From Halorubrum lacusprofundi ATCC 49239 (GTDB taxonomy: Archaea; Halobacteriota; Halobacteria; Halobacteriales; Haloferacaceae), in the NCBI RefSeq assembly GCF_000022205.1, contig NC_012029.1, forward strand, positions 558,001-622,000: a stretch of 64,000 nucleotides of DNA. Direction: 5' to 3'. The position numbers and the translations under genes were made by a program. Position 1 is the first letter of the stretch. Every line of letters starts with the position of its first letter. The notes under the pieces are model-generated. The model was not told the DNA's origin. It saw nothing but the letters and a program-made list of their open reading frames with translations, and made no database searches. Below are positions 1 through 64,000 of the stretch, one piece after another.

Positions 1-2
1 TG

Positions 3-944
3 AACTCGCTGGGCTTCGACGCAGACGCCGGCGGGAACACGCTCGACGCCTACTACGCCGAACTCGGCGGCGTCGCGTTCGACCGGGAGGGTGTCCGACA
101 GCTCAACACGGGCTCCGGCGGCGGGATCTCGGTCGACCGGGAGCTGCTCTACGAGCTCGACTCCGACCTCCACTTGGCGGATCCATGCCTGTTCGTCTCC
201 TTCGACGGATGGGACCAGGGCGACATGGCAGAGGTTCGTGACAACGTCGCGCCGTGGTTCGGCAACGTCTACAGTCGCCGGAACTCTCAGCCGCCGGAGC
301 CGTGTCGCGACGACTACGAGTACTACGGCCTCTGGGAGATCACCGAGCGCGTCGCCGGCGTGTTTCAGGAGTCGGAGCGTTTCGAGGCGCTCGCGGCGGT
401 CCACGACGACCTGATCGAGACGGTGCAGGCGGACCTCCCGCCGACGGAGGAGCGCCCGACGGTCGGCACCCTCCTCTACATGGACGGGACCTACTACCCC
501 TCGCTGCTCGACGACCCAGGATTCGCCAACGCCCACGTGCGCCCCTTCGGCGTGGTCGACGCGTTCGGCGCCGACGACGTGACCTACGAGACCGCCTACG
601 ACCACGAACAGCTACTGGAGGTCGATCCCGACGTGATTCTCCACCAGTACGGAGTCGAGTCCTACTACGACGTGGCTGCGGTCCGCGAGGAACTCGCCGA
701 CCATCCGGTCGCCGGCGAACTCTCCGCGATCGAGAACGACCGGTTCTACCCCTCGGGGAACCCGGTACAGGGGCCGATCATGAACCTCTTCCAGATCGAG
801 ATGACCGCCAAACAGCTGTTCCCCGAGCGGTTCGGTGAGTGGCCGGCCTACGAACTCGGCGACGGCTATCCGGATATCCCCGACGACGAACGGCTCTTCG
901 ACCGCGACCGGGTCGCTGGGATCGTCACCGGTGAGGCGGAATGA
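3..944 (+). CDS. Iron(III)-chelate ABC transporter substrate-binding protein, 5' end outside window
   Basis: This is the C-terminal 313 residues of a FepB/BtuF-like (PF01497 type) periplasmic-binding protein; the start, signal peptide and lipobox lie upstream of the window. It is clearly paralogous to the complete protein at 4111-5358: both share the HLADP block, the SPWFGN/APWFGN block, YYGLWE, EERPT, and the C-terminal run MTAKQL..P..FG.WP.YE.G followed by LFDR.RVA. Its role would be to capture a ferric siderophore or other iron chelate outside the cell and deliver it to the permease at 1909-3081. Its stop overlaps the next start by 4 bp, so the four genes to 3972 form one operon. The substrate is inference; cobalamin or haem are alternatives. 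Confidence 0.85.
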   Translation, partial: NSLGFDADAGGNTLDAYYAELGGVAFDREGVRQLNTGSGGGISVDRELLYELDSDLHLADPCLFVSFDGWDQGDMAEVRDNVAPWFGNVYSRRNSQPPEPCRDDYEYYGLWEITERVAGVFQESERFEALAAVHDDLIETVQADLPPTEERPTVGTLLYMDGTYYPSLLDDPGFANAHVRPFGVVDAFGADDVTYETAYDHEQLLEVDPDVILHQYGVESYYDVAAVREELADHPVAGELSAIENDRFYPSGNPVQGPIMNLFQIEMTAKQLFPERFGEWPAYELGDGYPDIPDDERLFDRDRVAGIVTGEAE

Positions 945-1912
945 GCGGCGGCGTCGATCGCGACGCGGTCGTCACGGGTCTTGACTACGAGGCGGTCGTG
1001 GTCGGCGGCGGCCCCGCCGGCTGCTCGGCCGCCGTCTTCCTCGCCCGCGAGGGGATCGACGTCGCCATGTTCAACCGTGGTCGGTCGTCGATCGCGCGCT
1101 GTGCGCATCTGGGGAACTACCTCGGCTTCCCCGGCGGGATCGACGTCGAGACGTTATACGATCTGATGCACGACCACGTCGAGCGCGCGAGTGGCGAGCT
1201 CGTCGGCGACCTCGTCGAGTCAGTCGAATCGCGGGCGACTGACGACACGGAGGAAGCGCGCTTCCGCGTCACCCCGCAGGAGGGCGAGCCGGTCGCCACC
1301 CGCTGCGTGGTAGCGGCGACCCGATACGACGGGGAGTACCTCCGTGGGCTCGACGACGACGCGGCGATGTTCGAGACCCACGACCACGGCGGCGAGACTC
1401 GCGAGCACTTCGATCGGGAGTACGCCGATCCCGACGGAACGACGCCGATCGACGGGCTCTACGTCGCCTCGCCCTCCGAGGCCGACCGACAGGCGATCAC
1501 GGCGGCCGGACGCGGTGCCCGCGTCGCCCGGCGAGTCGTCACCGACGCGCGAATCGACGATGGCTGGTGGCCCGCGGCGGCCGAGGACGTCGACTGGGTA
1601 CGCCGTGAGGCCGAGCGCGAGGAGGAGTGGGCGGACCGCGATCGGTGGGTCGAGTGGTTCGACCAGCGCCACGCCGACGCCCCGGTCGATCCGGAGTCGG
1701 AGCGGTTCGCGCGCGTTCGCGAGGCCGCTATCGACGAGACGCTGGCGTCGTACGTCGACGCCGACGAGGCCGAGGAACAAGCGGCCGAGGGTGGGCGCGC
1801 GCTCGCCGATCACCTCGACCCGCGCGCCGTCGTCGACGCACACGGCGCCGAGGCCCTGCTCGACGCAATGGATGACGAAGATATCGCCGCGTACGGCGCG
1901 AGGGCGCGATGA
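941..1912 (+). CDS. Thioredoxin-reductase-like FAD oxidoreductase of the iron-uptake operon
   Basis: This 323-residue flavoprotein has an N-terminal dinucleotide-binding motif (GGGPAG, around residues 23-28) and the LGFPGG segment typical of the thioredoxin reductase fold, but no CxxC redox pair, so it is not a classical thioredoxin reductase. A charged helical tail of about 100 residues follows the core. The start ATG overlaps the stop of the binding protein (ATGA) and its own stop overlaps the permease start in the same way, showing tight translational coupling. A paralogue at 5587-6426 sits next to the second binding protein. I infer a cytoplasmic ferric-chelate reductase or a similar step that releases iron after import; the sequence alone does not prove that. 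Confidence 0.8.
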   Translation: MSGGVDRDAVVTGLDYEAVVVGGGPAGCSAAVFLAREGIDVAMFNRGRSSIARCAHLGNYLGFPGGIDVETLYDLMHDHVERASGELVGDLVESVESRATDDTEEARFRVTPQEGEPVATRCVVAATRYDGEYLRGLDDDAAMFETHDHGGETREHFDREYADPDGTTPIDGLYVASPSEADRQAITAAGRGARVARRVVTDARIDDGWWPAAAEDVDWVRREAEREEEWADRDRWVEWFDQRHADAPVDPESERFARVREAAIDETLASYVDADEAEEQAAEGGRALADHLDPRAVVDAHGAEALLDAMDDEDIAAYGARAR

Positions 1913-3081
1913 GCAACAGTGGGTCGGTCGCCGGCGGGGACGCCGCCCGCCGATCGTCGGAGGGGCGGATCGGGTGGCTGTTCGACCCCAAGTTGGTCTC
2001 TGTCGCGCTCGCGAGCGTCGCGGTCGTCGTCGTCGCCGGGCTCGTACAGATCAGCTTCGGCGCGTACTCGATGACGGTCGGTGAGGCGTGGCGCGCCGTT
2101 CTCGATCCCGCGGTCCTCCTCGATCCCCGCTGGCTGCTGAACTTCTTCGTCGGCGAGGGACTGATGCGCTCGATCACCGGGTTTCAAGGGGAGCTCCCCG
2201 AACTGGCACACGGAACGCTCATCGTCTGGAACATCCGTCTCCCGCGGGTGTTCGTCGCCGCCATCGTCGGGATGAACCTCGGCGTCTCGGGAGCCATCTT
2301 CCAGGCGGTCACCAGAAACGAGCTCGCGAGCCCGTTCATCCTCGGCGTCTCCTCGGGCGCGGGGTTGATGATCCTGTTGACGCTCGTGGTGTTCGGGGGA
2401 CTCTCGGCGTTCCTCCCGCTGATCGCGGCGCTCGGCGGCGCGGTCGCGTTCCTGGTCGTCTACGCGATCGCGTGGAAGAACGGGACGAGCCCGGTTCGAC
2501 TCGTGCTCGCGGGCGTGATCGTCGGGACCGTGTTCAGCAGCCTCCAGACGGGGCTGTTCTTCTTCGCGGACGACATCGGCGTCGTCCAGTCGGCGATCCA
2601 GTGGACCACCGGCTCGCTGACCGGGACGGACTGGGAGCAGGTCCGACTGGTGCTGCCGTGGACGATCGTCGCGGTGCTGCTGTCGATCGCCGGATCGCGC
2701 CAGCTGAACCTCCTCCTGTTGGGCGAACAGACCGCGAAGTCGCTCGGGATGTCGATCGAGAAGGTGCGGTTCGCGCTCTCCGGCGTCGCCGTGCTGGCGG
2801 CCGCCGCCAGCATCGCGGTGGCGGGGATCGTCAGCTTCGTGGGACTGATCGTCCCCCACATGGTGCGAAACCTCGTCGGCAGCGACTACAAGCGGGTGAT
2901 CGTCGGTTGTCTGTTCGTCGGCCCCGCGCTCATGGTCGGGGCTGACGTAGGCGCCCGACTCGGGATGAGCGTGATCACGGGCGCGGACTCGCAGATCCCG
3001 GTGGGGATCGTCACCGGGCTGGTCGGCGGCCCGTACTTCCTGTACCTGATGCGCAAACAGCAGAACATGGGTGAGCTCTGA
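1909..3081 (+). CDS. FecCD-family iron(III)-chelate ABC transporter permease
   Basis: A 390-residue integral membrane protein of the FecCD/BtuC family. After a short hydrophilic N-terminus there are about ten hydrophobic segments. The segment IRLPRVFVAAIVGMNLGVSG with the following FQAVTRNELASPF is the family signature, and GIVSFVGLIVPHMVR is the conserved C-terminal coupling region. There is no second permease gene, so the transporter presumably uses a homodimer. It lies third in the operon with ATGA overlap to the flavoprotein, and the ATPase starts directly after its stop codon. Function as the membrane channel for ferric chelate is well supported by family; the exact chelate is not known. 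Confidence 0.93.
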   Translation: MSNSGSVAGGDAARRSSEGRIGWLFDPKLVSVALASVAVVVVAGLVQISFGAYSMTVGEAWRAVLDPAVLLDPRWLLNFFVGEGLMRSITGFQGELPELAHGTLIVWNIRLPRVFVAAIVGMNLGVSGAIFQAVTRNELASPFILGVSSGAGLMILLTLVVFGGLSAFLPLIAALGGAVAFLVVYAIAWKNGTSPVRLVLAGVIVGTVFSSLQTGLFFFADDIGVVQSAIQWTTGSLTGTDWEQVRLVLPWTIVAVLLSIAGSRQLNLLLLGEQTAKSLGMSIEKVRFALSGVAVLAAAASIAVAGIVSFVGLIVPHMVRNLVGSDYKRVIVGCLFVGPALMVGADVGARLGMSVITGADSQIPVGIVTGLVGGPYFLYLMRKQQNMGEL

Positions 3082-3972
3082 ATGTCTACCGAACACGCGA
3101 ACGCGACGGATTCGGAGGTACCGAGCGGAACGACCGACGCGAGCGAGACGGTCGATTCGGTCGGCGCGGGAGACGCGAGCGCTCTCGACGCCGAGAGCCT
3201 CGTGTTGGGGTATCCGAACGCACCGGCTCCCGTCATCGACGGCGAGTCGATCGCGGCCGAGCCCGGCGCGGTCACGGCCCTCGTCGGCCCGAACGGCTCG
3301 GGGAAGAGCACCCTGTTGAAGGGGTTGGCGACGCAGCTCGCGCCGGACGACGGCTCCGTGATGGTCGACGGCCGCGACGTGCATGCGATGGACACGAAGG
3401 CGCTCGCCCGGAAGCTCGGGCTGCTCTCGCAGGAGAGCACCTCGCCGAACAGCATCACGGTCGATGACTTGGTGTACCACGGTCGGTACCCGCACCGCGG
3501 GTTCTTCGAGCGGACGACCGACGAGGACGCGCGCGCCGTCGAGCAAGCGATCGAACTGGCCGGCTGCGGCCACCTGCGCGAGCGCGAGGTCGGGAGCCTC
3601 AGCGGCGGGCAGAAACAGTTGGCGTGGATCGCGATGGTCCTCGCACAGGAAACCGACGTACTCCTCTTAGACGAGCCGACGACGTTCCTCGATTTACACC
3701 ACCAGATGGAGGTGATGGAGATCATCGAAACCCTGCGCGACGAGAGCGACGTGACCGTCGTCGTCGTGCTCCACGACATCGAGCAGGCCGCCCGGCTCGC
3801 GGATCGGATGGTCGCGCTCAAGGACGGCGAGATCCGTGCCCGCGGCGCCCCCGAGGAGATCGTCACCGAGGACCTGCTCGCGGACGTGTTCCGCGTCGAC
3901 GCCGACGTGGTACAGACCGAGAACGGCCCGCGCGTCACCCCGCTTCGGGCGCGACACGAAGACACAGAGTAG
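3082..3972 (+). CDS. FecE-type ABC transporter ATP-binding protein
   Basis: A 296-residue ABC ATPase that powers the permease encoded just upstream. After an unusual acidic N-terminal extension of about 35 residues come Walker A (GPNGSGKST), the Q-loop (LLSQE), the ABC signature (LSGGQKQ), Walker B with catalytic Glu (LLLDEPTTFLDLHHQ) and the switch His (VLHDIEQA). The start ATG follows the permease stop with no gap. It is the last gene of the first operon; 138 bp then separate it from the second binding-protein gene, which has its own promoter. The single ATPase and permease probably serve both binding proteins. Confidence 0.93.
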   Translation: MSTEHANATDSEVPSGTTDASETVDSVGAGDASALDAESLVLGYPNAPAPVIDGESIAAEPGAVTALVGPNGSGKSTLLKGLATQLAPDDGSVMVDGRDVHAMDTKALARKLGLLSQESTSPNSITVDDLVYHGRYPHRGFFERTTDEDARAVEQAIELAGCGHLREREVGSLSGGQKQLAWIAMVLAQETDVLLLDEPTTFLDLHHQMEVMEIIETLRDESDVTVVVVLHDIEQAARLADRMVALKDGEIRARGAPEEIVTEDLLADVFRVDADVVQTENGPRVTPLRARHEDTE

Positions 3973-4055
3973 ACCGGCACACGGACGCCCGTCGGAGAGT
4001 TGCCGATCGCCGTTGCTGACCGTGATTCGCTAGTTGACAACCCGTGCGAGTCGCT

Positions 4056-4071
4056 TTTAGGTGGGCCTAAA
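4056..4071. promoter_or_regulatory. Upstream palindromic operator, probable metal-dependent repressor site
   Basis: The sequence TTTAGG-TGGG-CCTAAA is a perfect 6-4-6 inverted repeat. It matches the half-site TTTAGG/CCTAAA of the second palindrome at 4089-4110, and the centres of the two are 36 bp apart. It resembles the TTAGG...CCTAA boxes of DtxR/IdeR/Idr-type iron repressors. Its place upstream of the TATA box suggests two cooperating repressor dimers. Assignment of the regulator is inference. Confidence 0.65.
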
Positions 4072-4088
4072 GACCGGAACGACTATAT

Positions 4089-4110
4089 ATTTTTAGGCCC
4101 GCCTAAAAAT
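4089..4110. promoter_or_regulatory. Start-proximal palindromic operator overlapping the promoter
   Basis: A perfect palindrome with 10-bp arms (ATTTTTAGGC and GCCTAAAAAT) around a CC centre ends exactly at the ATG of the binding-protein gene at 4111. A TATA-like run (tatatat, 4084-4090) abuts its left edge at about -25, so the mRNA is probably leaderless and the operator covers the transcription start. A bound repressor would block both TFB/TBP and polymerase. The half-site is the same as at 4056-4071. Iron-dependent control is inferred from the box shape and the gene it controls. Confidence 0.75.
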
Positions 4111-5358
4111 ATGCCCAGAGACGACGCGGTACGCAGAGCATCGACCCGAAGAGCGTTCGCCAAGTACGGCGGCACTGTCGCTCTCGGCGGCTTACTCGCC
4201 GGTTGCACCGACGGCGGCGGCGCCGGTTCGTCCGACTCCGATTCGCCCGACGCCGACACGACCGACACCGGTTCGACCGACGACGACCGGGCGGAGTCAC
4301 AGACCGAGGACGCCGCCGATGCGAGCTACACGGCGTCGATCTCGCCGATGGGCGAGGTGATCTTCGAGTCGCCGCCGGAGACGGTGTTCACGCGGCTCAC
4401 CCATCACGCGGACATGGCGTTCGCGCTGGGCCGGGGGAACGACGTCACGGCGCTGCACGCGCCCGACTACTACGACGGGCTCTGGAACCAGTACGTCGAG
4501 CGCCTGCCGGGCGTCTCGCTCGACTGGTCGGGACTCTACTCCTCGTGGCAGCCGGACAAGGAGAAGCTGTACGAGCTCGACAGCGACATCCACCTCGCGG
4601 ACCCGGCGTGGGTGACGCAGGTCGAGGGTTGGGAGCGGTCGGACATCGACGAGATCGCCGAGAACGTCTCGCCGTGGTTCGGCAACTCCCTCAGCGACCG
4701 GCATCAGGAGCCCGCCGAGGAGTGGGCCGACGGCTACCAGTACTACGGGCTGTGGGAGCAGTTCGAAATCGTCGCCGAGGCGTTCCGAGAGCGCGAGCGC
4801 TACGAAGCGCTCGCAGCGGTCCGCGAGGAACTCCTGTCGACGATCGAGGACAACCTGCCGCCGGAGGAGGAGCGCCCGACCGCGATCATGATCGCCGCCG
4901 CCGACATCGAGAGCATCTACGCGTACACCCTGAGCAACCCCGGGTTCCTCACGTCACACACACGCCCGCTCGGGCCGCGAGACGCGTTCGAGGGGAGCGT
5001 CGAGTCCGGCACCGTCGTCGACTTCGAGACGATCCTCGAGGCGGACCCCGACGTAATCTTATACCTCGGCGGTATGGAGCCGGGAACGGACATGGCTGGG
5101 CGGCGCACCGCTTTCGAGGAGGACGCCGTCGGCTCTGAGATCACGGCGGTTCAGAACGACCGCGTCCATCCACAAGGCGCCCGGTATCAGGGACCGATCT
5201 TGAACCTCTTCCAGCTGGAGATGACGGCGAAGCAGCTCTACCCCGACGCGTTCGGCGCGTGGCCGCGGTACGAGTCCGGCCCGTATCCGGAGATTCCGAC
5301 CGACGAACAGCTGTTCGACCGCGAGCGCGTCGCGGACGTCATCAACGGGGACCCGTAG
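4111..5358 (+). CDS. Iron(III)-chelate substrate-binding lipoprotein (second paralogue)
   Basis: A 415-residue binding protein of the FepB/BtuF class. The N-terminus has a twin-arginine motif (STRRAFAKYGG, residues 11-21) and a lipobox ending in Cys32 (LLAGC), then an Asp/Ser/Thr-rich linker of about 40 residues typical of haloarchaeal surface lipoproteins. The rest is colinear with the partial protein at 3-944. The start at 4111 is chosen because the operator and TATA box end there and because it begins the export signal; a longer frame exists upstream but lacks both. It is transcribed alone or with 5587-6426, and is expected to be derepressed under iron limitation. Confidence 0.9.
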   Translation: MPRDDAVRRASTRRAFAKYGGTVALGGLLAGCTDGGGAGSSDSDSPDADTTDTGSTDDDRAESQTEDAADASYTASISPMGEVIFESPPETVFTRLTHHADMAFALGRGNDVTALHAPDYYDGLWNQYVERLPGVSLDWSGLYSSWQPDKEKLYELDSDIHLADPAWVTQVEGWERSDIDEIAENVSPWFGNSLSDRHQEPAEEWADGYQYYGLWEQFEIVAEAFRERERYEALAAVREELLSTIEDNLPPEEERPTAIMIAAADIESIYAYTLSNPGFLTSHTRPLGPRDAFEGSVESGTVVDFETILEADPDVILYLGGMEPGTDMAGRRTAFEEDAVGSEITAVQNDRVHPQGARYQGPILNLFQLEMTAKQLYPDAFGAWPRYESGPYPEIPTDEQLFDRERVADVINGDP

Positions 5359-5586
5359 GTGCGCGCCCGCGAGTGGGCGGTCGCGGCCGCCGACCGCGAC
5401 GAGCCGTTTATTACGGTGGAGCGACCGGTTTGGGTGCGCCGATAAAACGCAGCGCCCCGGCCACGGGATCGCGGGAGCGGCCGGAACCGAGTCGGTCCCG
5501 GACCGAAGCGACTACGACGGCTCGCGCGTGCCGACGAGTATGGCGATCGACAGCGACGACTCGCGACTCGCACGGGGGATCGACCG

Positions 5587-6426
5587 ATGAGCGGTGACCG
5601 GACACCGAGCGATTCAGAGCGCGATTCGCACGACTTCCGCGACGTGGTCGTCGTCGGCGGCGGCGTCGCCGGCCTCTCGACGGCCGTGTTCACGGCCCGG
5701 CAGGGGCTCGACACTCTCGTAATCGACGACGGCGGGTCGCTCCTGCGGCGGAACGCGCACTTGGAGAACTTCCCGGGCTTCCCGCTGGGCGTGGACGCCC
5801 GGCGCCTGCTCGACCTCCTCGCCGAGCAGGCCGCGACCGCGGGCGCCGACCGGTTCGACGGCCGTGCGACGCGAGTGGCGGCGGTCGGTGAGGGCGAGAG
5901 CGTCGAAACCGGAGGCGACGAAGCGGTCGACGACGCCCGGTTCGTCGTTGAGGTCGACGGTGACGACGCGGACGACCCCAGCGACCCCAGCGACCCGACC
6001 CGAACCCGGCACGTCGTCGCCGCGACGAAAAACGAGGTCGGTTACCTCGAGGGCGTGGAGGGGGTCGGTATCCTCGACCGCGGCAAGTCGTACGTCGACA
6101 CCGACGAGCGCGGCCGAACCGGCGTCGACGGGCTGTACGCGGCCGGCCGGCTCGCGGAGAAGCCGCATCAGGCCGCGGTGTGCGCGGGCCACGGCGCCGA
6201 GGTCGGCGTGACGATCTTAGAGGAGGACGAACGAGGGTTCTACCACGACTGGGTCGCACCCGAGGGGTACTTCACCGACCGGGGCCGGCAGGTGCCGCCG
6301 GGCTGCGAGGAGATCGATGCGGCCGAGCGCCGCGAACGCGAGGAAGCGTCGCGCGAAGCGATCCGAGAACGGTTCGCGGCGCCGCACCCGGACCCGCAGG
6401 AAACGCACCCGAGCTTAGAGGAGTGA
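5587..6426 (+). CDS. Thioredoxin-reductase-like FAD oxidoreductase (second paralogue)
   Basis: A 279-residue flavoprotein paralogous to 941-1912. It has the FAD motif GGGVAGLSTAVF (about residues 23-34), the LENFPGFPLG segment, and VDGLYAAGRLAEKPHQAAVCAGHG-type cofactor-binding residues in the C-terminal half, again with no CxxC disulphide. It is shorter than its paralogue because the C-terminal charged tail is reduced. It follows the second binding protein after 228 bp in which I see only a weak TATA-like tttatta near 5408. The repeated pairing of a binding protein with this flavoprotein argues that its job is linked to the imported chelate. Confidence 0.75.
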   Translation: MSGDRTPSDSERDSHDFRDVVVVGGGVAGLSTAVFTARQGLDTLVIDDGGSLLRRNAHLENFPGFPLGVDARRLLDLLAEQAATAGADRFDGRATRVAAVGEGESVETGGDEAVDDARFVVEVDGDDADDPSDPSDPTRTRHVVAATKNEVGYLEGVEGVGILDRGKSYVDTDERGRTGVDGLYAAGRLAEKPHQAAVCAGHGAEVGVTILEEDERGFYHDWVAPEGYFTDRGRQVPPGCEEIDAAERREREEASREAIRERFAAPHPDPQETHPSLEE

Positions 6427-6522
6427 GTCGCGAGAGGGGGTGACCGACCGGTGTCGGCGGTCGGGATCCGGTTCGAGGGCCGCGGTGGCGGGGTCGTCAC
6501 CGAGCCCGCTGCTGTCTCGCCG

Positions 6523-7644
6523 TCAGACGCCGTCTGCTCCGTCCGCCTCGTCGGACTCTCCCGCGTCCGCCTCCTCGTGGTCTCCGTCGTCTTCCTCGAT
6601 CCGAACGAGGTCGGCCTCGATGTCCTCAACGAAGGCCCCCTGCCCGCCCACCGTGACGGTCTTGCCGTCGTCGGTCTCGACGACGAGCGAGTGTTGGACT
6701 GGGAACTCGTTGGTCGTCGGCTCCACCATTCCCTGTTTCGACTCCACGACGCGACCGCTGATCTCGGCCGGCTCGTCGCGGTCAGTCCACCGGCCGCCCA
6801 CGGTGACGCGGGGAATCTCGCCGACGCGGAGGCGCAGGGTCACCTGCAGTACGGTGTGTCTGAAGTTCGCGTACTCGACCGGGAGCGGCGCGGGCGCCGC
6901 GGTCGCGATCTCGTTCGCGGCCGGCCAGTAGTTCCCGAGGAACGAGCCGACGATCACCGGCGCGAGCTGTTCCTGTGAGAAGTGGATCGCCTGCCGGTCG
7001 GTGTTGGACCGGCGCAGCAGTTCGGGCGGGGCGACGACGCCGGCCGCGGAGTCGACCGTGAGCAGCGTCGGCATCGCCTCGCGCCACGTCCGGACGACGC
7101 TGGCGACGCCGTCGAGTCCCTCATCGATGTCGTCCGGCACCTCGTCGGCGCCGGAGACGATGAGCAGTACCAAGACGCCGCGGTCGACCGCCTCGACGAG
7201 GGAGTCGCGGATCTCGGGGAGGTGACCGGCCGCGATCGACAGCGTCACCTCCGAGTCCGCGTCCGCGAGCAGCGACCGGATCCGCTTTATCACCGTCACG
7301 CGGGACTTGATCACCTCGAACTGCTCGGTCTGCCGCTCCACCCGCGAGAAGCGCTCCTCTAACCCGGGGCGGATCGCGTCGACGTCCGAACGGAGGCGGT
7401 TGATGACCTCGTCCGGCGGGTTCGCGCGGATCGTCGTCGGCACGACGTGGTCGTTTACCTCGACGAAGCCGCGCTCAGCGAGCGACTCGCTCACGCTGTA
7501 GACGTAGCGCTTCGACACACCGGCGGCGTCTGCGACGGTGCTCGCCTTCGCCTCCCCGTGCGCCAAGAGACTGAGGTACGTGTCGACCTCCTTGTCCGAG
7601 AGCCCGAACCGGCGGAGAAGATCGTTCAGCGTCCGGTCGTCCAT
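6523..7644 (-). CDS. TrmB-family sugar-responsive transcriptional regulator
   Basis: A 373-residue regulator with an N-terminal winged helix (LLRRFGLSDKEVDTYLSLL, then VADAAGVSKRYVYSVSESLAERGFV, residues about 8-60), a coiled linker, and a long C-terminal sensor domain including the GSFLGNYWPAANE segment found in TrmB proteins that bind sugars. The start MDDRTLND is the usual haloarchaeal one and lies about 30 bp below a TATA box at 7671-7677; a longer frame upstream is Arg-rich and unlikely. It is downstream of and codirectional with the amylase gene, so it probably controls the amylase and glucoamylase genes. The acidic tail (about 25 residues) is a haloarchaeal trait. Confidence 0.88.
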   Translation of the reverse strand: MDDRTLNDLLRRFGLSDKEVDTYLSLLAHGEAKASTVADAAGVSKRYVYSVSESLAERGFVEVNDHVVPTTIRANPPDEVINRLRSDVDAIRPGLEERFSRVERQTEQFEVIKSRVTVIKRIRSLLADADSEVTLSIAAGHLPEIRDSLVEAVDRGVLVLLIVSGADEVPDDIDEGLDGVASVVRTWREAMPTLLTVDSAAGVVAPPELLRRSNTDRQAIHFSQEQLAPVIVGSFLGNYWPAANEIATAAPAPLPVEYANFRHTVLQVTLRLRVGEIPRVTVGGRWTDRDEPAEISGRVVESKQGMVEPTTNEFPVQHSLVVETDDGKTVTVGGQGAFVEDIEADLVRIEEDDGDHEEADAGESDEADGADGV

Positions 7645-7667
7645 GTGGCGGAGATGCGCGAGGGGAT

Positions 7668-7679
7668 TACTTATAAGGG
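7668..7679 (-). promoter_or_regulatory. TATA box of the TrmB-family gene
   Basis: Read on the minus strand the sequence is CCTTATAAGTAA, about 28 bp before the ATG at 7644. The spacing fits a leaderless haloarchaeal promoter, so the regulator can be expressed apart from the amylase gene upstream. Confidence 0.6.
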
Positions 7680-7735
7680 TCGGAGGAACACGGCGGCGAA
7701 CGCGTCGTGTGCGTCTGCGAATCGCCCGAACAGCC

Positions 7736-10012
7736 CTACCGGAGGACGGCGACGCTCTCGACCGTGACTCCCTCGTCGACCGCGCCAGACCCGTCACCCG
7801 CGAACAGGTCGGTCTCGAACCCCGCCGGAACCTCCACCGTCACCGGCCGGTCTGCGAAGTTGACGACGACGAGGAGCGGGTCGGGGTCCGCGTCGTGATC
7901 GTCGCCCTCGAAATCGTCCGTCGCCGGCGTTCGCTCGTACGCCGTTACGCGCTCGGGATCGCCGTCGACGACCGACACGTCAGCGGCGCGGCCCTCGAAG
8001 TCGACGGCGCCGTCCCGGAGGAGCGGCTCGCGCTCGCGGAGCGCGGCGAGGTCGCGGTGGAAGTCGGTGAGGTCGTTGTCGCCGTCGTGCCAGCGTACGG
8101 GTCCGCGGTACGTCTCGTTGCCGCGCTCCTGTCCGGCGTAGATCATCGGCGCGCCGGGGAGGGTGAAGACGGTCGCGGCGGCCGCCTTCAGCGCCTCCCG
8201 CCCGTACTCGGCGAGGTAGCGCTCCTCGTCGTGGTTCTCGACGTAGCGCATCTGGACGCCCGGGTCGTCGAACCCGAGCCACTCGGCGCGGGCGAACGCG
8301 TCGGCGATCGCGTCCGCGGGCGCGTCGCCCGCCCCGACATCCCGGAGCGCGTCGTACAGCGAGGTGTCGTAGTGGACGTCGAACTCCCCCTCGCCGTAGA
8401 AGGGGTCGTGGGGGAGCGTCTCGTCGAGCAGGAGGAAGTCGTCGGGCACGCGCTCACTGACCTCCTTCCAGAAGCCGTGGGGCACGCCCCACGCCACGTC
8501 GGCGCGGAAGCCGTCGACGACCGCGCTCCACTCGTCGACCACGTCGAGCAGCCACTCGCGGACCGCCGGGCTGTCGAAGTTGAGGTTCGGGATCCGGCGC
8601 CAGTTGAAGTAGTACTCCGGCATATCGCCCGCTGCCAGCTCCGCCCAGTCGGTGTCTGTCACGTCGAAGTCGCCGTCAGCCCGGCGGTAGTGATCGGCGT
8701 ACGCGTCGACGCCGGCGGCGTGCATCTGGAAGACGGGATGATCGCGGGAGGTGTGGTTGATCACCAGATCGAACACGACCTTGATCCCCGCCTCGTGGCA
8801 GGCCGCGACCAGGGACTCGAACGCCTCGCGCGAGCCGAGGTCGGCGGCGGTGTCGTAGTAGTCGGTGACGTGGTAGCCGTGTTCCGTCGGCGAGGCGAGC
8901 ACGGGCGTGAGCCAGAGCGTGTCGACGCCGAGACTCTCTATGTAGGGGACTCGACGCTCGATCTCGCGGAACGTCGTCGGGAGCGTGTCGCCGGCGAACG
9001 ACCGGACGAACACCTCGTAGATCGTCGGCGAGTCGGCCCACTCGGGGGGTGCATGGGGGTCGGAAACGGTCACGGAGCCGCCCTCGCCGGCGCCCACGGC
9101 CCCCTCTTCGTCCCGCTCGATCCGGATCGTCTCCGCCGCGCCGTACCGGTCGGCGTTCGGGACTGCGTGGACCCGGATCCCACCAGAGAGGTCGTCGGAA
9201 AGCTCCGCAAGCGGGATCGTGAGTGTGTCGCCCGCCGCCAGCGACTCGATCCGCGCGACTGTCTCGGGGTCCGCATCGCGATCGTCGACGAGGAAGTCGA
9301 CGGCGACGGGGGACTCGCCGGTGCGTCTCCCGGCATCGCCCTCGCCGTCGAGGTCGGGCGGCGCCTCGGTGTCGGCAACGATCCGGACGGATGAGGCGTC
9401 GGCGTCCCCCTCTCCCTCCCCACCCTCGACGACGGTCGCCGACATCGAGACGCGCGGGCGCCCCGGACCCGGCACGGTCACCTCGTCGCGGTGCTCGTTG
9501 CCGGGGTCGTCGTTGGCGACGAAGCTGAACCCGTGGCGACCCGGCGGAATCTGGACCTCGTAGATCCAATCGTCGCCGTCGCGCTCGGGACGGTCGCGCG
9601 CGAGCAGGCGGTCGTTGTGGGGCCACATCACCGAGACGCGGTCCACGTCGCCGTCGTCCACCGGGAGGTCCGCGGCGGGGACGCGAAGTTCGACCGACTG
9701 CCGCTCGTCGGGGTACGCGCGCACCCGCTGGCGGTGCGTTCCGTCCGGGGCGTCGAGCGTCAGGACGTACGTTCCGGGGGCGTCGGGACGGAGGTGGACG
9801 ACCGGTGCGTCCGGTCGGCTCGTCTCGCCGGGAACGAGGAGTTCCCCGTCATCACTGCTCCCGCTCACTGGCTGCCCGTCCACGCGCGCGTCGCTCTCGG
9901 CCGGCGCGTCGCGGAGGGTCCACTCGTAGGTCCCGTCGGGATCGGGGCTCCGCGGGGCCAGCTCGACGGATTCGCCGACACTCGTCGTGCGCGGCGGGCC
10001 GGGTTCGTGCAT
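7736..10012 (-). CDS. GH13 alpha-amylase-family enzyme
   Basis: A 758-residue cytoplasmic glycoside hydrolase of family 13. The first half (about 1-320) is a set of beta-rich carbohydrate-binding-like domains with acidic linkers, and the catalytic barrel begins near TIYEVFVRSF. The four GH13 regions are visible: DLVINHT, GFRADVAW (nucleophile Asp), LLLDETL (acid/base Glu) and YVENHDE (stabilising Asp). No export signal is visible. It probably cleaves maltodextrins or cyclic dextrins, like neopullulanase or cyclomaltodextrinase. The ATG at 10012 is preferred, because the longer frame would need a TTG start inside the divergent promoter. The gene is divergent from the glucoamylase gene. Confidence 0.88.
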   Translation of the reverse strand: MHEPGPPRTTSVGESVELAPRSPDPDGTYEWTLRDAPAESDARVDGQPVSGSSDDGELLVPGETSRPDAPVVHLRPDAPGTYVLTLDAPDGTHRQRVRAYPDERQSVELRVPAADLPVDDGDVDRVSVMWPHNDRLLARDRPERDGDDWIYEVQIPPGRHGFSFVANDDPGNEHRDEVTVPGPGRPRVSMSATVVEGGEGEGDADASSVRIVADTEAPPDLDGEGDAGRRTGESPVAVDFLVDDRDADPETVARIESLAAGDTLTIPLAELSDDLSGGIRVHAVPNADRYGAAETIRIERDEEGAVGAGEGGSVTVSDPHAPPEWADSPTIYEVFVRSFAGDTLPTTFREIERRVPYIESLGVDTLWLTPVLASPTEHGYHVTDYYDTAADLGSREAFESLVAACHEAGIKVVFDLVINHTSRDHPVFQMHAAGVDAYADHYRRADGDFDVTDTDWAELAAGDMPEYYFNWRRIPNLNFDSPAVREWLLDVVDEWSAVVDGFRADVAWGVPHGFWKEVSERVPDDFLLLDETLPHDPFYGEGEFDVHYDTSLYDALRDVGAGDAPADAIADAFARAEWLGFDDPGVQMRYVENHDEERYLAEYGREALKAAAATVFTLPGAPMIYAGQERGNETYRGPVRWHDGDNDLTDFHRDLAALREREPLLRDGAVDFEGRAADVSVVDGDPERVTAYERTPATDDFEGDDHDADPDPLLVVVNFADRPVTVEVPAGFETDLFAGDGSGAVDEGVTVESVAVLR

Positions 10013-10115
10013 ACGGGTTCCCGGCGGCGCCTCGGCTTGAGGGTTTCCGTTCTGGGAATAGATGAACAATAATTACACCAAACCTTCATACACGGAGGGG
10101 CCGTTTACTCGCGTA
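10013..10115. promoter_or_regulatory. Divergent promoter region between amylase and glucoamylase genes
   Basis: The 103 bp between the two start codons hold an AT-rich stretch (caataattac, 10067-10076) that is nearly symmetric and could serve as a TATA element on either strand, plus a weaker ttcatac at 10085-10091 placed correctly for a leaderless glucoamylase transcript. This is the natural place for TrmB-type control. No clear inverted repeat for the regulator was found by eye. Confidence 0.45.
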
Positions 10116-12266
10116 ATGCAACTCCGCGACGCGCTCGATGACTACAAGCGTAACACCGGGCACGACACCCGGTTCCCCGGCGAACGCCGGACGGTCACCG
10201 GTCGGTTCTCCGGCGGGGAGGGCCGGCTCGTCCACGTCGACGCCGACGGCGAACTCCGCGACTTCGGCTACCCGCTGACCGGTCAGACGGGACTCGTCCG
10301 CTCGCGCGTCGGCCTCGCGGTCGGCGACGAGGTCACGTGGCTCGACGAGGTCGAGACCCAGCAGCGCTACGTCGGCGATACGACCCTGATCGAGACCGTC
10401 CACGAGACCGACCGAGCGACCGTGACTCGTCACGACGTGACGCTCGGCGACGCCCACCTCACACGCGTGACGATCGATGTCGGTGACGACGGGCATGCGA
10501 ACGTCGACCCTGCCGACCTCTCGCTCGTCGTGTACGCCCGGTTCGCGCCTGACGGGCGCGACAACCGGGTCGGGCAGCTCCGATACGACGACGCCATCGA
10601 GGTGTACCACGCCGACGAGCACGACTTCCTCGCGAGCGACACCGGCTTTACCGACCTGCGCGGCCAGCTCCCGACGACGTTCCCCGAGCTGCTCGACGAC
10701 GCGCCTACCGACCTCCCCCGCGACCGCGACGGCGACCGCTACGAGGAAGAGCGTCTCTCCGGTGAGGTCATCGTCGACGCCCCCTTCGAGGACGGCGTCG
10801 CGACCGTCGGCACCCTGCTGACCGACCGCGAGGAGACGACGCGCGAGGCCGCCCGCGACCGTCTCGCGAAGCTGTTCGACACCCTTGACGACCCCGACGC
10901 GCTCGCTGCGGCCGCGGGCGAGACGATTCCCTCGGTCCCTGAGTCGGTCCCGGCCCAGGAGTCGGTCGTCGCCGACCTTCGGGTGCTCTCGCTGCTCTCC
11001 GCCGAATCCGGGCTCCGGATCGCCGGCCCCGACTTCGACCCCTTCTACGCGACCTCCGGCGGCTACGGCTACACCTGGTTCCGCGACGACGCGGAGATAT
11101 CGACGTTCGTGCTCGGCGCCGACGACCGGATCGGACTCGGGCTTGACGACTGGCACGCCCGCTCGGCCGAGATGTACGTCGCCACCCAGCGCCCCGACGG
11201 GTCGTGGCCGCACCGGGTGTGGCCCCGGGACGGCGCGCTCGCGCCCGGCTGGGCGAACGCGCGCATCGAGGACGGCCCCGACGTTGACTACCAGGCCGAC
11301 CAGACCGGCAGCGTCATCGCCTACCTCGCGCAGGCTCGCGCCGCGGGAGTCGACGTGGAGAAGCTCGACGCGACTCTCGTCGCCGCGCTCGCCGGACTCG
11401 ACGAGACCCTCGCGGCCGACGGCCGCCCCGTCGTCTGCCAGAACGCGTGGGAGGACAGCGCTGGGCGATTCGCGCACACGACCGCGACGTTCTTAGAGGC
11501 GTACAGCGAGCTTGCGCTTCACGGCGACGGGCTGGACGCGAGCGCGCTCGATCGGAACGGGGACGCGGATGCGCCCGGCCGCGACCTCGACCCCGCCATC
11601 CTCCCGGACGACCTCGCCGCACACGCCCGCGACCAAGCAGTTCGGGTGTACGACGCTCTCGACGACCTCTGGGTGCCCGAACGCGGCTGTTACGCGCTCC
11701 GCGAGACGCCCGAGGGCACGACCGACGACCGGCTCGACTCCTCGACGCTGGCGCTGGCGAGCGCGCACCGCTCGTTCGACGCGCTCGGCGGCGACGGCGA
11801 GGCGGAAGGCCATAGCGGCGCTGTCGACGCCGAGCGACTCGACCGGCTGGTCTCGCACGTCGAGACGGTCGTCGACGGGCTCGCTCACGAGAGCGACGAG
11901 ATTTCCGGACTGATCCGGTACGAGGGCGACGGCTGGCGGCGGGCTGGCCAGCTCTCGGAGAAGGTATGGACGGTCTCGACCGCGTGGGGCGCGAACGCCT
12001 GCGCCGAGCTGGCGGTCCTCCTCGCTGACCGCGACGACCCGCGTGCGGCCGAGATGGTCGAACGCGCCCGGGAGCTGCTCGCGCACGTCTCGCCCGGCGG
12101 GACGCTCTGTGAGCCGACGAGCTATCTCCCCGAGCAGTTCTTCGACGACGGAACGCCGGACAGCGCGACGCCGCTCGGGTGGCCCCACGCGATCCGGCTG
12201 GCGACCGTGGCGCTGCTCGACGACGAGCTTCCCCAGTTTACCGACCGCGCCGTCGCCGACGACTGA
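10116..12266 (+). CDS. GH15 glucan 1,4-alpha-glucosidase (glucoamylase)
   Basis: A 716-residue enzyme that releases glucose from maltodextrin ends. An N-terminal beta-sandwich domain (about 1-260) precedes the (alpha/alpha)6 barrel. Conserved GH15 blocks are SGGYGYTWFRDDAE (substrate subsite), QNAWEDSAGRFAHTTATFLEAYS (containing the Trp-Glu-Asp of the catalytic region) and LSEKVWTVSTAWGANACAELA near the C-terminus. No signal peptide is visible, so it probably acts on imported or stored oligosaccharides. The ATG at 10116 (MQLRDALDDYKRNTG) is the usual start for this group; an ATG at 10062 would place the protein inside the shared promoter. It is divergent from the amylase gene. Confidence 0.88.
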   Translation: MQLRDALDDYKRNTGHDTRFPGERRTVTGRFSGGEGRLVHVDADGELRDFGYPLTGQTGLVRSRVGLAVGDEVTWLDEVETQQRYVGDTTLIETVHETDRATVTRHDVTLGDAHLTRVTIDVGDDGHANVDPADLSLVVYARFAPDGRDNRVGQLRYDDAIEVYHADEHDFLASDTGFTDLRGQLPTTFPELLDDAPTDLPRDRDGDRYEEERLSGEVIVDAPFEDGVATVGTLLTDREETTREAARDRLAKLFDTLDDPDALAAAAGETIPSVPESVPAQESVVADLRVLSLLSAESGLRIAGPDFDPFYATSGGYGYTWFRDDAEISTFVLGADDRIGLGLDDWHARSAEMYVATQRPDGSWPHRVWPRDGALAPGWANARIEDGPDVDYQADQTGSVIAYLAQARAAGVDVEKLDATLVAALAGLDETLAADGRPVVCQNAWEDSAGRFAHTTATFLEAYSELALHGDGLDASALDRNGDADAPGRDLDPAILPDDLAAHARDQAVRVYDALDDLWVPERGCYALRETPEGTTDDRLDSSTLALASAHRSFDALGGDGEAEGHSGAVDAERLDRLVSHVETVVDGLAHESDEISGLIRYEGDGWRRAGQLSEKVWTVSTAWGANACAELAVLLADRDDPRAAEMVERARELLAHVSPGGTLCEPTSYLPEQFFDDGTPDSATPLGWPHAIRLATVALLDDELPQFTDRAVADD

Positions 12267-12341
12267 GGCGACGGGTCGCGGTTTCGTTGCAGTATTTAAA
12301 AGCGGACGAGCGGCTGAGATCCGGATTTATAAGTGCGGTGC

Positions 12342-12580
12342 GGTGGCGTGCGCCCATGAGCGGCTTTTAAGCCGCGAACGGCGCCGCGCGAGGGAGTCGG
12401 TCGCCGCAGGCGACCGACGAGGCTGGGGAGGTGTGAGGCGGTGCTGTGTGGACGGGTGGGACTCAAAGGGGCAGGCGTGAGGACGACGGCGCGGGACGCA
12501 AGGACCGCAGAGAGCGAGCAAAGCGAGCGATCGAGGACCGCAGCGACCGCACCGAGTCCTCACGCCTGGGGCTTTGGAAA
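12342..12580 (+). ncRNA. Dispersed structured-RNA element, copy A
   Basis: This fills the 418-bp gap between the glucoamylase stop and the convergent small gene at 12685. A TTATAA box (12327-12332) stands 10 bp before the GTGGCG block that opens the element. Then come a perfect 10-bp hairpin with a 3-nt loop (12396-12405 and 12409-12418), the invariant block GACGAGGCTGGGGAGG, the block GGGTGGGACTCAAAGGGGCAG, a long stem with perfect 11-bp arms (12474-12484 and 12556-12566), and the tail CTGGGGCTTTGGAA. All blocks recur in the copies at 23921, 44766 and 62188. Short open frames through it do not keep their reading frame between copies, so I call it RNA rather than protein. Transcription is inferred. 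Confidence 0.6.
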
Positions 12581-12684
12581 TGCTCGTCGTCGTTAGGTCT
12601 GTCACTTATAAACGCACACTGAGCACTCGCCACTCATAGACACAGCGTCCCACCGACACGCGTAAAAACCGATCTACACCGAAC

Positions 12685-12879
12685 TTATCGCCACTCGTCT
12701 TCCGGTACGCAGTCCGCCGCTCGGACCGTGATCCACCGGGTCGTCCGCTCGTCGGGATCGCGGTCTCGCTCGAAGAACGTCACCTCCTCGCCGTCGGAGT
12801 TCCCGTCGGAGTCGCCGTCAGTCCGCTTACAGACGAGATCCGGCCGCTCGGCACGGATGCGCGTCGATGACGTGGACAT
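12685..12879 (-). CDS. Small haloarchaeal protein, DUF7511-like
   Basis: A 64-residue acidic protein with the C-terminal pattern DERTTRWITVRAADCVPEDEWR that I associate with the small haloarchaeal DUF7511 group; function unknown. The start at 12879 (MSTSSTRIRAERPD) is chosen because a TATA-like ttatta lies about 25 bp upstream on the minus strand near 12905. An upstream in-frame ATG at 12900 falls within that promoter. It is divergent from nothing close by, and converges with the RNA element copy A. Confidence 0.6.
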   Translation of the reverse strand: MSTSSTRIRAERPDLVCKRTDGDSDGNSDGEEVTFFERDRDPDERTTRWITVRAADCVPEDEWR

Positions 12880-12997
12880 ACGTCGCGATTCGCTCGGCAT
12901 CACATAATAACTGTTGATTTCGATCGATACTATTGGAAACAACGATGGTTGTGAACACCTATTATTTCACTTCCGAGTAGGATTGACGCCTGTTCGG

Positions 12998-13816
12998 CTA
13001 CAACCGCACAGGCACGCCGCGCTCGTCGAGGTACTTCTTCGTCTCCTCGATCGAGTAGTCACCGAAGTGGAAGATAGAGGCGGCGAGCCCCGCGTCGGCG
13101 TTCGCCTCGGTGAACACGTCGTACATATCCTCTGGGCTCCCGCAGCCCGAGGAGGCGATAACGGGCGTCGAGACGGCGTCACACACCGCTTTCATCAGCG
13201 GGATGTCGTAGCCGTCCTTCGTTCCGTCTTTGTCGATAGAGTTGACGAACAGCTCGCCGGCGCCGCGCTCCTCGGCCTCTTTCGCCCACGAGACGGCGTC
13301 GATGCCGGTGCCCTCGCGGCCGCCCTTCTTGGTGCACTCGAACCACACCGTCTCGCCGTCGTCGTCCTCGTAGAAGTGCTCGCCCGCGTCGTCGTACCGG
13401 CGACGGGCGTCGATCGAGATGACGATACACTGGCTGCCGAACGCCGCCGCGCCCTCCTCGATGAGCTCGGGGCGTTCTAAGGCGCCGGTCGTGATCGACA
13501 CCTTGTCCGCGCCCGCGCGGAGCGTCTCCTTGATGTCGGCCTTGGTGCGGATGCCACCGCCGACCGTCAGCGGGATGAAACACTCGTCGGCGACCGCGTT
13601 CACCACGTCGAGCATCGTCTCGCGACCCTCCGCGCTCGCGGTGATGTCGAGGAAGACGAACTCGTCGGCGCCCGCGGCGTTGTACTTCTTCGCTAGCTCG
13701 ACCGGGTCGCCGGTGTACTCCAGATTCTCGAAGTTGACGCCCGTGTACACCGCCGCGTCCCCGTCGGCGTCGAGGTCGACGTCGATACAGGGGATGATCC
13801 GCTTCGTGAGTCCCAT
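12998..13816 (-). CDS. hisF: Imidazole glycerol phosphate synthase cyclase subunit
   Basis: A 272-residue TIM-barrel enzyme that, with the HisH amidotransferase, makes imidazole glycerol phosphate and AICAR in histidine synthesis. Typical segments are RIIPCIDVD with the catalytic Asp near residue 11, [18 protein letters not shown] (first phosphate-binding loop), [19 protein letters not shown] with the second catalytic Asp, and [12 protein letters not shown] (second phosphate site). Length is normal apart from a small acidic insertion of haloarchaeal type. No other his gene adjoins it, as usual in haloarchaea, where the pathway genes are scattered. Confidence 0.97.
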
Positions 13817-13877
13817 TCGTTACCGGTCGTTGGCGGCCGCCGAGGTTAAAAGGCGCGGGGTCGCTCTCGGTGTGGGG

Positions 13878-14951
13878 TCACTCCTCCGTCCCCCTCTTCG
13901 GCTCCCGTCGGTCGTACTTCGCGACGGCGCGGTCGGCGCGCTTCGAGATACCGTTCGGGTTCCGCGCCGGGCTCCGGTCGCGGCTCCGCGCGACGAGGCC
14001 GTCGGAGCTCCCGCCGGCGAGGCCGACGAGTACGTCGCGGCCGGTGGCGACCCACCGCGACGGGGTCGACTCGCCGCGGATCACGTCGCCGGCGGCTCCG
14101 AACGCGTCCGTCGCCGCGTGCGTCCCGGCCCGCGCGACGACGGTCGGGCGGACCCCGTAGTTCTTCAAGAGGCGGTACGCGAGCGCTCGGTACTTCCACC
14201 CCCACTCGCGGGCGGTGCGCCCGCAGTCGGCCGCCGTCGGGCTCGGGAGCGCCTTGGTGACCGCCAGGTCTTCGCGCCACGCCACGGTTCGTCCCATCTG
14301 CGCCAGCCGGTGCGCCGCGTCGCGCGCGCCGCCCGTGCGGAGATACTCGTCGAAGCCGTCCAGGTCCCGGAGCGCCTCGCGCCGGAAGGCGACGTTGCCC
14401 CCCTCGAAGTAGGTCACCTCGGTGCCCGCGATCGTCCGGCGCTCCGGGCCGTCGCGTTCGTCGTCGTGCTCGTCGTCGCGTTCGTCGTCGTGCTCGTCGT
14501 CGCGTTCGTCGTCGTGCTCGTCGTCGCGTTCGTCGTCGTGCTCGTCGTCGCGCACAATGCGTTCCCCGTTGGCGGACGCTTCACCGTCGCGTCCTCCCTG
14601 CTCCGGTTCGATCGGGGTCACTGGTCCTGTCACAACGTCCGCGTCGTCGAGCCCGGCGCGAACCGCGTCGAGCCACCCCTCTCCGATCCGGTTGTCGTAG
14701 TCAACGAGAGCGACTATGTCGCCGGTGGCGACCTCGATACCAGCGTTGCGGGCGACGTTGACCGTGCGGTCGGAGATCTCCACCAGCACGTCCACGTCGT
14801 CGCGGTCCCGCACCATCCCGGTGGTGCCGTCGGCGGAGGGGCCGTTAGCGACGATCACCTCCGCCTCGGGGGCGTGGGCCGCCAGCGCGTCGAGACAGGC
14901 GGCTAACCGATCCCGCCCATTGAGGGTGGGAACAACGACCGAGAGGTCCAT
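13878..14951 (-). CDS. Family 2 glycosyltransferase with an acidic tandem-repeat insert
   Basis: A 357-residue GT-A fold glycosyltransferase. MDLSVVVPTLNGRDRL opens the domain, NVARNAGIEVATGD and LVDYDNR supply the nucleotide-sugar and metal (DxD-like) site, and EGGNVAFRREAL is the acceptor-side motif. In the middle, between EPEQGG and the EGGN motif, sits a run of four DDEHDDER units encoded by a perfect 24-bp minisatellite (14455-14550). The start ATG at 14951 begins the fold; a frame 7 codons longer exists. It probably adds sugar to a lipid or cell-surface glycan; the substrate cannot be told. Confidence 0.85.
   Translation of the reverse strand: MDLSVVVPTLNGRDRLAACLDALAAHAPEAEVIVANGPSADGTTGMVRDRDDVDVLVEISDRTVNVARNAGIEVATGDIVALVDYDNRIGEGWLDAVRAGLDDADVVTGPVTPIEPEQGGRDGEASANGERIVRDDEHDDERDDEHDDERDDEHDDERDDEHDDERDGPERRTIAGTEVTYFEGGNVAFRREALRDLDGFDEYLRTGGARDAAHRLAQMGRTVAWREDLAVTKALPSPTAADCGRTAREWGWKYRALAYRLLKNYGVRPTVVARAGTHAATDAFGAAGDVIRGESTPSRWVATGRDVLVGLAGGSSDGLVARSRDRSPARNPNGISKRADRAVAKYDRREPKRGTEE
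14455..14550. repeat. 24-bp perfect tandem repeat, four units, inside a glycosyltransferase gene
   Basis: Four identical copies of a 24-bp unit lie head to tail, coding on the minus strand for four DDEHDDER octapeptides. The period is a multiple of three, so changes in unit number keep the frame. The insert lies between the two halves of the catalytic domain, in a region that is a surface loop in GT-A enzymes. Confidence 0.97.
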
Positions 14952-15075
14952 ACGGTGTGGTGTCGGGACCAAGGATTAAAAAGGACTCCGTGCGCACCGG
15001 CCGTGCGGCCGAGCCGCAGGCAGGCGGGCGGACGTTCGGACGGTCAGATTGGCGTTCAGCCGATCAACGCGTCGT

Positions 15076-15348
15076 TCAAACGGTCAGGTAGTACACCTGC
15101 TTGCGCGCGTCCTTGAAGCTGTAGCGGGAGTCGACGAGCCCCTCCTCCTCCAAGCGGTTGAGCGCGTAGCGGACGGTCCGGTCGGGCAGCAGGGACTCGT
15201 CGGCGAGGCCGCCCTGCGAGAGGGGAGCGTCGCCCTCCAGCACCTTCGCAACGAGCTTGGCGCTCGGAGGGAGCTCGCGTAAGCGGTCGCGGTACTCGGA
15301 TTCAGAGAGGCGGTCCTGGTCAGCGGTCTCCGCGTGACTGGTACTCAT
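15076..15348 (-). CDS. MarR-like winged helix-turn-helix regulator
   Basis: A 90-residue DNA-binding protein. The region from about residue 27 (LPPSAKLVAKVLEGDAPLSQGGLADE) to 80 is a winged helix, with LPDRTVRYALNRLEEEGLV as the recognition helix and RYSFKDARKQVYYL as the wing. No ligand domain is present, so it is either a simple repressor or part of a basal switch; such proteins are widespread in haloarchaea as MarR or TrmB-like one-domain regulators. The upstream 150 bp are AT-rich with several TATA-like runs (15388-15397) shared with the divergent PPOX gene. Confidence 0.75.
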   Translation of the reverse strand: MSTSHAETADQDRLSESEYRDRLRELPPSAKLVAKVLEGDAPLSQGGLADESLLPDRTVRYALNRLEEEGLVDSRYSFKDARKQVYYLTV

Positions 15349-15500
15349 ATCTCATGTCGAGCCCGCGCCTATTGGTAAAGGTTGGCTACATATAGGGCAA
15401 TTTGATTGGAATAATATAATGTGTTAATATCACATCTCGATCAACCATCAATCCCGATCGATCAGGCATATTTTGACGCGACGGCGCGTACGGTTCGCCG

Positions 15501-15893
15501 ATGATCCCCGAGTCACACGTCGACATCTTTGAGGCCGAATCGTACGCCCACTTCGCGACGGTGATGCCGGACGGAACGCCGCACGTGACACCGGTGTGGG
15601 TGGACCACGAGGATCGCGAGTACGTCCTCGTTAACACGGCTCGTGGCCGCCAGAAAGAGCGGAACGTCCGCCGGAATCCGAAGGTGGGCGTGAGCGTGCT
15701 CGACCCGACCGACCCGTACCGGTACGTCTCGGTGCGCGGCGAGGCGGAGCTCACCGAGGAGGGAGCGATTGAGCATATCGACAAGCTCGCGCGACGGTAC
15801 TTCGACGTCGACGAGTACCCGCACCACGGCGAGGAGTCCGGCCCGCGAGTGTTGGTGAAGATTCCGGCTGAGAACGTTACGACGAGTGGGTGA
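15501..15893 (+). CDS. PPOX-class F420- or FMN-binding protein
   Basis: A 130-residue protein of the pyridoxamine-5'-phosphate-oxidase-like split beta-barrel group. The pattern is SYAHFATVMPDGTPHVTPVWVDHE (residues 13-36), then VLVNTARGRQKERNVRRNPKVGVSVLDP with the Arg/Lys residues that bind the flavin phosphate, and VRGEAELTEEG. This subgroup often uses coenzyme F420, which haloarchaea make, as a hydride donor; FMN is the alternative. A TATA-like catatttt near 15467 stands about 30 bp before the start. The substrate is unknown. Confidence 0.85.
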   Translation: MIPESHVDIFEAESYAHFATVMPDGTPHVTPVWVDHEDREYVLVNTARGRQKERNVRRNPKVGVSVLDPTDPYRYVSVRGEAELTEEGAIEHIDKLARRYFDVDEYPHHGEESGPRVLVKIPAENVTTSG

Positions 15894-16048
15894 TCGGGTC
15901 GACTCGGCGACCGCCCCGTCGATCGAATTGTCGACCAATCCCTCGATCGAATCGCTGTCCAGTCCCCGGTCGTCACCCCCGTCGTCTCCGAGCAAACGCC
16001 GACCGTATCCAGTACGGTTTTGTCGGTCGGGTGTGCAGTACGGACAAC

Positions 16049-16816
16049 GTGAAGGGACAGGACTGGTACCAGGCCGACGAGGTCGCGGAAGAATACGAGG
16101 ACGTACGGTTCTCAGGCGGCGGGGAGCTCATCGATCAGCGCGAGAAGGAAGCAGTCCTCTCGGCGCTCGGACCGATCGAGGAGGGACACCGCGTACTCGA
16201 GGTCGCCTGCGGCACCGGCCGGTTCACGACGATGCTCGCGGACCAGGGTGCCCACATCGTCGGAATCGACATCTCCCGCGAGATGCTCGAACAGGGGCGC
16301 CAGAAGGCGGCCGAAGCGGGACTCTCAGACACCGTGGAGTTCGTCCGCGGCGACGCCTCCCGGCTCCCGTTCCCGGACGACCACTTCGACACGGTGGTCG
16401 CGATGCGGTTTTTCCACCTGATGGACGACCCGGCGCCGTTCCTCGCAGAGCTGTGCCGCGTCAGCGCCGATCAGGTGTTCTTCGACACGTTCAACAGCCG
16501 CAGCCTGCGGACGCTGTACACCTGGCTCCTCCCGATGGGGTCCCGACTCTACTCCGAGCGCCAGGTCGCAGCCATGCTCAGCGAGGCGGATTTGACGCTC
16601 TCCGGTGAGGAACACGACTTCGTGCTCCCGTACGGGTTCTACCGCGAGCTTCCGGGCCCCGTCGCAAAACCGTTCCGGGCTCTCGACGAGCTCGTCGGCA
16701 ACACGATACCGGGAGATTACGTGGCGTCCGTCTCCTACTGGAACGCTCGGGTCCCCGCAGGCAAAAATGGGTCTGGGGGTTCTGTAGACAGCGAAAACAA
16801 CGCGGGCGCCGAGTGA
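16049..16816 (+). CDS. Class I SAM-dependent methyltransferase, GTG start
   Basis: A 255-residue methyltransferase. VLEVACGTGRFTTMLA is the SAM-binding motif I (about residues 50-65), VGIDISREML motif II, and VEFVRGDASRLPFPDDHFDTVVAMRFFHLMDD covers motifs III and IV, as in the UbiE/Methyltransf_11 group. The start is taken as GTG at 16049 (residues KGQDWYQADEVAEEYE follow), because the frame upstream is Arg- and Pro-rich and unlike protein; another GTG at 16031 is possible. It ends one base before the stop of the convergent TRAM gene. The acceptor is unknown. Confidence 0.82.
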   Translation: MKGQDWYQADEVAEEYEDVRFSGGGELIDQREKEAVLSALGPIEEGHRVLEVACGTGRFTTMLADQGAHIVGIDISREMLEQGRQKAAEAGLSDTVEFVRGDASRLPFPDDHFDTVVAMRFFHLMDDPAPFLAELCRVSADQVFFDTFNSRSLRTLYTWLLPMGSRLYSERQVAAMLSEADLTLSGEEHDFVLPYGFYRELPGPVAKPFRALDELVGNTIPGDYVASVSYWNARVPAGKNGSGGSVDSENNAGAE

Positions 16817-16817
16817 G

Positions 16818-17234
16818 CTAGACTGCCTTCTCGACGACTTCACCGACCGCGAAGTTCGATTTGACCTCCGTTACCTCGATCTTAACGCGCTCGCCGACCT
16901 CCGTGTCCGGGACGATGATCACGTACCCCCGCTCGACGCGGGCGATCCCGTCGCCCTGCTTGCCGAGATCCTCGATCTCGACGTAGCGCATCTCCCCGGG
17001 CTCGACCGGTGGCTGCGGCCCGTCGTCAGCGCGGGATGCCGAGGTATCGACGCCCTCGTCGGTCGTCCCGGCCGTTTCGGACTCGCCCTGTGAGATGAGC
17101 GCGACGCGGTACGTCTCACCCGGCTCCAGCGATCCGGTCTCGATTTCGCGTCGCGGGACCTCCACGACGTACTCGCCGTCCTCCTCGCGAACATCGGCGC
17201 TGAACAGACAAAGGAGCTTCTCTGAGATCTCCAT
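16818..17234 (-). CDS. TRAM-domain RNA-binding protein
   Basis: A 138-residue protein whose C-terminal 60 residues form a TRAM domain: VEIEDLGKQGDGIARVERGYVIIVPDTEVGERVKIEVTEV. TRAM domains bind RNA in tRNA-modifying enzymes, and small single-TRAM proteins act as archaeal RNA chaperones. Here the N-terminal half (MEISEKLLCLFSADVREEDGEYVVEVPRREIE-like sequence) adds a beta-rich segment and an acidic linker. It meets the methyltransferase gene tail to tail with a single base between the stops. Confidence 0.88.
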   Translation of the reverse strand: MEISEKLLCLFSADVREEDGEYVVEVPRREIETGSLEPGETYRVALISQGESETAGTTDEGVDTSASRADDGPQPPVEPGEMRYVEIEDLGKQGDGIARVERGYVIIVPDTEVGERVKIEVTEVKSNFAVGEVVEKAV

Positions 17235-17294
17235 AGTAGACTCCAGCGAAACGTGGAGACGGACCAGTATAGTTGTACCGCCGACATCCTCGGA

Positions 17295-17942
17295 TCAGCC
17301 ATCCAGATAGGTGTCGACGAGCGCCGCCTCTCCTTTGCGGAGGTGGGCGCCGGCCGTCGACGGCGAACACTCGATCGCCTCGGCGACGTCGGCGACCGAA
17401 CCGGATCGGGGCACGTCGTAGTACCCGACGCGACGCGCGGCGCAAAGCGCCTCTCGCTGGCGCTCCGTGAGGTTGGCGCCGGCCAACCGTCGGCCGCCGT
17501 ACGACCCGACCCGTTCGACCGTGACATCGATCGGGTCTGGAACGGCGGAGAGAACGTCCCGCAACTGGTTCGGCGGGCCGATCAGCCCGAACGACAGCCG
17601 GCCGCCCGATCGGTACACGACCGGCGGCACAGAGAGGAACTCCGTGTCGACGAACGCATCGAAAAACGTCTCCAGCGGCCCGCCGAGCCGCTCGTACGCC
17701 TTGAGGTAGAAGGCGTCGTCGCCGGGAGCCGTCTCGAAGCGGTCGATCGAGTCGACGGTTCGCAGGCGTTCGAGGTACCACTCTCGGGGGGCGACGACGC
17801 GGAACAGCGTGACGAGCGTCTCGTCGGGGAGTCGCCGCCACGTCAACAGCTCGGTCCGCCACCCGTCGCCGTCGTCGAGGAAGTCGTGCATCGGATGTCG
17901 GACCGACGGCGGAAACGCGAACTCTACGCGAACGTATCGCAT
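17295..17942 (-). CDS. Bacterio-opsin activator-like HTH_10 regulator
   Basis: A 215-residue regulator. The C-terminal 55 residues (LTERQREALCAARRVGYYDVPRSGSVADVAEAIECSPSTAGAHLRKGEAALV, read in parts) are the HTH_10 domain of the Bat family, unique to archaea and common in haloarchaea. The N-terminal 155 residues form a beta-rich sensor-like domain without recognisable ligand motifs. The ATG at 17942 is placed by the domain start MRYVRVEFAF. It is divergent from the cytochrome P450 gene with 93 bp between starts, which makes P450 control a reasonable guess. Confidence 0.85.
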   Translation of the reverse strand: MRYVRVEFAFPPSVRHPMHDFLDDGDGWRTELLTWRRLPDETLVTLFRVVAPREWYLERLRTVDSIDRFETAPGDDAFYLKAYERLGGPLETFFDAFVDTEFLSVPPVVYRSGGRLSFGLIGPPNQLRDVLSAVPDPIDVTVERVGSYGGRRLAGANLTERQREALCAARRVGYYDVPRSGSVADVAEAIECSPSTAGAHLRKGEAALVDTYLDG

Positions 17943-18035
17943 ACGGCTCGTGGCGTCTTCCCACCACTTGAAAGTTAAAAACACACGGACTGATCCGTGC
18001 GAAGGCTCAGCGGCGCACGGGTCCGATTGATACCT

Positions 18036-19562
18036 ATGTGCAACCCGATCACCCGCTCCGACGACGATCGAGCGCGACAGTCCGGCGGTAGCGAACGCAC
18101 CGACACCGCCGACGCCGACGTCGACGTCGCGGATGCTCCGCCGCCGCCAGATCCCGGCGGACTCCCGGTGCTCGGCAACGTCCACGAGCTCGCGAGCGAT
18201 GCGCTCGGGTTCTATGAACGCCGATCCGCGGAGTACGGTGGGATCGTCCGGTACGACGTGTTCGGGACGGAGAGCTACCTCGTGACCGATCCCGGGGCGA
18301 TCGGGCGGATCCTCGTCGAAGACCACGATCGGTTCGTGAAAGGCGAGATGCCTCGTGAGCAGCTCGGCGGCCTCCTCGGAGACGGATTGTTCCTCGCCGA
18401 GGGGGAGGCGTGGCGCGAGCAGCGCACGGCGATCCGATCGGCGTTCTTCCGCGAGCGGGTCGCCGCCTACGGCGACTCGATGGTCGAACACGCTCGCGAG
18501 GCGGTGGATTCGTGGGGGGACGGCGCGGTCGTCGACGTGCACGCGGCGTCGACCGAGTACGCCTTCGCCGTCCTCGCGGAGAGCCTGCTCGGAAGCGATA
18601 TCGAGGGCGAGCGCGAGACCGTTCGGGCGGCGGCCGAGGCTATCACCGATCGGTTCGACATGAGTCGTCCGACCTCGTTCCTCCCCGAGTGGCTCCCAAC
18701 TCCCGCAAACCGACGGTACCGACGCCGGCTCGGCGCCCTTCGCGCGACGATACGCGACCTCGTCACTGAGCGGCGGGCCGCCGGCCCGCCCGCCGACCCG
18801 AGCGCCGCGGACGACCTCCTCGGTACCCTCGTCGCGGCCGCGAAGCTTGGTGCGCTCGACGACGAGGAGCTAGTCGATAACGCGGTGACGTTCCTCTTCG
18901 CCGGCCACGAGACGAGCGCGCTCGGACTGACGTACGCGCTGTACTGTCTCGCGCGCCGCCCCGCGTTTCAGGACCGCATTCGCTCCGAAATCGCACCACT
19001 CCACGGAGATCCGACGCCCGCGGACCTCCGCGAGTGCCCCGCGCTGACCGCGGCGGTCGACGAGGCGCTCCGCCTGTATCCCCCGGTCCACTCCTTTTTC
19101 AGGGAGCCGACCGAGCCGATCGCGCTCGGCGAGTACCGCATCCCGTCCGGGGTCGTGCTCACGCTTGCACCGTGGTCGGTCCACCGCGACGGGCGCTGGT
19201 GGAACGCTCCCGAGACGTACCGCCCCGAACGCTGGCTCCGTGAGACCGAGGACGGCGGTGTCGTGCACGGCGACGACCGTTCCGGCCCGGCGGTGGGGGA
19301 ACACCCCGAACACGCCTTCTTCCCGTTCGGTGGGGGGCCGCGACACTGCATCGGGATGCGCTTCGCGCGACAGGAACTCCGGCTCGCGGTCGCGACGATT
19401 CTCCGTCGGGTGCGGCTGGAACCCGTGACGGAGGAACTGTCGCTGCAGGCGAGCGCGAACACCCGACCGGACGGACCGGTACACGTGCGGATCCTCACGC
19501 GAGACGAGCCGTCCGATCCAGAGTCGCTCGACCAAGACGAGCCGTCCAAGACTAGTTGGTAA
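18036..19562 (+). CDS. Cytochrome P450
   Basis: A 508-residue haem monooxygenase. The I-helix oxygen-binding motif is AGHETSA, the K-helix ExxR is EALR, the PERW region is YRPERWL, and the haem-ligand loop is FPFGGGPRHCIGMRFA with Cys438 as the thiolate ligand. The N-terminal 40 residues are hydrophilic and acidic, so it is a soluble enzyme rather than membrane-anchored. It lies opposite a Bat-type regulator, and 35 bp before a bactofilin-like gene. No ferredoxin or reductase partner gene is near. The substrate cannot be inferred; related haloarchaeal P450s are of unknown role. Confidence 0.93.
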   Translation: MCNPITRSDDDRARQSGGSERTDTADADVDVADAPPPPDPGGLPVLGNVHELASDALGFYERRSAEYGGIVRYDVFGTESYLVTDPGAIGRILVEDHDRFVKGEMPREQLGGLLGDGLFLAEGEAWREQRTAIRSAFFRERVAAYGDSMVEHAREAVDSWGDGAVVDVHAASTEYAFAVLAESLLGSDIEGERETVRAAAEAITDRFDMSRPTSFLPEWLPTPANRRYRRRLGALRATIRDLVTERRAAGPPADPSAADDLLGTLVAAAKLGALDDEELVDNAVTFLFAGHETSALGLTYALYCLARRPAFQDRIRSEIAPLHGDPTPADLRECPALTAAVDEALRLYPPVHSFFREPTEPIALGEYRIPSGVVLTLAPWSVHRDGRWWNAPETYRPERWLRETEDGGVVHGDDRSGPAVGEHPEHAFFPFGGGPRHCIGMRFARQELRLAVATILRRVRLEPVTEELSLQASANTRPDGPVHVRILTRDEPSDPESLDQDEPSKTSW

Positions 19563-19563
19563 A

Positions 19564-19575
19564 TAAACATATATG
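19564..19575 (+). promoter_or_regulatory. TATA element of the bactofilin-like gene
   Basis: taaacatatatg lies immediately after the P450 stop codon and 23-34 bp before the ATG at 19598. It gives this gene its own leaderless promoter despite the short 35-bp gap. Confidence 0.55.
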
Positions 19576-19597
19576 CTCCGACACGGATACTCTAGGC

Positions 19598-20698
19598 ATG
19601 AGCCTCTCAAGTAGCACCGCTCGTCGTCGTCGTCTCGCCGTCGCGCTCGCGCTCGTCGCGCTCCTCTCGCCGCTCGCGGCGGGACTCGCGACAGCCCAAT
19701 CGGTCCAGGGCGCGTCCGGGACGATCGTCGTCGACGAGGGTGAGACGGTTGACCGCGTCGAGGGCGTGGCCGGCACGATTGTCGTGCACGGCACCGTTGA
19801 GGGTGACCTCTCCGGCGCGGCCGGCTTGATCCGGATCGCGGAAACGGGCCGCGTCGACGGAAACGTTCAGGTCGCCGCCGGAACCGTGGTCGTCGACGGC
19901 GCGGTCGGCGGGAACGCCGAGCTCGGGGCCGGCTCCTTCGAGCTGACGGAGACGGGCCGAATCGACGGCTCGCTCGACGCCGGCGCGGGCTCGATCAGCG
20001 TCGACGGCGCTGTCGGCGGAGACGTTCGGGCGGCCGCCGATTCGGTCGTTATCGGTCCCAACGCGGACGTCGGCGGCGAGTTCCGGTACGACGCCGGCAC
20101 GTTCACCCAGAGCCCGGACGCGACCGTCGCCGGTGGCGTCGTGGAGGACACGAGCCTCCGCGGCGACACCGGGGTCGGCTTTGGGGGCGACCTCGTTCCG
20201 CTGTGGTTCGGGTCTGCGTACGGCGTCGCCGTCAACCTCGTGCTGGGCGCGGTCCTCCTGCTCGCGTTCCCTCGCTTCTCGGACGATGTCGCGGATCGGG
20301 TCAGCGAGGGACCGCTCGCCAGCGGCGGGGTCGGGCTCCTCGCGCTGATCGCTACCCCAATCTTCCTCGCCCTCGTGGCGATCACGATCGTCGGTATTCC
20401 GCTGGCGCTCGTCGGGATCGTGGCCTACGTCGTCGCGCTCTGGATCGGATCCGTGTACGGTCGGTACGCCCTCGGATCGTGGGTGCTCGACCGACTCGAC
20501 AGCCCGAACCGGTGGGTCGCGCTCCTGCTCGGCGTCGTCGGGGTCGCCCTGATCGGGCTGGTTCCGTGGATCGGTGAACTCGTCGACCTGCTCGTCCTCC
20601 TGCTCGGACTCGGCGCGCTCGCGCTCGCGCTCTGGGGCCGGTACCGGGGACGCGACGACGCGATCGTCTCCGACAGCGACCCGGTCGAGATGGACTGA
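19598..20698 (+). CDS. Bactofilin-like polymer-forming protein with membrane domain
   Basis: A 366-residue exported protein. It has an N-terminal signal (STARRRRLAVALALVALLSP, cleavage after the GLATAQ region), then about 145 residues of short glycine-rich beta-helical turns such as VEGDLSGAAGLIRI, DGNVQVAAGTVVVDGAV and GGNAELGAGSFEL, which resemble polymer-forming bactofilin repeats, and a C-terminal membrane part of four or five hydrophobic helices with a short acidic tail. Proteins of this build may form an outer-face scaffold anchored in the membrane; the role is not established. Confidence 0.75.
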   Translation: MSLSSSTARRRRLAVALALVALLSPLAAGLATAQSVQGASGTIVVDEGETVDRVEGVAGTIVVHGTVEGDLSGAAGLIRIAETGRVDGNVQVAAGTVVVDGAVGGNAELGAGSFELTETGRIDGSLDAGAGSISVDGAVGGDVRAAADSVVIGPNADVGGEFRYDAGTFTQSPDATVAGGVVEDTSLRGDTGVGFGGDLVPLWFGSAYGVAVNLVLGAVLLLAFPRFSDDVADRVSEGPLASGGVGLLALIATPIFLALVAITIVGIPLALVGIVAYVVALWIGSVYGRYALGSWVLDRLDSPNRWVALLLGVVGVALIGLVPWIGELVDLLVLLLGLGALALALWGRYRGRDDAIVSDSDPVEMD

Positions 20699-20770
20699 CT
20701 GCGGCTCCGTTCCATCTCCGTCCCAATTCCCCTCATCCTCGATCCGTGCCGTTCCGCCCCAGTCCGGCCC

Positions 20771-20850
20771 GTCCCGCTCCGGTCCTCCCCGGCCCGCTTC
20801 GGCCCTCCCCGGCCCGCTCCGGTCCTCCCCGGCCCTCCCCGGCCTGCCCC
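20771..20850. repeat. 20-bp GC-rich imperfect tandem repeat
   Basis: Three units of a 20-bp motif (consensus ggcccgctccggtcctcccc) run from 20771 to 20830, with a more diverged fourth to 20850. They lie in the 245-bp gap between the bactofilin-like gene and the DapA-family gene. One strand is strongly pyrimidine-biased. No open frame or promoter role is evident. Confidence 0.85.
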
Positions 20851-20943
20851 ATCCTTTCCCGCCCCGCCCCGTGTTTCCTCTCGCTTCCGGCAACCGCCGC
20901 CACGGGACCAAGCCCTTTCTCGCGGCCCGTCGAACCGACCCCT

Positions 20944-21849
20944 ATGAGGGAGCCGAAATTCCGACACGGAGCCGTCTCGTCCCCGATCGTGACGCCGTTC
21001 GACGCCGATGACGATTTCGACGCCGACGCACTTGCGAGCCACGTCGAGACCATCGTCGACGCCGGCCTCGACGGGATCGTCCCTTGCGGGACGACCGGCG
21101 AGTTCGCCAGCCTCACCGACGAGGAGCGTCGAACGGCCGTCGAGACCACCGTCGAGGCGGCCAATGGTCGAGTCCCCGTGATTGCCGGCGCGGCGGACAC
21201 GACCGTCTCGGGCGTGCGCGACCGGCTCCGATTCGCCGCCGAGGCAGGCGCCGACGCGGGGCTCATCACGCTCCCGTACTACCACACCTCGACGGATCCC
21301 GACGGTCAGCGAGCTTTCTTCGAGCGGGTCGCCGACGATGCCCCGCTCCCGATCTATCTGTACGACATCCCGGCGACAGTCGGCGAGTCGATCGACCCCG
21401 ATGTCGTCGCCGACCTCGCCGCACACGAGTCGGTCGTCGGGCTGAAAGACACCAGCGGCGATATTTCGGCGGTGGATACCGCTATCGACCGGACCTCGGA
21501 GGAGTTTACCGTCTTCCAGGGCGTCGACGCCCTGCTCTACCCGAGCGCATCACTCGGCGTCGACGGCGGGATCAACGCGCTCTCGCAGGTGATCCCCGAG
21601 GTCTTCGTCTCGCTCGGTGAGGCGCTCCGTGCCGGCGACGACGACCGCGCACTGGCGCTCCACCGGGAGGCGATCGCCCCGCTTTTCGCCCGATGTGGCG
21701 ACCACGGCTTCGCGCCCGCCGCGAAGGTCGCGGCCACTCACCGCGGGTTCATTCCAGACCCCCGGGTCCGCCCGCCGCTTACGCTTCCCGACGCGGCGGC
21801 ACGCGAGGCGATCGCCGCCGATGTCGACGCAGCGCTGGACGCGGTGTGA
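20944..21849 (+). CDS. DapA/KdgA-family aldolase
   Basis: A 301-residue class I aldolase of the dihydrodipicolinate synthase family. GTTGEFASLTDEE is the substrate-carboxylate loop, Tyr140 (YDIPATVGE) the general acid/base and Lys168 (GLKDTSGD) the Schiff-base residue. The fold also fits 2-keto-3-deoxygluconate aldolase of the semi-phosphorylative Entner-Doudoroff route and N-acetylneuraminate lyase. No lysine-pathway or sugar-acid gene adjoins it, so the substrate is open. The ATG at 20944 begins the fold (MREPKFRHGAV); the long frame upstream runs through the tandem repeat and is discounted. Confidence 0.87.
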   Translation: MREPKFRHGAVSSPIVTPFDADDDFDADALASHVETIVDAGLDGIVPCGTTGEFASLTDEERRTAVETTVEAANGRVPVIAGAADTTVSGVRDRLRFAAEAGADAGLITLPYYHTSTDPDGQRAFFERVADDAPLPIYLYDIPATVGESIDPDVVADLAAHESVVGLKDTSGDISAVDTAIDRTSEEFTVFQGVDALLYPSASLGVDGGINALSQVIPEVFVSLGEALRAGDDDRALALHREAIAPLFARCGDHGFAPAAKVAATHRGFIPDPRVRPPLTLPDAAAREAIAADVDAALDAV

Positions 21850-21898
21850 GTCTCCGGGCGGTGGCCGGGCGGTTACCGGGCGGTCGCCGGGGGGTCGC

Positions 21899-22639
21899 TC
21901 AGTCTCCGTCGATCGGTGTCCCGTCCGCCGCTTTCGCCCCTTCGGAGTCGAAGACGACCACGTCGCCGTCGGAGCGCTCTCCGGCGGTCGGGTCGTAGCC
22001 GTCGCGGACGCCGATCGCCTCCTCCAGTTCGCGGACCGCGCGCTCTTTGAGCGCCGCGGCCAGCGCCTCGGCGTCCTCGCGTGAGATATCGCGGCCGAGC
22101 CCCTCGCACTCGTGGGCGCGGACGGCACCCTCGGCGTCGACCGCCTCGCCCATCGGCTGGCTCGTCCCGTCGAGCGCGACGCTGAACGGGTAGGTTTGAC
22201 AGATGAGCGGGCGAGCGTCGTGGACCGTGCAGGCCCCTTGCCCGCCCGTCTCCTCGTAAAAGGTGCAGTCGCCGCAGTCGTCGGTCGCGAGCGCCCACTC
22301 GAACGTCTCACCCGCGGGCTCGCCGTCGTCGCCCTCTGAGAGTCCGAAGGGCATCGGGCGGGCGGCGTCGCGCCAGTCGTACGACTCGCCGAACTGCACC
22401 TCGGCGGCGTCGACGACTTCGCGGACCTCGTCCGGGAAGACGGTGGCCGTGTGGGGTTCGCGGTCGGCGGGGTCGTCCGCCCCCTCCCCCGCCGGCGCAC
22501 CGCCCGGTTCATCGGGGGCGTAGCCCGTACAGCAGCCCCCACAGCGCGTGCACTCGAAGCCGATCGACTCGATGGCGTCGGCGAGCTCGCCGGGGTCGAG
22601 GTCGCGGGCGCCATCGAGCTCGGCTTCGAGCGATTCCAT
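21899..22639 (-). CDS. YkgJ-family cysteine-cluster protein
   Basis: A 246-residue protein with the cysteine pattern CTRCGGCC near residues 30-37, then CGDCTFY, ACTVHDARPLICQTYPF and HECEG, the YkgJ (PF03692) arrangement that probably binds Zn or an Fe-S cluster. An acidic Gly/Ala-rich insert follows the first motif. Function is unknown in all lineages. It is divergent from the DUF5788-like gene with 111 bp between the starts. Confidence 0.88.
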   Translation of the reverse strand: MESLEAELDGARDLDPGELADAIESIGFECTRCGGCCTGYAPDEPGGAPAGEGADDPADREPHTATVFPDEVREVVDAAEVQFGESYDWRDAARPMPFGLSEGDDGEPAGETFEWALATDDCGDCTFYEETGGQGACTVHDARPLICQTYPFSVALDGTSQPMGEAVDAEGAVRAHECEGLGRDISREDAEALAAALKERAVRELEEAIGVRDGYDPTAGERSDGDVVVFDSEGAKAADGTPIDGD

Positions 22640-22750
22640 GGGATCGCTTGCGGCGCGGTCGGGTTAACATCGTCCATTCGAGAGTTGCGTTGGCGTTCGG
22701 GGGCGCGCCCGGCGAAGGAGCGAAGTGCGACCGGCCCCTACCGAGCGAGC

Positions 22751-23197
22751 GTGAAGGAGTACGAACGGAAGGGGCTCCTCGAACGCGTCAACCGCGAGGC
22801 CGCGACGGTGGGCGCGGAGATCCCCGAGGCAATCGAGATCCAAGGCGAACCGATCGAACTGCAGTCGTTCGTCTTCGAGATCAAGCGCCGCGACACGGTC
22901 CCGCCCGGCGAGCGCGAGCGGGTCGAACAGGCGAAGCGGAACCTCCGGCGCGAGCGCTTAGAACGGCTCGAACCCATCGAGGAGAACGAGGTGAGCTACG
23001 CCGAGGGCGAGGCGCTGGCGGCGTCGATCATCGGGATCGACCGCGCGCTCGACGCCTTGGAGGGGCTCGACGCGCCCGCTCCGGAGACGGAGGCGAAGCG
23101 GCAGGAGGCGGCCGACCGCAAGCGCTGGATGAGCTTCCTCAAAAAGGCGCTCGGACGGGACAGTGCAGGCGGGACACGCGGTCGGACGCGGTTCTAA
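22751..23197 (+). CDS. Conserved haloarchaeal protein, DUF5788-like, GTG start
   Basis: A 148-residue highly charged helical protein. The GTG start at 22751 is followed by KEYERKGLLERVNREAATVG, which is the usual start of this group, and the core PPGERERVEQAKRNLRRER is a likely coiled coil. The C-terminus RKRWMSFLKKALG is basic. I recall this family as DUF5788, with no known role. It overlaps the 3' end of the Rieske gene by 4 bp, tail to tail. Confidence 0.75.
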   Translation: MKEYERKGLLERVNREAATVGAEIPEAIEIQGEPIELQSFVFEIKRRDTVPPGERERVEQAKRNLRRERLERLEPIEENEVSYAEGEALAASIIGIDRALDALEGLDAPAPETEAKRQEAADRKRWMSFLKKALGRDSAGGTRGRTRF

Positions 23198-23664
23198 TTC
23201 CCCGTGAAGTCGATCCGCGAGTCACCGCTGTCGCCGTCACGGTTCGAGTGGCCGAGCCGGACGAACTCGTAGGCGTCGTCGACGAGGTATACCGCGTCGC
23301 CGTCGACGGTCACGTCGACCGACTCCAGGACGGCCCCCTCGCAGGGACCGAAGTTGCAGTAGCCGCCGTCGGCCTCGAAGGTGGCGCCGTGCTTCTGGCA
23401 GAACACCTCGCCGTTGCGGACGAACGCCCCGTCGTCCTTATCGAGGCGCACGTCGGTCCAGTGTTGACAGTAGTTGCGGAACGCGCGCACCTCGCCGGCC
23501 GCCCGCGTGAGAATCGCCTCCGCCTCGGGCGTCCCGTCCTCGGACTCGCCCACGTCGCCCTCGCCGTCGTCGACGCTCTTGGGGTCGATCGGCCGCAGCG
23601 TCACGAGGAGCGTGCTGTCCTCGGGCACCTCGTCGACGGCGGCGATCCGACGGTCTGCATCCAT
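23194..23664 (-). CDS. Rieske-type 2Fe-2S protein
   Basis: A 156-residue soluble ferredoxin-like Rieske protein. Cluster ligands are visible in NYCQHW (C-x-H) and VFCQKHGATFE (C-x-x-H), spaced about 20 residues apart, followed by CNFGPCEGAVLESV. It resembles the small electron carriers of dioxygenases and nitrite reductase NirD rather than the bc1 subunit, as no membrane anchor is present. The ATG at 23664 (MDADRRIAAVDEV) begins the fold. An acidic insert of about 20 residues lies before the first ligand. Confidence 0.85.
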   Translation of the reverse strand: MDADRRIAAVDEVPEDSTLLVTLRPIDPKSVDDGEGDVGESEDGTPEAEAILTRAAGEVRAFRNYCQHWTDVRLDKDDGAFVRNGEVFCQKHGATFEADGGYCNFGPCEGAVLESVDVTVDGDAVYLVDDAYEFVRLGHSNRDGDSGDSRIDFTGN

Positions 23665-23797
23665 ACGTATTTCTAACTGGCGTCGCGTTTGAAGCTTCTG
23701 CGTTCTGTTGGTACGATCGGTACTGTGTCGATTCTTGTGGTCGGCAGGCCGGCGTTTGAACCATCGATCACTCATAAGCCGTCTACCATGAACGGGC

Positions 23798-23911
23798 GGT
23801 GAACACTTCCAAAGCCCCAGCCGCTTGTTTATAAGCGATTGCAGACGGATCGACGGTGAACACTTCCAAAGCCCCAGCCGCTTGTTTATAAGTGATTGCG
23901 GACGGATCGAC
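23798..23911 (-). repeat. Two 57-bp tandem mini-units of the structured-RNA element
   Basis: Two nearly identical 57-bp units follow the 3' end of copy B. Read on the minus strand, each has a TTATAA box, 8 bp, then the tail CTGGGGCTTTGGAAGTGTTCACC and a linker containing CGTCGATCCGTC. They look like elements whose body has been deleted, leaving promoter and tail. A similar single unit lies beside copy D at 62133-62187. Confidence 0.85.
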
Positions 23912-23920
23912 GGTGAACAC

Positions 23921-24170
23921 TTCCAAAGCCCCAGCCGCGAGGACTCGATGGGCTCGCTGCGGTCCTCGTCGCTCACTGCGTTCGCTCCTGCGGTCCTTGC
24001 GTCGCCCGTCTTCGTCCTCGCGACTGCCCCTTTGAATCCCACCCGCCCGCACAGCGACCGCAGCCTCACGCCTCCCCAGCCTCGTCGGTCGCCCTCCGCG
24101 TTGCTCCGGACGACCGACTCCCTCGTGCGGGCTGCTCGCGTCCTGCGGGCGCTCGCAGGCGCACGCCACC
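23921..24170 (-). ncRNA. Dispersed structured-RNA element, copy B
   Basis: The 576-bp gap between the Rieske and nfeD genes holds this copy plus two mini-units. On the minus strand a TTATAA box (24180-24185) stands 10 bp before the GGTGGCG block. The first stem pairs 24084-24094 with 24108-24118 (11 bp, one G-U), around a 13-nt loop instead of the 3-nt loop of copy A. The invariant GACGAGGCTGGGGAGG and GGGTGGGATTCAAAGGGGCAG blocks follow, then the long stem with arms at 23933-23944 and 24014-24025 (one G-U) and the tail CTGGGGCTTTGGAA. The G-U pairs occur only in minus-strand RNA, which fits the TATA orientation. A further TATA-like gtttatacacc near 24209-24219 is unexplained. Confidence 0.6.
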
Positions 24171-24240
24171 GTAGTCGACTTATAAGGGGTCGTTGCCGTC
24201 GCTCAGTCGTTTATACACCGGATCGCCGTCGCGGTCGCGA

Positions 24241-24858
24241 TCACTCCCGTTCGGTCTCAGTCTCGGGCTCTCGCTCGTCGTCCACGCTCGCATCGGCCGC
24301 TCGCTGCGCTTCCTTCCGCGCCCTGTCCGCGGCGAGCTCCTTGTCGATGTCGTCCTCGACGTACCCCATCGACTCCACGGTGACGACGTTGCCGCCGCCG
24401 GGGTCGACGACCATCACCTCTTCGCCCTCCTCGATCGTCCCCTCGATCGAGCGCGCGGCGTAGTAGGGGTTGAAGCCGCCGCCGGAGAGCTTCACCTCGC
24501 CGCCGGCGGTGGTCACCTCCTCGGTGACGGTGCCGGTCTTCCCCTTCAGCGCGTCGCTGTCGCTCGTCTGCTGTTGGCCTTTCCCGCCGTACAGATCGAA
24601 CTCGTGGTAGCCGTAGAAGGCCGCCGCGCCGAAGAGGAGCGTCAGGACCGCCATGACGAGGGTCAGTCCGGCACCGGCAACCCCGAGCGACGTGAGGAGG
24701 AGGCCGCCGAGCCCCGCCCCGATCAGTGCGATCCCGACCACGATGAAGTTCGCACCCGGCGCGAGCGCCTCCGCCATCGAGAGCAACAGCCCGGCCGTCA
24801 ACAACAGCAGGGGGAGTGTGTCCGGAGAGAGGAGTCCGGACTGCACGAGGACGTCCAT
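24241..24858 (-). CDS. NfeD-like membrane protein
   Basis: A 205-residue protein with three or four N-terminal transmembrane helices (about residues 12-85) and a C-terminal OB-fold (LKGKTGTVTEEVTTAGGEVKLSG, then GTIEEGEEVMVVD), the NfeD arrangement. NfeD proteins usually pair with SPFH/stomatin proteins in membrane microdomains; no such gene adjoins this one. The C-terminal 30 residues are charged and probably helical. Its leaderless promoter has a TATA box at 24881-24890. Confidence 0.85.
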   Translation of the reverse strand: MDVLVQSGLLSPDTLPLLLLTAGLLLSMAEALAPGANFIVVGIALIGAGLGGLLLTSLGVAGAGLTLVMAVLTLLFGAAAFYGYHEFDLYGGKGQQQTSDSDALKGKTGTVTEEVTTAGGEVKLSGGGFNPYYAARSIEGTIEEGEEVMVVDPGGGNVVTVESMGYVEDDIDKELAADRARKEAQRAADASVDDEREPETETERE

Positions 24859-24880
24859 ATCCGGACGTACGGCTGCGGGG

Positions 24881-24890
24881 GTATAAGTGG
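24881..24890 (-). promoter_or_regulatory. TATA box of the NfeD-like gene
   Basis: The minus strand reads CCACTTATAC, 23-32 bp before the ATG at 24858. The 32-bp tandem repeat at 24901-24959 starts just upstream of it. Confidence 0.55.
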
Positions 24891-24900
24891 TGGTGCGGAA

Positions 24901-24959
24901 CGACGGCGGTGCGGGACGACAGCGGTAGGGGACGACGGCGGTGCGGGACGACAGCGGTA
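24901..24959. repeat. Direct repeat of 27 bp with 32-bp period upstream of nfeD-like gene
   Basis: The 27-bp sequence beginning cgacggcggtgcgggacgac occurs at 24901-24927 and again at 24933-24959 with no mismatch. It lies 10-70 bp upstream of the nfeD TATA box and 20 bp past the stop of the next gene, so it could be an upstream regulatory region or a simple slippage product. Confidence 0.85.
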
Positions 24960-24979
24960 CGCGACGTGACGGCGATCGA

Positions 24980-25240
24980 TCAGAATCCGACGAGGAGCAC
25001 GCCCACCGTGAGCGCGACCCCCAGCGCGACGAAGACGGCGTGCTCGGTGTCGATCGACTCGGGTTCGATCGGCTCGGTCTCGGGCGTGTGGGTGTCCTCG
25101 ATAACGCCGCCGGGACCGACTTCGTCGACGGCGAACCGCCACTCGCGTTCGTCGGCGCTCTCGGCGTCCGCCCGCGTCTCGTTCGCCCGGCTCCGCACGC
25201 CGTCGCGCTTCCCCTCGTTGTCTCCGTCGTCGCTGTTCAT
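24980..25240 (-). CDS. Small acidic protein with C-terminal membrane helix, DUF7312-like
   Basis: An 86-residue protein: about 60 very acidic residues, with a central REWRFAVDEVGPGGVIE patch, followed by one C-terminal hydrophobic helix (HAVFVALGVALTVGVLLVGF). It is a tail-anchored membrane protein of a type common in haloarchaea, which I associate with DUF7312. Function is unknown. It is codirectional with and upstream of nfeD. Confidence 0.6.
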   Translation of the reverse strand: MNSDDGDNEGKRDGVRSRANETRADAESADEREWRFAVDEVGPGGVIEDTHTPETEPIEPESIDTEHAVFVALGVALTVGVLLVGF

Positions 25241-25369
25241 ACCCGCGGCTAGGCGGTTCTCCAGTAAATGGCTGGCGGGTGATGGCGAATGGGGGCAGGT
25301 GGGGACGGTAGCGAATGGAGGTGGATGAGGATGGTGGCGGGTGCGAATGGATACCGCCCTCCGCGCTCC

Positions 25370-27127
25370 CTACCGCTTCTGTGTCGCCGCGATCACGTCG
25401 CCGTCGTAGACCACGCCGCGCTCGCCATCGACCGTCACCACGGTCCCGTCGGTCACGCTCTCGGGGAGCCGCGCGCCTGAGACCATCGGGACGCCGAGTT
25501 CGCGAGCGACTACGGCGGGGTACCCCGTCATCCCCTCGCGGGCGTCGACGATCCCGGCGATTGCGTCGAGGTCGCCGGTGAATTCGCCCTCGAAGCTCGG
25601 GCCGAGCGCGACGACTGACCCCTCGGGAACGTCGCTCAGGTCGCCGTCGGCGGTGCGGTACACCGGAGCCGCGACGCGGCCAGCGACGACCGCCTTGCCA
25701 GTCACCAACGTCTCAGCGGCGACGTGGACCTTGAGCGTGTTCGTCGTGTTCGTCCCTTCGAACTCGGTCAGCATGCCGGAGAGCACGACGAGCGTGTCGC
25801 CGGAGGCGGCTCCGCCGGTGTCGAGCGCGGCGTCGACCGCGTTGTCGAGGATCGTCTCCATGTCGTGGGCGTACTCGGTCAGCACGGGGCGAACTCCCCA
25901 CGAGAGCGCGAGCTGGCGCCGGACGCGGTCGCTCGGCGTCGTCGCGACCACGGGGACGCCCGGCCGGAACATCGCCGTCTTGCGGGCCGTGAACCCGGAC
26001 TCCGAGACGGCGACCACCGTGGAGGCGCCGATGTCGCGCGCGAGGTAGCGTGCGGAGCGGGCCAGCGCCTCGGTTCGCGAGCCCTCTGCGGCAGTCGGAA
26101 CGCGCTGTTCGCGCGTCTCCGCGTACTCGTCGCTGGACTCGACCTGCCTGACGATCCGGTCCATCGTCTCGACGACGTTGACGGGGTCGTCGCCGATTGC
26201 GGTCTCGCCCGACAGCATTACGGCGTCGGTCCCGTCGAGGACCGCGTTCGCCACGTCGGACGCCTCCGCACGCGTCGGTCGGCGGGAGGAGACCATCGAG
26301 TCGAGCATCTCCGTCGCCGTGATGACGGGAACGCCCGCGTTGACGCACTTTCGGATGATTCGCTTCTGAATGACGGGGACGTCCTCCAGCGGGCACTCCA
26401 CGCCGAGGTCGCCGCGCGCGACCATCACGCCGTCGGCGGCGTCGATGATCCCGTCGAGGTTCTCGACCGCGCCCGCCCGCTCGATCTTCGCGACGATCGG
26501 GATGTCGTCGCCGCCGCGCTCCTCCAGCGCGTCTGCGATCCGGTAGACGTCGTTGGCGTTTCGCACGAAGGAGGCCGCGACGAAGTCGGCGTTCGTCCGC
26601 GCCGCGAGGTCGAGTTCGGCCTCGTCCTCCGCGGTGATGAGGTCGACGTCGATGGCGACGCCGGGGAGGTTGACGCCCTTCCGCGAGCTGAGCTTCCCGC
26701 CGGAGACGACGGTGGCGACGACCGACTCGCCGTCGACGCGCTCGACCCGACACTCGATCCGCCCGTCGTCGAGGAGGACGGTGTCTCCCGGTCCGGCGGC
26801 CGCGATCGAGTGGGTGAGCCCGACGCGCTCGGGCGTGGCGTCGTCGCCCTCGACGAAGGTCACCTCGGACCCGGTCGCGAGCGAGATCGACTCGTCGAGT
26901 TCGGCGGTCCGGACCTCCGGCCCCTTCAGGTCGACCATCACCGCGAGGGGGTCGTCGATCTCGTTGTCGACGGCGCGGGCCCGTTCGATGACCTCCTCGC
27001 GGTGGGCCGTCGTCCCGTGGCTGGCGTTCAGCCGGACGACGGACATCCCCGCGTCGGCGAGGTCGCGGATCGCGTCCCGGCTGTCCGACGCGGGACCGAT
27101 CGTACAGACGATCTTGGCGTTTCGCAT
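25370..27127 (-). CDS. pyk: Pyruvate kinase with C-terminal PEP-utiliser-like domain
   Basis: A 585-residue enzyme that makes pyruvate and ATP from phosphoenolpyruvate. MRNAKIVCTIGPAS opens the barrel, IPIVAKIERAGAVEN holds the catalytic Lys, VMVARGDLGVE the metal site and TATEMLDSM the conserved active-site motif. After the alpha/beta C-domain comes an extra domain of about 100 residues like the phosphohistidine domain of PEP synthase (GKAVVAGRVAAPVY...), but the position of the phosphorylated His is replaced (GMTGYPAVVARELGVP), so it cannot carry phosphate and is probably regulatory or structural. The ATG at 27127 is the family start. Confidence 0.96.
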   Translation of the reverse strand: MRNAKIVCTIGPASDSRDAIRDLADAGMSVVRLNASHGTTAHREEVIERARAVDNEIDDPLAVMVDLKGPEVRTAELDESISLATGSEVTFVEGDDATPERVGLTHSIAAAGPGDTVLLDDGRIECRVERVDGESVVATVVSGGKLSSRKGVNLPGVAIDVDLITAEDEAELDLAARTNADFVAASFVRNANDVYRIADALEERGGDDIPIVAKIERAGAVENLDGIIDAADGVMVARGDLGVECPLEDVPVIQKRIIRKCVNAGVPVITATEMLDSMVSSRRPTRAEASDVANAVLDGTDAVMLSGETAIGDDPVNVVETMDRIVRQVESSDEYAETREQRVPTAAEGSRTEALARSARYLARDIGASTVVAVSESGFTARKTAMFRPGVPVVATTPSDRVRRQLALSWGVRPVLTEYAHDMETILDNAVDAALDTGGAASGDTLVVLSGMLTEFEGTNTTNTLKVHVAAETLVTGKAVVAGRVAAPVYRTADGDLSDVPEGSVVALGPSFEGEFTGDLDAIAGIVDAREGMTGYPAVVARELGVPMVSGARLPESVTDGTVVTVDGERGVVYDGDVIAATQKR

Positions 27128-27235
27128 ATCGCCGGATTTGGCGCAGGAGAGGAAAAAGCCACACGGTTGAGTCGCCACCGAGTGAACGTTCGTGACGGTT
27201 GCTCCGGGCACGGTCCCGATCCCGGAGAGGACGAC

Positions 27236-27742
27236 TCAGAGCGTGAGCGCGACCGACAGCGCGAGGGCGGCGACACCGGCACCAAGGAACAGCCGGTTCG
27301 CACGCGGGTTCGCCGCCGGCGTCAGATCGAGGGTGACGTGCCACCCTCGGAACGGGCGGAGCGGCCAGATTCCCATCGGTGTGATCGCGTCGCCGGCGAC
27401 GTGCGAACAGAGGGAGAGCGTTGCGATGCCCCCGACGAAGCCCGGGGTCCACGGTGGGAGAGCGGTTCCGGCGGCTGTAGCGGGAGCGGTCCCGTCGCCT
27501 ACAGGAAAGACGATCGCGGCCGCGAGGGCGACGAGTACGCCCGCCGTCAACGCGAACGCAATCGTGTGCGTTGGGCCGCGGTGTGCGACCGGCAGCCGGT
27601 GATCGAGATCGGGGAGCGTCGCAAACGTGACGGCGACCGCCGCGCCGAGAACGGTCAGTTCGGGCTCGCCAGCGACTCGAACCGCCCCCGCGACCGGCGC
27701 GTACGCGAGCAGCGCGATCCCGACGTGGCCCCGCCAGTACAT
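27236..27742 (-). CDS. YdjM-like membrane-bound metal-dependent hydrolase
   Basis: A 168-residue membrane protein of the YdjM/DUF457 family. Conserved His/Asp patches are MYWRGHVGIALLAYAP, LPDLDHRLP, HRGPTHTIAF and CSHVAGDAITP, alternating with four hydrophobic helices. The family is predicted to hold a metal and hydrolyse an unknown lipid-like substrate at the membrane. It ends 108 bp before the pyruvate kinase start and is codirectional with it. Confidence 0.85.
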   Translation of the reverse strand: MYWRGHVGIALLAYAPVAGAVRVAGEPELTVLGAAVAVTFATLPDLDHRLPVAHRGPTHTIAFALTAGVLVALAAAIVFPVGDGTAPATAAGTALPPWTPGFVGGIATLSLCSHVAGDAITPMGIWPLRPFRGWHVTLDLTPAANPRANRLFLGAGVAALALSVALTL

Positions 27743-27947
27743 GGGCGATGCTCGGGGAAGGCGGAGAAAAACCCGTCGGGGAAGAGGGAAGGCGTCAGCG
27801 GGGCGTCGGTCGCGGATTCCGGGGGTGTCGGCCGCGAGGCCTGCGCCTCAGTCGTTGGTCGGCGCCGGGGCATCGCCTGCGTAGCGCGCTTCCAAGCGTC
27901 CCCGACTCGTAGCCTTTTTACCCGCGCTGGCGGTAGACGGACTCACT

Positions 27948-28214
27948 ATGGCTGAGGACAAGGCACGAAGCACCGGCAGCGCGGGCCGATTCGGCGCCCG
28001 CTACGGCCGGGTCTCCCGCAAACGAGTCCAGGATATCGAAGAGGAGATGCAGAACGCGACCGTCGACGGCGACGACGTCAAGCGCGTGGGTACCGGCATC
28101 TGGGTCAACGAGGAGACCGGCGAGACGTTCACCGGCGGTGCGTACCGCCCCGAGACGCCCGGCGGTCGCACCGTCCGCCGTTCCATCCGCGCCGCGCTCG
28201 CCGACGAGGAGTAA
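27948..28214 (+). CDS. rpl37ae: Ribosomal protein eL43 (L37Ae) lacking zinc-ribbon cysteines
   Basis: An 88-residue large-subunit ribosomal protein. [17 protein letters not shown] and GTGIW...[24 protein letters not shown] are the conserved outer parts of eL43. The central zinc ribbon, normally CxxC...CxxC around the GTGIW motif, is present in outline but every cysteine is replaced (the protein has none). It starts a tight cluster with rpo12, pcc1, pfdB and the DUF3194 gene, a grouping typical of archaea. A promoter-like cctttttac lies near 27915. Confidence 0.88.
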
Positions 28215-28218
28215 GGCG

Positions 28219-28353
28219 ATGAGCTACAAGTGCTCCCGCTGTAAGCGCGACGTTACCCTCGACGAGTACGGCGGCGTGCGCTGTCCGTACTGCGGTCACC
28301 GCGTCCTCCTGAAGGAGCGCGGCGGCGACGTGAAGGAAGTGAACGTCGAGTAA
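28219..28353 (+). CDS. rpo12: DNA-directed RNA polymerase subunit Rpo12 (RpoP)
   Basis: A 44-residue zinc-ribbon subunit of archaeal RNA polymerase, equivalent to eukaryotic Rpb12/RPABC4. [32 protein letters not shown] contains the CxxC...CxxC ligands. It begins 4 bp after the eL43 stop. Confidence 0.95.
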
Positions 28354-28376
28354 CTCCGCGTTCCGACCCCGCCACC

Positions 28377-28640
28377 GTGACCGCCGACCGCGCACACGAG
28401 ACGGTCCTTTCGTTCCGCTACCCCTCCCAGCGGCGCGCACGTCTCGTCGGCGATGCGCTCGAACCAGAGGTCGGCGAGATCGACGACGCCCGCTCCGCGG
28501 CGACCGTCTCCCGCGACGGCGACGCAGTCCGGGTCCGCGTCGCCGCCGACGATCTCGTCGCTCTCCGCGCCGGGATCAACAGCTGGTCACGGCTGGTCGA
28601 AGTCGCTGAGCGCGTCGGCTCGGGACGCGGTCGACAGTAG
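28377..28640 (+). CDS. pcc1: KEOPS complex subunit Pcc1, GTG start
   Basis: An 87-residue small subunit of the KEOPS complex, which makes the t6A37 modification of ANN-decoding tRNAs. The fold is two beta-alpha units (VLSFRYPSQRRARLVGDALEPE...; VRVAADDLVALRAGINSWSRLVEVAE) as in archaeal Pcc1. Translation starts at GTG 28377, 23 bp after rpo12. Length is normal. Confidence 0.88.
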   Translation: MTADRAHETVLSFRYPSQRRARLVGDALEPEVGEIDDARSAATVSRDGDAVRVRVAADDLVALRAGINSWSRLVEVAERVGSGRGRQ

Positions 28641-28742
28641 CACCGATTCGCCGATACCCTGACTTTCTAGGGCTGTATCCAGTGAATCAGTTGTCGTCGG
28701 AGAAGTCGGGGGTTTTTCCGTCCGGACCGCCTCGTCTCGCCT

Positions 28743-29138
28743 ATGCAAGGGAACATGCCGCCCGAGGCACAGGAGAAAATCGAGGAGCTACAGGAGCTGC
28801 AGGAGACCGCACAGCAGGTCGCCGAGCAGAAAGAGCAGGCTCAGTCCGCGCTCAACGAGTCCAAGACGGCGCTCGACGCCCTCGAAGACGTCGACGAGGA
28901 CGCCGGGATGTACCGCGAGATCGGCGAGGTCCTCGTCGAGACGGACTACGAGTCCGCCTACGACGACCTCGAGAACAAGGTTGACTCCCTCGAAGTGCGC
29001 ACCGAGCAGCTCGAAAAGCAGGAGGAGCGCGTCCAAGAGCAGTTCGACGACCTGCAGGGCGAGCTTCAGCAGATGCTCCAGGGCGGCGCCGGCGGCGGCC
29101 CGATGGGTCCGGGCGGTCCGGGCGCGGGCGGCGCGTAA
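28743..29138 (+). CDS. pfdB: Prefoldin beta subunit
   Basis: A 131-residue coiled-coil chaperone subunit. Two long helices (residues about 5-50 and 78-118, with heptads such as [20 protein letters not shown]) flank the hairpin region [13 protein letters not shown], the archaeal PfdB pattern. A Gly/Pro/Met-rich tail ([14 protein letters not shown]) is a haloarchaeal extension. Together with the alpha subunit it passes unfolded proteins to the thermosome. Confidence 0.95.
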
Positions 29139-29144
29139 GTGCCG

Positions 29145-29447
29145 ATGTCTGACGAATCGAGCGACGGACCGACCGACGGACCGCGTGACGTAGCCGACGA
29201 GGCCGCTGACGAGGGGCCTACCGACGACGAGGTCGTCCGTACCGCTGCGAAAGCAGCCGAGGGCGTCGTGTTCGCCCACTACGACCAGTCGGCGGTGACC
29301 GATCTGGACGTGACGGTCACGTTCGAGGATGGCGTTCTCGACGTGGACGTCTACCTGAACGCCCCCGACGATCCCGACCCGGACGCGGTCGCCCGCGAGG
29401 CGGCCGAGACCGCCGGCGAGGCGGTCGACGAACTGTTCGAGGCGTAG
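29145..29447 (+). CDS. DUF3194 family protein
   Basis: A 100-residue acidic protein that follows pfdB by 6 bp, the arrangement conserved across archaea. VVRTAAKAAEGVVFAHYDQSAVTDLDVTVTFEDGVLDVDVYLNA is the DUF3194 core. The ATG at 29145 is preferred, though a GTG at 29139 directly abuts the prefoldin stop. Role unknown; cotranscription suggests a link to protein folding. Confidence 0.82.
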   Translation: MSDESSDGPTDGPRDVADEAADEGPTDDEVVRTAAKAAEGVVFAHYDQSAVTDLDVTVTFEDGVLDVDVYLNAPDDPDPDAVAREAAETAGEAVDELFEA

Positions 29448-29545
29448 GGCGGCGCGCCGTTCTTTTCGGGTCGTTTCGATGGTTAACGACGACGAGCGAC
29501 GTGAGCGCTGGTAGCGCGGCCTCTATCCGATAACCCACTGATCAA

Positions 29546-29556
29546 TACTTATTAAT
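29546..29556 (+). promoter_or_regulatory. TATA box of the small zinc-finger gene
   Basis: tacttattaat stands 25-35 bp before the ATG at 29581 in an otherwise AT-poor context; a leaderless transcript is likely. Confidence 0.55.
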
Positions 29557-29580
29557 CATGTCATTGCGTATTGGTACCGT

Positions 29581-29778
29581 ATGTCATCTAGCTACGGCGG
29601 TATGTCGGCCTTCGATCGGCTCCGCGCGCGGCTCAACGGTCGGCCCCACGCCTGCGAGGAGTGCGGGTTCGTCGACGAGGAGGGGTCGTGGGAAGCGGTG
29701 ACGACAGGTGCGACCGTCGAGTACCGCCGGGAGTGTCCGAGCTGCGGGACCGAGCGTGTCCAGCGGTACCAGTTCTGA
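29581..29778 (+). CDS. HVO_0649-type small zinc-finger protein
   Basis: A 65-residue protein with two CxxC knuckles, CEECGFVDEEGSWEAV and CPSCGTERVQRYQF, resembling the small zinc-finger proteins called HVO_0649 family in Haloferax. Such proteins are too short for catalysis and are presumed to bind nucleic acid or protein. It has its own promoter and is separated from both neighbours. Confidence 0.8.
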   Translation: MSSSYGGMSAFDRLRARLNGRPHACEECGFVDEEGSWEAVTTGATVEYRRECPSCGTERVQRYQF

Positions 29779-29848
29779 AAAGGCAGCCGGCCGGCTCCCG
29801 CTAATCCCTGCCAACCGTTAACCTCCACCGGTGCATGGTATCGTCGAC

Positions 29849-30274
29849 ATGTACGACGCGATCCTCTGTCCCACGGACGGCAGCGCTGGAAGTGACGCCG
29901 CGGTCGAGCAGGCCTGCGACCTCGCTGAACTGACGGGCGCACGGATCCACGCGCTGTTCGTCGTCGACGAGGGGATCGCGGGCGCTGACGAGTGGGACCT
30001 TGTCGTCGACCGGGAGGAAGAGCGGGGCGAGCGCGCGCTCGACGCGGTTGCCGAGGCGGCCGCGGACCGCGGTATCGAGGTCGAGCGCCACCTCCGACGC
30101 GGTCGCCCGCACGAGGAGATCCTCGACGCCGCGACCGACTACGGGGTCGACCTGATCGTGATGGGGACCCACGGCCGCACCGGACTCGGCCGGTTCGTCA
30201 CGGCGGGCTCGGTCGCTGAGCGGGTCGTGCGACACAGCAAGCTCCCGGTGTTGACGGCGCACATCGGTGACTGA
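29849..30274 (+). CDS. Universal stress protein (UspA fold)
   Basis: A 141-residue UspA-domain protein. MYDAILCPTDGSAGSDAAV is the N-terminal strand-loop, and the ATP-binding pattern GTHGRTGLGRFVTAGSVAERVVRHSKLPVL (G-2x-G-9x-GS-type) is complete, so it is of the nucleotide-binding type. The ATG at 29849 is the family start; one 6 codons upstream is possible. Haloarchaea carry many paralogues. Confidence 0.92.
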   Translation: MYDAILCPTDGSAGSDAAVEQACDLAELTGARIHALFVVDEGIAGADEWDLVVDREEERGERALDAVAEAAADRGIEVERHLRRGRPHEEILDAATDYGVDLIVMGTHGRTGLGRFVTAGSVAERVVRHSKLPVLTAHIGD

Positions 30275-30284
30275 GGCTCCCCTC

Positions 30285-30839
30285 CTACGCGGACTCGCAG
30301 ATCGCGACGAAGTTCTCGAACACTTCCTCGCCGCGCTCGGTGTGGGCGACCTCGGGGTGCCACTGGACGCCGTACAGTCCCGCCTCCGTGTTCGACATCG
30401 CCTCCACGTCGCAGACGTCGGAGGTCGCGGTCCGGACGAACCCCTCGGGGACCTCGACTACCTCGTCGGCGTGCGACGCCCAGACGCGCGTCTTCGGGGC
30501 TAGCGAGCCGACGAGCGGGTCCTCGTCGTCGACGATCTCTACGTCGACATCGGCGTAGCCCCCGTAGTCACCGCCGCCGACCGCGCCGCCGCGCTCGACC
30601 GCGATCAGCTGCATCCCGAGACAGATTCCGAGCACGGGAACGTCCAGATCGAGGTAGTCCGGGGCGTTGCCGACGCGATCCATGTCTGGGCCGCCGGAGA
30701 GGACGATCCCGTCTGCGTCGATCTCCGCGGGGGGCGTGTCCGCCGAGACGATCTCGGTGTCGACGCCCACGTCGCGGAGCGCCCGCCGTTCGAGGTGGGT
30801 GAACTGGCCGTGGAGGTCGATGACGACGATCCGGGTCAT
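30285..30839 (-). CDS. guaAA: GMP synthase, glutamine amidotransferase subunit
   Basis: A 184-residue class I amidotransferase that gives ammonia to the separate GMP synthase ATPase subunit, the archaeal two-protein form of GuaA. VLGICLGMQLIA has the catalytic Cys, and GVQWHPEVAHTERG has the His-Glu pair; VLSGGPDM is the oxyanion segment. It converges with the UspA gene and is followed upstream by truD on the same strand after 121 bp. Confidence 0.93.
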   Translation of the reverse strand: MTRIVVIDLHGQFTHLERRALRDVGVDTEIVSADTPPAEIDADGIVLSGGPDMDRVGNAPDYLDLDVPVLGICLGMQLIAVERGGAVGGGDYGGYADVDVEIVDDEDPLVGSLAPKTRVWASHADEVVEVPEGFVRTATSDVCDVEAMSNTEAGLYGVQWHPEVAHTERGEEVFENFVAICESA

Positions 30840-30960
30840 GGCGCCGATTGGCGACTCCCGCACAAAAACGGCTCGGAACGGAGCGCAGTATCGTGGTGGT
30901 TTCGCACGATAAGATCGTTCGATAATGCACGAACGAGGATCGATTTGCGGCGCGCGCCGC

Positions 30961-32412
30961 TCAGAGGTCGAGCGGGCCGCTCTTCGTGAACTCCCGGAGG
31001 AGCACCGTCGCGTACGATCCGCTCGGAAGCGCGAACGCGAACCGTGGATCGCCGTCGTCGAACGTCACGTTGAGGTCGCTTCGGAGCAGGATCGCCCGCC
31101 GAGTACCCGACGAGTCAAAGTCGCCGGGGAGCGCGAAGTCGCCGGGCTCGATCCCGGCGTCGGCGAGAACCTCGCGCTCTATCTCGCCGGGCTCACCGTC
31201 TCCGAGGTCCGTCTCCGTGCCGATGAGGGGGGCGGTGACGAACGCCCGACCGCGCTCGCAGTGGCGGGTGACGACGGCAACTCTGTCCTCGTCGACCCGT
31301 TGGAGCCGGTCCGTGTCGGGCGCGTACAGCTCCTCGGGAGCGTCGCCGTCGGCGAAACACACCACGTCGCCGGCGACGGGTCGGTCAAACGAGAGGCCGC
31401 GGCGCAGGCGCTCGCTCAGCACCTGATTGAACAGGAACGACTGAGCGGCGTTGACGAAGAGTCGCTGGAGGTTCGAGGGGACCGCCTCCAGCGCGTGCCG
31501 CCAGTCCTCGTGATCCGGCGGCGCGTCGGGAGCCACGTCCCGCTCGGCGAGCCGGTGGACCATCGAGCGCTCGAACCGGAGCTTGCCCGGGATCGCGTCG
31601 AGGCAGGTTTCCCAGTCGCCGTCGCCGGTGCCGTCGGCGGAGGGGTCGGAGCCGTCTCCCGTATCGTCCCCCCCGACCCCGAACGCGGCGTCCACCCGGT
31701 CGCGCGCGGCGCGGGTGTCGTCGGGCTCCGTATCCGAGGAGTTGCCGGCGTACAGCCGCACCGCCTCGCGGAAGTCGTCGCGTACGACGGCGAGCCCGAC
31801 GCGGTGGGTGACGGGCCGCCGACTCCCGAAGCGCTGCTGGCCGAAGTAGTTGGGGACGCCGACGGTGGCGTCGTCTTTCGCCTCTTCCGCGTCGCCCCCG
31901 AACGCCCGAAGGTCACCGACCACGTCGGCGACGCGCTCGGGAGCCTCGGGGACCGTATCGGCGACGCGGATCTCGAAGGCGTTGCCCGCGAGGTCGCCGA
32001 ACGAGAGCCTGCGACCGGCGCGGCCGAGGGGCTCGATCTCGGCGCCGCGGATCTCGGGGAGATCGTCGGGGTCGACCTCGCGGAGCGTGAACAGCTGCGT
32101 GGTGACGGCGCGCTTGTCCTTCGTCCCCGCCCACGACACGCGCTCGCGGCTGATACCGAGGGCGTCGGAGATCCGGCGCGCGAAGTCGTTCGTGTCCCAG
32201 TCGCGGAGGGTGACGCGGACGACGAGTTCGGGGTAGCTCCCGGTGTCCGCGCCGAGCGGCTCCGGCTCGAACGCCTCCAGTTCGCGGACGCGGAAGTCGT
32301 CGGGCGACTCGCGGAGCCGGCCACCGATCCCGTCGGCGTCGCTGACGTAGTGGTCGATTCCCGCGGCGCGCTCGGCCGGGTGCGCCTCGCGGAGGGGGAT
32401 GGACGGCGCCAT
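30961..32412 (-). CDS. truD: tRNA pseudouridine(13) synthase
   Basis: A 483-residue TruD-family enzyme (archaeal/eukaryotic Pus7 type). [12 protein letters not shown] contains the catalytic Asp, [11 protein letters not shown] precedes it, and [24 protein letters not shown] is the second conserved block; an acidic insert ([18 protein letters not shown]) in the TRUD domain is haloarchaeal. Its ATG follows the pth2 stop codon with no gap, so the two are cotranscribed. Both act on tRNA. Confidence 0.95.
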
Positions 32413-32751
32413 TTAGTACAGCGAGAGGTCGCCGGTCACGCGGTCGACGGTGTCGTCGCGGGCGGGCCCCACGGCGAGCGCGGTGACGGTTCCCGGCTCC
32501 AGTTGGGTGTGGCCGGCGTCGCGGATGATCGCGTACGGGATCCCCTCCTTGTCCGCCTTGTCGGCCAGTTCGAACAGCTGGCTCTCGGAGTCGCCTTTGA
32601 GAACCACCTTCTTCTGTCCCTCTCCCTGCCACTTCTTGCGGACGCGCCGGCCGGCGTCCTGATACGCCGACAGCGACGCGTGCGCGACCTGCGCGGCGAG
32701 TTTCCCCTCGCCCATCCCGATGTCGGTGCGGGCGACGATGGCCTGTTTCAT
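32413..32751 (-). CDS. pth2: Peptidyl-tRNA hydrolase, archaeal Pth2 type
   Basis: A 112-residue enzyme that recycles peptidyl-tRNA. [26 protein letters not shown] is the N-terminal block with the conserved Lys-Ala-Ala-Gln, and [20 protein letters not shown] is the C-terminal active-site block. The ATG at 32751 is four codons inside the longest frame and is the family start. It lies directly upstream of truD. Confidence 0.96.
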
Positions 32752-32869
32752 GTCTCTCTCCACCGCCGCCGCGGGTTTAGCTCTGTTCTCTCGTCAGCCG
32801 TGTCGGCGGCTGGCGGCCGTCGAGACGGGGCGAAGAGGAATCCGCAAAGGAGCGAACGTGACCGCTCCC

Positions 32870-33745
32870 TCAGTCGTCGGCCGGCGCCGCGCCGCTGCGG
32901 GAGACCGAGCCGAGGCCGGACGCCATGTTGGCGACCGTCCCCTCGTTACTGGCGACCCAGCGCAACAGGAGGAACGCGAAGAGGTACTTCGCGATGATGT
33001 CGAAGCCGCTGTAGGCCCACGAGGTGACCGCGGGCGACTGGATCACCGCGAGCCCCTCAGCGCCGAGCCCCCAGACGATCGGGTAGCCGAGCCACAGGAC
33101 GACGGTGAGTATCTTCAGCGTGTTGAAGATCTCGGCGGTGCCGGCGATCTCGGCGTCTTCCGCCCACTCGGCGAGGAGGATGTAGAGGACGACGGCGAAG
33201 AACGCGCAGCTGATGACGTACCAGACCCAGCGCAGCGCGTAGGAGGACGTCGTCAGCGCGGCCGCGAGGCCCGTGATGCACATTCCGATGTCGGCCGCGA
33301 CGGCCGTGAACAGCTTCGTCACGTTCGATCCGGCGAGCAGGCCGAGCGCGATGAGGATCATCGGCGTCGACAGCGCCCACGTGAGGTACCGGCCCCACGG
33401 GGTGAACACGGTTCCGTCCGGCCCGGTCCCGACCCCGGCCAACGCGTGTCCGGCCGGCATCTCGAGGAAACCGACAGTGAGCCCGGACACGAGCCCGGTG
33501 TAGCTCGAGATTGACACGAGCGGTACCATCAGGGTGGCGACGAATATCAGCTGTGCGCGCGGGTCCTCCACGTTCCGTCCCATATAGACGAAGAGCAGGA
33601 TCGACAGGCCCGCGAGGGCGATGTTGACCCACAGCGACGCGCTCAGGAGCGCGTCTGACTGGATGTATTGGAACGCCTCTGTTTGCGTCACTTCGAGCGG
33701 AACGATACTCTGCACGAGTAGGTCGGTCGCTGCTGTTTCTATCAT
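32870..33745 (-). CDS. hop: Halorhodopsin, light-driven chloride pump
   Basis: A 291-residue seven-helix retinal protein. Helix C reads RYLTWALSTPMILIALGLL: the position of bacteriorhodopsin Asp85 is Thr122 and that of Asp96 is Ala133, the halorhodopsin pattern for an inward chloride pump. The B-C loop is long as in halorhodopsins, WLGYPIVWGLG is helix F, and Lys253 (SGFDIIAKYLF) binds retinal. The start at 33745 has a TATA box at 33771-33780. No bacterioruberin, brp or bop gene is in the window. Chloride uptake balances osmotic growth in the light. Confidence 0.96.
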   Translation of the reverse strand: MIETAATDLLVQSIVPLEVTQTEAFQYIQSDALLSASLWVNIALAGLSILLFVYMGRNVEDPRAQLIFVATLMVPLVSISSYTGLVSGLTVGFLEMPAGHALAGVGTGPDGTVFTPWGRYLTWALSTPMILIALGLLAGSNVTKLFTAVAADIGMCITGLAAALTTSSYALRWVWYVISCAFFAVVLYILLAEWAEDAEIAGTAEIFNTLKILTVVLWLGYPIVWGLGAEGLAVIQSPAVTSWAYSGFDIIAKYLFAFLLLRWVASNEGTVANMASGLGSVSRSGAAPADD

Positions 33746-33770
33746 GCGACGTTTCTGGTTACGCCGCGAG

Positions 33771-33780
33771 AAAGTTAAAT
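33771..33780 (-). promoter_or_regulatory. TATA box of the halorhodopsin gene
   Basis: The minus strand reads ATTTAACTTT, 26-35 bp before the start codon. No clear Bat-type upstream activating sequence was found by eye in the 224-bp divergent region shared with the halocyanin gene. Confidence 0.5.
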
Positions 33781-33969
33781 GAACCAACCATTCACGTGCG
33801 GTCTTTCGACGAATTTCGACAGACGCGTACTCTGTCACTACGTTTCGGCTGTCCCGCCCGAGTGCTCATCAGGGATATCTGCCGCGACCGCGTCGGCACA
33901 GCGTTCGAGCGGTTCCCGCGAGACGGGACGAACCGCGATATTGAAACGCGTGAAGTTCGGAGTTGAAGT

Positions 33970-34395
33970 ATGCACCGTAGACGGTTCCTCCGACGGATCG
34001 GCGCGGCCGGGGGCGTCGCGGCGACGACCGCCCTCGCCGGCTGTTCGTCTGTCGGCGGCGAACCGGGCTACGACGTGGGGATGGTCGCTGACGGGTACCG
34101 CCCGGCGGAGCTGACCGTCGCCGTCGGCGACACCGTCGTTTGGGAGAACACGAGCGCGCGGACCCACACCGTCACTGCCTACGAGGGCGGGATTCCGGAG
34201 GCGGCCGACTACTTCGCCTCCGGCGGCTTCGACGACGAGAAAACCGCCCGCACCGCGTGGCACAACGACTTCGGCGGCGCGTTGGAGAGCGGCGACCGCT
34301 TTACACACACCTTCGAGATCGCCGGCCGCTACGACTACGTCTGTATCCCGCACGAGACAGGCGGGATGTACGCGACCGTCTTCGTGGAGGAGTGA
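33970..34395 (+). CDS. Halocyanin (type I blue copper lipoprotein)
   Basis: A 141-residue blue copper electron carrier on the outer face of the membrane. A twin-arginine signal (RRRFLRR) and a lipobox ending at Cys25 (ALAGC) precede a cupredoxin fold. Copper ligands are His66 (THTVTAYE), Cys125, His128 (YVCIPHE) and Met133. It is followed by a SafE-like protein and a copper-type P-type ATPase on the same strand, suggesting a copper-delivery and respiratory group. A TATA-like gatattgaa is at about 33938-33946. Confidence 0.93.
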   Translation: MHRRRFLRRIGAAGGVAATTALAGCSSVGGEPGYDVGMVADGYRPAELTVAVGDTVVWENTSARTHTVTAYEGGIPEAADYFASGGFDDEKTARTAWHNDFGGALESGDRFTHTFEIAGRYDYVCIPHETGGMYATVFVEE

Positions 34396-34459
34396 TGCGC
34401 CGGAATCGACCCGGACCGTCCCCGACGAAACCCATTAGCGCACGCGACCCCAACCCCAG

Positions 34460-35299
34460 ATGATTCGACTCATGGACATCTCGACGCTTCTCGGGACCGA
34501 CGTCCTGCTGTTCTTCGTCATCGGGCTGCTCGGCGGCGCCCACTGTATCGGGATGTGCGGCCCGCTCGTCACGGTGTACGCCGGACGGATGCGTGAGGGG
34601 AGCGAGCGCGCCGACGGCGGAGCGCCTACCGCCGGCGCGACCGACACCCGACGCGGGAGTCACTTGACCACGTACGAGGTCCGCCAGCACGCGCTGTTCA
34701 ACCTCGGGCGGGCCGCGAGCTACGCGACCATCGGCGCGGCGCTCGGCGCGCTCGGCGGAGCCGTCCTCGTCACGACCGCGACGGTGACGGGCGCTGCGGA
34801 GGCGGTCCGCGGCGTCGTCGGGATCGGCGTCGGTGCAGCCGTGATCCTCATCGGGATCCGGTACGTCCTCGGCGGCGCGACCGGCGGGATCCACCTCCCG
34901 GGGCTCGACCGCGTCACCGGCTGGCTCACGGGCCACGTCGACCGGCTCGCCAACGGGCCCGGGATCGTCGGGCTCGGTGCGGTCCACGGGCTGCTCCCGT
35001 GTCCGATCCTCTACCCGGCGTACCTCTACGCGTTCGCCAGCGGCTCCGCCGTCAGCGGGGCGCTCGCGCTTGCGGCGCTCGGCGTCGGCACGATGCCCGC
35101 CGTCTTCCTCTACGGCACCGTCATCGAGAGCGTCGACGCGGTCCACCGCCGCCGCGTCCACCGCCTGCTCGGCGTCGCCTTCGTGGCGCTCGGCTACGTC
35201 CTGTTCGCGCACGGACTGATGGCGATCGGCGTCCACGTACCGCATCCGAGCTTGCCCTTCTGGAACCCAATCGACATCGCGGGCGCGGGGGGCCGCTAA
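34460..35299 (+). CDS. SafE/UreH-like membrane protein with HCxGMCGP motif
   Basis: A 279-residue protein with about six transmembrane helices. GGAHCIGMCGPLV in helix one and HGLLPCPILYP in a later helix are the conserved Cys/His motifs of the SafE (DsbD_2-like) group found beside copper ATPases and cytochrome oxidase genes. An acidic loop of about 30 residues follows helix one. It lies between halocyanin and the P-type ATPase, and its stop is 3 bp before the ATPase start. I infer copper handling for oxidase assembly. Confidence 0.82.
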   Translation: MIRLMDISTLLGTDVLLFFVIGLLGGAHCIGMCGPLVTVYAGRMREGSERADGGAPTAGATDTRRGSHLTTYEVRQHALFNLGRAASYATIGAALGALGGAVLVTTATVTGAAEAVRGVVGIGVGAAVILIGIRYVLGGATGGIHLPGLDRVTGWLTGHVDRLANGPGIVGLGAVHGLLPCPILYPAYLYAFASGSAVSGALALAALGVGTMPAVFLYGTVIESVDAVHRRRVHRLLGVAFVALGYVLFAHGLMAIGVHVPHPSLPFWNPIDIAGAGGR

Positions 35300-35302
35300 C
35301 CG

Positions 35303-37831
35303 ATGAGCGCACCCGACTGCACCCTCTGTGAGCTCCCGACCGCGGGCGTCGACGTGATCGACGACGAGGGCAACGAGTTCTGCTGTACGGGCTGTCGGGA
35401 CGTGTACGAGACGCTCGGCGATGTCGATGTCGACGCCGACGCGGTGCGCGAACGGCGGCAGGGGAACGAGGACGAGAGCGCGGCCGACGACACCGAGGTC
35501 CCCGTCGACCACGAGGCGACGTTCCTCGAAGTCGACGGGATGCACTGCGCGACCTGCGAGGCGTTCATCGAGACGGTCGCCACGCAGACCGAGGGGGTCA
35601 GCGCCGCCAGCGCGAGCTACGTCACGGACACGGTGCGGATCGACCACGACCCCGACGCGGTCTCCACCGACGACCTCTCGGAGGCGGTGAGCGGGCTCGG
35701 CTACAGCGCGTACGACCGCGACGACGCCTTCTCGCGCCGGCAGGCGGACAACATGGCGACGGCGCGGCTCGCGGTTGGCGTGCTCGTCGGGATGGCGGTT
35801 ATGCTCCAGTACATCGTCATCATCTACCCGACGTACTTCGCGTTCCCCTTCTACAACGAGCGCACCTTAGAGTACCTCAACCAGGCGATGGCGTCCTCCT
35901 CGGGAACGTACTTCTTCATCGTGATCGCCGTGCTGACGACGGTGGTCCTGTTCATTACCGGGAAACCGATACTCAGAGGCGCGTACGTCAGCGCGAAGAC
36001 GCGGTCGCCGAACATGGACTTACTCGTCGCGATCGCGGCGGTGAGCGCGTACGCCTACAGCACGCTCGCCGTGATCTTCGTCGATTCGCCGTCGATATAC
36101 TACGACGTGACCGTCGCGATCATCGTGATCGTCACCGTCGGCAACCACTACGAGGACTCGATCAAGAAGCGCGCGACGGAGCTGCTCTCGGATCTCACCG
36201 CGGTGCAGGTCGACAGCGCTCGGCGGCTGGTCGGTGGCGGAGAGAGCGACGGAAAAGGAAGTGCCGACAGCGAAAACGCCGGCGAGACCGAGGAAGTCGC
36301 TATCGACGACCTCGCCTCCGGCGACCGCCTGCTCGTCCGCGCCGGCGAGCGGATCCCGGTCGATGGTGAGGCGGTCGCGGGCGACGCCGCCGTCGACGAG
36401 TCGGTCATCACCGGCGAGTCGATGCCGGTCCGGAAGACGCCCGGCGACGCCGTCGTCGGCGGCTCCGTGGTCGCGGACGGCTCGCTGACGGTCGAAGTCG
36501 GTCCGGACGCGACCTCCAGCCTCGACCGCGTCGCGGAGCTCGTCTGGGACCTCCAGAGCGGGAACCACGGCGTCCAGAAGCTCGCCGACCGGCTGGCGAC
36601 GATATTCGTCCCGGTCGTGCTCGCGGTCGCGCTCCTCGCCGCGGGCGCGAACCTCGCGCTCGGCAACGGGGTGACGGAGGCGATGCTCGTCGGGCTCACG
36701 GTGCTCATCGTCTCGTGTCCGTGCGCGCTCGGGCTCGCGACCCCGCTCGCGGTCGCTGCCGGGATCCGGGACGCGCTCGAACGCTCCATCGTGATCTTCG
36801 ACGACACCGTCTTCGAGCGCCTCCGCGGCGCCGACACCGTCGTCTTCGACAAGACGGGGACCCTCACCACTGGCGAGATGCGCGTGGTCGCGGCTGACCT
36901 CGACGACGGCCTGCTCCGGCTCGCCGCCGCGCTGGAGGAGCGCTCGGCGCACCCGGTCGGACAGGCCATCGCCGCGGTGCACGCGGGCGGTGGTGACCTC
37001 GAAGACGCCGGCGCCGTATCGGATCCCGACGCCGCGTCGCCCGCGGTCGCCGACGGCGGGGCGGCAGAGTCGACAGAGCCCAACGACACCCTCCCCGTCA
37101 CCGACTTCGAGAGTCACGCTCGCGGGGTCTCCGGGGTCGTCGACGGGATCGAGGTCGTCGTTGGACATCCGGACCTGTTCGACGAGCGCGGGTGGGCGGT
37201 CCCCAACGGGATCCGCGAGGCCGTGGCGGCGGCCCGCGACGTGGGTCGCGTCCCGGTCGCCGTCGGCCGCGACGGCGCCGCGGAGGGGGTCGTCGTGGTC
37301 GGCGACGAGCTGCGCGAAGGATGGGAGGAGACCGTGACTGCGCTCGCCGACTCGGGCGTCGAGGTCGTCGTTCTCACCGGGGACGACGAGCGCGCGGCGA
37401 CCGTCTTTCGCGAGCACGACGCGATCGCGTCGGTGTTTGCGGGCGTGCCGCCGGAGGGGAAAGCGGAGACTGTCGAGCGGCTGAAGGCGAGCGGGCAGAC
37501 GGTGATGGTCGGCGACGGCACCAACGACGCGCCGGCGCTCGCCGCGGCGGATCTCGGGGTCGCGCTCGGTGGCGGGACCGCGATGGCGGCTGATGCGGCC
37601 GACGTGGCGATCGTCGACGACAACCTCGACTCCGTGGCGACCGTCTTCGAGCTCTCGCGGGCCGCGGGTCGGCGCGTAAAGGGCAACATCGGCTGGGCGC
37701 TCTGCTACAACGCGATCGCGATCCCGCTCGCGGTGACCGGCCTGCTCAACCCGCTTTTCGCCGCGGTCGCGATGGGCGCCTCCAGTCTGCTCGTCGTAAC
37801 GAACTCCTCGCGGCCGCTGCTGGACGACTAA
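35303..37831 (+). CDS. Heavy-metal P1B-type ATPase, probable copper transporter
   Basis: An 842-residue ATP-driven metal pump. The N-terminus has a metal-binding ribbon (CTLC at 6-9 and FCCTGC at 26-31) as in CcoI/FixI pumps that supply cytochrome oxidase, then an HMA domain (GMHCATC, Cys82 and Cys85). Membrane motif SCPCALG (Cys472, Cys474), phosphorylation site DKTGT (Asp516), AHPVGQAI and GDGTNDAPAL complete the P1B-1 pattern for Cu(I). It is the third gene of the group with halocyanin and the SafE-like protein; CcoI-like export for oxidase maturation is more likely than detoxification. Confidence 0.93.
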   Translation: MSAPDCTLCELPTAGVDVIDDEGNEFCCTGCRDVYETLGDVDVDADAVRERRQGNEDESAADDTEVPVDHEATFLEVDGMHCATCEAFIETVATQTEGVSAASASYVTDTVRIDHDPDAVSTDDLSEAVSGLGYSAYDRDDAFSRRQADNMATARLAVGVLVGMAVMLQYIVIIYPTYFAFPFYNERTLEYLNQAMASSSGTYFFIVIAVLTTVVLFITGKPILRGAYVSAKTRSPNMDLLVAIAAVSAYAYSTLAVIFVDSPSIYYDVTVAIIVIVTVGNHYEDSIKKRATELLSDLTAVQVDSARRLVGGGESDGKGSADSENAGETEEVAIDDLASGDRLLVRAGERIPVDGEAVAGDAAVDESVITGESMPVRKTPGDAVVGGSVVADGSLTVEVGPDATSSLDRVAELVWDLQSGNHGVQKLADRLATIFVPVVLAVALLAAGANLALGNGVTEAMLVGLTVLIVSCPCALGLATPLAVAAGIRDALERSIVIFDDTVFERLRGADTVVFDKTGTLTTGEMRVVAADLDDGLLRLAAALEERSAHPVGQAIAAVHAGGGDLEDAGAVSDPDAASPAVADGGAAESTEPNDTLPVTDFESHARGVSGVVDGIEVVVGHPDLFDERGWAVPNGIREAVAAARDVGRVPVAVGRDGAAEGVVVVGDELREGWEETVTALADSGVEVVVLTGDDERAATVFREHDAIASVFAGVPPEGKAETVERLKASGQTVMVGDGTNDAPALAAADLGVALGGGTAMAADAADVAIVDDNLDSVATVFELSRAAGRRVKGNIGWALCYNAIAIPLAVTGLLNPLFAAVAMGASSLLVVTNSSRPLLDD

Positions 37832-37924
37832 CCGGGAGGTCGTCGGAATCGCTTTCGACCGTCCCGCCTCTCCCCGACCACCGGGACCGCAAGCGACTTT
37901 CGGCTCACGCGACTACCGTCGCGT

Positions 37925-38755
37925 ATGTCACGAGATCTGCAGTCTTTCGACGTACCGACCAGCGACGGAATGCCGGCGCTCGGGCTCGGGACGTGGGAGA
38001 ACGACGATCCCGAACAGTGTACCGAGTCCGTCAAAACCGCCCTAGAGATGGGGTACCGCCACGTCGACACGGCCCAGATATACGGCAACGAGGCGGCCGT
38101 CGGAAAGGGACTTTCGGCCGCCGACGTCGACCGGGACGACGTATTCCTCGCGACGAAAGTGTGGATCGACAACCTCGCGCCCGAGGACGTGGCCGCCTCG
38201 ACCCGCGAGAGCCTCCAGAAGCTCGACACCGAGTACGTCGACCTGCTGTACGTCCACTGGCCGGCCGGCGCGTACGGCCCCGAGGAGACCCTGCCCGCGT
38301 TCGCGGAGCTCCGCGACGACGGCCTGATCGACCGGATCGGGGTCTCGAACTTCGAGCCGGAGCACCTCGACGCCGCGACCGACGCCCTCGGCGAGGCGCC
38401 GTTCGCGAATCAGGTGGAGTGTCACCCGCTGCTCCGGCAGGAAGAACTGCGCGAGTACGCCGACGCCAACGGCGTCGAACTCGTCGGGTACTCGCCGCTC
38501 GCTCGCGGGAAGATCCTCGACGAGCCGACCGTCGGCGAGATCGCCGAGAAGCACGGCGTCAGCGCCGCGCAGGTGAGCCTCGCGTGGCTCCGCGAGAAAG
38601 GGGTCACCGCCATCCCGAAGGCGACCGGCGAGGACCACATCGCCGACAACTGGGCGAGCCTCGGGCTCGAACTGGACGACGAGGATATCCAACAAATCGA
38701 CGGCCTCGGCCGGACCGACCGCCAACTGAACCCCGACTTCGGCCCGAACTGGTAG
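37925..38755 (+). CDS. Aldo/keto reductase
   Basis: A 276-residue TIM-barrel NAD(P)H oxidoreductase. GYRHVDTAQIYGNE holds the catalytic Asp and Tyr, FLATKVW the Lys and LLYVHWP the His; IGVSNFEPEHLD and IPKATGEDHIADNW are the family and cofactor motifs. It resembles the prokaryotic 2,5-diketogluconate reductase group; the physiological substrate is unknown. It stands alone. Confidence 0.93.
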   Translation: MSRDLQSFDVPTSDGMPALGLGTWENDDPEQCTESVKTALEMGYRHVDTAQIYGNEAAVGKGLSAADVDRDDVFLATKVWIDNLAPEDVAASTRESLQKLDTEYVDLLYVHWPAGAYGPEETLPAFAELRDDGLIDRIGVSNFEPEHLDAATDALGEAPFANQVECHPLLRQEELREYADANGVELVGYSPLARGKILDEPTVGEIAEKHGVSAAQVSLAWLREKGVTAIPKATGEDHIADNWASLGLELDDEDIQQIDGLGRTDRQLNPDFGPNW

Positions 38756-38927
38756 GCGACCGACGATTCCCTTTTAAACGGAATTGCGGTGGCGTCGCCG
38801 GCGCCTTTGCCGCCGCCGAGTCATCACCCACTTATAGGCGAACGGCTGGTGATCTGCGAAATTCGCCGCCGATCGCCGTCGACGACTTATAAATAGTCGA
38901 TCCGCGGAAGCTGTCGGTTTGCGAGCG

Positions 38928-39159
38928 TTACGACTCGTTCTCCGGCGTCGCGAACCCGACACCACCAGCGAGGATCGCCGTTCCAGCGAGGACGGTCGCT
39001 CCGAGAACGACGAACCCGTCCTCCGGATTCAACCCGGCAATCGACGCCGCGGCATCCACGACGAACACCGTGACGAACAGACTCAGGACGGCGAACGCGA
39101 GCATGACGAACCCGGCGAGTAGCGCACTAGCCAACGAACCAAAGGCATCGAGAATTCCC
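38928..39159 (-). pseudogene. Small two-helix membrane protein gene, 5' end interrupted by the tnpB element
   Basis: The frame encodes about 77 residues (GILDAFGSLASALLAGFVMLAFAV... ending ATPENES) with two hydrophobic helices, but runs without a stop straight into the right end of the adjacent IS200/IS605-type element at 39160. The only upstream ATG in frame is inside the element. I infer insertion into, or just at the start of, a small membrane protein gene. Either the original N-terminus is lost or the element now supplies the start. Family unknown. Confidence 0.5.
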
Positions 39160-39330
39160 TTGACATCCTCCCGCGCCTGAAGACGCGGGAATCCCACGGC
39201 ACCGCACCGCTGGATTGGGATATTAGGGTTTGCAGTCTACCACCTCTGTCCGAGGTTGGAATCCTCGAGAGAGGTCGTGAAGATAGACTCCGGGCTGTGC
39301 CAACCAGCCGGTACTCCTATCTCCACCCAA
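39160..39330 (-). ncRNA. Probable omega (sot/reRNA) guide RNA at the tnpB 3' end
   Basis: In IS200/IS605 elements the tnpB 3' end and right end are transcribed as a guide RNA, seen in Halobacterium as sense-overlapping sotRNAs. Here the hairpin and terminal GAGGATGTCAA are intact, so the guide would begin right after 39160 on the minus strand, reading GGGAATTCTCGATGCC. The 5' boundary is approximate. Expression is inferred from the family. Confidence 0.5.
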
Positions 39331-40536
39331 ATCGGGTGCAGACTTGGAGTTACTTTCGTTGCTGTCGAGACGGATGTTCTCCGCCCCGTTCACGTCGGCG
39401 TTGAACGCTGCGTCGCACTCATCACAGACGTACAAACCGCGGTGGACGCGCTGTGAGTCGTCTGTTTTCCCGCATGTGCAACATGTCTTGCTCGTATCCC
39501 GCTCAGACACTTCCAAGACCTCGATTCCCTCGACTCTCGCCTTGTATTCGAGAATCGAGCTGAAGCGGTCGAACGCCCACCCGTGTAAGTCGAGATTCCC
39601 GTGCTTGCCCCAGTTCTTCGAGCTGCCGTTCTCATCTTCACGGACCCCTTCCAAGTCTCCGACGTTGATGCGTCCTACTTCCTTCTCGACACACCGTTCG
39701 ACGATGTGTTTCGCCAAGGAATGGAAGAAGTGAGTGCGGCGTTCCGCCCACTTGTGATGGAGCCGAGTAGCCCTGTCACCACCGCTGTCGTCGCACTTGG
39801 CGATCTCCTTGGGGAAGTAGTAGCCGTCTTGCTTCAGACGGTTGCCGGGGTATAGGTCGGCGTCTTCGGTGCTGTAGGCGACGGCGGCGAAGTTGCTGAT
39901 CCCGAGGTCGATACCTGCCGTCTCGTTGCCGGGGGCGTTGGGTGTCTCGATCTCGTCTTTGCAGACGAGGTGGAGTTCCCAGCGTTCCTTTGTGCTGTCG
40001 TAGACAGCACGAACCTGCTGTAGGTTCTCGACCGTGACGCCGGGGCGTGTCTCGTATTCGACAAGGATGTATTCCCACGCTCTCGGGTGTTCCTTGTGGT
40101 TCGCACCTTTTGAGAGGCGAACACGGTTGTTTGTGGTGTCGTGTTTGATGCCGTTCTGCTTCCACGTCACAGTGGAACGCGGGTGTTCTTCGTGGACGCG
40201 ACGGCCTTGGTCGTCGTAGTAGTTTTCTTTCCGATAGCCGGGTGGATTGTCCCGATCGTCGTCGGAGCCGTACCACGAGTTGAAGGCTTCAGCGAGTTCC
40301 TCCAGAACGCGCTGACTGGACTGAGAATGGAGTCCGTTGTATTTTGGATGCGTCTTCAACTCGTCTTTGAGGTCGCCGTGACCGGGAATCTCGCCCGTCT
40401 CCTTCCAGACTTTTCGGGAGTGGTGGTTCGCGACGTTCCAGAGTTTGCTGGCGCTCCACCCGTGCCGGTCAAGCGATTCCTCTCCCTGTGAGTGGTTGAG
40501 GATTTTTGCCTGATGGGTGCGGTGGACTTCCAGCAT
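39223..40536 (-). CDS. tnpB: TnpB RNA-guided endonuclease (IS1341 type)
   Basis: A 437-residue intact TnpB. The RuvC-like catalytic residues lie in AGIDLGISNFAAVAYS (Asp), INVGDLEGVRE (Glu) and CDAAFNADVNGAENI (Asp), with a zinc ribbon CCTCGKTDDSQRV...LYVCDEC between. WSASKLWNVANHHSR near the N-terminus is the conserved helical region. The start at 40536 fits a TATA-like stretch at about 40560-40567; an in-frame ATG 7 codons upstream overlaps it. TnpB cuts DNA at sites matching the guide RNA next to a TAM, helping the element persist. All catalytic motifs are retained. Confidence 0.95.
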   Translation of the reverse strand: MLEVHRTHQAKILNHSQGEESLDRHGWSASKLWNVANHHSRKVWKETGEIPGHGDLKDELKTHPKYNGLHSQSSQRVLEELAEAFNSWYGSDDDRDNPPGYRKENYYDDQGRRVHEEHPRSTVTWKQNGIKHDTTNNRVRLSKGANHKEHPRAWEYILVEYETRPGVTVENLQQVRAVYDSTKERWELHLVCKDEIETPNAPGNETAGIDLGISNFAAVAYSTEDADLYPGNRLKQDGYYFPKEIAKCDDSGGDRATRLHHKWAERRTHFFHSLAKHIVERCVEKEVGRINVGDLEGVREDENGSSKNWGKHGNLDLHGWAFDRFSSILEYKARVEGIEVLEVSERDTSKTCCTCGKTDDSQRVHRGLYVCDECDAAFNADVNGAENIRLDSNESNSKSAPDLGGDRSTGWLAQPGVYLHDLSRGFQPRTEVVDCKP

Positions 40537-40837
40537 TCTGAACGCCTGTATAAGCATTTATACTAGCTTTTCTTGTAAAGTCTGGGGTTGAGAACGGTGG
40601 AATATCCGGGCTGCTATTGACGGCGGGTTGTGGAGGCGTTGTCGGATTCATCCTGACCCTGAAGGGTCAGGTATTCTCCTCGGTTTGTATAAGTGGCTGT
40701 GTCTGGAGTCTCATATCGAACATCCGGAACGGGGGTTTCAGTGAACGACGGTTCGATGCGCGTTGTGTCTGAAACGAGGCGTCCGACAACGCCAAACTGA
40801 TCGAAAACTCCGCCTCAGAGCCGCCCAGACACTCGAT

Positions 40838-42724
40838 TCAAACGTACTCCGCGAGGAATTCGACGACCGCGCGGTACGCTTCGATGCGATTCTCCAGCTT
40901 CGCGAAGCCGTGCCCCTCGTCGTCGAAGATCAGCTTGCGCACGGGGACGCCCTGCTCGCGCGTCCGCTCAACGATCTGTTCGGCCTCGCCGACGGGCACC
41001 CGCGGGTCGTTCTCCCCGTGGAGGACGAACAGCGGCGACTCGATGGCCGCGATGTTGTTGATCGGCGAGATCGACTCCAAGAACTCCCGGTCCTCGGCCA
41101 GCGACCCGTACTCGGCCTCCCGGAGCTTGCGGCGCCAGTCGCCGGTGTTCTCTAAGAACGTCACGAAGTTCGCGATGCCGACGATGTCGACGCCGGCGGC
41201 CCACAGTTCGGGGTACTCGGTCAGCGCCGCGAGCACCATGAACCCGCCGTAGGAGCCGCCCATCGCGACGACGCGGTCGGAGTCCACCTCGGGGTGGTCG
41301 TGGAGCCATTCGACGCCCGCCTTGATGTCGGCCACCGAGTCCATCCGCTTCTCCACGTCGTCGAGCGCGGCGTACGCCTTGCCGTACCCCGAGGATCCGC
41401 GGACGTTCGGCTCGAACACGGCGTAGCCGTTGTTCAGCAGGTACTGCTTGACCGAGGCGAAGGAGGGCCGGCGCTGCGACTCGGGGCCGCCGTGGATGTC
41501 GACGATCACGGGGTAGCCGTTCTCGGGCGGTTCCGTCGCCGGGACGGAGAAGAACGCGGGGATCTCTTTCCCGTCGAAGGTGGGGTAGTGGACGAGCTCG
41601 GGATCGACGAACGTGTCCGGCGGGATGCCGGCGGTCGAGGCCGCGGTCCAGCGCTCCGTCTCGCCGGTCGTCGCGTCGACGACGTACACGTTCGCGTTGT
41701 GGGCGCTCCCGGCCGCGGTGAGCGCGAAGCGGTCCCCGTCCGGCCCGAAGCTCACGCCGCCGGCGACGCCCTCGGGGAGGTCGGGAGTCGGGAAGGGGTC
41801 GATCCGGTCGGGCTCGACCAGCTCACCGACCGTGATCTCGGTGTAGCCGTCGACGTTGCGCGAGTACACCACGCGACGGGACTCCTCGTGGACCGCGACG
41901 CCGTCGACGTTCCAGCCGTCGTCGCCGCCGGGCTTTACGGGGGAACCGCCCTCCTCGTCGTCCTCCTCGTCGCCTGCACCGCTCTCGCCCTCCAGATCTG
42001 CCCCGGACGCGACCACGGAGAACTCGCCGGTTGCGAGATCGAGCCGCTCCAGACGGAGCGTGTCGCTGTCGCGGTCGGTGACGAGGTAGAGCCCCTCGCC
42101 CTCGGGCCCCCACTCCGGGCTGCCGTATCGCGCGTCCCTCTGGTGGGGCGTGTGGTGGGTCAGGTCGCCGGTGGCGAGATCGAGGGTGTATACGTCGTGG
42201 TCGAACGAGGAGTGCGCCTCGTGGACGATCAGCCGGTCGTCGCTCGGCGACCAGCCGGCGACGGAGAGCCAGCCGTCGCCCTCGTACACCAGTTCGGCGT
42301 CGCCGCCGATCGCGTCTCGGTCTTGTACGTATATGTCGAACACCGACGTATCGCGGCGGTTCGAGGCGAACGCGAAGCGGTCGCCCTCGCTGTCCCACCC
42401 GCCCCAGCGGTGTTTCGCCTCCGGCCGGTCGGTGAGGTCGGTGATCTCGCCTGACTCGTAGTTGAGCAGGTACAGCTGGGCGCGCTCGTTGCCGCCCTCG
42501 TCCATGCCGAAGACGGCCTCTGCGCGCTCGGGAGAGGAGTCGACGAAGGAGACGGACTCTTCGAAGAACGTGTGCTGTTCGGGCCACCCCAGCGGCTCGT
42601 CGAGCGACCACACCTGTCCGGTTCCGGTCGTGTTCAACAGGAAGGAGAGCCGCCCGTTGGGACCCAGATCCGTCCCGCCGGCGTTCCGCACGTTGAGGTA
42701 TCGCTCGATGTCGTACTGGTGCAT
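40838..42724 (-). CDS. S9-family prolyl oligopeptidase-like peptidase
   Basis: A 628-residue cytoplasmic serine peptidase. The first 370 residues form a beta-propeller of WD/TolB-like repeats (for example RWGGWDSEGDRFAFASNR, VAGWSPSDDRLIV), and the C-terminal 250 an alpha/beta hydrolase: GGSYGGFM with the nucleophile Ser, HGENDPRVP with Asp, and DEGHGFAK with His. The family cleaves short peptides from the N-terminus (acylaminoacyl or dipeptidyl peptidase). The ATG at 42724 is the start of the first blade. Confidence 0.92.
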   Translation of the reverse strand: MHQYDIERYLNVRNAGGTDLGPNGRLSFLLNTTGTGQVWSLDEPLGWPEQHTFFEESVSFVDSSPERAEAVFGMDEGGNERAQLYLLNYESGEITDLTDRPEAKHRWGGWDSEGDRFAFASNRRDTSVFDIYVQDRDAIGGDAELVYEGDGWLSVAGWSPSDDRLIVHEAHSSFDHDVYTLDLATGDLTHHTPHQRDARYGSPEWGPEGEGLYLVTDRDSDTLRLERLDLATGEFSVVASGADLEGESGAGDEEDDEEGGSPVKPGGDDGWNVDGVAVHEESRRVVYSRNVDGYTEITVGELVEPDRIDPFPTPDLPEGVAGGVSFGPDGDRFALTAAGSAHNANVYVVDATTGETERWTAASTAGIPPDTFVDPELVHYPTFDGKEIPAFFSVPATEPPENGYPVIVDIHGGPESQRRPSFASVKQYLLNNGYAVFEPNVRGSSGYGKAYAALDDVEKRMDSVADIKAGVEWLHDHPEVDSDRVVAMGGSYGGFMVLAALTEYPELWAAGVDIVGIANFVTFLENTGDWRRKLREAEYGSLAEDREFLESISPINNIAAIESPLFVLHGENDPRVPVGEAEQIVERTREQGVPVRKLIFDDEGHGFAKLENRIEAYRAVVEFLAEYV

Positions 42725-42865
42725 GGGGTCCGATTCTCCGCGCGGTGTGAAACCATTTCGGGTGGGGGGATCGATCGCACGGCCGCGATCCGCGCGTTCG
42801 GTCGTGTCGCCCTCCGCCCGCCGGATGCCGTGTCTTTTTATCCGCCCCAGCCGTCCGGTCGGCGT

Positions 42866-43915
42866 ATGCGCGTCGCGTTCGTCTCGCTTTTCGCCCCCGG
42901 CCACGGCGACACGTCGGCGCGGTCACGGACGCGACGGATCGCCCGGGGGCTCGCCGAGCGCGGCCACGACGTGGTCTGGCTCTGTGCCCGCTGGTGGGGC
43001 GGCGACCACGACGCCTTCGAGGACGAGGGGATCGCCTATCGGTCGGTGACCGCCGAGCCGTCGCCGTCGGCGTTCGCGGCGCGGCTCCCGCTTGCGCTCC
43101 GCCGAGTGGATCCTGACGTGGTCCACGCGGTCAACACCCCGCCGACGCCCGGGATCGCCGCGACGGTTGCGGGTACTCTCTCGCGGACACCCGTGATCGT
43201 CGACTGGTGGCGCGACCACCCCGCCGACTCCCGCCGGCGATACCGGCTGCTCGCCCGGCGGGCCGACGCCGTCACGACGCCCTCGCGGACGACCAAGACG
43301 CGGGTCCGCGAGTACGGGGCCGCCGGCGAGGACGTGCGAGTGCTCCCCGAGAGCATCGACTTTGATCTCGTCGAATCGGCCGGCGTCGACGATCGGTTCG
43401 ACGCGGTGTACGCGCGCCGGCTGGACCGCCACGCCAACGTCGAGACGTTCCTGCTCGGGCTCGCGGAGCTCCGCGACCGCGACTGGACCGCCGCGGTCGT
43501 CGGTGACGGCCCCGAGCGCGCTCGGATCGAGTCGACGGCGAGCGATCTCCGGATCGACGATCGAGTGTCGTTCCTCGGCGACCTCCCGCTTCGCGAGCGG
43601 GTCGAGCTGTTCAAGGGGACCCACGTCGCGGTGGCGACGGCGACGTGGGAGACGTTCGCGACCGATCTGTTGTGGGCGCTGGCGTGCGGCTGCGTCGCCC
43701 TCGTCGAGTACCAGGCGGATTCGAGCGCCCACGAGCTCGTGGAGGGGCGCCAGCGCGGGCGGCTCGTCACGAGCCCGGCCGAGCTCGCCGACGAGTTCGT
43801 TGCCGTCGGCGACCTCGACCGAAAGGCTGTCGAGCGCGACTTTGCGTCCTACGACCACGACGCGGTGCTTGACCGAGTGGTCGACGCCTACCGCGAACTC
43901 CTGAACGGGGAGTGA
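42866..43915 (+). CDS. Family 4 (GT-B) glycosyltransferase
   Basis: A 349-residue GT-B fold enzyme. MRVAFVSLFAPGHGDTSARSR opens the N-terminal Rossmann domain; AAVVGDGPERARIES and VSFLGDLPLRERVELFKGTHVAVATATWETFATDLLWALACGC (in parts) form the nucleotide-sugar site, with the E of the usual EGFG/EGxG motif replaced by a WETF variant. It is divergent from the peptidase. Acceptor unknown; a cell-surface glycan is likely. Confidence 0.82.
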   Translation: MRVAFVSLFAPGHGDTSARSRTRRIARGLAERGHDVVWLCARWWGGDHDAFEDEGIAYRSVTAEPSPSAFAARLPLALRRVDPDVVHAVNTPPTPGIAATVAGTLSRTPVIVDWWRDHPADSRRRYRLLARRADAVTTPSRTTKTRVREYGAAGEDVRVLPESIDFDLVESAGVDDRFDAVYARRLDRHANVETFLLGLAELRDRDWTAAVVGDGPERARIESTASDLRIDDRVSFLGDLPLRERVELFKGTHVAVATATWETFATDLLWALACGCVALVEYQADSSAHELVEGRQRGRLVTSPAELADEFVAVGDLDRKAVERDFASYDHDAVLDRVVDAYRELLNGE

Positions 43916-43957
43916 ACCGAGGCAAAAAACGAGACCCGCGCGGACCGCAACGAACGA

Positions 43958-44587
43958 CTACTCCTCGTCTTGCGTGATCGTGCCGCCGTACTTCATGAAG
44001 ACGAAGGCGAGTCCGAGCGTGCTCATCATCGCGACGAACGTCGCGACGCTGAGCGCGCGGGCGCCCTGTGGGACGAACACGGCGTTGGAGCCGCCACCCC
44101 CGCCGGTCGACTCGGTCTCGATGTCCTCGCCGACGGCGAGGCCGGCGTGCATGCCGACCGCGGTGTGCGGAACGCAGTGGTAGTGGGTAATGCCCACGTC
44201 TTCCTCGCTCGTTTCGTACTCGTAGGTGTATCCCTCCTCGCCGACCGGATCGCCGCTGTCGAGGCTGGCCGGCCCCTCGACGTTCTGCACGTTGTGTGCG
44301 CCGCCGTTCCCGGTCCACTCGAACGTGATCGTCGTGCCGGGATCGACCCACAGCAGCGTCGGGTCGAAGGCGAGCCCTTGGTCGCCAGCGCCGACCTGAA
44401 CGGTCACCTCGCTCTCCCCGCGGGCGTCTTGGTAGGACCCGACGTTCCCCTCGGCCCCACTTGGCCAAACCGGCTGTTCCTCCTGTGCCGCCGCGGTCCC
44501 CGTCGTCGCCGCCGTCGCCCCCGCGACGCCCGCCGCGCCGCCGGCGGTCCGGATGAACGTGCGCCGAGAGACGTCGTCCGTGCTCAT
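43958..44587 (-). CDS. Halocyanin with C-terminal membrane anchor
   Basis: A 209-residue blue copper protein. A twin-arginine signal (SRRTFIRTAGG) is followed by a cupredoxin domain with ligands in GGAHNVQ (His), YHCVPH (Cys and His) and GMHAG (Met), a Gly-rich linker, and a C-terminal hydrophobic helix (FVAMMSTLGLAFVFMKYGG) that anchors it, unlike the lipid-anchored protein at 33970. Such anchored halocyanins probably carry electrons between the quinol-oxidising complex and a terminal oxidase. Confidence 0.9.
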   Translation of the reverse strand: MSTDDVSRRTFIRTAGGAAGVAGATAATTGTAAAQEEQPVWPSGAEGNVGSYQDARGESEVTVQVGAGDQGLAFDPTLLWVDPGTTITFEWTGNGGAHNVQNVEGPASLDSGDPVGEEGYTYEYETSEEDVGITHYHCVPHTAVGMHAGLAVGEDIETESTGGGGGSNAVFVPQGARALSVATFVAMMSTLGLAFVFMKYGGTITQDEE

Positions 44588-44765
44588 ACACCCCGGTTCG
44601 TGATGGCCTGTAGTGAATATGTTGATCCGAGCGTGGCCTTCCGTCCCGATCGGCGCCCTGATCGATGGCGGGAGTGGGTAACGTAGATCGGTTGAGTGGT
44701 TATTTATACGTTATCGAGTGGCGTTGCCGTCGGCTGTGTATCCGTCGTTGACGACGCGGTGACGA

Positions 44766-45005
44766 CCTCCAAAGCCCCAGTCGCGAGGGCGACGCACGCT
44801 CGCTGCGGTCCTCACGACTGCCCCTTTGGTCCCACCCGACCGCCGGAAGACGGTCCTGCTCGCTCACTCCGTTCGCTGCGCAGGCTGTGACTTCCGTGCT
44901 CCCGCTCGTTTCACTCGCGGGACCGCAACCGCACAGCCTCACGCCTCCCCAGCCTCGTCGCGCGGCGCTCCTCGCGCCCTGCGAGCGCTCAGAGGCGCGC
45001 GCCAC
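44766..45005 (-). ncRNA. Dispersed structured-RNA element, copy C (enlarged centre)
   Basis: The 558-bp gap between the halocyanin and pyrE starts contains this copy. A TTATAA box (45018-45023) is 12 bp before the GTGGCG block. The invariant GACGAGGCTGGGGAGGCGTGAGG and GGGTGGGA.CAAAGGGGCAG blocks are present, but the first hairpin is replaced by a different short one. Between them are extra stems: AGGCTGTG with CACAGCCT around a CCCGC/GCGGG helix, and GACCGTC with GGCGGTC closing a TTCC loop with one G-U. The long stem near the tail is shortened (44779-44788 with 44810-44819, one G-U in minus-strand RNA). The rest of the gap, 44588-44765 and 45024-45145, shows only AT-rich TATA-like runs. Confidence 0.55.
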
Positions 45006-45115
45006 TGCCTCATCTATTTATAAGCGATCGCCGCAGTCGTTCACGGCCATTTAAATATCTCTTCGCCACCGACGAACTGCAACACTCACTCCGTTATCGC
45101 TCGCGTTCCGACCCG

Positions 45116-45122
45116 TTTATGG
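45116..45122 (+). promoter_or_regulatory. TATA box of pyrE
   Basis: tttatgg is 24-30 bp before the ATG at 45146, fitting a leaderless transcript. Confidence 0.5.
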
Positions 45123-45145
45123 TCGCCGACGCGCGCTGTCTCGGT

Positions 45146-45694
45146 ATGACCGACGACGAGCGACGGAGCGAGCTCATCGCCGCGCTGCGGGCGGCCGACG
45201 CCGTCCGGTTCGGCGAGTTCGAGCTCTCACACGGCGGGACCAGCGACTACTACGTCGACAAGTACCTGTTCGAGACTGATCCGGACGCGCTCCGGCTCGT
45301 GAGCGAGGCGTTTGCTGATCGCCTCGCCGACACGGACGCGAAACTTGCGGGCGTCGCGCTGGGCGCGGTCCCACTCGTGGCCGTCACGGCGACGGAACTG
45401 GGTCGCCCGTACGTCATCGCGCGCAAGCAGGCGAAGGAGTACGGCACCGGTAACCGCATCGAAGGTCGACTCGACGAGGGCGAGGAGGTCGTCGTACTGG
45501 AGGACATCGCCACGACCGGGCAGTCCGCGGTCGACGCCGTCGAAGCGCTGCGCGAGGCGGGTGCGACGGTGAACCGCGTGCTCGTCGTCGTCGATCGCGA
45601 GGAGGGCGCCGAAGAACTGCTCGCCGACCACGACATCGAACTGGAGTCGCTGCTGACGGCGACGGAATTGCTGGCGGAACGCGACGCGGAGTAG
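45146..45694 (+). CDS. pyrE: Orotate phosphoribosyltransferase
   Basis: A 182-residue enzyme that joins orotate and PRPP to make orotidine 5'-phosphate in pyrimidine synthesis. [23 protein letters not shown] is the N-terminal substrate region, [18 protein letters not shown] the dimer loop, and [18 protein letters not shown] the PRPP-binding motif. The start follows a TATA box by 24 bp and gives the normal family length. Confidence 0.96.
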
Positions 45695-45729
45695 CGTCCT
45701 TCGAGCGGTTCGGCCCTTTTAAATCGGCG

Positions 45730-46692
45730 TCAGGCCTCGGCCGCGTCCACCGTCGGCACCGCGATCCGATCGAGCACGTCGGCGATCACGTCTTGCTTGT
45801 CGGTGTCGTTGACGGCGGCGTCCGGTGTCAACACGAGCCGATGGGCGAGCGCCGGCTCCGCGACGCGTTTCACGTCGTCGGGCGTGACGAACTCGCGGCC
45901 GGCGACGACCGCGGCAGCCCGCGCCGTCTCGAAGAGCCGCTGGGTACCGCGGGGGGAGACCCCGACATCGACGCGCCGGTCCTCTCGCGTCGCGCGAGCG
46001 ATTGACGCCATGTACTTCAGCAGATCGTCGTCGACGCGGACCCTCTCCGGCACCTCGCGGAGGCCGGCGACGGCGTCCGGATCGAGCACGCGCTCGACCG
46101 TCGGCGCCTGCTCGACGCGACCCGCGCGCCGTCGGAGCAGTTCGACCTCGCCCTCGTCGCCGGGGTAGCCGATCGCGGTCTTGATCGTGAACCGGTCGAG
46201 TTGGGCCTCGGGAAGCGGGAACGCCCCCTCGCTCTCGACCGGGTTCTGCGTCGCGATGACGTAGAAGGGATCTGGGAGATCGTGGGTCTCCCCGTCGACG
46301 GTCACCTGTCCCTCCTCCATCGCCTCCAACAGGGCGGCCTGCGTCTTCGGCGGCGCGCGGTTGATCTCGTCGGCGAGCACGACGTTCGCGAAGATCGGTC
46401 CGGGCGAGAAGGCGAAGGAGCCGTCGCCCTCGTCGAACACGTTGGTCCCGGTCACGTCGCTGGGAAGGAGGTCGGGGGTGAACTGGACCCGCGAGAACTC
46501 TAAGCCGAGCGCGGCCGCAAACGATCGCGCCGAGAGGGTTTTCCCGGTGCCGGGCACGTCCTCTAAGAGGACGTGACCGCGCGCGAGGATGCCGAGCGTG
46601 ACGCGGTCGAGGAACTCGCGGTCGGCCACGACCGCGCCACCGACCTCGTCGACGACGCGAGAGCAGGCCGCCGCGGCTTCGGGGACGTCCAT
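45730..46692 (-). CDS. MoxR-family AAA ATPase
   Basis: A 320-residue AAA+ chaperone-like ATPase. [18 protein letters not shown] is Walker [25 protein letters not shown] Walker [25 protein letters not shown] sensor 1 and the arginine finger region, and [18 protein letters not shown] sensor 2. MoxR proteins usually lie with DUF58 and VWA-domain genes; here none follows, because the gene ends just after pyrE. The ATG at 46692 is chosen because the frame upstream runs through the tRNA region. It helps assemble or mature an unknown membrane or metal complex. Confidence 0.88.
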
Positions 46693-46794
46693 ATCGCCAC
46701 CACGCGATCCGCCCCGAAAAGCGTTGTCGGGATCCCCGACATCGCCGCCGGCGATCGAAACGCATAACAGCGGAACCGGCCAACCGGAGAATGA

Positions 46795-46879
46795 GCCGAG
46801 GTAGCCTAGCCTGGCCAAGGCGGTAGATTCGAAATCTACTGTCCATTCGGACACCGGAGTTCAAATCTCCGCCTCGGCG
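46795..46879 (+). tRNA. tRNA-Ser (anticodon CGA)
   Basis: The acceptor stem GCCGAGG (46795-46801) pairs with CCTCGGC (46872-46878), with G as discriminator base. The anticodon stem GTAGA/TCTAC encloses TTCGAAA, giving anticodon CGA (46830-46832) for the UCG codon. A long variable arm (about 15 nt, GTCC...GGAC) and T arm CGGAG-TTCAAAT-CTCCG mark it as a class II serine tRNA. No CCA is encoded and no intron is seen. Confidence 0.96.
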
Positions 46880-46930
46880 CTTCTTTCGGACGATCGACTC
46901 GGTAGCGACCGGGCTCTTTGGACCGACCGC

Positions 46931-47242
46931 CTACGGCTCCTCGCCCAGCAACTCCTGCTCTGGGGCGGGGTCACCGCGGAGCCGCCGCCGGCGCTTGTCG
47001 TAGGCGGCCTCAAGTTTCGCGTTGGTTGCCCGCGAGACGAGGTAGCAGTCAGCGTCGTCGCCGTCGCGGGGGTGCGCGCTCGCGACCCAGACGTGGCCGT
47101 CGCCCGTTGAGAGGTCGTCTGCCCAGCGCTCGGCGGCCGCACGGCTCTCGAACGCATGACGGGAGCCGTCCTCGAAGACGAGTCGGCCCACCTTCGCGTT
47201 GCGCTTGCGTGCAGAGGGTTTCACCGCGACGACGACGCTCAC
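46931..47242 (-). CDS. Conserved haloarchaeal protein of unknown function
   Basis: A 103-residue basic-to-neutral protein beginning MSVVVAVKPSARKRNAKVGRL, with a central AAAERWADDLSTGDGHVWVASAHP region and a basic stretch KRRRRLRG before the end. I do not recognise the family. It is convergent with the tRNA-Ser gene and divergent from the GH13 gene at 47333; codon use and the acidic loops look native. Confidence 0.65.
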   Translation of the reverse strand: MSVVVAVKPSARKRNAKVGRLVFEDGSRHAFESRAAAERWADDLSTGDGHVWVASAHPRDGDDADCYLVSRATNAKLEAAYDKRRRRLRGDPAPEQELLGEEP

Positions 47243-47332
47243 GGACGACGTTCGGGTGGCATCGCTTAAAAACCTCGCCAGACGGCGGCGGGAATCGCAA
47301 GAAACCCAACCCCCTGTTCCCTACCACGGCGC

Positions 47333-48991
47333 ATGAGCGACCGGGACTGGTACGAAGACGCGACGATCTACTCGCTCGATATCAAGACGTTCAACGACAG
47401 CGACGGGGACGGGTGGGGGGACTTCCGTGGCGCGATCGAGCGGCTCGACCACCTCGACGACCTCGGCGTCGACGCCGTGTGGATCCGCCCGTTCTACCCC
47501 AGCCCGCTCCGGGACAACGGGTACGACGTGGCCGACTACCGCGGCGTCGACGAGCGGCTCGGCACCCTCGACGACTTCCGCGAGTTCGCGGACCGAGCCC
47601 ACGAGCGCGGGATCCGCGTGCTCACCGATCTCGTGTTCAACCACACGTCGAACGAACACGAGTGGTTCCAACGGGCGTGCGAGGACCCCGAATCGGAGTA
47701 CCACGACTACTACCTGTGGACGAGCCACGTCGACGACGCGCACAACCGACAGAACATCTTCCCCGAGTACGAGGACGGCGTCTGGTCGTACGACGAAACT
47801 GCCGACAAACACTACTTCCACCAGTTCTACGGCCACCAGCCCGACCTTAACGTCGCGAATCCCGCCGTCCGCGAGGAGCTGTACGACGTGCTCCGGTTTT
47901 GGCTTGATCAGGGCGCCGACGGGTTCCGGATCGACGCCGCTCACCCCATGCTGCTGCCGAAGGGTCACAACGCGTCGACGCTCCACGACACCGACCTCGA
48001 CGAGCCCATCGACCTGTTCAAGCGGATGCGCGAGGTCGTCGAGGCGGAGCAGTCGGACGCGGTCTTACTCGCCGAGGCCGACGACGAGCCCGAGAACCTC
48101 GACTACTACTTCGGCGACGGAGAGGCGTTCCACCTCCAGTTCAACTTCGTGATGAACGCCCACCTCACGTACGGGGTCGGGGTGACGGACACGTGGCCGC
48201 TCGACCGCGCCGAGGAGCTCCTCCCGGACGTCTCCGGCGTGGGCGGGTGGGTGAACTTCCTGCGGAACCACGACGAGTGGAACCTGTTGAAGCTCCCGCA
48301 GGAGTCGTTCGATCACGCCCGCGAGTACTTCGGCGACGACGCCGGCAACTCGTGGATCTTCGAGCGCGGCCACCGGCTCCGGCTCGCAGACTTGTACGCC
48401 GGGGACCACGATCGGATCGCGGTGGCTCACAGCCTGCTGTTCTCCCTGCCGGGATCGGTCGCCCTCCAGTCCGGCGACGAGATCGGGATGGGCGCCGACC
48501 TCTCCTTACCCGAGCGCGAGGCCGTCCGCACCCCGATGCAGTGGGACGACTCGGCGAACGGCGGCTTCTCGACGGCCAACCAGGACGACTGTTACAACCC
48601 CGTTATCGACGAGGGCGAATACGCCTACGAGCGAATAAATGCCGCCGCACAGCGCGACGACCCCGACTCGCTGCTCTCTCGAGTCCGGGACCTCTCGGCG
48701 GCCCGCGATGACTGCCCGGCGATCGCTCGAGGTTCGTACTCACTCCCCGAGCCCGACCACAAGGAAACGCGCGTCCACCGGTTCGACCACGGGGAAGGCG
48801 AGTCCGAGACCGTCCTGCTCTGCGCGCACAACCTCGCGGACGGCTACCGCGAGGAGGTAGTCGGGTTCGACGTCGACCCCGACACGGTCGAACGCGTCGT
48901 CGGCGACGGCGGCTATCACGTCGCTGAGGGCGGCGTCACCTTCTTGCTCGACGAGTGCGATTACGTCTGGCTGCGCGGCGAGAAGCGGTAG
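47333..48991 (+). CDS. GH13 trehalose-synthase- or oligo-glucosidase-like enzyme
   Basis: A 552-residue glycoside hydrolase family 13 protein. DRDWYEDATIYSLDIKTFNDSDGDGWGDFRG and RPFYPSPLRDNGYDVADYRGVD resemble trehalose synthase and oligo-1,6-glucosidase. The four regions are DLVFNHTS, GFRIDAAHPM (nucleophile Asp), LLAEADDEP (acid/base Glu) and FLRNHDEW (Asp). No export signal is present. Trehalose-maltose interconversion or trimming of short alpha-glucosides in the cytoplasm is likely; it is not linked with the amylase locus at 7.7-12.3 kb. Confidence 0.87.
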   Translation: MSDRDWYEDATIYSLDIKTFNDSDGDGWGDFRGAIERLDHLDDLGVDAVWIRPFYPSPLRDNGYDVADYRGVDERLGTLDDFREFADRAHERGIRVLTDLVFNHTSNEHEWFQRACEDPESEYHDYYLWTSHVDDAHNRQNIFPEYEDGVWSYDETADKHYFHQFYGHQPDLNVANPAVREELYDVLRFWLDQGADGFRIDAAHPMLLPKGHNASTLHDTDLDEPIDLFKRMREVVEAEQSDAVLLAEADDEPENLDYYFGDGEAFHLQFNFVMNAHLTYGVGVTDTWPLDRAEELLPDVSGVGGWVNFLRNHDEWNLLKLPQESFDHAREYFGDDAGNSWIFERGHRLRLADLYAGDHDRIAVAHSLLFSLPGSVALQSGDEIGMGADLSLPEREAVRTPMQWDDSANGGFSTANQDDCYNPVIDEGEYAYERINAAAQRDDPDSLLSRVRDLSAARDDCPAIARGSYSLPEPDHKETRVHRFDHGEGESETVLLCAHNLADGYREEVVGFDVDPDTVERVVGDGGYHVAEGGVTFLLDECDYVWLRGEKR

Positions 48992-49045
48992 CGGGGCGGG
49001 CCGGCGTGACGGCCGATCCGCTCCGGTCGCTTTCTCTGCCCGACC

Positions 49046-50731
49046 TCAATCGTCGGCGAGCGAGGCCACGTCCGGCACCGACCCGTCCTTGGCGGCGGCC
49101 GAGAGCAGGCGGTCGAGCCCGTCGACCATCGCGACGACGCTGGCGCGGGTGATGTCGGCGTCGGTCGCGGAGACAGAGACGGATCGGTCTCCCCGCGAGA
49201 GGTCGACCTCGACGGTGACGACCGCGTCGGTCCCGCCCGTGATCGCGTCGACGTGATACGAGTCGAGTTCGAAGGAGACGCCTTCGCCGGCGGAATCACC
49301 CGCCAGCGCGGCCCGGACCGCCTCCAGTCCGGCGTCGACGGGACCGGACCCGGTGCCGGAGGCGACGCGCTCGTTGTCGCCGATGCGAAGCCGGACTGAG
49401 GCCGTCGGGAGGTTCCCGCCGGAGGTTGCCGACAGGTCGACGAGTTCGACGTGTCGGTCGCGCTCGCGGCCCTGCACGTCCTCGGTGATCGCGAGGAGGT
49501 CGGCGTCGGTGACGCGCTTCCCGCGATCGCCGAGCTCTTTCACCCGGCCCACGACTTCGCTTAGCTCGTCGTTATCGACCGCCACATCGTGCTCGGCGAG
49601 GGCCGCTTTGACCCCTGCACGCCCGGCGTGTTTGCCGAGGACGAGCCGCCGTTCCCGTCCCACCGTTTCAGGCGGGTACGGCTCGTACATCGTTCCGTCT
49701 TTTAGCGTCCCATCGGTATGGATCCCGGATTCGTGGGCGAAGGCGTTGGCGCCACAGACCGCCTTGTTCGGCGGGAGCGCGACGCCGGTCGCCTCCGAGA
49801 CCGTCCGGCAGAGCCGATAGAGCCGCTCCAGCTCGACGGTGTCGATATCGTACGACTGATCGAGCGCGATGGCGACCTCCTCCAACGCGACGTTGCCAGC
49901 GCGCTCGCCGACGCCCATCACGGTTCCGTGGACGGTGTCGGCGCCCGCCTTCAGGCCCGCGTGGACGTTCGCCACGCCGAAACCGAGATCGTCGTGGGTA
50001 TGGAGGCTCGTCGGGCCGCGGTCGGCGAGCCGGGAGACGACCGCCGCGGTGCGCTCCGGGTCGGCCGCACCGACGGTGTCGCAGTAGCAGATTCGGTCTG
50101 CACCGGCGTCGAGGCCGGCGCCGAGCAGGCGTTCGAGGTAGTCGAGGTCGGCGCGCGAGCCGTCCTCGCCGAGCACCTCGACCCACAGCCCGTGGTCCGT
50201 GGCGTACTCGACGAGCTCGACGGTCGTCTCGACCACGTCGTCGCGGGTCGATCCCACCTTCGTCTCGACGTGTTTGTCCGAGGCGGGGACGACGAGGTTG
50301 ATCCCGTCGACGCCGCAGTCGAGCGCGTGGTCGATGTCGGCTTTCACGCCGCGGGCGAAGCTCGTCACGGTCGCGTCGAGCCCCTCATCGGCCACCCGGC
50401 GGATGGCCTCGCGTTCGCCCTCGGAGGTGCACGCCGAACCAGCTTCGATCAGGTGCATCCCGGCCGCGTCGAGCTCGCGGGCGATGTCGACCTTCTCGGC
50501 CGGCGTCAGCGAGACGCCCGGCATCTGCTCGCCGTCGCGGAGCGTCGTGTCTAACAGCTGTACCTCGTCGAGTGTGGTGAGTTGTGTTCGGGTCAAAAGG
50601 GAGTCCGTCGGCTCTACGGTGGGTTCGGGGTCGGTGCCGCCGCGGGGCGGTCGTGCCCCGGAATCGTTATCGTCGGAGAATTTCGCGGCCAGCCGCCGTG
50701 AGGCGACTTCCTCTATCCTCCGAACGATCAC
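49046..50731 (-). CDS. cimA: (R)-citramalate/2-isopropylmalate synthase family enzyme
   Basis: A 561-residue acyl-CoA-dependent synthase. LLDTTLRDGEQMPGVSLTP is the catalytic-barrel start, HLIEAGSACTSEGERE matches the EAGSA pattern of archaeal citramalate synthase, SLHTHDDLGFGVAN and GVGERAGNVALEEV are the metal-binding and substrate loops, and the last 130 residues form the LeuA allosteric domain. Citramalate formation (acetyl-CoA plus pyruvate, toward isoleucine) is more likely than isopropylmalate, but the choice rests on a few motifs. Translation seems to start at GTG 50731, giving an Arg-rich N-terminal extension of about 55 residues before the barrel. Confidence 0.85.
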   Translation of the reverse strand: MIVRRIEEVASRRLAAKFSDDNDSGARPPRGGTDPEPTVEPTDSLLTRTQLTTLDEVQLLDTTLRDGEQMPGVSLTPAEKVDIARELDAAGMHLIEAGSACTSEGEREAIRRVADEGLDATVTSFARGVKADIDHALDCGVDGINLVVPASDKHVETKVGSTRDDVVETTVELVEYATDHGLWVEVLGEDGSRADLDYLERLLGAGLDAGADRICYCDTVGAADPERTAAVVSRLADRGPTSLHTHDDLGFGVANVHAGLKAGADTVHGTVMGVGERAGNVALEEVAIALDQSYDIDTVELERLYRLCRTVSEATGVALPPNKAVCGANAFAHESGIHTDGTLKDGTMYEPYPPETVGRERRLVLGKHAGRAGVKAALAEHDVAVDNDELSEVVGRVKELGDRGKRVTDADLLAITEDVQGRERDRHVELVDLSATSGGNLPTASVRLRIGDNERVASGTGSGPVDAGLEAVRAALAGDSAGEGVSFELDSYHVDAITGGTDAVVTVEVDLSRGDRSVSVSATDADITRASVVAMVDGLDRLLSAAAKDGSVPDVASLADD

Positions 50732-50886
50732 GAGCGTCTCGTGTCATTCGTATCCGTGTCGATGAGTCACACACGGATAAACCGTCGGATTGCGACAGCT
50801 TTGGCCGATCCGGGACTCACAGCGTCTCGGGTGACCTGTCCGAAGAGCGAGCGCGGATCCGATATCGGGGTCCGACCGGGGGATAC

Positions 50887-50893
50887 GGTTATA
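50887..50893 (+). promoter_or_regulatory. TATA box of the cupin gene
   Basis: The run gttatac lies 24-30 bp before the ATG at 50917, in the gap shared with the divergent synthase gene; a leaderless start is likely. Confidence 0.5.
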
Positions 50894-50916
50894 CGGCCGC
50901 CGTCGGACGGAACAGT

Positions 50917-51405
50917 ATGCGGAAAGCCGCGATCGACGATGTCGACGTCGTCACGAATCCGATGGGTGTCCACGACGTGCGAAAGCCGGTTTCGCGCGTC
51001 CTCGACACCGAACACGTCGCGATGAACTACTTCGAACTCGCCCCGGGAGATGCATTCTCGGGCGGACTCCACACGCACGGCGACCAAGAGGAGGTGTTCT
51101 ACGTGCTCTCGGGAACCGCCACCTTTGAGGTAGGTCGAGAGCGCGAGCGAGTCGACGTGGGAGCCGGCGAACTGATACGGTTTGCGCCGGGCGAGTTCCA
51201 GTCCGGCTTCGTGCGCGAAGACGCCGACGAGGATGTCGTCGCGTGGGCGTTCGGCGCGCCCGGCGCGCGTCACGACTGGGACCAGATCGAGTCGCTGATC
51301 GAGTGTCGCGAGTGCGGCGAGGAGCGTACACACGCGACCGAAATGACCGACGAGGGGCGATTCCGGTTCACCTGCTCCGAGTGCGGGACCTCCTTCTCGC
51401 CGTAG
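50917..51405 (+). CDS. Cupin-domain protein with C-terminal zinc ribbon
   Basis: A 162-residue protein: a single cupin domain (GLHTHGDQEEVFYVLSGTATFEVG with metal-ligand His and Glu; LIRFAPGEFQSGFVRE as the second motif) and a C-terminal ribbon CRECGEERTHA...FTCSECGTSFSP with two CxxC pairs. The ribbon probably binds Zn or contacts a partner. The substrate is unknown. An upstream frame continues but has no start near the promoter, so the ATG at 50917 is used. Confidence 0.85.
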   Translation: MRKAAIDDVDVVTNPMGVHDVRKPVSRVLDTEHVAMNYFELAPGDAFSGGLHTHGDQEEVFYVLSGTATFEVGRERERVDVGAGELIRFAPGEFQSGFVREDADEDVVAWAFGAPGARHDWDQIESLIECRECGEERTHATEMTDEGRFRFTCSECGTSFSP

Positions 51406-51448
51406 TCGGCGGACTCAGAAGCGTCGGACCTCGTCCGACCGCGTCGAC

Positions 51449-52111
51449 TCACCCCAGCAGCGACCGAAACGACCGCCGCCCGGTCCCGCACCGATCCCGG
51501 TAGTCGCAGGCGGAGCACCGATCGTCGTCGACGCGCGACGGTGGGCCGTCGATCGCGTGAACAGCCCGCAGCGCCCGCCGGTAGGCGGCCTTCTTCCGAG
51601 TCGTGAGCTGGACCTCGCGAACGGTACCGACGCTCGGGTACTCGATGAGCGCGCGCGGTACCTCACGCTCGCGCTCCCATGCGACCGCCTTGGCGACGGC
51701 GACGGCCCTGACCGCCTGCGACTCCCAGACGCCGTTCTCAGGCGGTTCGCCCGGTGAGACGACGGTGGGGACCGGAGGGTCGGAGTCCGTTCCAGCCGCG
51801 AACACCTTGTGGACCGTCCCGTGGCAGTCCTTCCCCGATCGGAAGACGCGCTCGTGTTCGGGATCGGTGAGCCGCTCGTAGTCGGCGCGCTCGCGGAGCC
51901 GCGAGAGGTTCCGGCGGTACGCGGCGGGCGACCGGCGGATCGGCAGTCGCCGGAGCGTCGCGTCCGACGCATCGACAAGCGTCGGATACCGAAAGGCGAG
52001 GTCGATCCGGGCGCGCGCCTCGCCGGGAACATTTCGATCGTCGGCGCGGCGCGCGTAGTAGAGCTGTCGCGGGCAGTAAGCGGCGCGGGCGAGGTCGCTG
52101 AAGGGGATCAC
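51449..52111 (-). CDS. Cas4-like PD-(D/E)XK nuclease with Fe-S motif, GTG start
   Basis: A 220-residue protein related to Cas4/DUF83 and Dna2-type nucleases. FSDLARAAYCPRQLYYARR has the N-terminal Cys of the family, IEYPSVGTVREVQLTTRKKAAYRRAL the ExQ/K catalytic region, and CSACDYRDRCG the C-terminal Cys cluster expected to hold a 4Fe-4S centre with the first Cys. The GTG at 52111 starts the fold; the upstream frame is unlike protein. No cas1, cas2 or repeat array is in the window, so this is a stand-alone nuclease for DNA repair or unknown processing. Confidence 0.8.
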   Translation of the reverse strand: MIPFSDLARAAYCPRQLYYARRADDRNVPGEARARIDLAFRYPTLVDASDATLRRLPIRRSPAAYRRNLSRLRERADYERLTDPEHERVFRSGKDCHGTVHKVFAAGTDSDPPVPTVVSPGEPPENGVWESQAVRAVAVAKAVAWEREREVPRALIEYPSVGTVREVQLTTRKKAAYRRALRAVHAIDGPPSRVDDDRCSACDYRDRCGTGRRSFRSLLG

Positions 52112-52372
52112 GGCGGCGGTGGCCGCGGTTCGGGTGAAAAGCGATTGGGCTCTCGTTGGGGCCTCGTCGGCGCCGAGTTGCCTTTTGCACTGTCGGCTCC
52201 GACCGCTTATTCCGGATACCGGGACCAACCTGCTGTGTGATTTGACGCACGTCCCGGCGCGGCCGAGGCAGTCGCGCGGCGAACCCCCCGGGACCGACGA
52301 GCGCCGCCTGTTCGCCATTCCGACCGCCCAGTGACACGGTCTCCCTGTCAGCCACTGCAACGTCCTCGCCGG

Positions 52373-53440
52373 TCACTCCCGGATTCGATCGAGGTCTGCC
52401 ACGAACGCCCGGAGCGCCTCCCGAGTCACGTGGGGCATACAGACGACGCGCAACTCGCCGTGGCTCGTCCGCGAGACCTTCCAGCCCGCCTCCCGTAGCG
52501 CGTCGAACTCGGACCTGGGGAGCGCCGCGGCGACGAGCGGCAGTTCCGGGTCGACCACCTCGTACCCGCGCTCTGCGAGCGCCGACGCGAGCCACTCGGC
52601 GTTGGCGGTCGCGCGCTCGACCGCGTCGCGGTAGCCGTCCGGCCACAGCGCTTCCATCGCGGCGACCGCCCCGGCGACGCCCGCGCCGCTCCGCGTGCCC
52701 GTCAGCGTCGCCTGCGACCGCGTCTCCAGGTAGGGCGTGTCGACTGCGAGCGCGTCCAGCGCCGCGGCGTCGCGGGCGAGGAGTCCGCCGGCCGGCACCG
52801 CCGCCTGCCCGAACTTGTGCGGGTCGATCGTCAGCGTGTCGACGGCGGCGTCGTCGAACGACCACTCGCCGTCGGTAAAGGGGAGCACGAACCCGCCCCA
52901 CGCCGCGTCGACGTGCATCCGCGCACCAGTCTCGTGTGCGATCCGTGTCAGCTCCGGAATCGGGTCCACCCGTCCGTACTCCGTGGTTCCGGCGACACCG
53001 ACGACCAGTGCGGTCGCGTCATCGACAGCTGCCGAGACGGCATCGGTTCTGGTCCGGAAGTCGTCGTCGACGGGCACCGTCCGGAGTTCTACGTCGAGTA
53101 GCTCCGCCGCCTTATGAAAGGAGAAGTGGCCGCTCTCGGGGACGACGACGTTCACGTCGCTCGCGTCGTGGCGGTTCCGCGCGGACCGGACCGCCTGTAC
53201 GTTCGCCTCCGTGCCGCCGGAGGTGACATAGCCCGCAGCGTCGGTCGGTGTCGGGTGTTCTGCGAGCGTCGCGAGCAGTTCGATCGCGCGCTCCTCCAAC
53301 GACGCGACCGCCTCGTACGTGGCCGGGTCGCCCGGATTCGTCGCGAGAAATCGCTCCGCCGCTTCTCGGGCCGCGGGATGCGGCTCGGTGCACATCGAGG
53401 AGAGCACCCGGTCGAACGATTGCGGCTCGGGCTGCTGCAT
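52373..53440 (-). CDS. mfnA: PLP-dependent decarboxylase MfnA type (tyrosine/aspartate decarboxylase)
   Basis: A 355-residue group II decarboxylase. [49 protein letters not shown] and [16 protein letters not shown] (Lys that binds pyridoxal phosphate) are in the order of archaeal MfnA. In methanogens it makes tyramine for methanofuran; in haloarchaea, which lack that cofactor, the aspartate 1-decarboxylase activity giving beta-alanine for coenzyme A is the probable role. The ATG at 53440 fits the family start. Confidence 0.93.
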
Positions 53441-53521
53441 TCGACCGAACGTTACCGCGGAGGGTCTTACCCGTTCCGCTCCGGGCGCTCTCGCCTGCAC
53501 AGATCGCCTCCTGCGGCCGCG

Positions 53522-55888
53522 TCAGCGGACCGAGTCGAGGAGGAGCCGCTGTTCGGTCCGTTTCACCTCGTGTTGCACATCTCGGACCGCATCGATATTC
53601 GCCGAGATGGAGGAAATGCCCGCCTCGACGAGGAAGTCGACCATCTCGGGTTTCGATCCCGCCTGTCCGCAGATGCTCGTGTCGACGCCCAGCTCCCGGC
53701 ACGTCTCGATCGTGTCGCCGATCAACTGTAACACCGCCGGGTGGAGTTCGTCGAACCGGTCGGCGACGTGCTCGTTGTTGCGGTCGACCGCCAGCGTGTA
53801 CTGCGTGAGGTCGTTCGTGCCGAAGGAGGCGAAGTCGATCCCGGCGGCCGCGAGATCCTCGATCTGAAGCGCGCTCGCGGGTGTCTCGATCATCACGCCC
53901 CACCGGTGTGTCTCGGGATCAATCCCGGACTCGCGCATGTGCCGTTTGATTCCCTCGACGTCGTTTGCGTCGTTGACGAGGGGGAACATCACCTCCAAGT
54001 TGTCGTATCCCATCTCGTAGAGCCGAGCGAACGCGGCCAGCTCCTGACGGAACGGCTCGGGCTTGTCAAGGCTCCGGCGGATCCCGCGCCAGCCGAGCAT
54101 CGGATTGGGTTCGGCCGGTTCGCCCTCGCCGCCCTCCAGTTCCCGGAACTCGTCGGTCGGGGCATCGATGGTCCGGACCCTGACCGGCCGGGGATAGAAC
54201 TCGTCGGCGACCCGCCGGACGCCCTCGATGAGTTCGTCCTGATACGCGCGGGCGCCGTGGTCGGCGATATACTTCTCGGGAGTCTTCCCGAGCGACAGCA
54301 CCATGTGTTCGATCCGAAGCAGGCCGACCCCGTCGGCGCCGGTCGCCGCGGCGCGCTCGGCCGCCTCCGGGATCGAGACGTTCACCTTCACCTCCGTCGC
54401 CGTCATCGGCTTGACGGGGGTCTCCGGCCGCGCCGCCTCGACCGGCTCGAACTCCTCGCCGGATTCGGCGTCCGCGGTGGCGCCGGCACGGACGGTGCCC
54501 TTGTCGCCGTCAAGCGTGACGTTCTGTCCGTCGTTCAGGACCCGGGTCCCATTTCCGGTGCCGACGACGGCCGGAACGCCAAGTTCCCGAGAGATAATCG
54601 CGGCGTGGCTCGTCATCCCGCCCTCGTCGGTGATGATCCCGGCGGCGCGTTTCATCGCGGGGACCATGTCCGGCATCGTCATCTCGGTGACCATCACGTC
54701 GCCCTCCTGTACCTGGTCGAGGTGATCGAGCTTATGGACGATCCGAACGGCTCCGGAGACGACGCCCGGGCTGGCGCCGAGTCCATTGACGAGCACGTCG
54801 GCATCGTCGCTCGCGTCGTCCCGATCGCCTGCACCGTTGGCGGCAACGCCGTCACTCGTGTCGTCGTCCACGTCGTCTTTACCAGCGATGTTCTCTGCGG
54901 ATTCGCCCGTGTCAGTCTCTCGCCCGCTCCCGGCGTCCTCCTGGATCGTCGTGATCGGGCGGGACTGCAGCATGTAGATATCGCCGGCGTATATCGCCCA
55001 CTCTACGTCCTGTGGCGTCCCGTAGTGGTCTTCGACGCGCTTCCCGAGCTCGACGAGTTCCGCGATCTCCTCGTCGGAGAGCACCCGGCTGTTCCGGCGT
55101 TCGTCGTCGACCTCTAGCGTAACGGTCTCGCCGGTCTCGGCGTCTTTGACCATCTCCACCTTCTTGTCCGCGACGGTCACCTCGTCGACAGCACCTCGCT
55201 CGCGGTCGTACACGTAGTTGTCTGGCGAGACCGTCCCGGAGACGACCGCCTCGCCGAGCCCCCACGCAGCCTCGATCGTAATCTGCGGGTCGCCGGTCGA
55301 AGGGTGGCTGGTAAACATCACGCCGGACTTTTCGGCGTCAACCATCCGCTGGACCACGACCGCGATGTCGACATCGGCGTGCGGGAACCCCCGTTGCTGC
55401 CGGTAGTAGATCGCGCGCTGGGTGAAAAGCGACGCCCAGCACTCTTTCACCCGTCGGATCAGGTCCTGCTCGCGAACGTTGAGGAAGGTCTCCTGCTGGC
55501 CGGCAAACGAGGAGTCCGGGAGGTCCTCGGCCGTCGCAGACGAGCGAACCGCGACGAACGCTTCGTCATCGCCGTCACCCATCGTCCGGTACCGTTCGAC
55601 GATTTCTTCGCGAACGTCGTCGGGAAGCGGCGTCTCTAAGATTAGCTCCGCCGCCGTCTCTTCGGCCTCTCGGAGCGCGACGGAGTCCTCTGGGTCGACG
55701 TCCACCGCGGCGAACAGCTCCTCATCGATCTCCGCTTCCTCGATGAAGGTGCGGTACGTGCCCGCGGTGACCGTGAACCCCGGTGGAACCGGGAGCCCCG
55801 CGCCGATGAGCTCTCCGAGCGAAGCCGCCTTCCCGCCGACGGTCCCGACATCGTCAGCGTCGACATCCTTGAGCCAGAGTACTGCCAT
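53522..55888 (-). CDS. ppsA: Phosphoenolpyruvate synthase
   Basis: A 788-residue enzyme that converts pyruvate to PEP using ATP, opposing the pyruvate kinase at 25370. WLKDVDADDVGTVGGKAASLGEL opens the ATP-grasp domain, GGMTSHAAIISRELGVPAVVG contains the phosphorylated His of the swivelling domain, and the barrel carries LRIEHM, LGWRGIRRSLDKPE, FGTNDLTQYTLAVDRNNE and the cysteine acid of SICGQAGSKPE. An acidic linker of about 60 residues (GSGRETDTGESAENIAGKDD onward) is inserted before the swivelling domain. The start at 55888 leaves a roughly 30-nt leader below a TATA-like cttttattcatag near 55946-55958. Confidence 0.96.
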   Translation of the reverse strand: MAVLWLKDVDADDVGTVGGKAASLGELIGAGLPVPPGFTVTAGTYRTFIEEAEIDEELFAAVDVDPEDSVALREAEETAAELILETPLPDDVREEIVERYRTMGDGDDEAFVAVRSSATAEDLPDSSFAGQQETFLNVREQDLIRRVKECWASLFTQRAIYYRQQRGFPHADVDIAVVVQRMVDAEKSGVMFTSHPSTGDPQITIEAAWGLGEAVVSGTVSPDNYVYDRERGAVDEVTVADKKVEMVKDAETGETVTLEVDDERRNSRVLSDEEIAELVELGKRVEDHYGTPQDVEWAIYAGDIYMLQSRPITTIQEDAGSGRETDTGESAENIAGKDDVDDDTSDGVAANGAGDRDDASDDADVLVNGLGASPGVVSGAVRIVHKLDHLDQVQEGDVMVTEMTMPDMVPAMKRAAGIITDEGGMTSHAAIISRELGVPAVVGTGNGTRVLNDGQNVTLDGDKGTVRAGATADAESGEEFEPVEAARPETPVKPMTATEVKVNVSIPEAAERAAATGADGVGLLRIEHMVLSLGKTPEKYIADHGARAYQDELIEGVRRVADEFYPRPVRVRTIDAPTDEFRELEGGEGEPAEPNPMLGWRGIRRSLDKPEPFRQELAAFARLYEMGYDNLEVMFPLVNDANDVEGIKRHMRESGIDPETHRWGVMIETPASALQIEDLAAAGIDFASFGTNDLTQYTLAVDRNNEHVADRFDELHPAVLQLIGDTIETCRELGVDTSICGQAGSKPEMVDFLVEAGISSISANIDAVRDVQHEVKRTEQRLLLDSVR

Positions 55889-56140
55889 TCGTATATTCGG
55901 AGGATCCGAGAGCCGACGTATGAATCTTCCGGCATGCACAACTATGAATAAAAGATTACTCGGTGACGAGTAATCGAGCGTCTCGATGCGCTGCGGGGTT
56001 GTGGGGCAAATGAGGGCCGAAAACGCGAGGGGAGTGGGGACGAACCTGCGATCGGTTCGCAGTGGATGATTGGGTGGGGCCCCTCTATACTTACCTTCCA
56101 CGCGCTCGATCCACTCTGTAACGTGTTACGGGTGCTATAA

Positions 56141-56845
56141 CTATTTCTCGTCGCCGAGACGCTCCCGCTCCGCGCGTAGGAAGCGCTCCCAGAGGCCGAA
56201 CAAGTAGCTGTCGAGCCCGTAGCTCTCGTCCACCCGTCGGACCCACGCGTCGTCGGCGAACAGCAGTCGCTGGAACCGCTGTACCGGCTCGGAGAGTCGA
56301 TCGCGCTTGCCGCCGTAGTACGACAGCGACTCCTCCCGGGTTCGGTCGACGAGCGCCGCCGGGACCTCGATGCCGTCGGCGGCCGCGGCGTGTTCGAACC
56401 ACTCCAGATGCAACAACGCGTCGGCGAGCAGGAACCGCTCGCGGAAGCCGGAGACGAAGGCAAGCGCCGGTCTGCCGTCGACGGTCACGTCTCGCGGTCG
56501 AGAGAATCGTGGCGCGGTCACCGTCACGTTCGCGGCGTCCGCGACCGCGGCGGCGACCCGTCGGAGCCGCCACTCGCCGTACCGGACCGGCGCGATCAGG
56601 GCGAGTTCGTACCACGTCGGGAGCCACTCGCAGTACGGCTCGGAGAACCGACCGTCGGCGAGCAGCGTCGCCGCGACGGAGCGGGCCGCCGCTGGCGACA
56701 GTCGCGACGGATCCTCGCGGAGAGAGGCCGCTATCTGTGCCCCGTCGAGCGCGTCGGCTCCCTCAAACCCCATCCCCTCGGCGACGTGGCGGGTGTACGC
56801 GCGGCTCGCGGCGTACCAGTCGGCGAAGTCGTTCGGCGCCGTCAA
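56141..56845 (-). CDS. Haloarchaeal protein of unknown function
   Basis: A 234-residue, mostly helical protein beginning MTAPNDFADWYAASRAYTRHVAEGMG. Noticeable patches are RFSEPYCEWLPTWYELALIAPVRYGEWRLRR, SGFRERFLLADALLHLEWFEHAA and LDSYLFGLWERFLRAERERLG. I do not recognise a domain; no metal or nucleotide motif is clear. It is codirectional with, and 66 bp downstream of, the MinD pair at 56911-58268, so it may belong to that group. Confidence 0.65.
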   Translation of the reverse strand: MTAPNDFADWYAASRAYTRHVAEGMGFEGADALDGAQIAASLREDPSRLSPAAARSVAATLLADGRFSEPYCEWLPTWYELALIAPVRYGEWRLRRVAAAVADAANVTVTAPRFSRPRDVTVDGRPALAFVSGFRERFLLADALLHLEWFEHAAAADGIEVPAALVDRTREESLSYYGGKRDRLSEPVQRFQRLLFADDAWVRRVDESYGLDSYLFGLWERFLRAERERLGDEK

Positions 56846-56910
56846 GCAGAGGAGACGAAGGACGGTGATGATCGATGTACGGGGCCGACCGACCTAACTG
56901 CTGTGGCAAG

Positions 56911-57504
56911 TTACTCGAGATCGCCTCCGTCCCCCTCCGCGAGCGCGTCGTCAAGCCCCCACTCGGACGCCCGCTCGGCCGCCTCTGAGCGCGCCTGTTC
57001 GCGGATCGCCTCTATCCGTTCGTCGTCTTCGAGGAACGCCGCGACCGCGTCGCTGTCATCGTCGCGACCGGCGTCCAGTCGTTCCTCGGGGGCGGCGTCG
57101 CGGGTCCGGTCGGCGAGCGCTTGGTCGTCGGCGAGTTCGGTCGCCGCGGCGCCGGGAGCGACGCGGAGCGCGTCTTCCTCGTGGGCGGTTTCGAGCGTGC
57201 CATCCTCGACCGCGTACAGTTCGACGCGATAGGGGCCCGGGACCGCGAGCTCGGCGAGGGCGTCCGGGCCGCCGCTGTCGCTCACCGTGTTGTACGCCAG
57301 TACGGGGACGCCGTCTGCGAAGGTGACGACGCCGCGGGCGTCGCCCTCCAACAGGAGCGTCTCCTGTGGCACGAGCGTCGCGTAGCCGGTCAGCTCCCGG
57401 TCGAGCGCTCGGGCGAGCGTCGTGCCAACGTCGGAGACGACGCGCGAGCGGAGCAGATCCCCGCGAGGGATCCGCAGTTCCGGCGAACCCGTGGTTCCGG
57501 TCAT
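56911..57504 (-). CDS. MinD-linked haloarchaeal protein of unknown function
   Basis: A 197-residue acidic protein. The first 105 residues look like a small alpha/beta domain (ELRIPRGDLLRSRVVSDVGTTLARALDREL, LVPQETLLLEGDARGVVTFADGVPVLAYNT) and the rest is a charged helical tail with EDDERIEAIREQARSEAAERA. Its ATG overlaps the MinD-type gene stop by 4 bp, so the two are translationally coupled, which suggests it is the partner or cargo of that ATPase. No known family recognised. Confidence 0.7.
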   Translation of the reverse strand: MTGTTGSPELRIPRGDLLRSRVVSDVGTTLARALDRELTGYATLVPQETLLLEGDARGVVTFADGVPVLAYNTVSDSGGPDALAELAVPGPYRVELYAVEDGTLETAHEEDALRVAPGAAATELADDQALADRTRDAAPEERLDAGRDDDSDAVAAFLEDDERIEAIREQARSEAAERASEWGLDDALAEGDGGDLE

Positions 57505-58268
57505 GGCGTGTCGGGGACGACCGCGCTCCGGAAGCGGTCGGCGACGGCCCCCTCGTCGCCGTCGCGCACATCGAGCCGGGCCGCGGCCCGCCGGTAGCGG
57601 GCGGCCGGCTCGCTCTCGGGAGCGTGTGCGAGGAGGGGCTCCCCCGCGCGTCTCGCCGCCCTGACGGCGTCGCTGTCGGGAACGTTAGCGAGGACGGGGC
57701 CGCCGAAGCGCTGCTCGGCCTGCTCGGCCACATCGGCGGCGTCGTCGCGGACCTTGTTGAACAGCACGCCTGCCGTCTCCGTTCCGTAGGAGCGCGCGTA
57801 CTCCTGAACCTTCAGCCCGTCCGAGAGCGCGGGTATCGTCGGCTCGACGACGACCACGACGCGGTCGGCGAGGACGACCGGTAGCACCGCCGACTTCGAG
57901 CCGAGCGCGGCCGGCGAGTCGAGCAGCAGCACGTCGGTGTCGCTGGCGAGTTCGGCGACGACCTCGCGAAGCCGGCCCGGTTCGGCCGCCTCGAAGCCCG
58001 CGAGCGACGTGCCGCAGGGGACGACGGAGAGTCCGAACCGGTCGTACGTCGCCTCCGAGACCGCCGTCGCAGTCCCCTCGACGAGAAGGTCGTGGAGAGT
58101 GACCGTCGCGTCGTCGAGCCCGGCGTGGAACAGCAAGTTCGCCATTCCCGTGTCGGCGTCGACGACGGTGACGTCGTGTTCCTCGGCGAGCGCCATCCCC
58201 AGCGCGAGCGTGCTCGTCGTCTTTCCCGTGCCGCCCTTCCCGCTGGCGACCGCGAACGCCTCAACCAT
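57501..58268 (-). CDS. MinD/ParA-type P-loop ATPase
   Basis: A 255-residue deviant-Walker ATPase. FAVASGKGGTGKTTSTLALGMALAE has the KGGTGKTT signature, VTVVDADTGMANL the second Asp, VLLLDSPAALGSKSAVLP switch II, and VEPTIPALSDGLKV the base-recognition loop. The C-terminus lacks an obvious membrane-targeting helix and is instead basic/acidic. Haloarchaea have several MinD-like proteins that place archaella, chemoreceptors or other structures; which one this serves is unknown. Encoded first in an operon with 56911-57504. Confidence 0.88.
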   Translation of the reverse strand: MVEAFAVASGKGGTGKTTSTLALGMALAEEHDVTVVDADTGMANLLFHAGLDDATVTLHDLLVEGTATAVSEATYDRFGLSVVPCGTSLAGFEAAEPGRLREVVAELASDTDVLLLDSPAALGSKSAVLPVVLADRVVVVVEPTIPALSDGLKVQEYARSYGTETAGVLFNKVRDDAADVAEQAEQRFGGPVLANVPDSDAVRAARRAGEPLLAHAPESEPAARYRRAAARLDVRDGDEGAVADRFRSAVVPDTP

Positions 58269-58392
58269 GCGCCGATGTGTCAGGTCGCCGGGCTAAAACC
58301 TGTCCATCGCGGGCGCCTCGGACCGTCACCGCAGTTCGGACCTCACCGGATCCCACGAACAGTATTTTGCTGTCCGGCACCAAGTGTCAACC

Positions 58393-59691
58393 ATGACAAC
58401 CGTCATCGACGCGGACACGTTCAGCGACAGGATCGACGAGCGACGACGCGACGAGCGGTCGTTCGCCCTCGTCGACACACGCCCTCGCGAGAGCTACGAG
58501 AGCTGGCGGATTGCCGACTCCATCCACTACTTCTACAAGCCGCCCCACGAGTTCGACCTCGGCGACTTCGAAGCCGAAACCGGACTCGGACCCGGCGACG
58601 CGATCGTCACGGCCTGCGCGAAGGGGAAGGCCTCGCTCGACTTCGCCGAAGAGCTGGAGGCCGCGGGCTACGACGACGTCACGGTCGTCGCGGACGGGAT
58701 GCGCGGCTGGTCGAGTGTGTACGACCGGACCGCGGTTCCGCTCCCCGAGGCGGGCGACGACCCGCTCGACGTCGTCCAGATCCAGCGGCGCGCGAAGGGA
58801 TGTCTCGGGTACCTCGTGGTGGGCGGACAGAAGGCGGATAGCGCCGTCGACTCCGATGGCTCCGACCACGTCGCCATCGCAGTCGACGTCTCCCGTCACG
58901 GCGACGAGTGGCGGGAGGCGGCCGCCGCGCGCGACGCCTCGATCGCGGCGGTCCTCGACACCCACGTCCACGCCGACCACCTCTCCGGCGGTCGGACGCT
59001 CGCGGACGAGCTCGGCGTACCCTACTACCTCCCGGCGGCGGCCGCCGAGCGCGACGTGGCGTACGCGTTCGAGCCGCTCGCTCGCAACGAGACGCTCGAT
59101 GTCGGCGGGGTCAGCGTGAAAGCGCTCGCGACCCCCGGCCATACCGACGACGGCGCGAGCTATCTGATCGGGCGGTCGGCGGTGCTCACCGGCGACACGC
59201 TTTTCACCGACAGTGTCGGCCGGACGGAACTGCAGTTCGCGGCGGGCGGCGATGCGGCAGAGGATGACGCGGCGGGAGACGACGCGGCTGGTGAGCCGGA
59301 GACCGAGAGCGCCGGCGCGGCGACCGGCGCCGAGCGCCTCTACGACTCGCTCCACGGGACGTTGCTCGCGGAGCCCGACGATATCGTCGTCTGTCCCGGC
59401 CACTTCGCGGTCGCGAACGACGGGACGACCGGCGATGTCGTGCCCGGCGAGCCGGTAACGACGACGGTGGGCACGGTGCGCCGCGGGCTCGACGTTCTCG
59501 GGCTCGACCGCGAGGCGTTCGTGGAGCGGATTACGGCGACGCTCCCGGAGAAGCCGCCGAACTACGAGGCCGTCATCGCGGCGAACCGCGGCGTCGAGTC
59601 GCCGCCGGACGAGACCGCGGCGATCGAGTTGGAGCTCGGTCCGAACCGGTGTGCCGCGAACGCGGGCGGAGAGTCGACGGCGGACGACTGA
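58393..59691 (+). CDS. Rhodanese domain fused to MBL-fold persulfide-dioxygenase-like hydrolase
   Basis: A 432-residue two-domain protein. Residues about 5-125 are a rhodanese domain with active-site Cys75 in ACAKGK; residues about 130-330 are a metallo-beta-lactamase domain with THVHADHLSGG (His191, His193, Asp195, His196), ATPGHTDDGASY and PGHF as metal ligands, similar to ETHE1 persulfide dioxygenases. An acidic Ala-rich insert lies at about 285-315. The usual fusion has rhodanese at the C-terminus; here it comes first. It probably oxidises glutathione-like or protein persulfides made by sulfide metabolism. The ATG at 58393 is used. Confidence 0.88.
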   Translation: MTTVIDADTFSDRIDERRRDERSFALVDTRPRESYESWRIADSIHYFYKPPHEFDLGDFEAETGLGPGDAIVTACAKGKASLDFAEELEAAGYDDVTVVADGMRGWSSVYDRTAVPLPEAGDDPLDVVQIQRRAKGCLGYLVVGGQKADSAVDSDGSDHVAIAVDVSRHGDEWREAAAARDASIAAVLDTHVHADHLSGGRTLADELGVPYYLPAAAAERDVAYAFEPLARNETLDVGGVSVKALATPGHTDDGASYLIGRSAVLTGDTLFTDSVGRTELQFAAGGDAAEDDAAGDDAAGEPETESAGAATGAERLYDSLHGTLLAEPDDIVVCPGHFAVANDGTTGDVVPGEPVTTTVGTVRRGLDVLGLDREAFVERITATLPEKPPNYEAVIAANRGVESPPDETAAIELELGPNRCAANAGGESTADD

Positions 59692-59748
59692 GAAGGCTCT
59701 CGGTCGGCTCGGGCGTCCCCGGCTGTTGGGGGCTGCCAGAGCGGTCCG

Positions 59749-60021
59749 CTACTCGTCGTGAATGAAAACGAGCCGCTTCGACTCGGTGTTACAGAGGCAC
59801 AGATCGATTCCGTCACGGGTCGCACCGATCTGCTGCCAGCCGTGATCGCTGACGAACAGCGTCTGAAAGACGCCGCGGTCGCAGTCGGGGTTCGGGCAGC
59901 CAACTCCCGCGGCGTTTTTGTACACGGTGGTCCCGCCGCCGGAGCTCTGTCGAACCAGTCCGTCCGTCAGCGATCGGAACTCCTCGGCAGACATCGGGCC
60001 CTCGGTCTCCTCGTCTCCCAT
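59749..60021 (-). CDS. Small haloarchaeal zinc-binding-like protein, DUF7385-like
   Basis: A 90-residue protein. The core SSGGGTTVYKNAAGVGCPNPDCDRGVFQTLFVSDHG...DLCLCNTESKRLVFIHDE has a CxxxxC pair and a late CxC, and recalls the DUF7385 type sometimes called flagella cluster protein. Function unknown. The start at 60021 is supported by a TATA box at 60046-60053; a longer frame passes through that box. Confidence 0.65.
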   Translation of the reverse strand: MGDEETEGPMSAEEFRSLTDGLVRQSSGGGTTVYKNAAGVGCPNPDCDRGVFQTLFVSDHGWQQIGATRDGIDLCLCNTESKRLVFIHDE

Positions 60022-60045
60022 GTCTTCGCGTTCGCAGTCCACAGT

Positions 60046-60053
60046 ATATAAAC
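60046..60053 (-). promoter_or_regulatory. TATA box of the DUF7385-like gene
   Basis: TTTATATA on the minus strand, 25-32 bp before the ATG at 60021; a strong haloarchaeal consensus. Confidence 0.6.
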
Positions 60054-60103
60054 CGCCTGACTGTGGCAACCGGTGGCACGAATATCGGAGCCCGATTCAC
60101 GCC

Positions 60104-60997
60104 TCACGCTCGCACCGCGTCCCGCTTCACGGCGTCGGCGTATGCGTCCGCGATCCGGGTCGGTTCCGGGAGCTTGTAGCCCGCACACAGCGCCTCGACG
60201 AGTTCGACCGTCGTCGCGGGCGACACCCGGTGGCCGGGGCTCACGTACAGGGGGTTCACGCGCCGGCTGTTCGGGTACTGTCGAGACTGGAAGGCGTGGC
60301 CGATGACGGGGGCGTCGCCGGCGCTACCCGCTGTCTCCACCGACCCGTCCGCACGGATTGGGGTTCGCCACCCCGCCGGCCGCTCGTCGGTGGACTCGTC
60401 GGGCACGCCGCACAGTAGACTCTTCGCGACGCCGACGCTCGGCACGTCCAGCAGGACGCCGACGTGGGTCGCGATGCCGGCCTCCCGGAAGTGGATGCGG
60501 CCGGAGCCGTCACAGACCAGCAGATCCGGCTCGGCGTCGAGGGCGTCGAGCGCGGCCAGTATCGGTTCGCCTTCCCGGAACGCGAGGAGGCCCGGGATGT
60601 AGGGGATCGAGAGTGGCGTGATGGCGCTCGCGTACTCGATCACGACGCCGTCGCGGATCGCGACCGCGGCGGAGACGGCCCGATCCTCGCCGTCATCCGG
60701 CGTCAGGAACGCCTGATCGATCCCCACGACGACCGGCGCGTCGGGATCGCCGGTGTTCGGGTGCGTGCCCGGCAGCGTCTCTTGGCGCGCGTCCGGCAGC
60801 CCGTCGGTTAGGTCTGCGGGCTCGTCGATCGCGACCACGGCCGGGTCGATCCCGTGGTCGTCTGCGAACGTCGCCGTCGCCGCCAGCTCGCGCTGAAGCG
60901 ACTCCATCTCTGCGCGCGACAGCGACGGATCCGGGAGAAGCTCGGGGCGTTCGATGTTGTCCGGGTGGCCTTGTGGGAGATCGGCCGGGGGCGCCAT
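60104..60997 (-). CDS. nfi: Endonuclease V
   Basis: A 297-residue repair nuclease that cuts DNA 3' to deaminated adenine (hypoxanthine). VVVGIDQAFL has the first catalytic Asp, IPYIPGLLAFREGEPILAAL the Tyr wedge and Glu region, and LLVCDGSGRIHFREAGIATHVGV the second Asp; VAKSLLCG follows as in the family. A long N-terminal extension of about 85 residues is unlike bacterial Nfi. Its ATG directly follows the rhomboid gene stop, so they share an mRNA. Confidence 0.93.
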   Translation of the reverse strand: MAPPADLPQGHPDNIERPELLPDPSLSRAEMESLQRELAATATFADDHGIDPAVVAIDEPADLTDGLPDARQETLPGTHPNTGDPDAPVVVGIDQAFLTPDDGEDRAVSAAVAIRDGVVIEYASAITPLSIPYIPGLLAFREGEPILAALDALDAEPDLLVCDGSGRIHFREAGIATHVGVLLDVPSVGVAKSLLCGVPDESTDERPAGWRTPIRADGSVETAGSAGDAPVIGHAFQSRQYPNSRRVNPLYVSPGHRVSPATTVELVEALCAGYKLPEPTRIADAYADAVKRDAVRA

Positions 60998-61963
60998 TCA
61001 GAACCGCCCGCCGGGCCCGCCCGGTCCTCGGGGACCGCCCGGCCCTCTCGCGCCGCCCATCTGCATCCCGCCGGGACCGCCCGCGGACCGCGCGAGGCTC
61101 TCGTTTCGCTTGCCGAACGCGAGTCCGATCGCGAAGCCGATCAGGTGGGCGAGGTGCGCGATGCCGCCGACGCCGCCCGTGCCGCTTTGGACGACGAGCA
61201 CCGCCGAGATGAGCGCGATCCCCCACGTGAGGTACTTGATCTTCATCGGGATGACGAAGAAGAGGAGCACCTGCATGTTCGGCCGCCACACGGTGAGCAC
61301 GCCTAAGATCGCGAAGCCGGCACCGCTGGCACCGAGCACGCCCGTCGTCGGGGCGCCCGTCGCGATCGCGAACAGGACGTGGCCCAGGCCGGCGAGGATC
61401 CCCGACGCGAAGAAGAACCCGACGAAGCGGCGGGAGCCGACCGCGCGCTCGACGAGTGGGCCGAAGAACAAGATCACGATGCTGTTGCCGATGATGTGGA
61501 ACAGTCCGAACCGCGAGTGCGAGAGCACGGAGGTCACCCACGTCCAGACGTTGCCGATCGCGTCCGATCGGAGGACGAAGATCTGGCTGTGGGCGGCCTC
61601 GCCGAAGAGGAGGGTTACGGCCCACTGCGCGAGGAACGTGATCCACATCGCCGCCAGCAGGGCATATGTCGCGTTCCCGCGGAAATAGCTCACAATCCCG
61701 CCAGTGCTCGTCTCGCGGTCGATTCGCTGTTTGACGCGGTCCGTGACGCCTGCGGACGCACCGTCGCCTGACCCGCCCGCGCCGCCGCTCTCGACGCTCC
61801 CGTCGAAGCCGCTGTCGAAGACGCCGCCGGGGTCGTCCCACTCGGCGAGGCCCGGACAGTTGTGATTCTCGGGCAGTCGGTGGTTGGCACAGAACGTCTT
61901 GCCGCACCGGTTACACTGGTACGGGAGGTTCTCGTACTCCCCACACACGTCGCACGTCGCCAT
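60998..61963 (-). CDS. Rhomboid intramembrane protease with N-terminal AN1-like zinc finger
   Basis: A 321-residue membrane protease. The N-terminal 40 residues, MATCDVCGEYENLPYQCNRCGKTFCANHRLPENHNCPG (in parts), form an AN1-type zinc finger. Six helices follow an acidic Gly-rich linker; GASGAGFAILG carries the catalytic Ser, HLAHLIGFAIG the His, and HIIGNSIVILFFG is the oxyanion-stabilising helix. The last 30 residues are Gly/Pro/Arg-rich. The ATG at 61963 starts the zinc finger. Such AN1-rhomboid fusions are characteristic of haloarchaea; substrates are unknown. Confidence 0.93.
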   Translation of the reverse strand: MATCDVCGEYENLPYQCNRCGKTFCANHRLPENHNCPGLAEWDDPGGVFDSGFDGSVESGGAGGSGDGASAGVTDRVKQRIDRETSTGGIVSYFRGNATYALLAAMWITFLAQWAVTLLFGEAAHSQIFVLRSDAIGNVWTWVTSVLSHSRFGLFHIIGNSIVILFFGPLVERAVGSRRFVGFFFASGILAGLGHVLFAIATGAPTTGVLGASGAGFAILGVLTVWRPNMQVLLFFVIPMKIKYLTWGIALISAVLVVQSGTGGVGGIAHLAHLIGFAIGLAFGKRNESLARSAGGPGGMQMGGARGPGGPRGPGGPGGRF

Positions 61964-62020
61964 TGGCGTCACTTACGGGGGCGGTCGTAAAGCGGTTTGG
62001 CTCTTTACGTAGAATCGAGG

Positions 62021-62057
<37 letters not shown>

Positions 62058-62132
62058 TGGTGTACGGGGATGCGGTCGACGGCTTTGATGATGGTTTATA
62101 ACTGGGATCTGGTGCCGCAGGAGCGAACTTCG

Positions 62133-62187
62133 CCAAAGCCCCAGTCGCTCGGTTATAAGCGGTTGACGACTGATCGACGGTGAACAC
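62133..62187 (-). repeat. Mini-unit of the structured-RNA element beside copy D
   Basis: On the minus strand a TTATAA box (62153-62158), 8 bp, then CTGGGGCTTTGG (62133-62144). It has the same arrangement and spacing as the two 57-bp mini-units at 23798-23911, and likewise lies after the 3' tail of a full copy. Confidence 0.7.
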
Positions 62188-62456
62188 CTCCAAAGCCCTA
62201 GTCGCGAGGGCGGTGCACGCTCGCTGCGCTCCTCGTCGCTCGTTTCACTCGCTCCTCGTCGCTCGTTTCACTCGCTCCTGCGGTGCTTGCGTCGCCTGCA
62301 CCGCCCTCGCGACTGCCCCTTTGAGTCCCGCCCCGACCGCACCGCAACCGCAGCCTCACGCCTCCCCAGCCTCGTCGGTCACCCTCCGCGTTGCTCCGGG
62401 TGCCCGAGTCCCTCGCGGGCGGTTCGCGCCTGTTGGGCGCTCACCGGCGCGCCACC
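62188..62456 (-). ncRNA. Dispersed structured-RNA element, copy D
   Basis: In the 543-bp gap between the rhomboid and aroD genes. The TTATAA box (62466-62471) is 10 bp before GGTGGCG. The first stem is CTCGGGCACCC with GGGTGACCGA (one mismatch), showing changed but compensating bases relative to copies A and B. The invariant GACGAGGCTGGGGAGGCGTGAGG block follows, then CGGGACTCAAAGGGGCAG, a perfect 18-bp stem (62200-62217 with 62297-62314) and the tail CTAGGGCTTTGGAG. Its large loop contains a 23-bp direct duplication (62228-62250 and 62251-62273). A second TATA-like tttataag near 62495-62502 lies just before the aroD stop. The part of the gap at 62057-62132 shows nothing else clear. Confidence 0.6.
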
Positions 62457-62506
62457 GCTGTCGGTTTATAAGTGGCCGACGCCGTCTCTCCGGGTTTATA
62501 AGCGAC

Positions 62507-63211
62507 TCATTCGCCAACGTCGTCGCCGCGCAGTCCGTCGACGAGTCCTCTGAGCGTCGCGAGCGGGTACTGGCCGGGCGCCGTTGCGTTCGCGGGATCG
62601 ACGGGCGCGTAGCCGATTTTCGAGCCGTACAGGGGGGTGACCGCGCGGGTGTGCCGGCCGGGTTCGCCCATGCACATCGTCGCGACGCGATGGCCCGCCG
62701 CGGTCGCCTCGTGGGTCGCCTCGATCATCGCGAGCGCGTCCTCGGACGCGGCCGCGGTCGTCGCCAGCTTTCCCACGTCGCCTTCGGCGGCCGCGTCGGC
62801 GAGCAGGTCAACGAGCGCCGCGGGCTCGGGCGTCGACTCAAAGTCGTGGACCGAGACGACCACCGCGACGTCTGTCTCGCGGGCCGTATTCCGGAGTGCG
62901 GTCGCGTGTGACTCCTCTCCCTCCGGTGCGTTCCCGCGGAGGGCGGCAAGCTCGATGTCGACGGCGGCGACTGCGTCGTGGGTGAGCGCGGTTGTGAGCG
63001 CGTCGTACCGTCCGAGGTCGTCGGCCTCGCCGCCCTCCCACGACGCCCGGTTCGTGACGAGCAGCGGGAGCTCGCCGTCGTACGTGTCAAGCTGGGCGAG
63101 CGGGTCACTCGCCAGATCCATCCGGAACTCCACGGCGTCGGCGTGCTCACGGGCCTGCGGCTCCTCCGAGAGGTCGGCCGTGCTCGCGGTCAGGACGAAC
63201 TCCTCGAACAT
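62507..63211 (-). CDS. aroD: 3-dehydroquinate dehydratase, type I
   Basis: A 234-residue shikimate-pathway enzyme that dehydrates 3-dehydroquinate through a Schiff base. ADAVEFRMDLASDP, VVVSVHDFESTP with the catalytic His, VGKLATTAAASEDA with the Schiff-base Lys, and the C-terminal SKIGYAPVDPANATAPGQYPLATLRGL match the archaeal family. Length is normal. It is the third codirectional gene after nfi and the rhomboid gene, but separated by the RNA element. Confidence 0.94.
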   Translation of the reverse strand: MFEEFVLTASTADLSEEPQAREHADAVEFRMDLASDPLAQLDTYDGELPLLVTNRASWEGGEADDLGRYDALTTALTHDAVAAVDIELAALRGNAPEGEESHATALRNTARETDVAVVVSVHDFESTPEPAALVDLLADAAAEGDVGKLATTAAASEDALAMIEATHEATAAGHRVATMCMGEPGRHTRAVTPLYGSKIGYAPVDPANATAPGQYPLATLRGLVDGLRGDDVGE

Positions 63212-63299
63212 ACGCGAGGCTTCCAGGGGCGGGGACTTATGTGTGTACGTCTGGCGCGAAACGGAACCGACAGCGTCAGAAATGGGTCGTCCGGTCAGC

Positions 63300-64000
63300 T
63301 CAGGCGACGAGGCCGTCCTCGGCCTCTAACAGCTCGTGGTACCGGTTCCGGATGGTGACCTCGCTGATGTCGGCGACCTCCGAGACGGCGGCCTGCGTCG
63401 TCTTCTCGTTGGTGAGGAGGGCGGCGGCGTAGACGGCGGCCGCGGCGAGGCCCACCGGCGACTTGCCCGAGTGGACGCCCTTCTCCTTGGCGTTGCGCAG
63501 GAGGCTCTTCGCGCGCATCTCGGACTCCTCGGAGAGCTCCAGGTCGGAGGCGAACCGGGGGACGTACTGCTCGGGGTCGGCCGGCTTCACTTCGAGCTTG
63601 AGCTCGCGGACGACGTAGCGGTACGTCCGGGCGATCTCGGCCTTCTCGACGCGGGACACGTCGGCGATCTCGTCGAGGCTGCGCGGGACGCCGGCCATCC
63701 GGGCGGCGGCGTACACGCAGGAGGTCGAGACGCCCTCGATAGAGCGACCGGGGAGCAGATCCTCGTCGAGCGCGCGGCGGTAGATAACGGAGGCCGTCTC
63801 GCGGACGTTGTCCGGGAGGCCCTGCGCGCTGGCCATCCGGTCGATCTCGCCGAGCGCCTGCTTGAGGTTGCGCTCCTTCGAGTCGCGGGTGCGGAACCGC
63901 TCGTTCCACTTGCGGAGCCGCTGCATCTTCTGGCGCTGGCGCGCGCCGAGCGACCGACCGTACGCGTCCTTGTCGCGCCAGTCGATGTTCGTCGAGAGCC
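63300..64000 (-). CDS. tfb: Transcription initiation factor IIB, 5' part outside window
   Basis: The C-terminal 233 residues of a TFB. Two cyclin folds are visible: EIDRMASAQGLPDNVRETASVIYRRALDEDLLPGRSIEGVSTSCVYAAAR (in parts) and VPRFASDLELSEESEMRAKSLLRNAKEKGVHSGKSPVGLAAAAVYAAA, with TQAAVSEVADISEVTIRNRYHELLEA as the BRE-reading helix. The segment WRDKDAYGRSLGARQRQKMQRLRKWNER just inside the edge is the B-linker/reader junction. The zinc ribbon lies outside. Haloarchaea have several TFBs with different promoter use; which one this is cannot be told. Confidence 0.95.
   Translation of the reverse strand, partial: LSTNIDWRDKDAYGRSLGARQRQKMQRLRKWNERFRTRDSKERNLKQALGEIDRMASAQGLPDNVRETASVIYRRALDEDLLPGRSIEGVSTSCVYAAARMAGVPRSLDEIADVSRVEKAEIARTYRYVVRELKLEVKPADPEQYVPRFASDLELSEESEMRAKSLLRNAKEKGVHSGKSPVGLAAAAVYAAALLTNEKTTQAAVSEVADISEVTIRNRYHELLEAEDGLVA

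Follow-up and report, generated by a model that had tools for sequence, protein, structure and literature searches.

Twin palindromes around the promoter of a ferric-chelate binding-protein gene in Halorubrum lacusprofundi are probable operators of a DtxR-family iron repressor

A regulatory signal of the DtxR family (FerR/TroR/SirR/Idr) has been described in haloarchaea by Leyn and Rodionov 2015, Schmid 2011, Martinez-Pastor 2017 and Martinez Pastor 2024, given here as portrayed in papers that cite them. For example, the DtxR/FerR regulon signal has been placed before fhu operons (PMC11349517, citing Leyn and Rodionov 2015), and for Haloferax volcanii a 2024 study cited in PMC11349517 assigns the role of primary iron regulator to TroR. 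The two palindromes of H. lacusprofundi ATCC 49239 that we analysed resemble this signal, as far as it is portrayed there, in that they stand before siderophore ABC transporter genes in a genome with DtxR proteins; the comparison covers the setting. Both lie in the window, the 64,000-nucleotide stretch of DNA that was analysed (C2:558001-622000), which belongs to a genome of 3.69 Mb in three contigs. The TroR motif reportedly lies some 100 nt ahead of start codons; here, the core of the downstream palindrome ends 4 nt from the ATG.

The half-sites TTAGG...CCTAA are also those of the bacterial DtxR/IdeR iron boxes, and at bacterial DtxR/IdeR promoters more than one dimer is common. Unlike the haloarchaeal pairs with their most frequent spacing of 36 bp, the bacterial pairs peaked at 22 bp (9/36) and at 42-44 bp (8/36) among the matches listed, and the haloarchaeal pair further differs from them in that its operators enclose a BRE-TATA core promoter. 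Marine group II/III archaea have the same core motif, likewise paired, but with two spacing peaks among the matches listed, 34 bp (8/27) and 43-44 bp (10/27). These two peaks (e.g. L075, L123, L143) are about one helical turn apart. A search of titles and abstracts, which did not cover the primary motif studies, found no description of twin operators around a haloarchaeal core promoter. The sites are very probably a clean instance of the known haloarchaeal iron signal, and what may be new about them is how they bracket the promoter.

The preliminary description of this DNA had reported two palindromes in front of the binding-protein gene, and the sequence confirmed both where they had been placed (Table 1). 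The upstream operator (op1) and the downstream operator (op2) are two copies of TTTAGG-n4-CCTAAA with a centre distance of 36 bp, and when the window was scanned with up to two mismatches they were the only 2 matches, a number attained in 2 of 100 shuffled versions of the window. The op2 palindrome is perfect, as had been claimed, but it is longer than the 10-2-10 first given: the arms are of 12 bases around the 2-base centre, so that the palindrome takes in the first two bases of the ATG. It does adjoin the TATA, which lies 5' of it, and the ATG of a gene whose product matches Peripla_BP_2. The further claim, that the centre spacing comes close to an integral number of helical turns, was wrong. 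With 10.5 bp to a turn, 36 bp makes 3.43 turns, which rules out that both dimers share one face of the DNA and would place them near opposite faces.

Table 1. Positions of the operators, the core promoter, the neighbouring genes, all exact sites of the genome and the candidate regulators. Plain numbers are window positions; C2 marks contig positions.
Feature	Position	Strand	Details
op1, upstream operator TTTAGGTGGGCCTAAA	4056..4071	.	exact TTTAGG-TGGG-CCTAAA; centre ~47 bp 5' of ATG
BRE-TATA-like core promoter element CCGGAACGACTATA	4074..4087	+	matrix score 12.9
Perfect 12-2-12 palindrome containing op2	4087..4112	.	last two bases = A, T of start codon
op2, downstream operator TTTAGGCCCGCCTAAA	4092..4107	.	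between TATA and ATG
SBP2, target gene, lipoprotein-type ferric-chelate binding protein	4111..5358	+	415 aa; PF01497 Peripla_BP_2, E 8.6e-11
SBP1, paralogous binding protein, 3' part	1..944	+	gene start outside window, C2:557658
FAD/NAD(P)-dependent oxidoreductase (flavoprotein) behind SBP1	941..1912	+	
FecCD-type permease	1909..3081	+	PF01032, E 3.7e-84
ABC transporter ATPase	3082..3972	+	PF00005
FAD/NAD(P)-dependent oxidoreductase downstream of SBP2	5587..6426	+	
Site	C2:169118		before UPF0104-type membrane protein
Site	C2:170359		before RGP protein
Site	C2:171587		before SBP_bac_8 binding protein
Site	C2:176252		before glycosyltransferase 2 (GT2)
Site	C2:178404		between gluconate-dehydrogenase-subunit/GMC pair and BPD_transp permease; shared with divergent gene
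Site	C2:490921		before ABC ATPase with TOBE_2
Site	C2:556331		before small ORF
Pair	C2:557603/557639		before SBP1
Pair	C2:562057/562093		before SBP2
L028, DtxR-family protein	C2:673787-674443		219 aa; PF01325, PF02742, FeoA
L029, DtxR-family protein	C2:185205-185642		146 aa; PF01325, weaker PF02742; Cys-rich CPDC...CAC tail

SBP1 is 46% identical to SBP2 and did not itself match any Pfam family at E 0.001. Its own operator pair, likewise 36 bp apart, has SBP1 on one side and a divergent ferritin-like (Dps) gene on the other. This location bears on the reading of the palindromes as terminators of the upstream ABC gene or as mRNA hairpins. T runs flank the second palindrome and would suit that reading, but between the divergent Dps and SBP1 genes there is nothing to terminate. 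At SBP2 the sites enclose the TATA, and the ATG comes only a few bases later, which puts the sites ahead of the inferred transcript start. The terminator or hairpin was therefore rejected, and we regard it as extremely improbable.

The genome scan that the preliminary description had proposed was run. The results showed 11 exact matches of TTAGGNNNNCCTAA in the genome, 10 of which also match TTTAGGNNNNCCTAAA, and 0 matches of the reversed control of either pattern. A first-order Markov model of the window gave an expected TTAGGNNNNCCTAA count of 0.19 per genome. A chance origin of the sites was rejected. When one mismatch was allowed, only 3 further matches were found in the genome, compared with 40 for the control pattern. 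All 11 exact sites are on contig C2 in nine promoter regions, seven of which have a single site. By ORF calls that are crude around these sites, some of the ORFs being false, iron-type transporter genes stand behind five of the nine regions (SBP1 and SBP2 of the Fec type, SBP_bac_8, the BPD_transp permease and the ABC ATPase with TOBE_2), which links the sites to such genes. In the other four regions, the genes that follow (UPF0104, RGP, GT2 and the small ORF) have no evident function in iron metabolism. A UPF0104 protein of H. volcanii, possibly not an orthologue of the one here, is given in PMC11349517 as 11.6-fold up in iron starvation. The region C2:169118-178511 (locus L011), outside the window, holds five TTAGG-CCTAA sites in 10 kb. 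To judge from these sites, its glycan-like cluster (UPF0104, RGP, SBP_bac_8, GT2, GMC/permease) is apparently in the iron regulon.

The sites are also widespread among relatives. The single-site motif occurs in all of the 97 sampled genomes of the class; pairs 21-51 bp apart were found in 64/97, and pairs 52-82 bp apart in 5/97 of the same genomes, the forward-column sums being 133 and 5 pairs, respectively. Among 391 class genomes, 256 have pairs 21-51 bp apart (control matches 0), and 183 of the 391, from 50 of 86 genera, have a pair spaced exactly 36 bp. Exact pairs 21-51 bp apart were lacking in 135/391 class genomes, and 12 of the 46 genomes of the same genus had no 36-bp pair. Spacing was counted in sampled loci (at least 119 stretches) after removal of exact duplicates: among the matches listed, it was 34-37 bp in 70 of 80 distinct haloarchaeal pairs and exactly 36 bp in 46 of them. 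When the pairs were grouped into clusters below 70% identity, 34-37 bp was kept in 51/60 and exactly 36 bp in 28/60, and recent duplication of one promoter is hence unlikely as the whole cause. Haloarchaea have a second spacing class of 27-29 bp (L050, L059, L071, L121, L169). The proteins behind these pairs have starts that resemble the RGP-type protein of this genome, and a sixth case, L145, differs.

The pairs were also oriented by their genes. This set consists of 42 of 82 haloarchaeal pairs (2 from this genome), namely those with an ATG within 20 nt and a spacing of 34-37 bp; pairs with a start further off, with no ORF of 100 aa, with another spacing or in a cut locus were left out. The genes that start behind the 42 pairs encode Peripla_BP_2 proteins in 21 cases and aminotransferases of class III in 3, these being diaminobutyrate-2-oxoglutarate transaminases. 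The H. volcanii gene dat belongs to a six-gene siderophore cluster, according to PMC7407949. DUF5059 proteins (7/42) and plastocyanin-type copper-binding domains (Copper-bind, 5/42) also start directly behind twin operators. From this position it is possible that the two groups are iron-sparing or iron-reducing proteins.

The geometry of the pair points to the core promoter. In the 22-base spacer of 74 distinct haloarchaeal 36-bp pairs there is a strong element, YCGAAR followed after a few bases by TTWTA, which we take to be BRE plus TATA; this set was oriented by the spacer itself, so that the CG and TATA columns are somewhat favoured. The gene-oriented set yields the same element, but the sources of the two sets overlap. 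A BRE-TATA matrix built from the 74 pairs, below 6.8 for 99% of random 25-mers, picks out CCGGAACGACTATA here, 3 nt after the 14-mer of op1 and 5 nt before that of op2, with the ATG 4 nt after op2. Among the gene-oriented pairs, all 26 with a spacing of 36 bp have gaps of 3 nt from op1 to the element and 5 nt from the element to op2. The two gaps are 1 and 5 nt for 7 of the 9 pairs with 34 bp, and 3 and 4 nt (4/7) or 2 and 5 nt (3/7) for those with 35 bp. Since op2 is thus nearly fixed relative to the TATA and op1 has slight slack, the spacing follows the core promoter. The operator spacing therefore seems, from these alignments, to be set by the BRE-TATA between the operators and not by helical phasing. 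At single sites, the BRE-TATA register is weak. Among the 42 oriented pairs, which were selected for an ATG within 20 nt, 38 have a distance of 4-8 nt from the op2 14-mer to the ATG. Such a distance fits a leaderless transcript, and leaderless transcripts are common in haloarchaea.

The gap from op1 to the BRE is 1-3 nt in nearly all oriented pairs, and archaeal activators act at a position abutting the BRE. One could thus assume that repression is exerted at op2, and that op1 serves for activation or fine-tuning and helps to recruit TFB/TBP under some condition; the single sites in seven of this genome's nine promoter regions would agree with such a division. However, a dimer bound this close to the BRE should rather get in the way of TFB, and the twin promoters belong mainly to uptake genes, where iron repression is the usual logic. 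We consider an activating role of op1 improbable, and we prefer repression from both operators.

Strong PF01325 matches were found in two proteins of the genome, L028 and L029. When these were aligned with two solved DtxR-family chains and compared at the positions that we presumed to be metal ligands, L028 was found to keep them, while most of them are lost in L029 and also in the short DtxR proteins that relatives encode. L028, with its intact metal site, is our first choice for the protein predicted to act at the operators, and L029 may sense something other than free metal. The choice between them by co-occurrence failed. Both types are universal in the class genomes (97/97 each), so co-occurrence cannot single out the binder.

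The universal presence of both types is also what would be expected if op1 and op2 served the two paralogues, the metal-sensing L028 and the degraded-site L029, side by side in repression. The loss of most metal-ligand positions from L029 and its Cys-rich tail agree with such a division of labour, and Schmid 2011 reportedly found Idr1 and Idr2 bound close together, with both of them required at some promoters. Furthermore, the half-sites are asymmetric. A central purine is present in 125/148 half-sites facing away from the TATA compared with 71/148 facing it, and after clustering in 72/86 compared with 43/86. Against this, the asymmetry is mirror-like, and one repressor on a symmetric clamp could give the same; at the strictest clustering (18 clusters) it is not significant (p = 0.08). 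Moreover, the invariant core is identical in op1 and op2, as the design of the search required, and neither L028 nor L029 is assigned to either operator. Joint repression by the two paralogues is possible, but we think it rather unlikely, and an iron-sensing repressor very probably binds both sites.

Another question is whether the palindromes are recognised by a DtxR-family protein at all. DtxR binding in this organism is a prediction from sequence, which leaves room for a factor of another kind. But TTAGG...CCTAA is the classic DtxR half-site, and among the matches listed, 10 of 70 unrelated, non-haloarchaeal loci have a DtxR-like gene whose start is no more than 250 bp downstream of the paired motif. 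In addition, Haloferax fhu operons carry the ferR signal in print (PMC11349517, citing the DtxR-regulon study). A non-DtxR factor is accordingly very improbable in our opinion. The preliminary description had proposed a DtxR-family iron repressor, and this proposal is upheld by the link to iron-type transporters, the two DtxR genes and the DtxR-like genes behind pairs; only its same-face argument is lost.

No DtxR-like gene was found within 250 bp downstream of a pair in the 49 named haloarchaeal loci among the matches listed, and a short DtxR gene lies about 240-1100 bp behind the pair in several haloarchaeal loci. In Halorubrum salipaludis WN019 (L152), whose flanks are 86-93% identical to the genome studied here, a short DtxR gene (L152:4962-5399) starts 4 nt behind a single operator. 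This gene is absent from the collinear place in our genome (L013:8265-8306), where there is a gap of 40 bp as against 628 bp, and a search of our genome for the protein found only L028 and L029, at 35-37% identity. The short DtxR of H. salipaludis is thus ruled out as a regulator needed here, and that protein is dispensable for keeping the operators.

In this study, we believe it very likely that the two palindromes are operators of a metal-dependent DtxR-family repressor, whose dimers would clamp the core promoter under iron sufficiency. When iron is sufficient, one repressor dimer would occupy op2, between the TATA and the start codon, and a second would occupy op1, just upstream of the BRE. 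The two dimers would clamp the core promoter from both sides, and the assembly of TBP, TFB and RNA polymerase would be blocked. When iron is short, the repressor would be released, and SBP2 would be transcribed as a leaderless mRNA. The sites, their rarity, their association with transporter genes across the genome, the BRE-TATA that they enclose and the spacing favoured throughout the class were observed in the sequences. What we infer in this scheme are the binding, iron as the signal, a repressing and not an activating effect, the start of transcription and the acting DtxR protein.

We also speculated, as an unlikely extension, that haloarchaea share a transferable cassette of fixed geometry, in which two DtxR dimers would close on the TBP/TFB site from either side and from nearly opposite faces, the pair being read jointly by the metal-sensing DtxR and the paralogue that has lost its metal site. 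In order, this geometry comprises an operator, a gap of 3 nt, the BRE-TATA, a gap of 5 nt, the second operator, a gap of about 4-5 nt and the ATG of a predicted leaderless transcript. Joint reading by both DtxR paralogues, if true, would explain why both are kept in every genome.

The clamping of the core promoter, if true, would be a distinct mode of archaeal repression. The arrangement amounts to a class-wide quantitative promoter rule, in which two operators, mostly 36 bp apart, bracket the BRE-TATA. This rule makes the geometry of archaeal repression directly testable, and it flags candidate iron genes, including the glycan-like gene cluster and the DUF5059 lipoprotein family.
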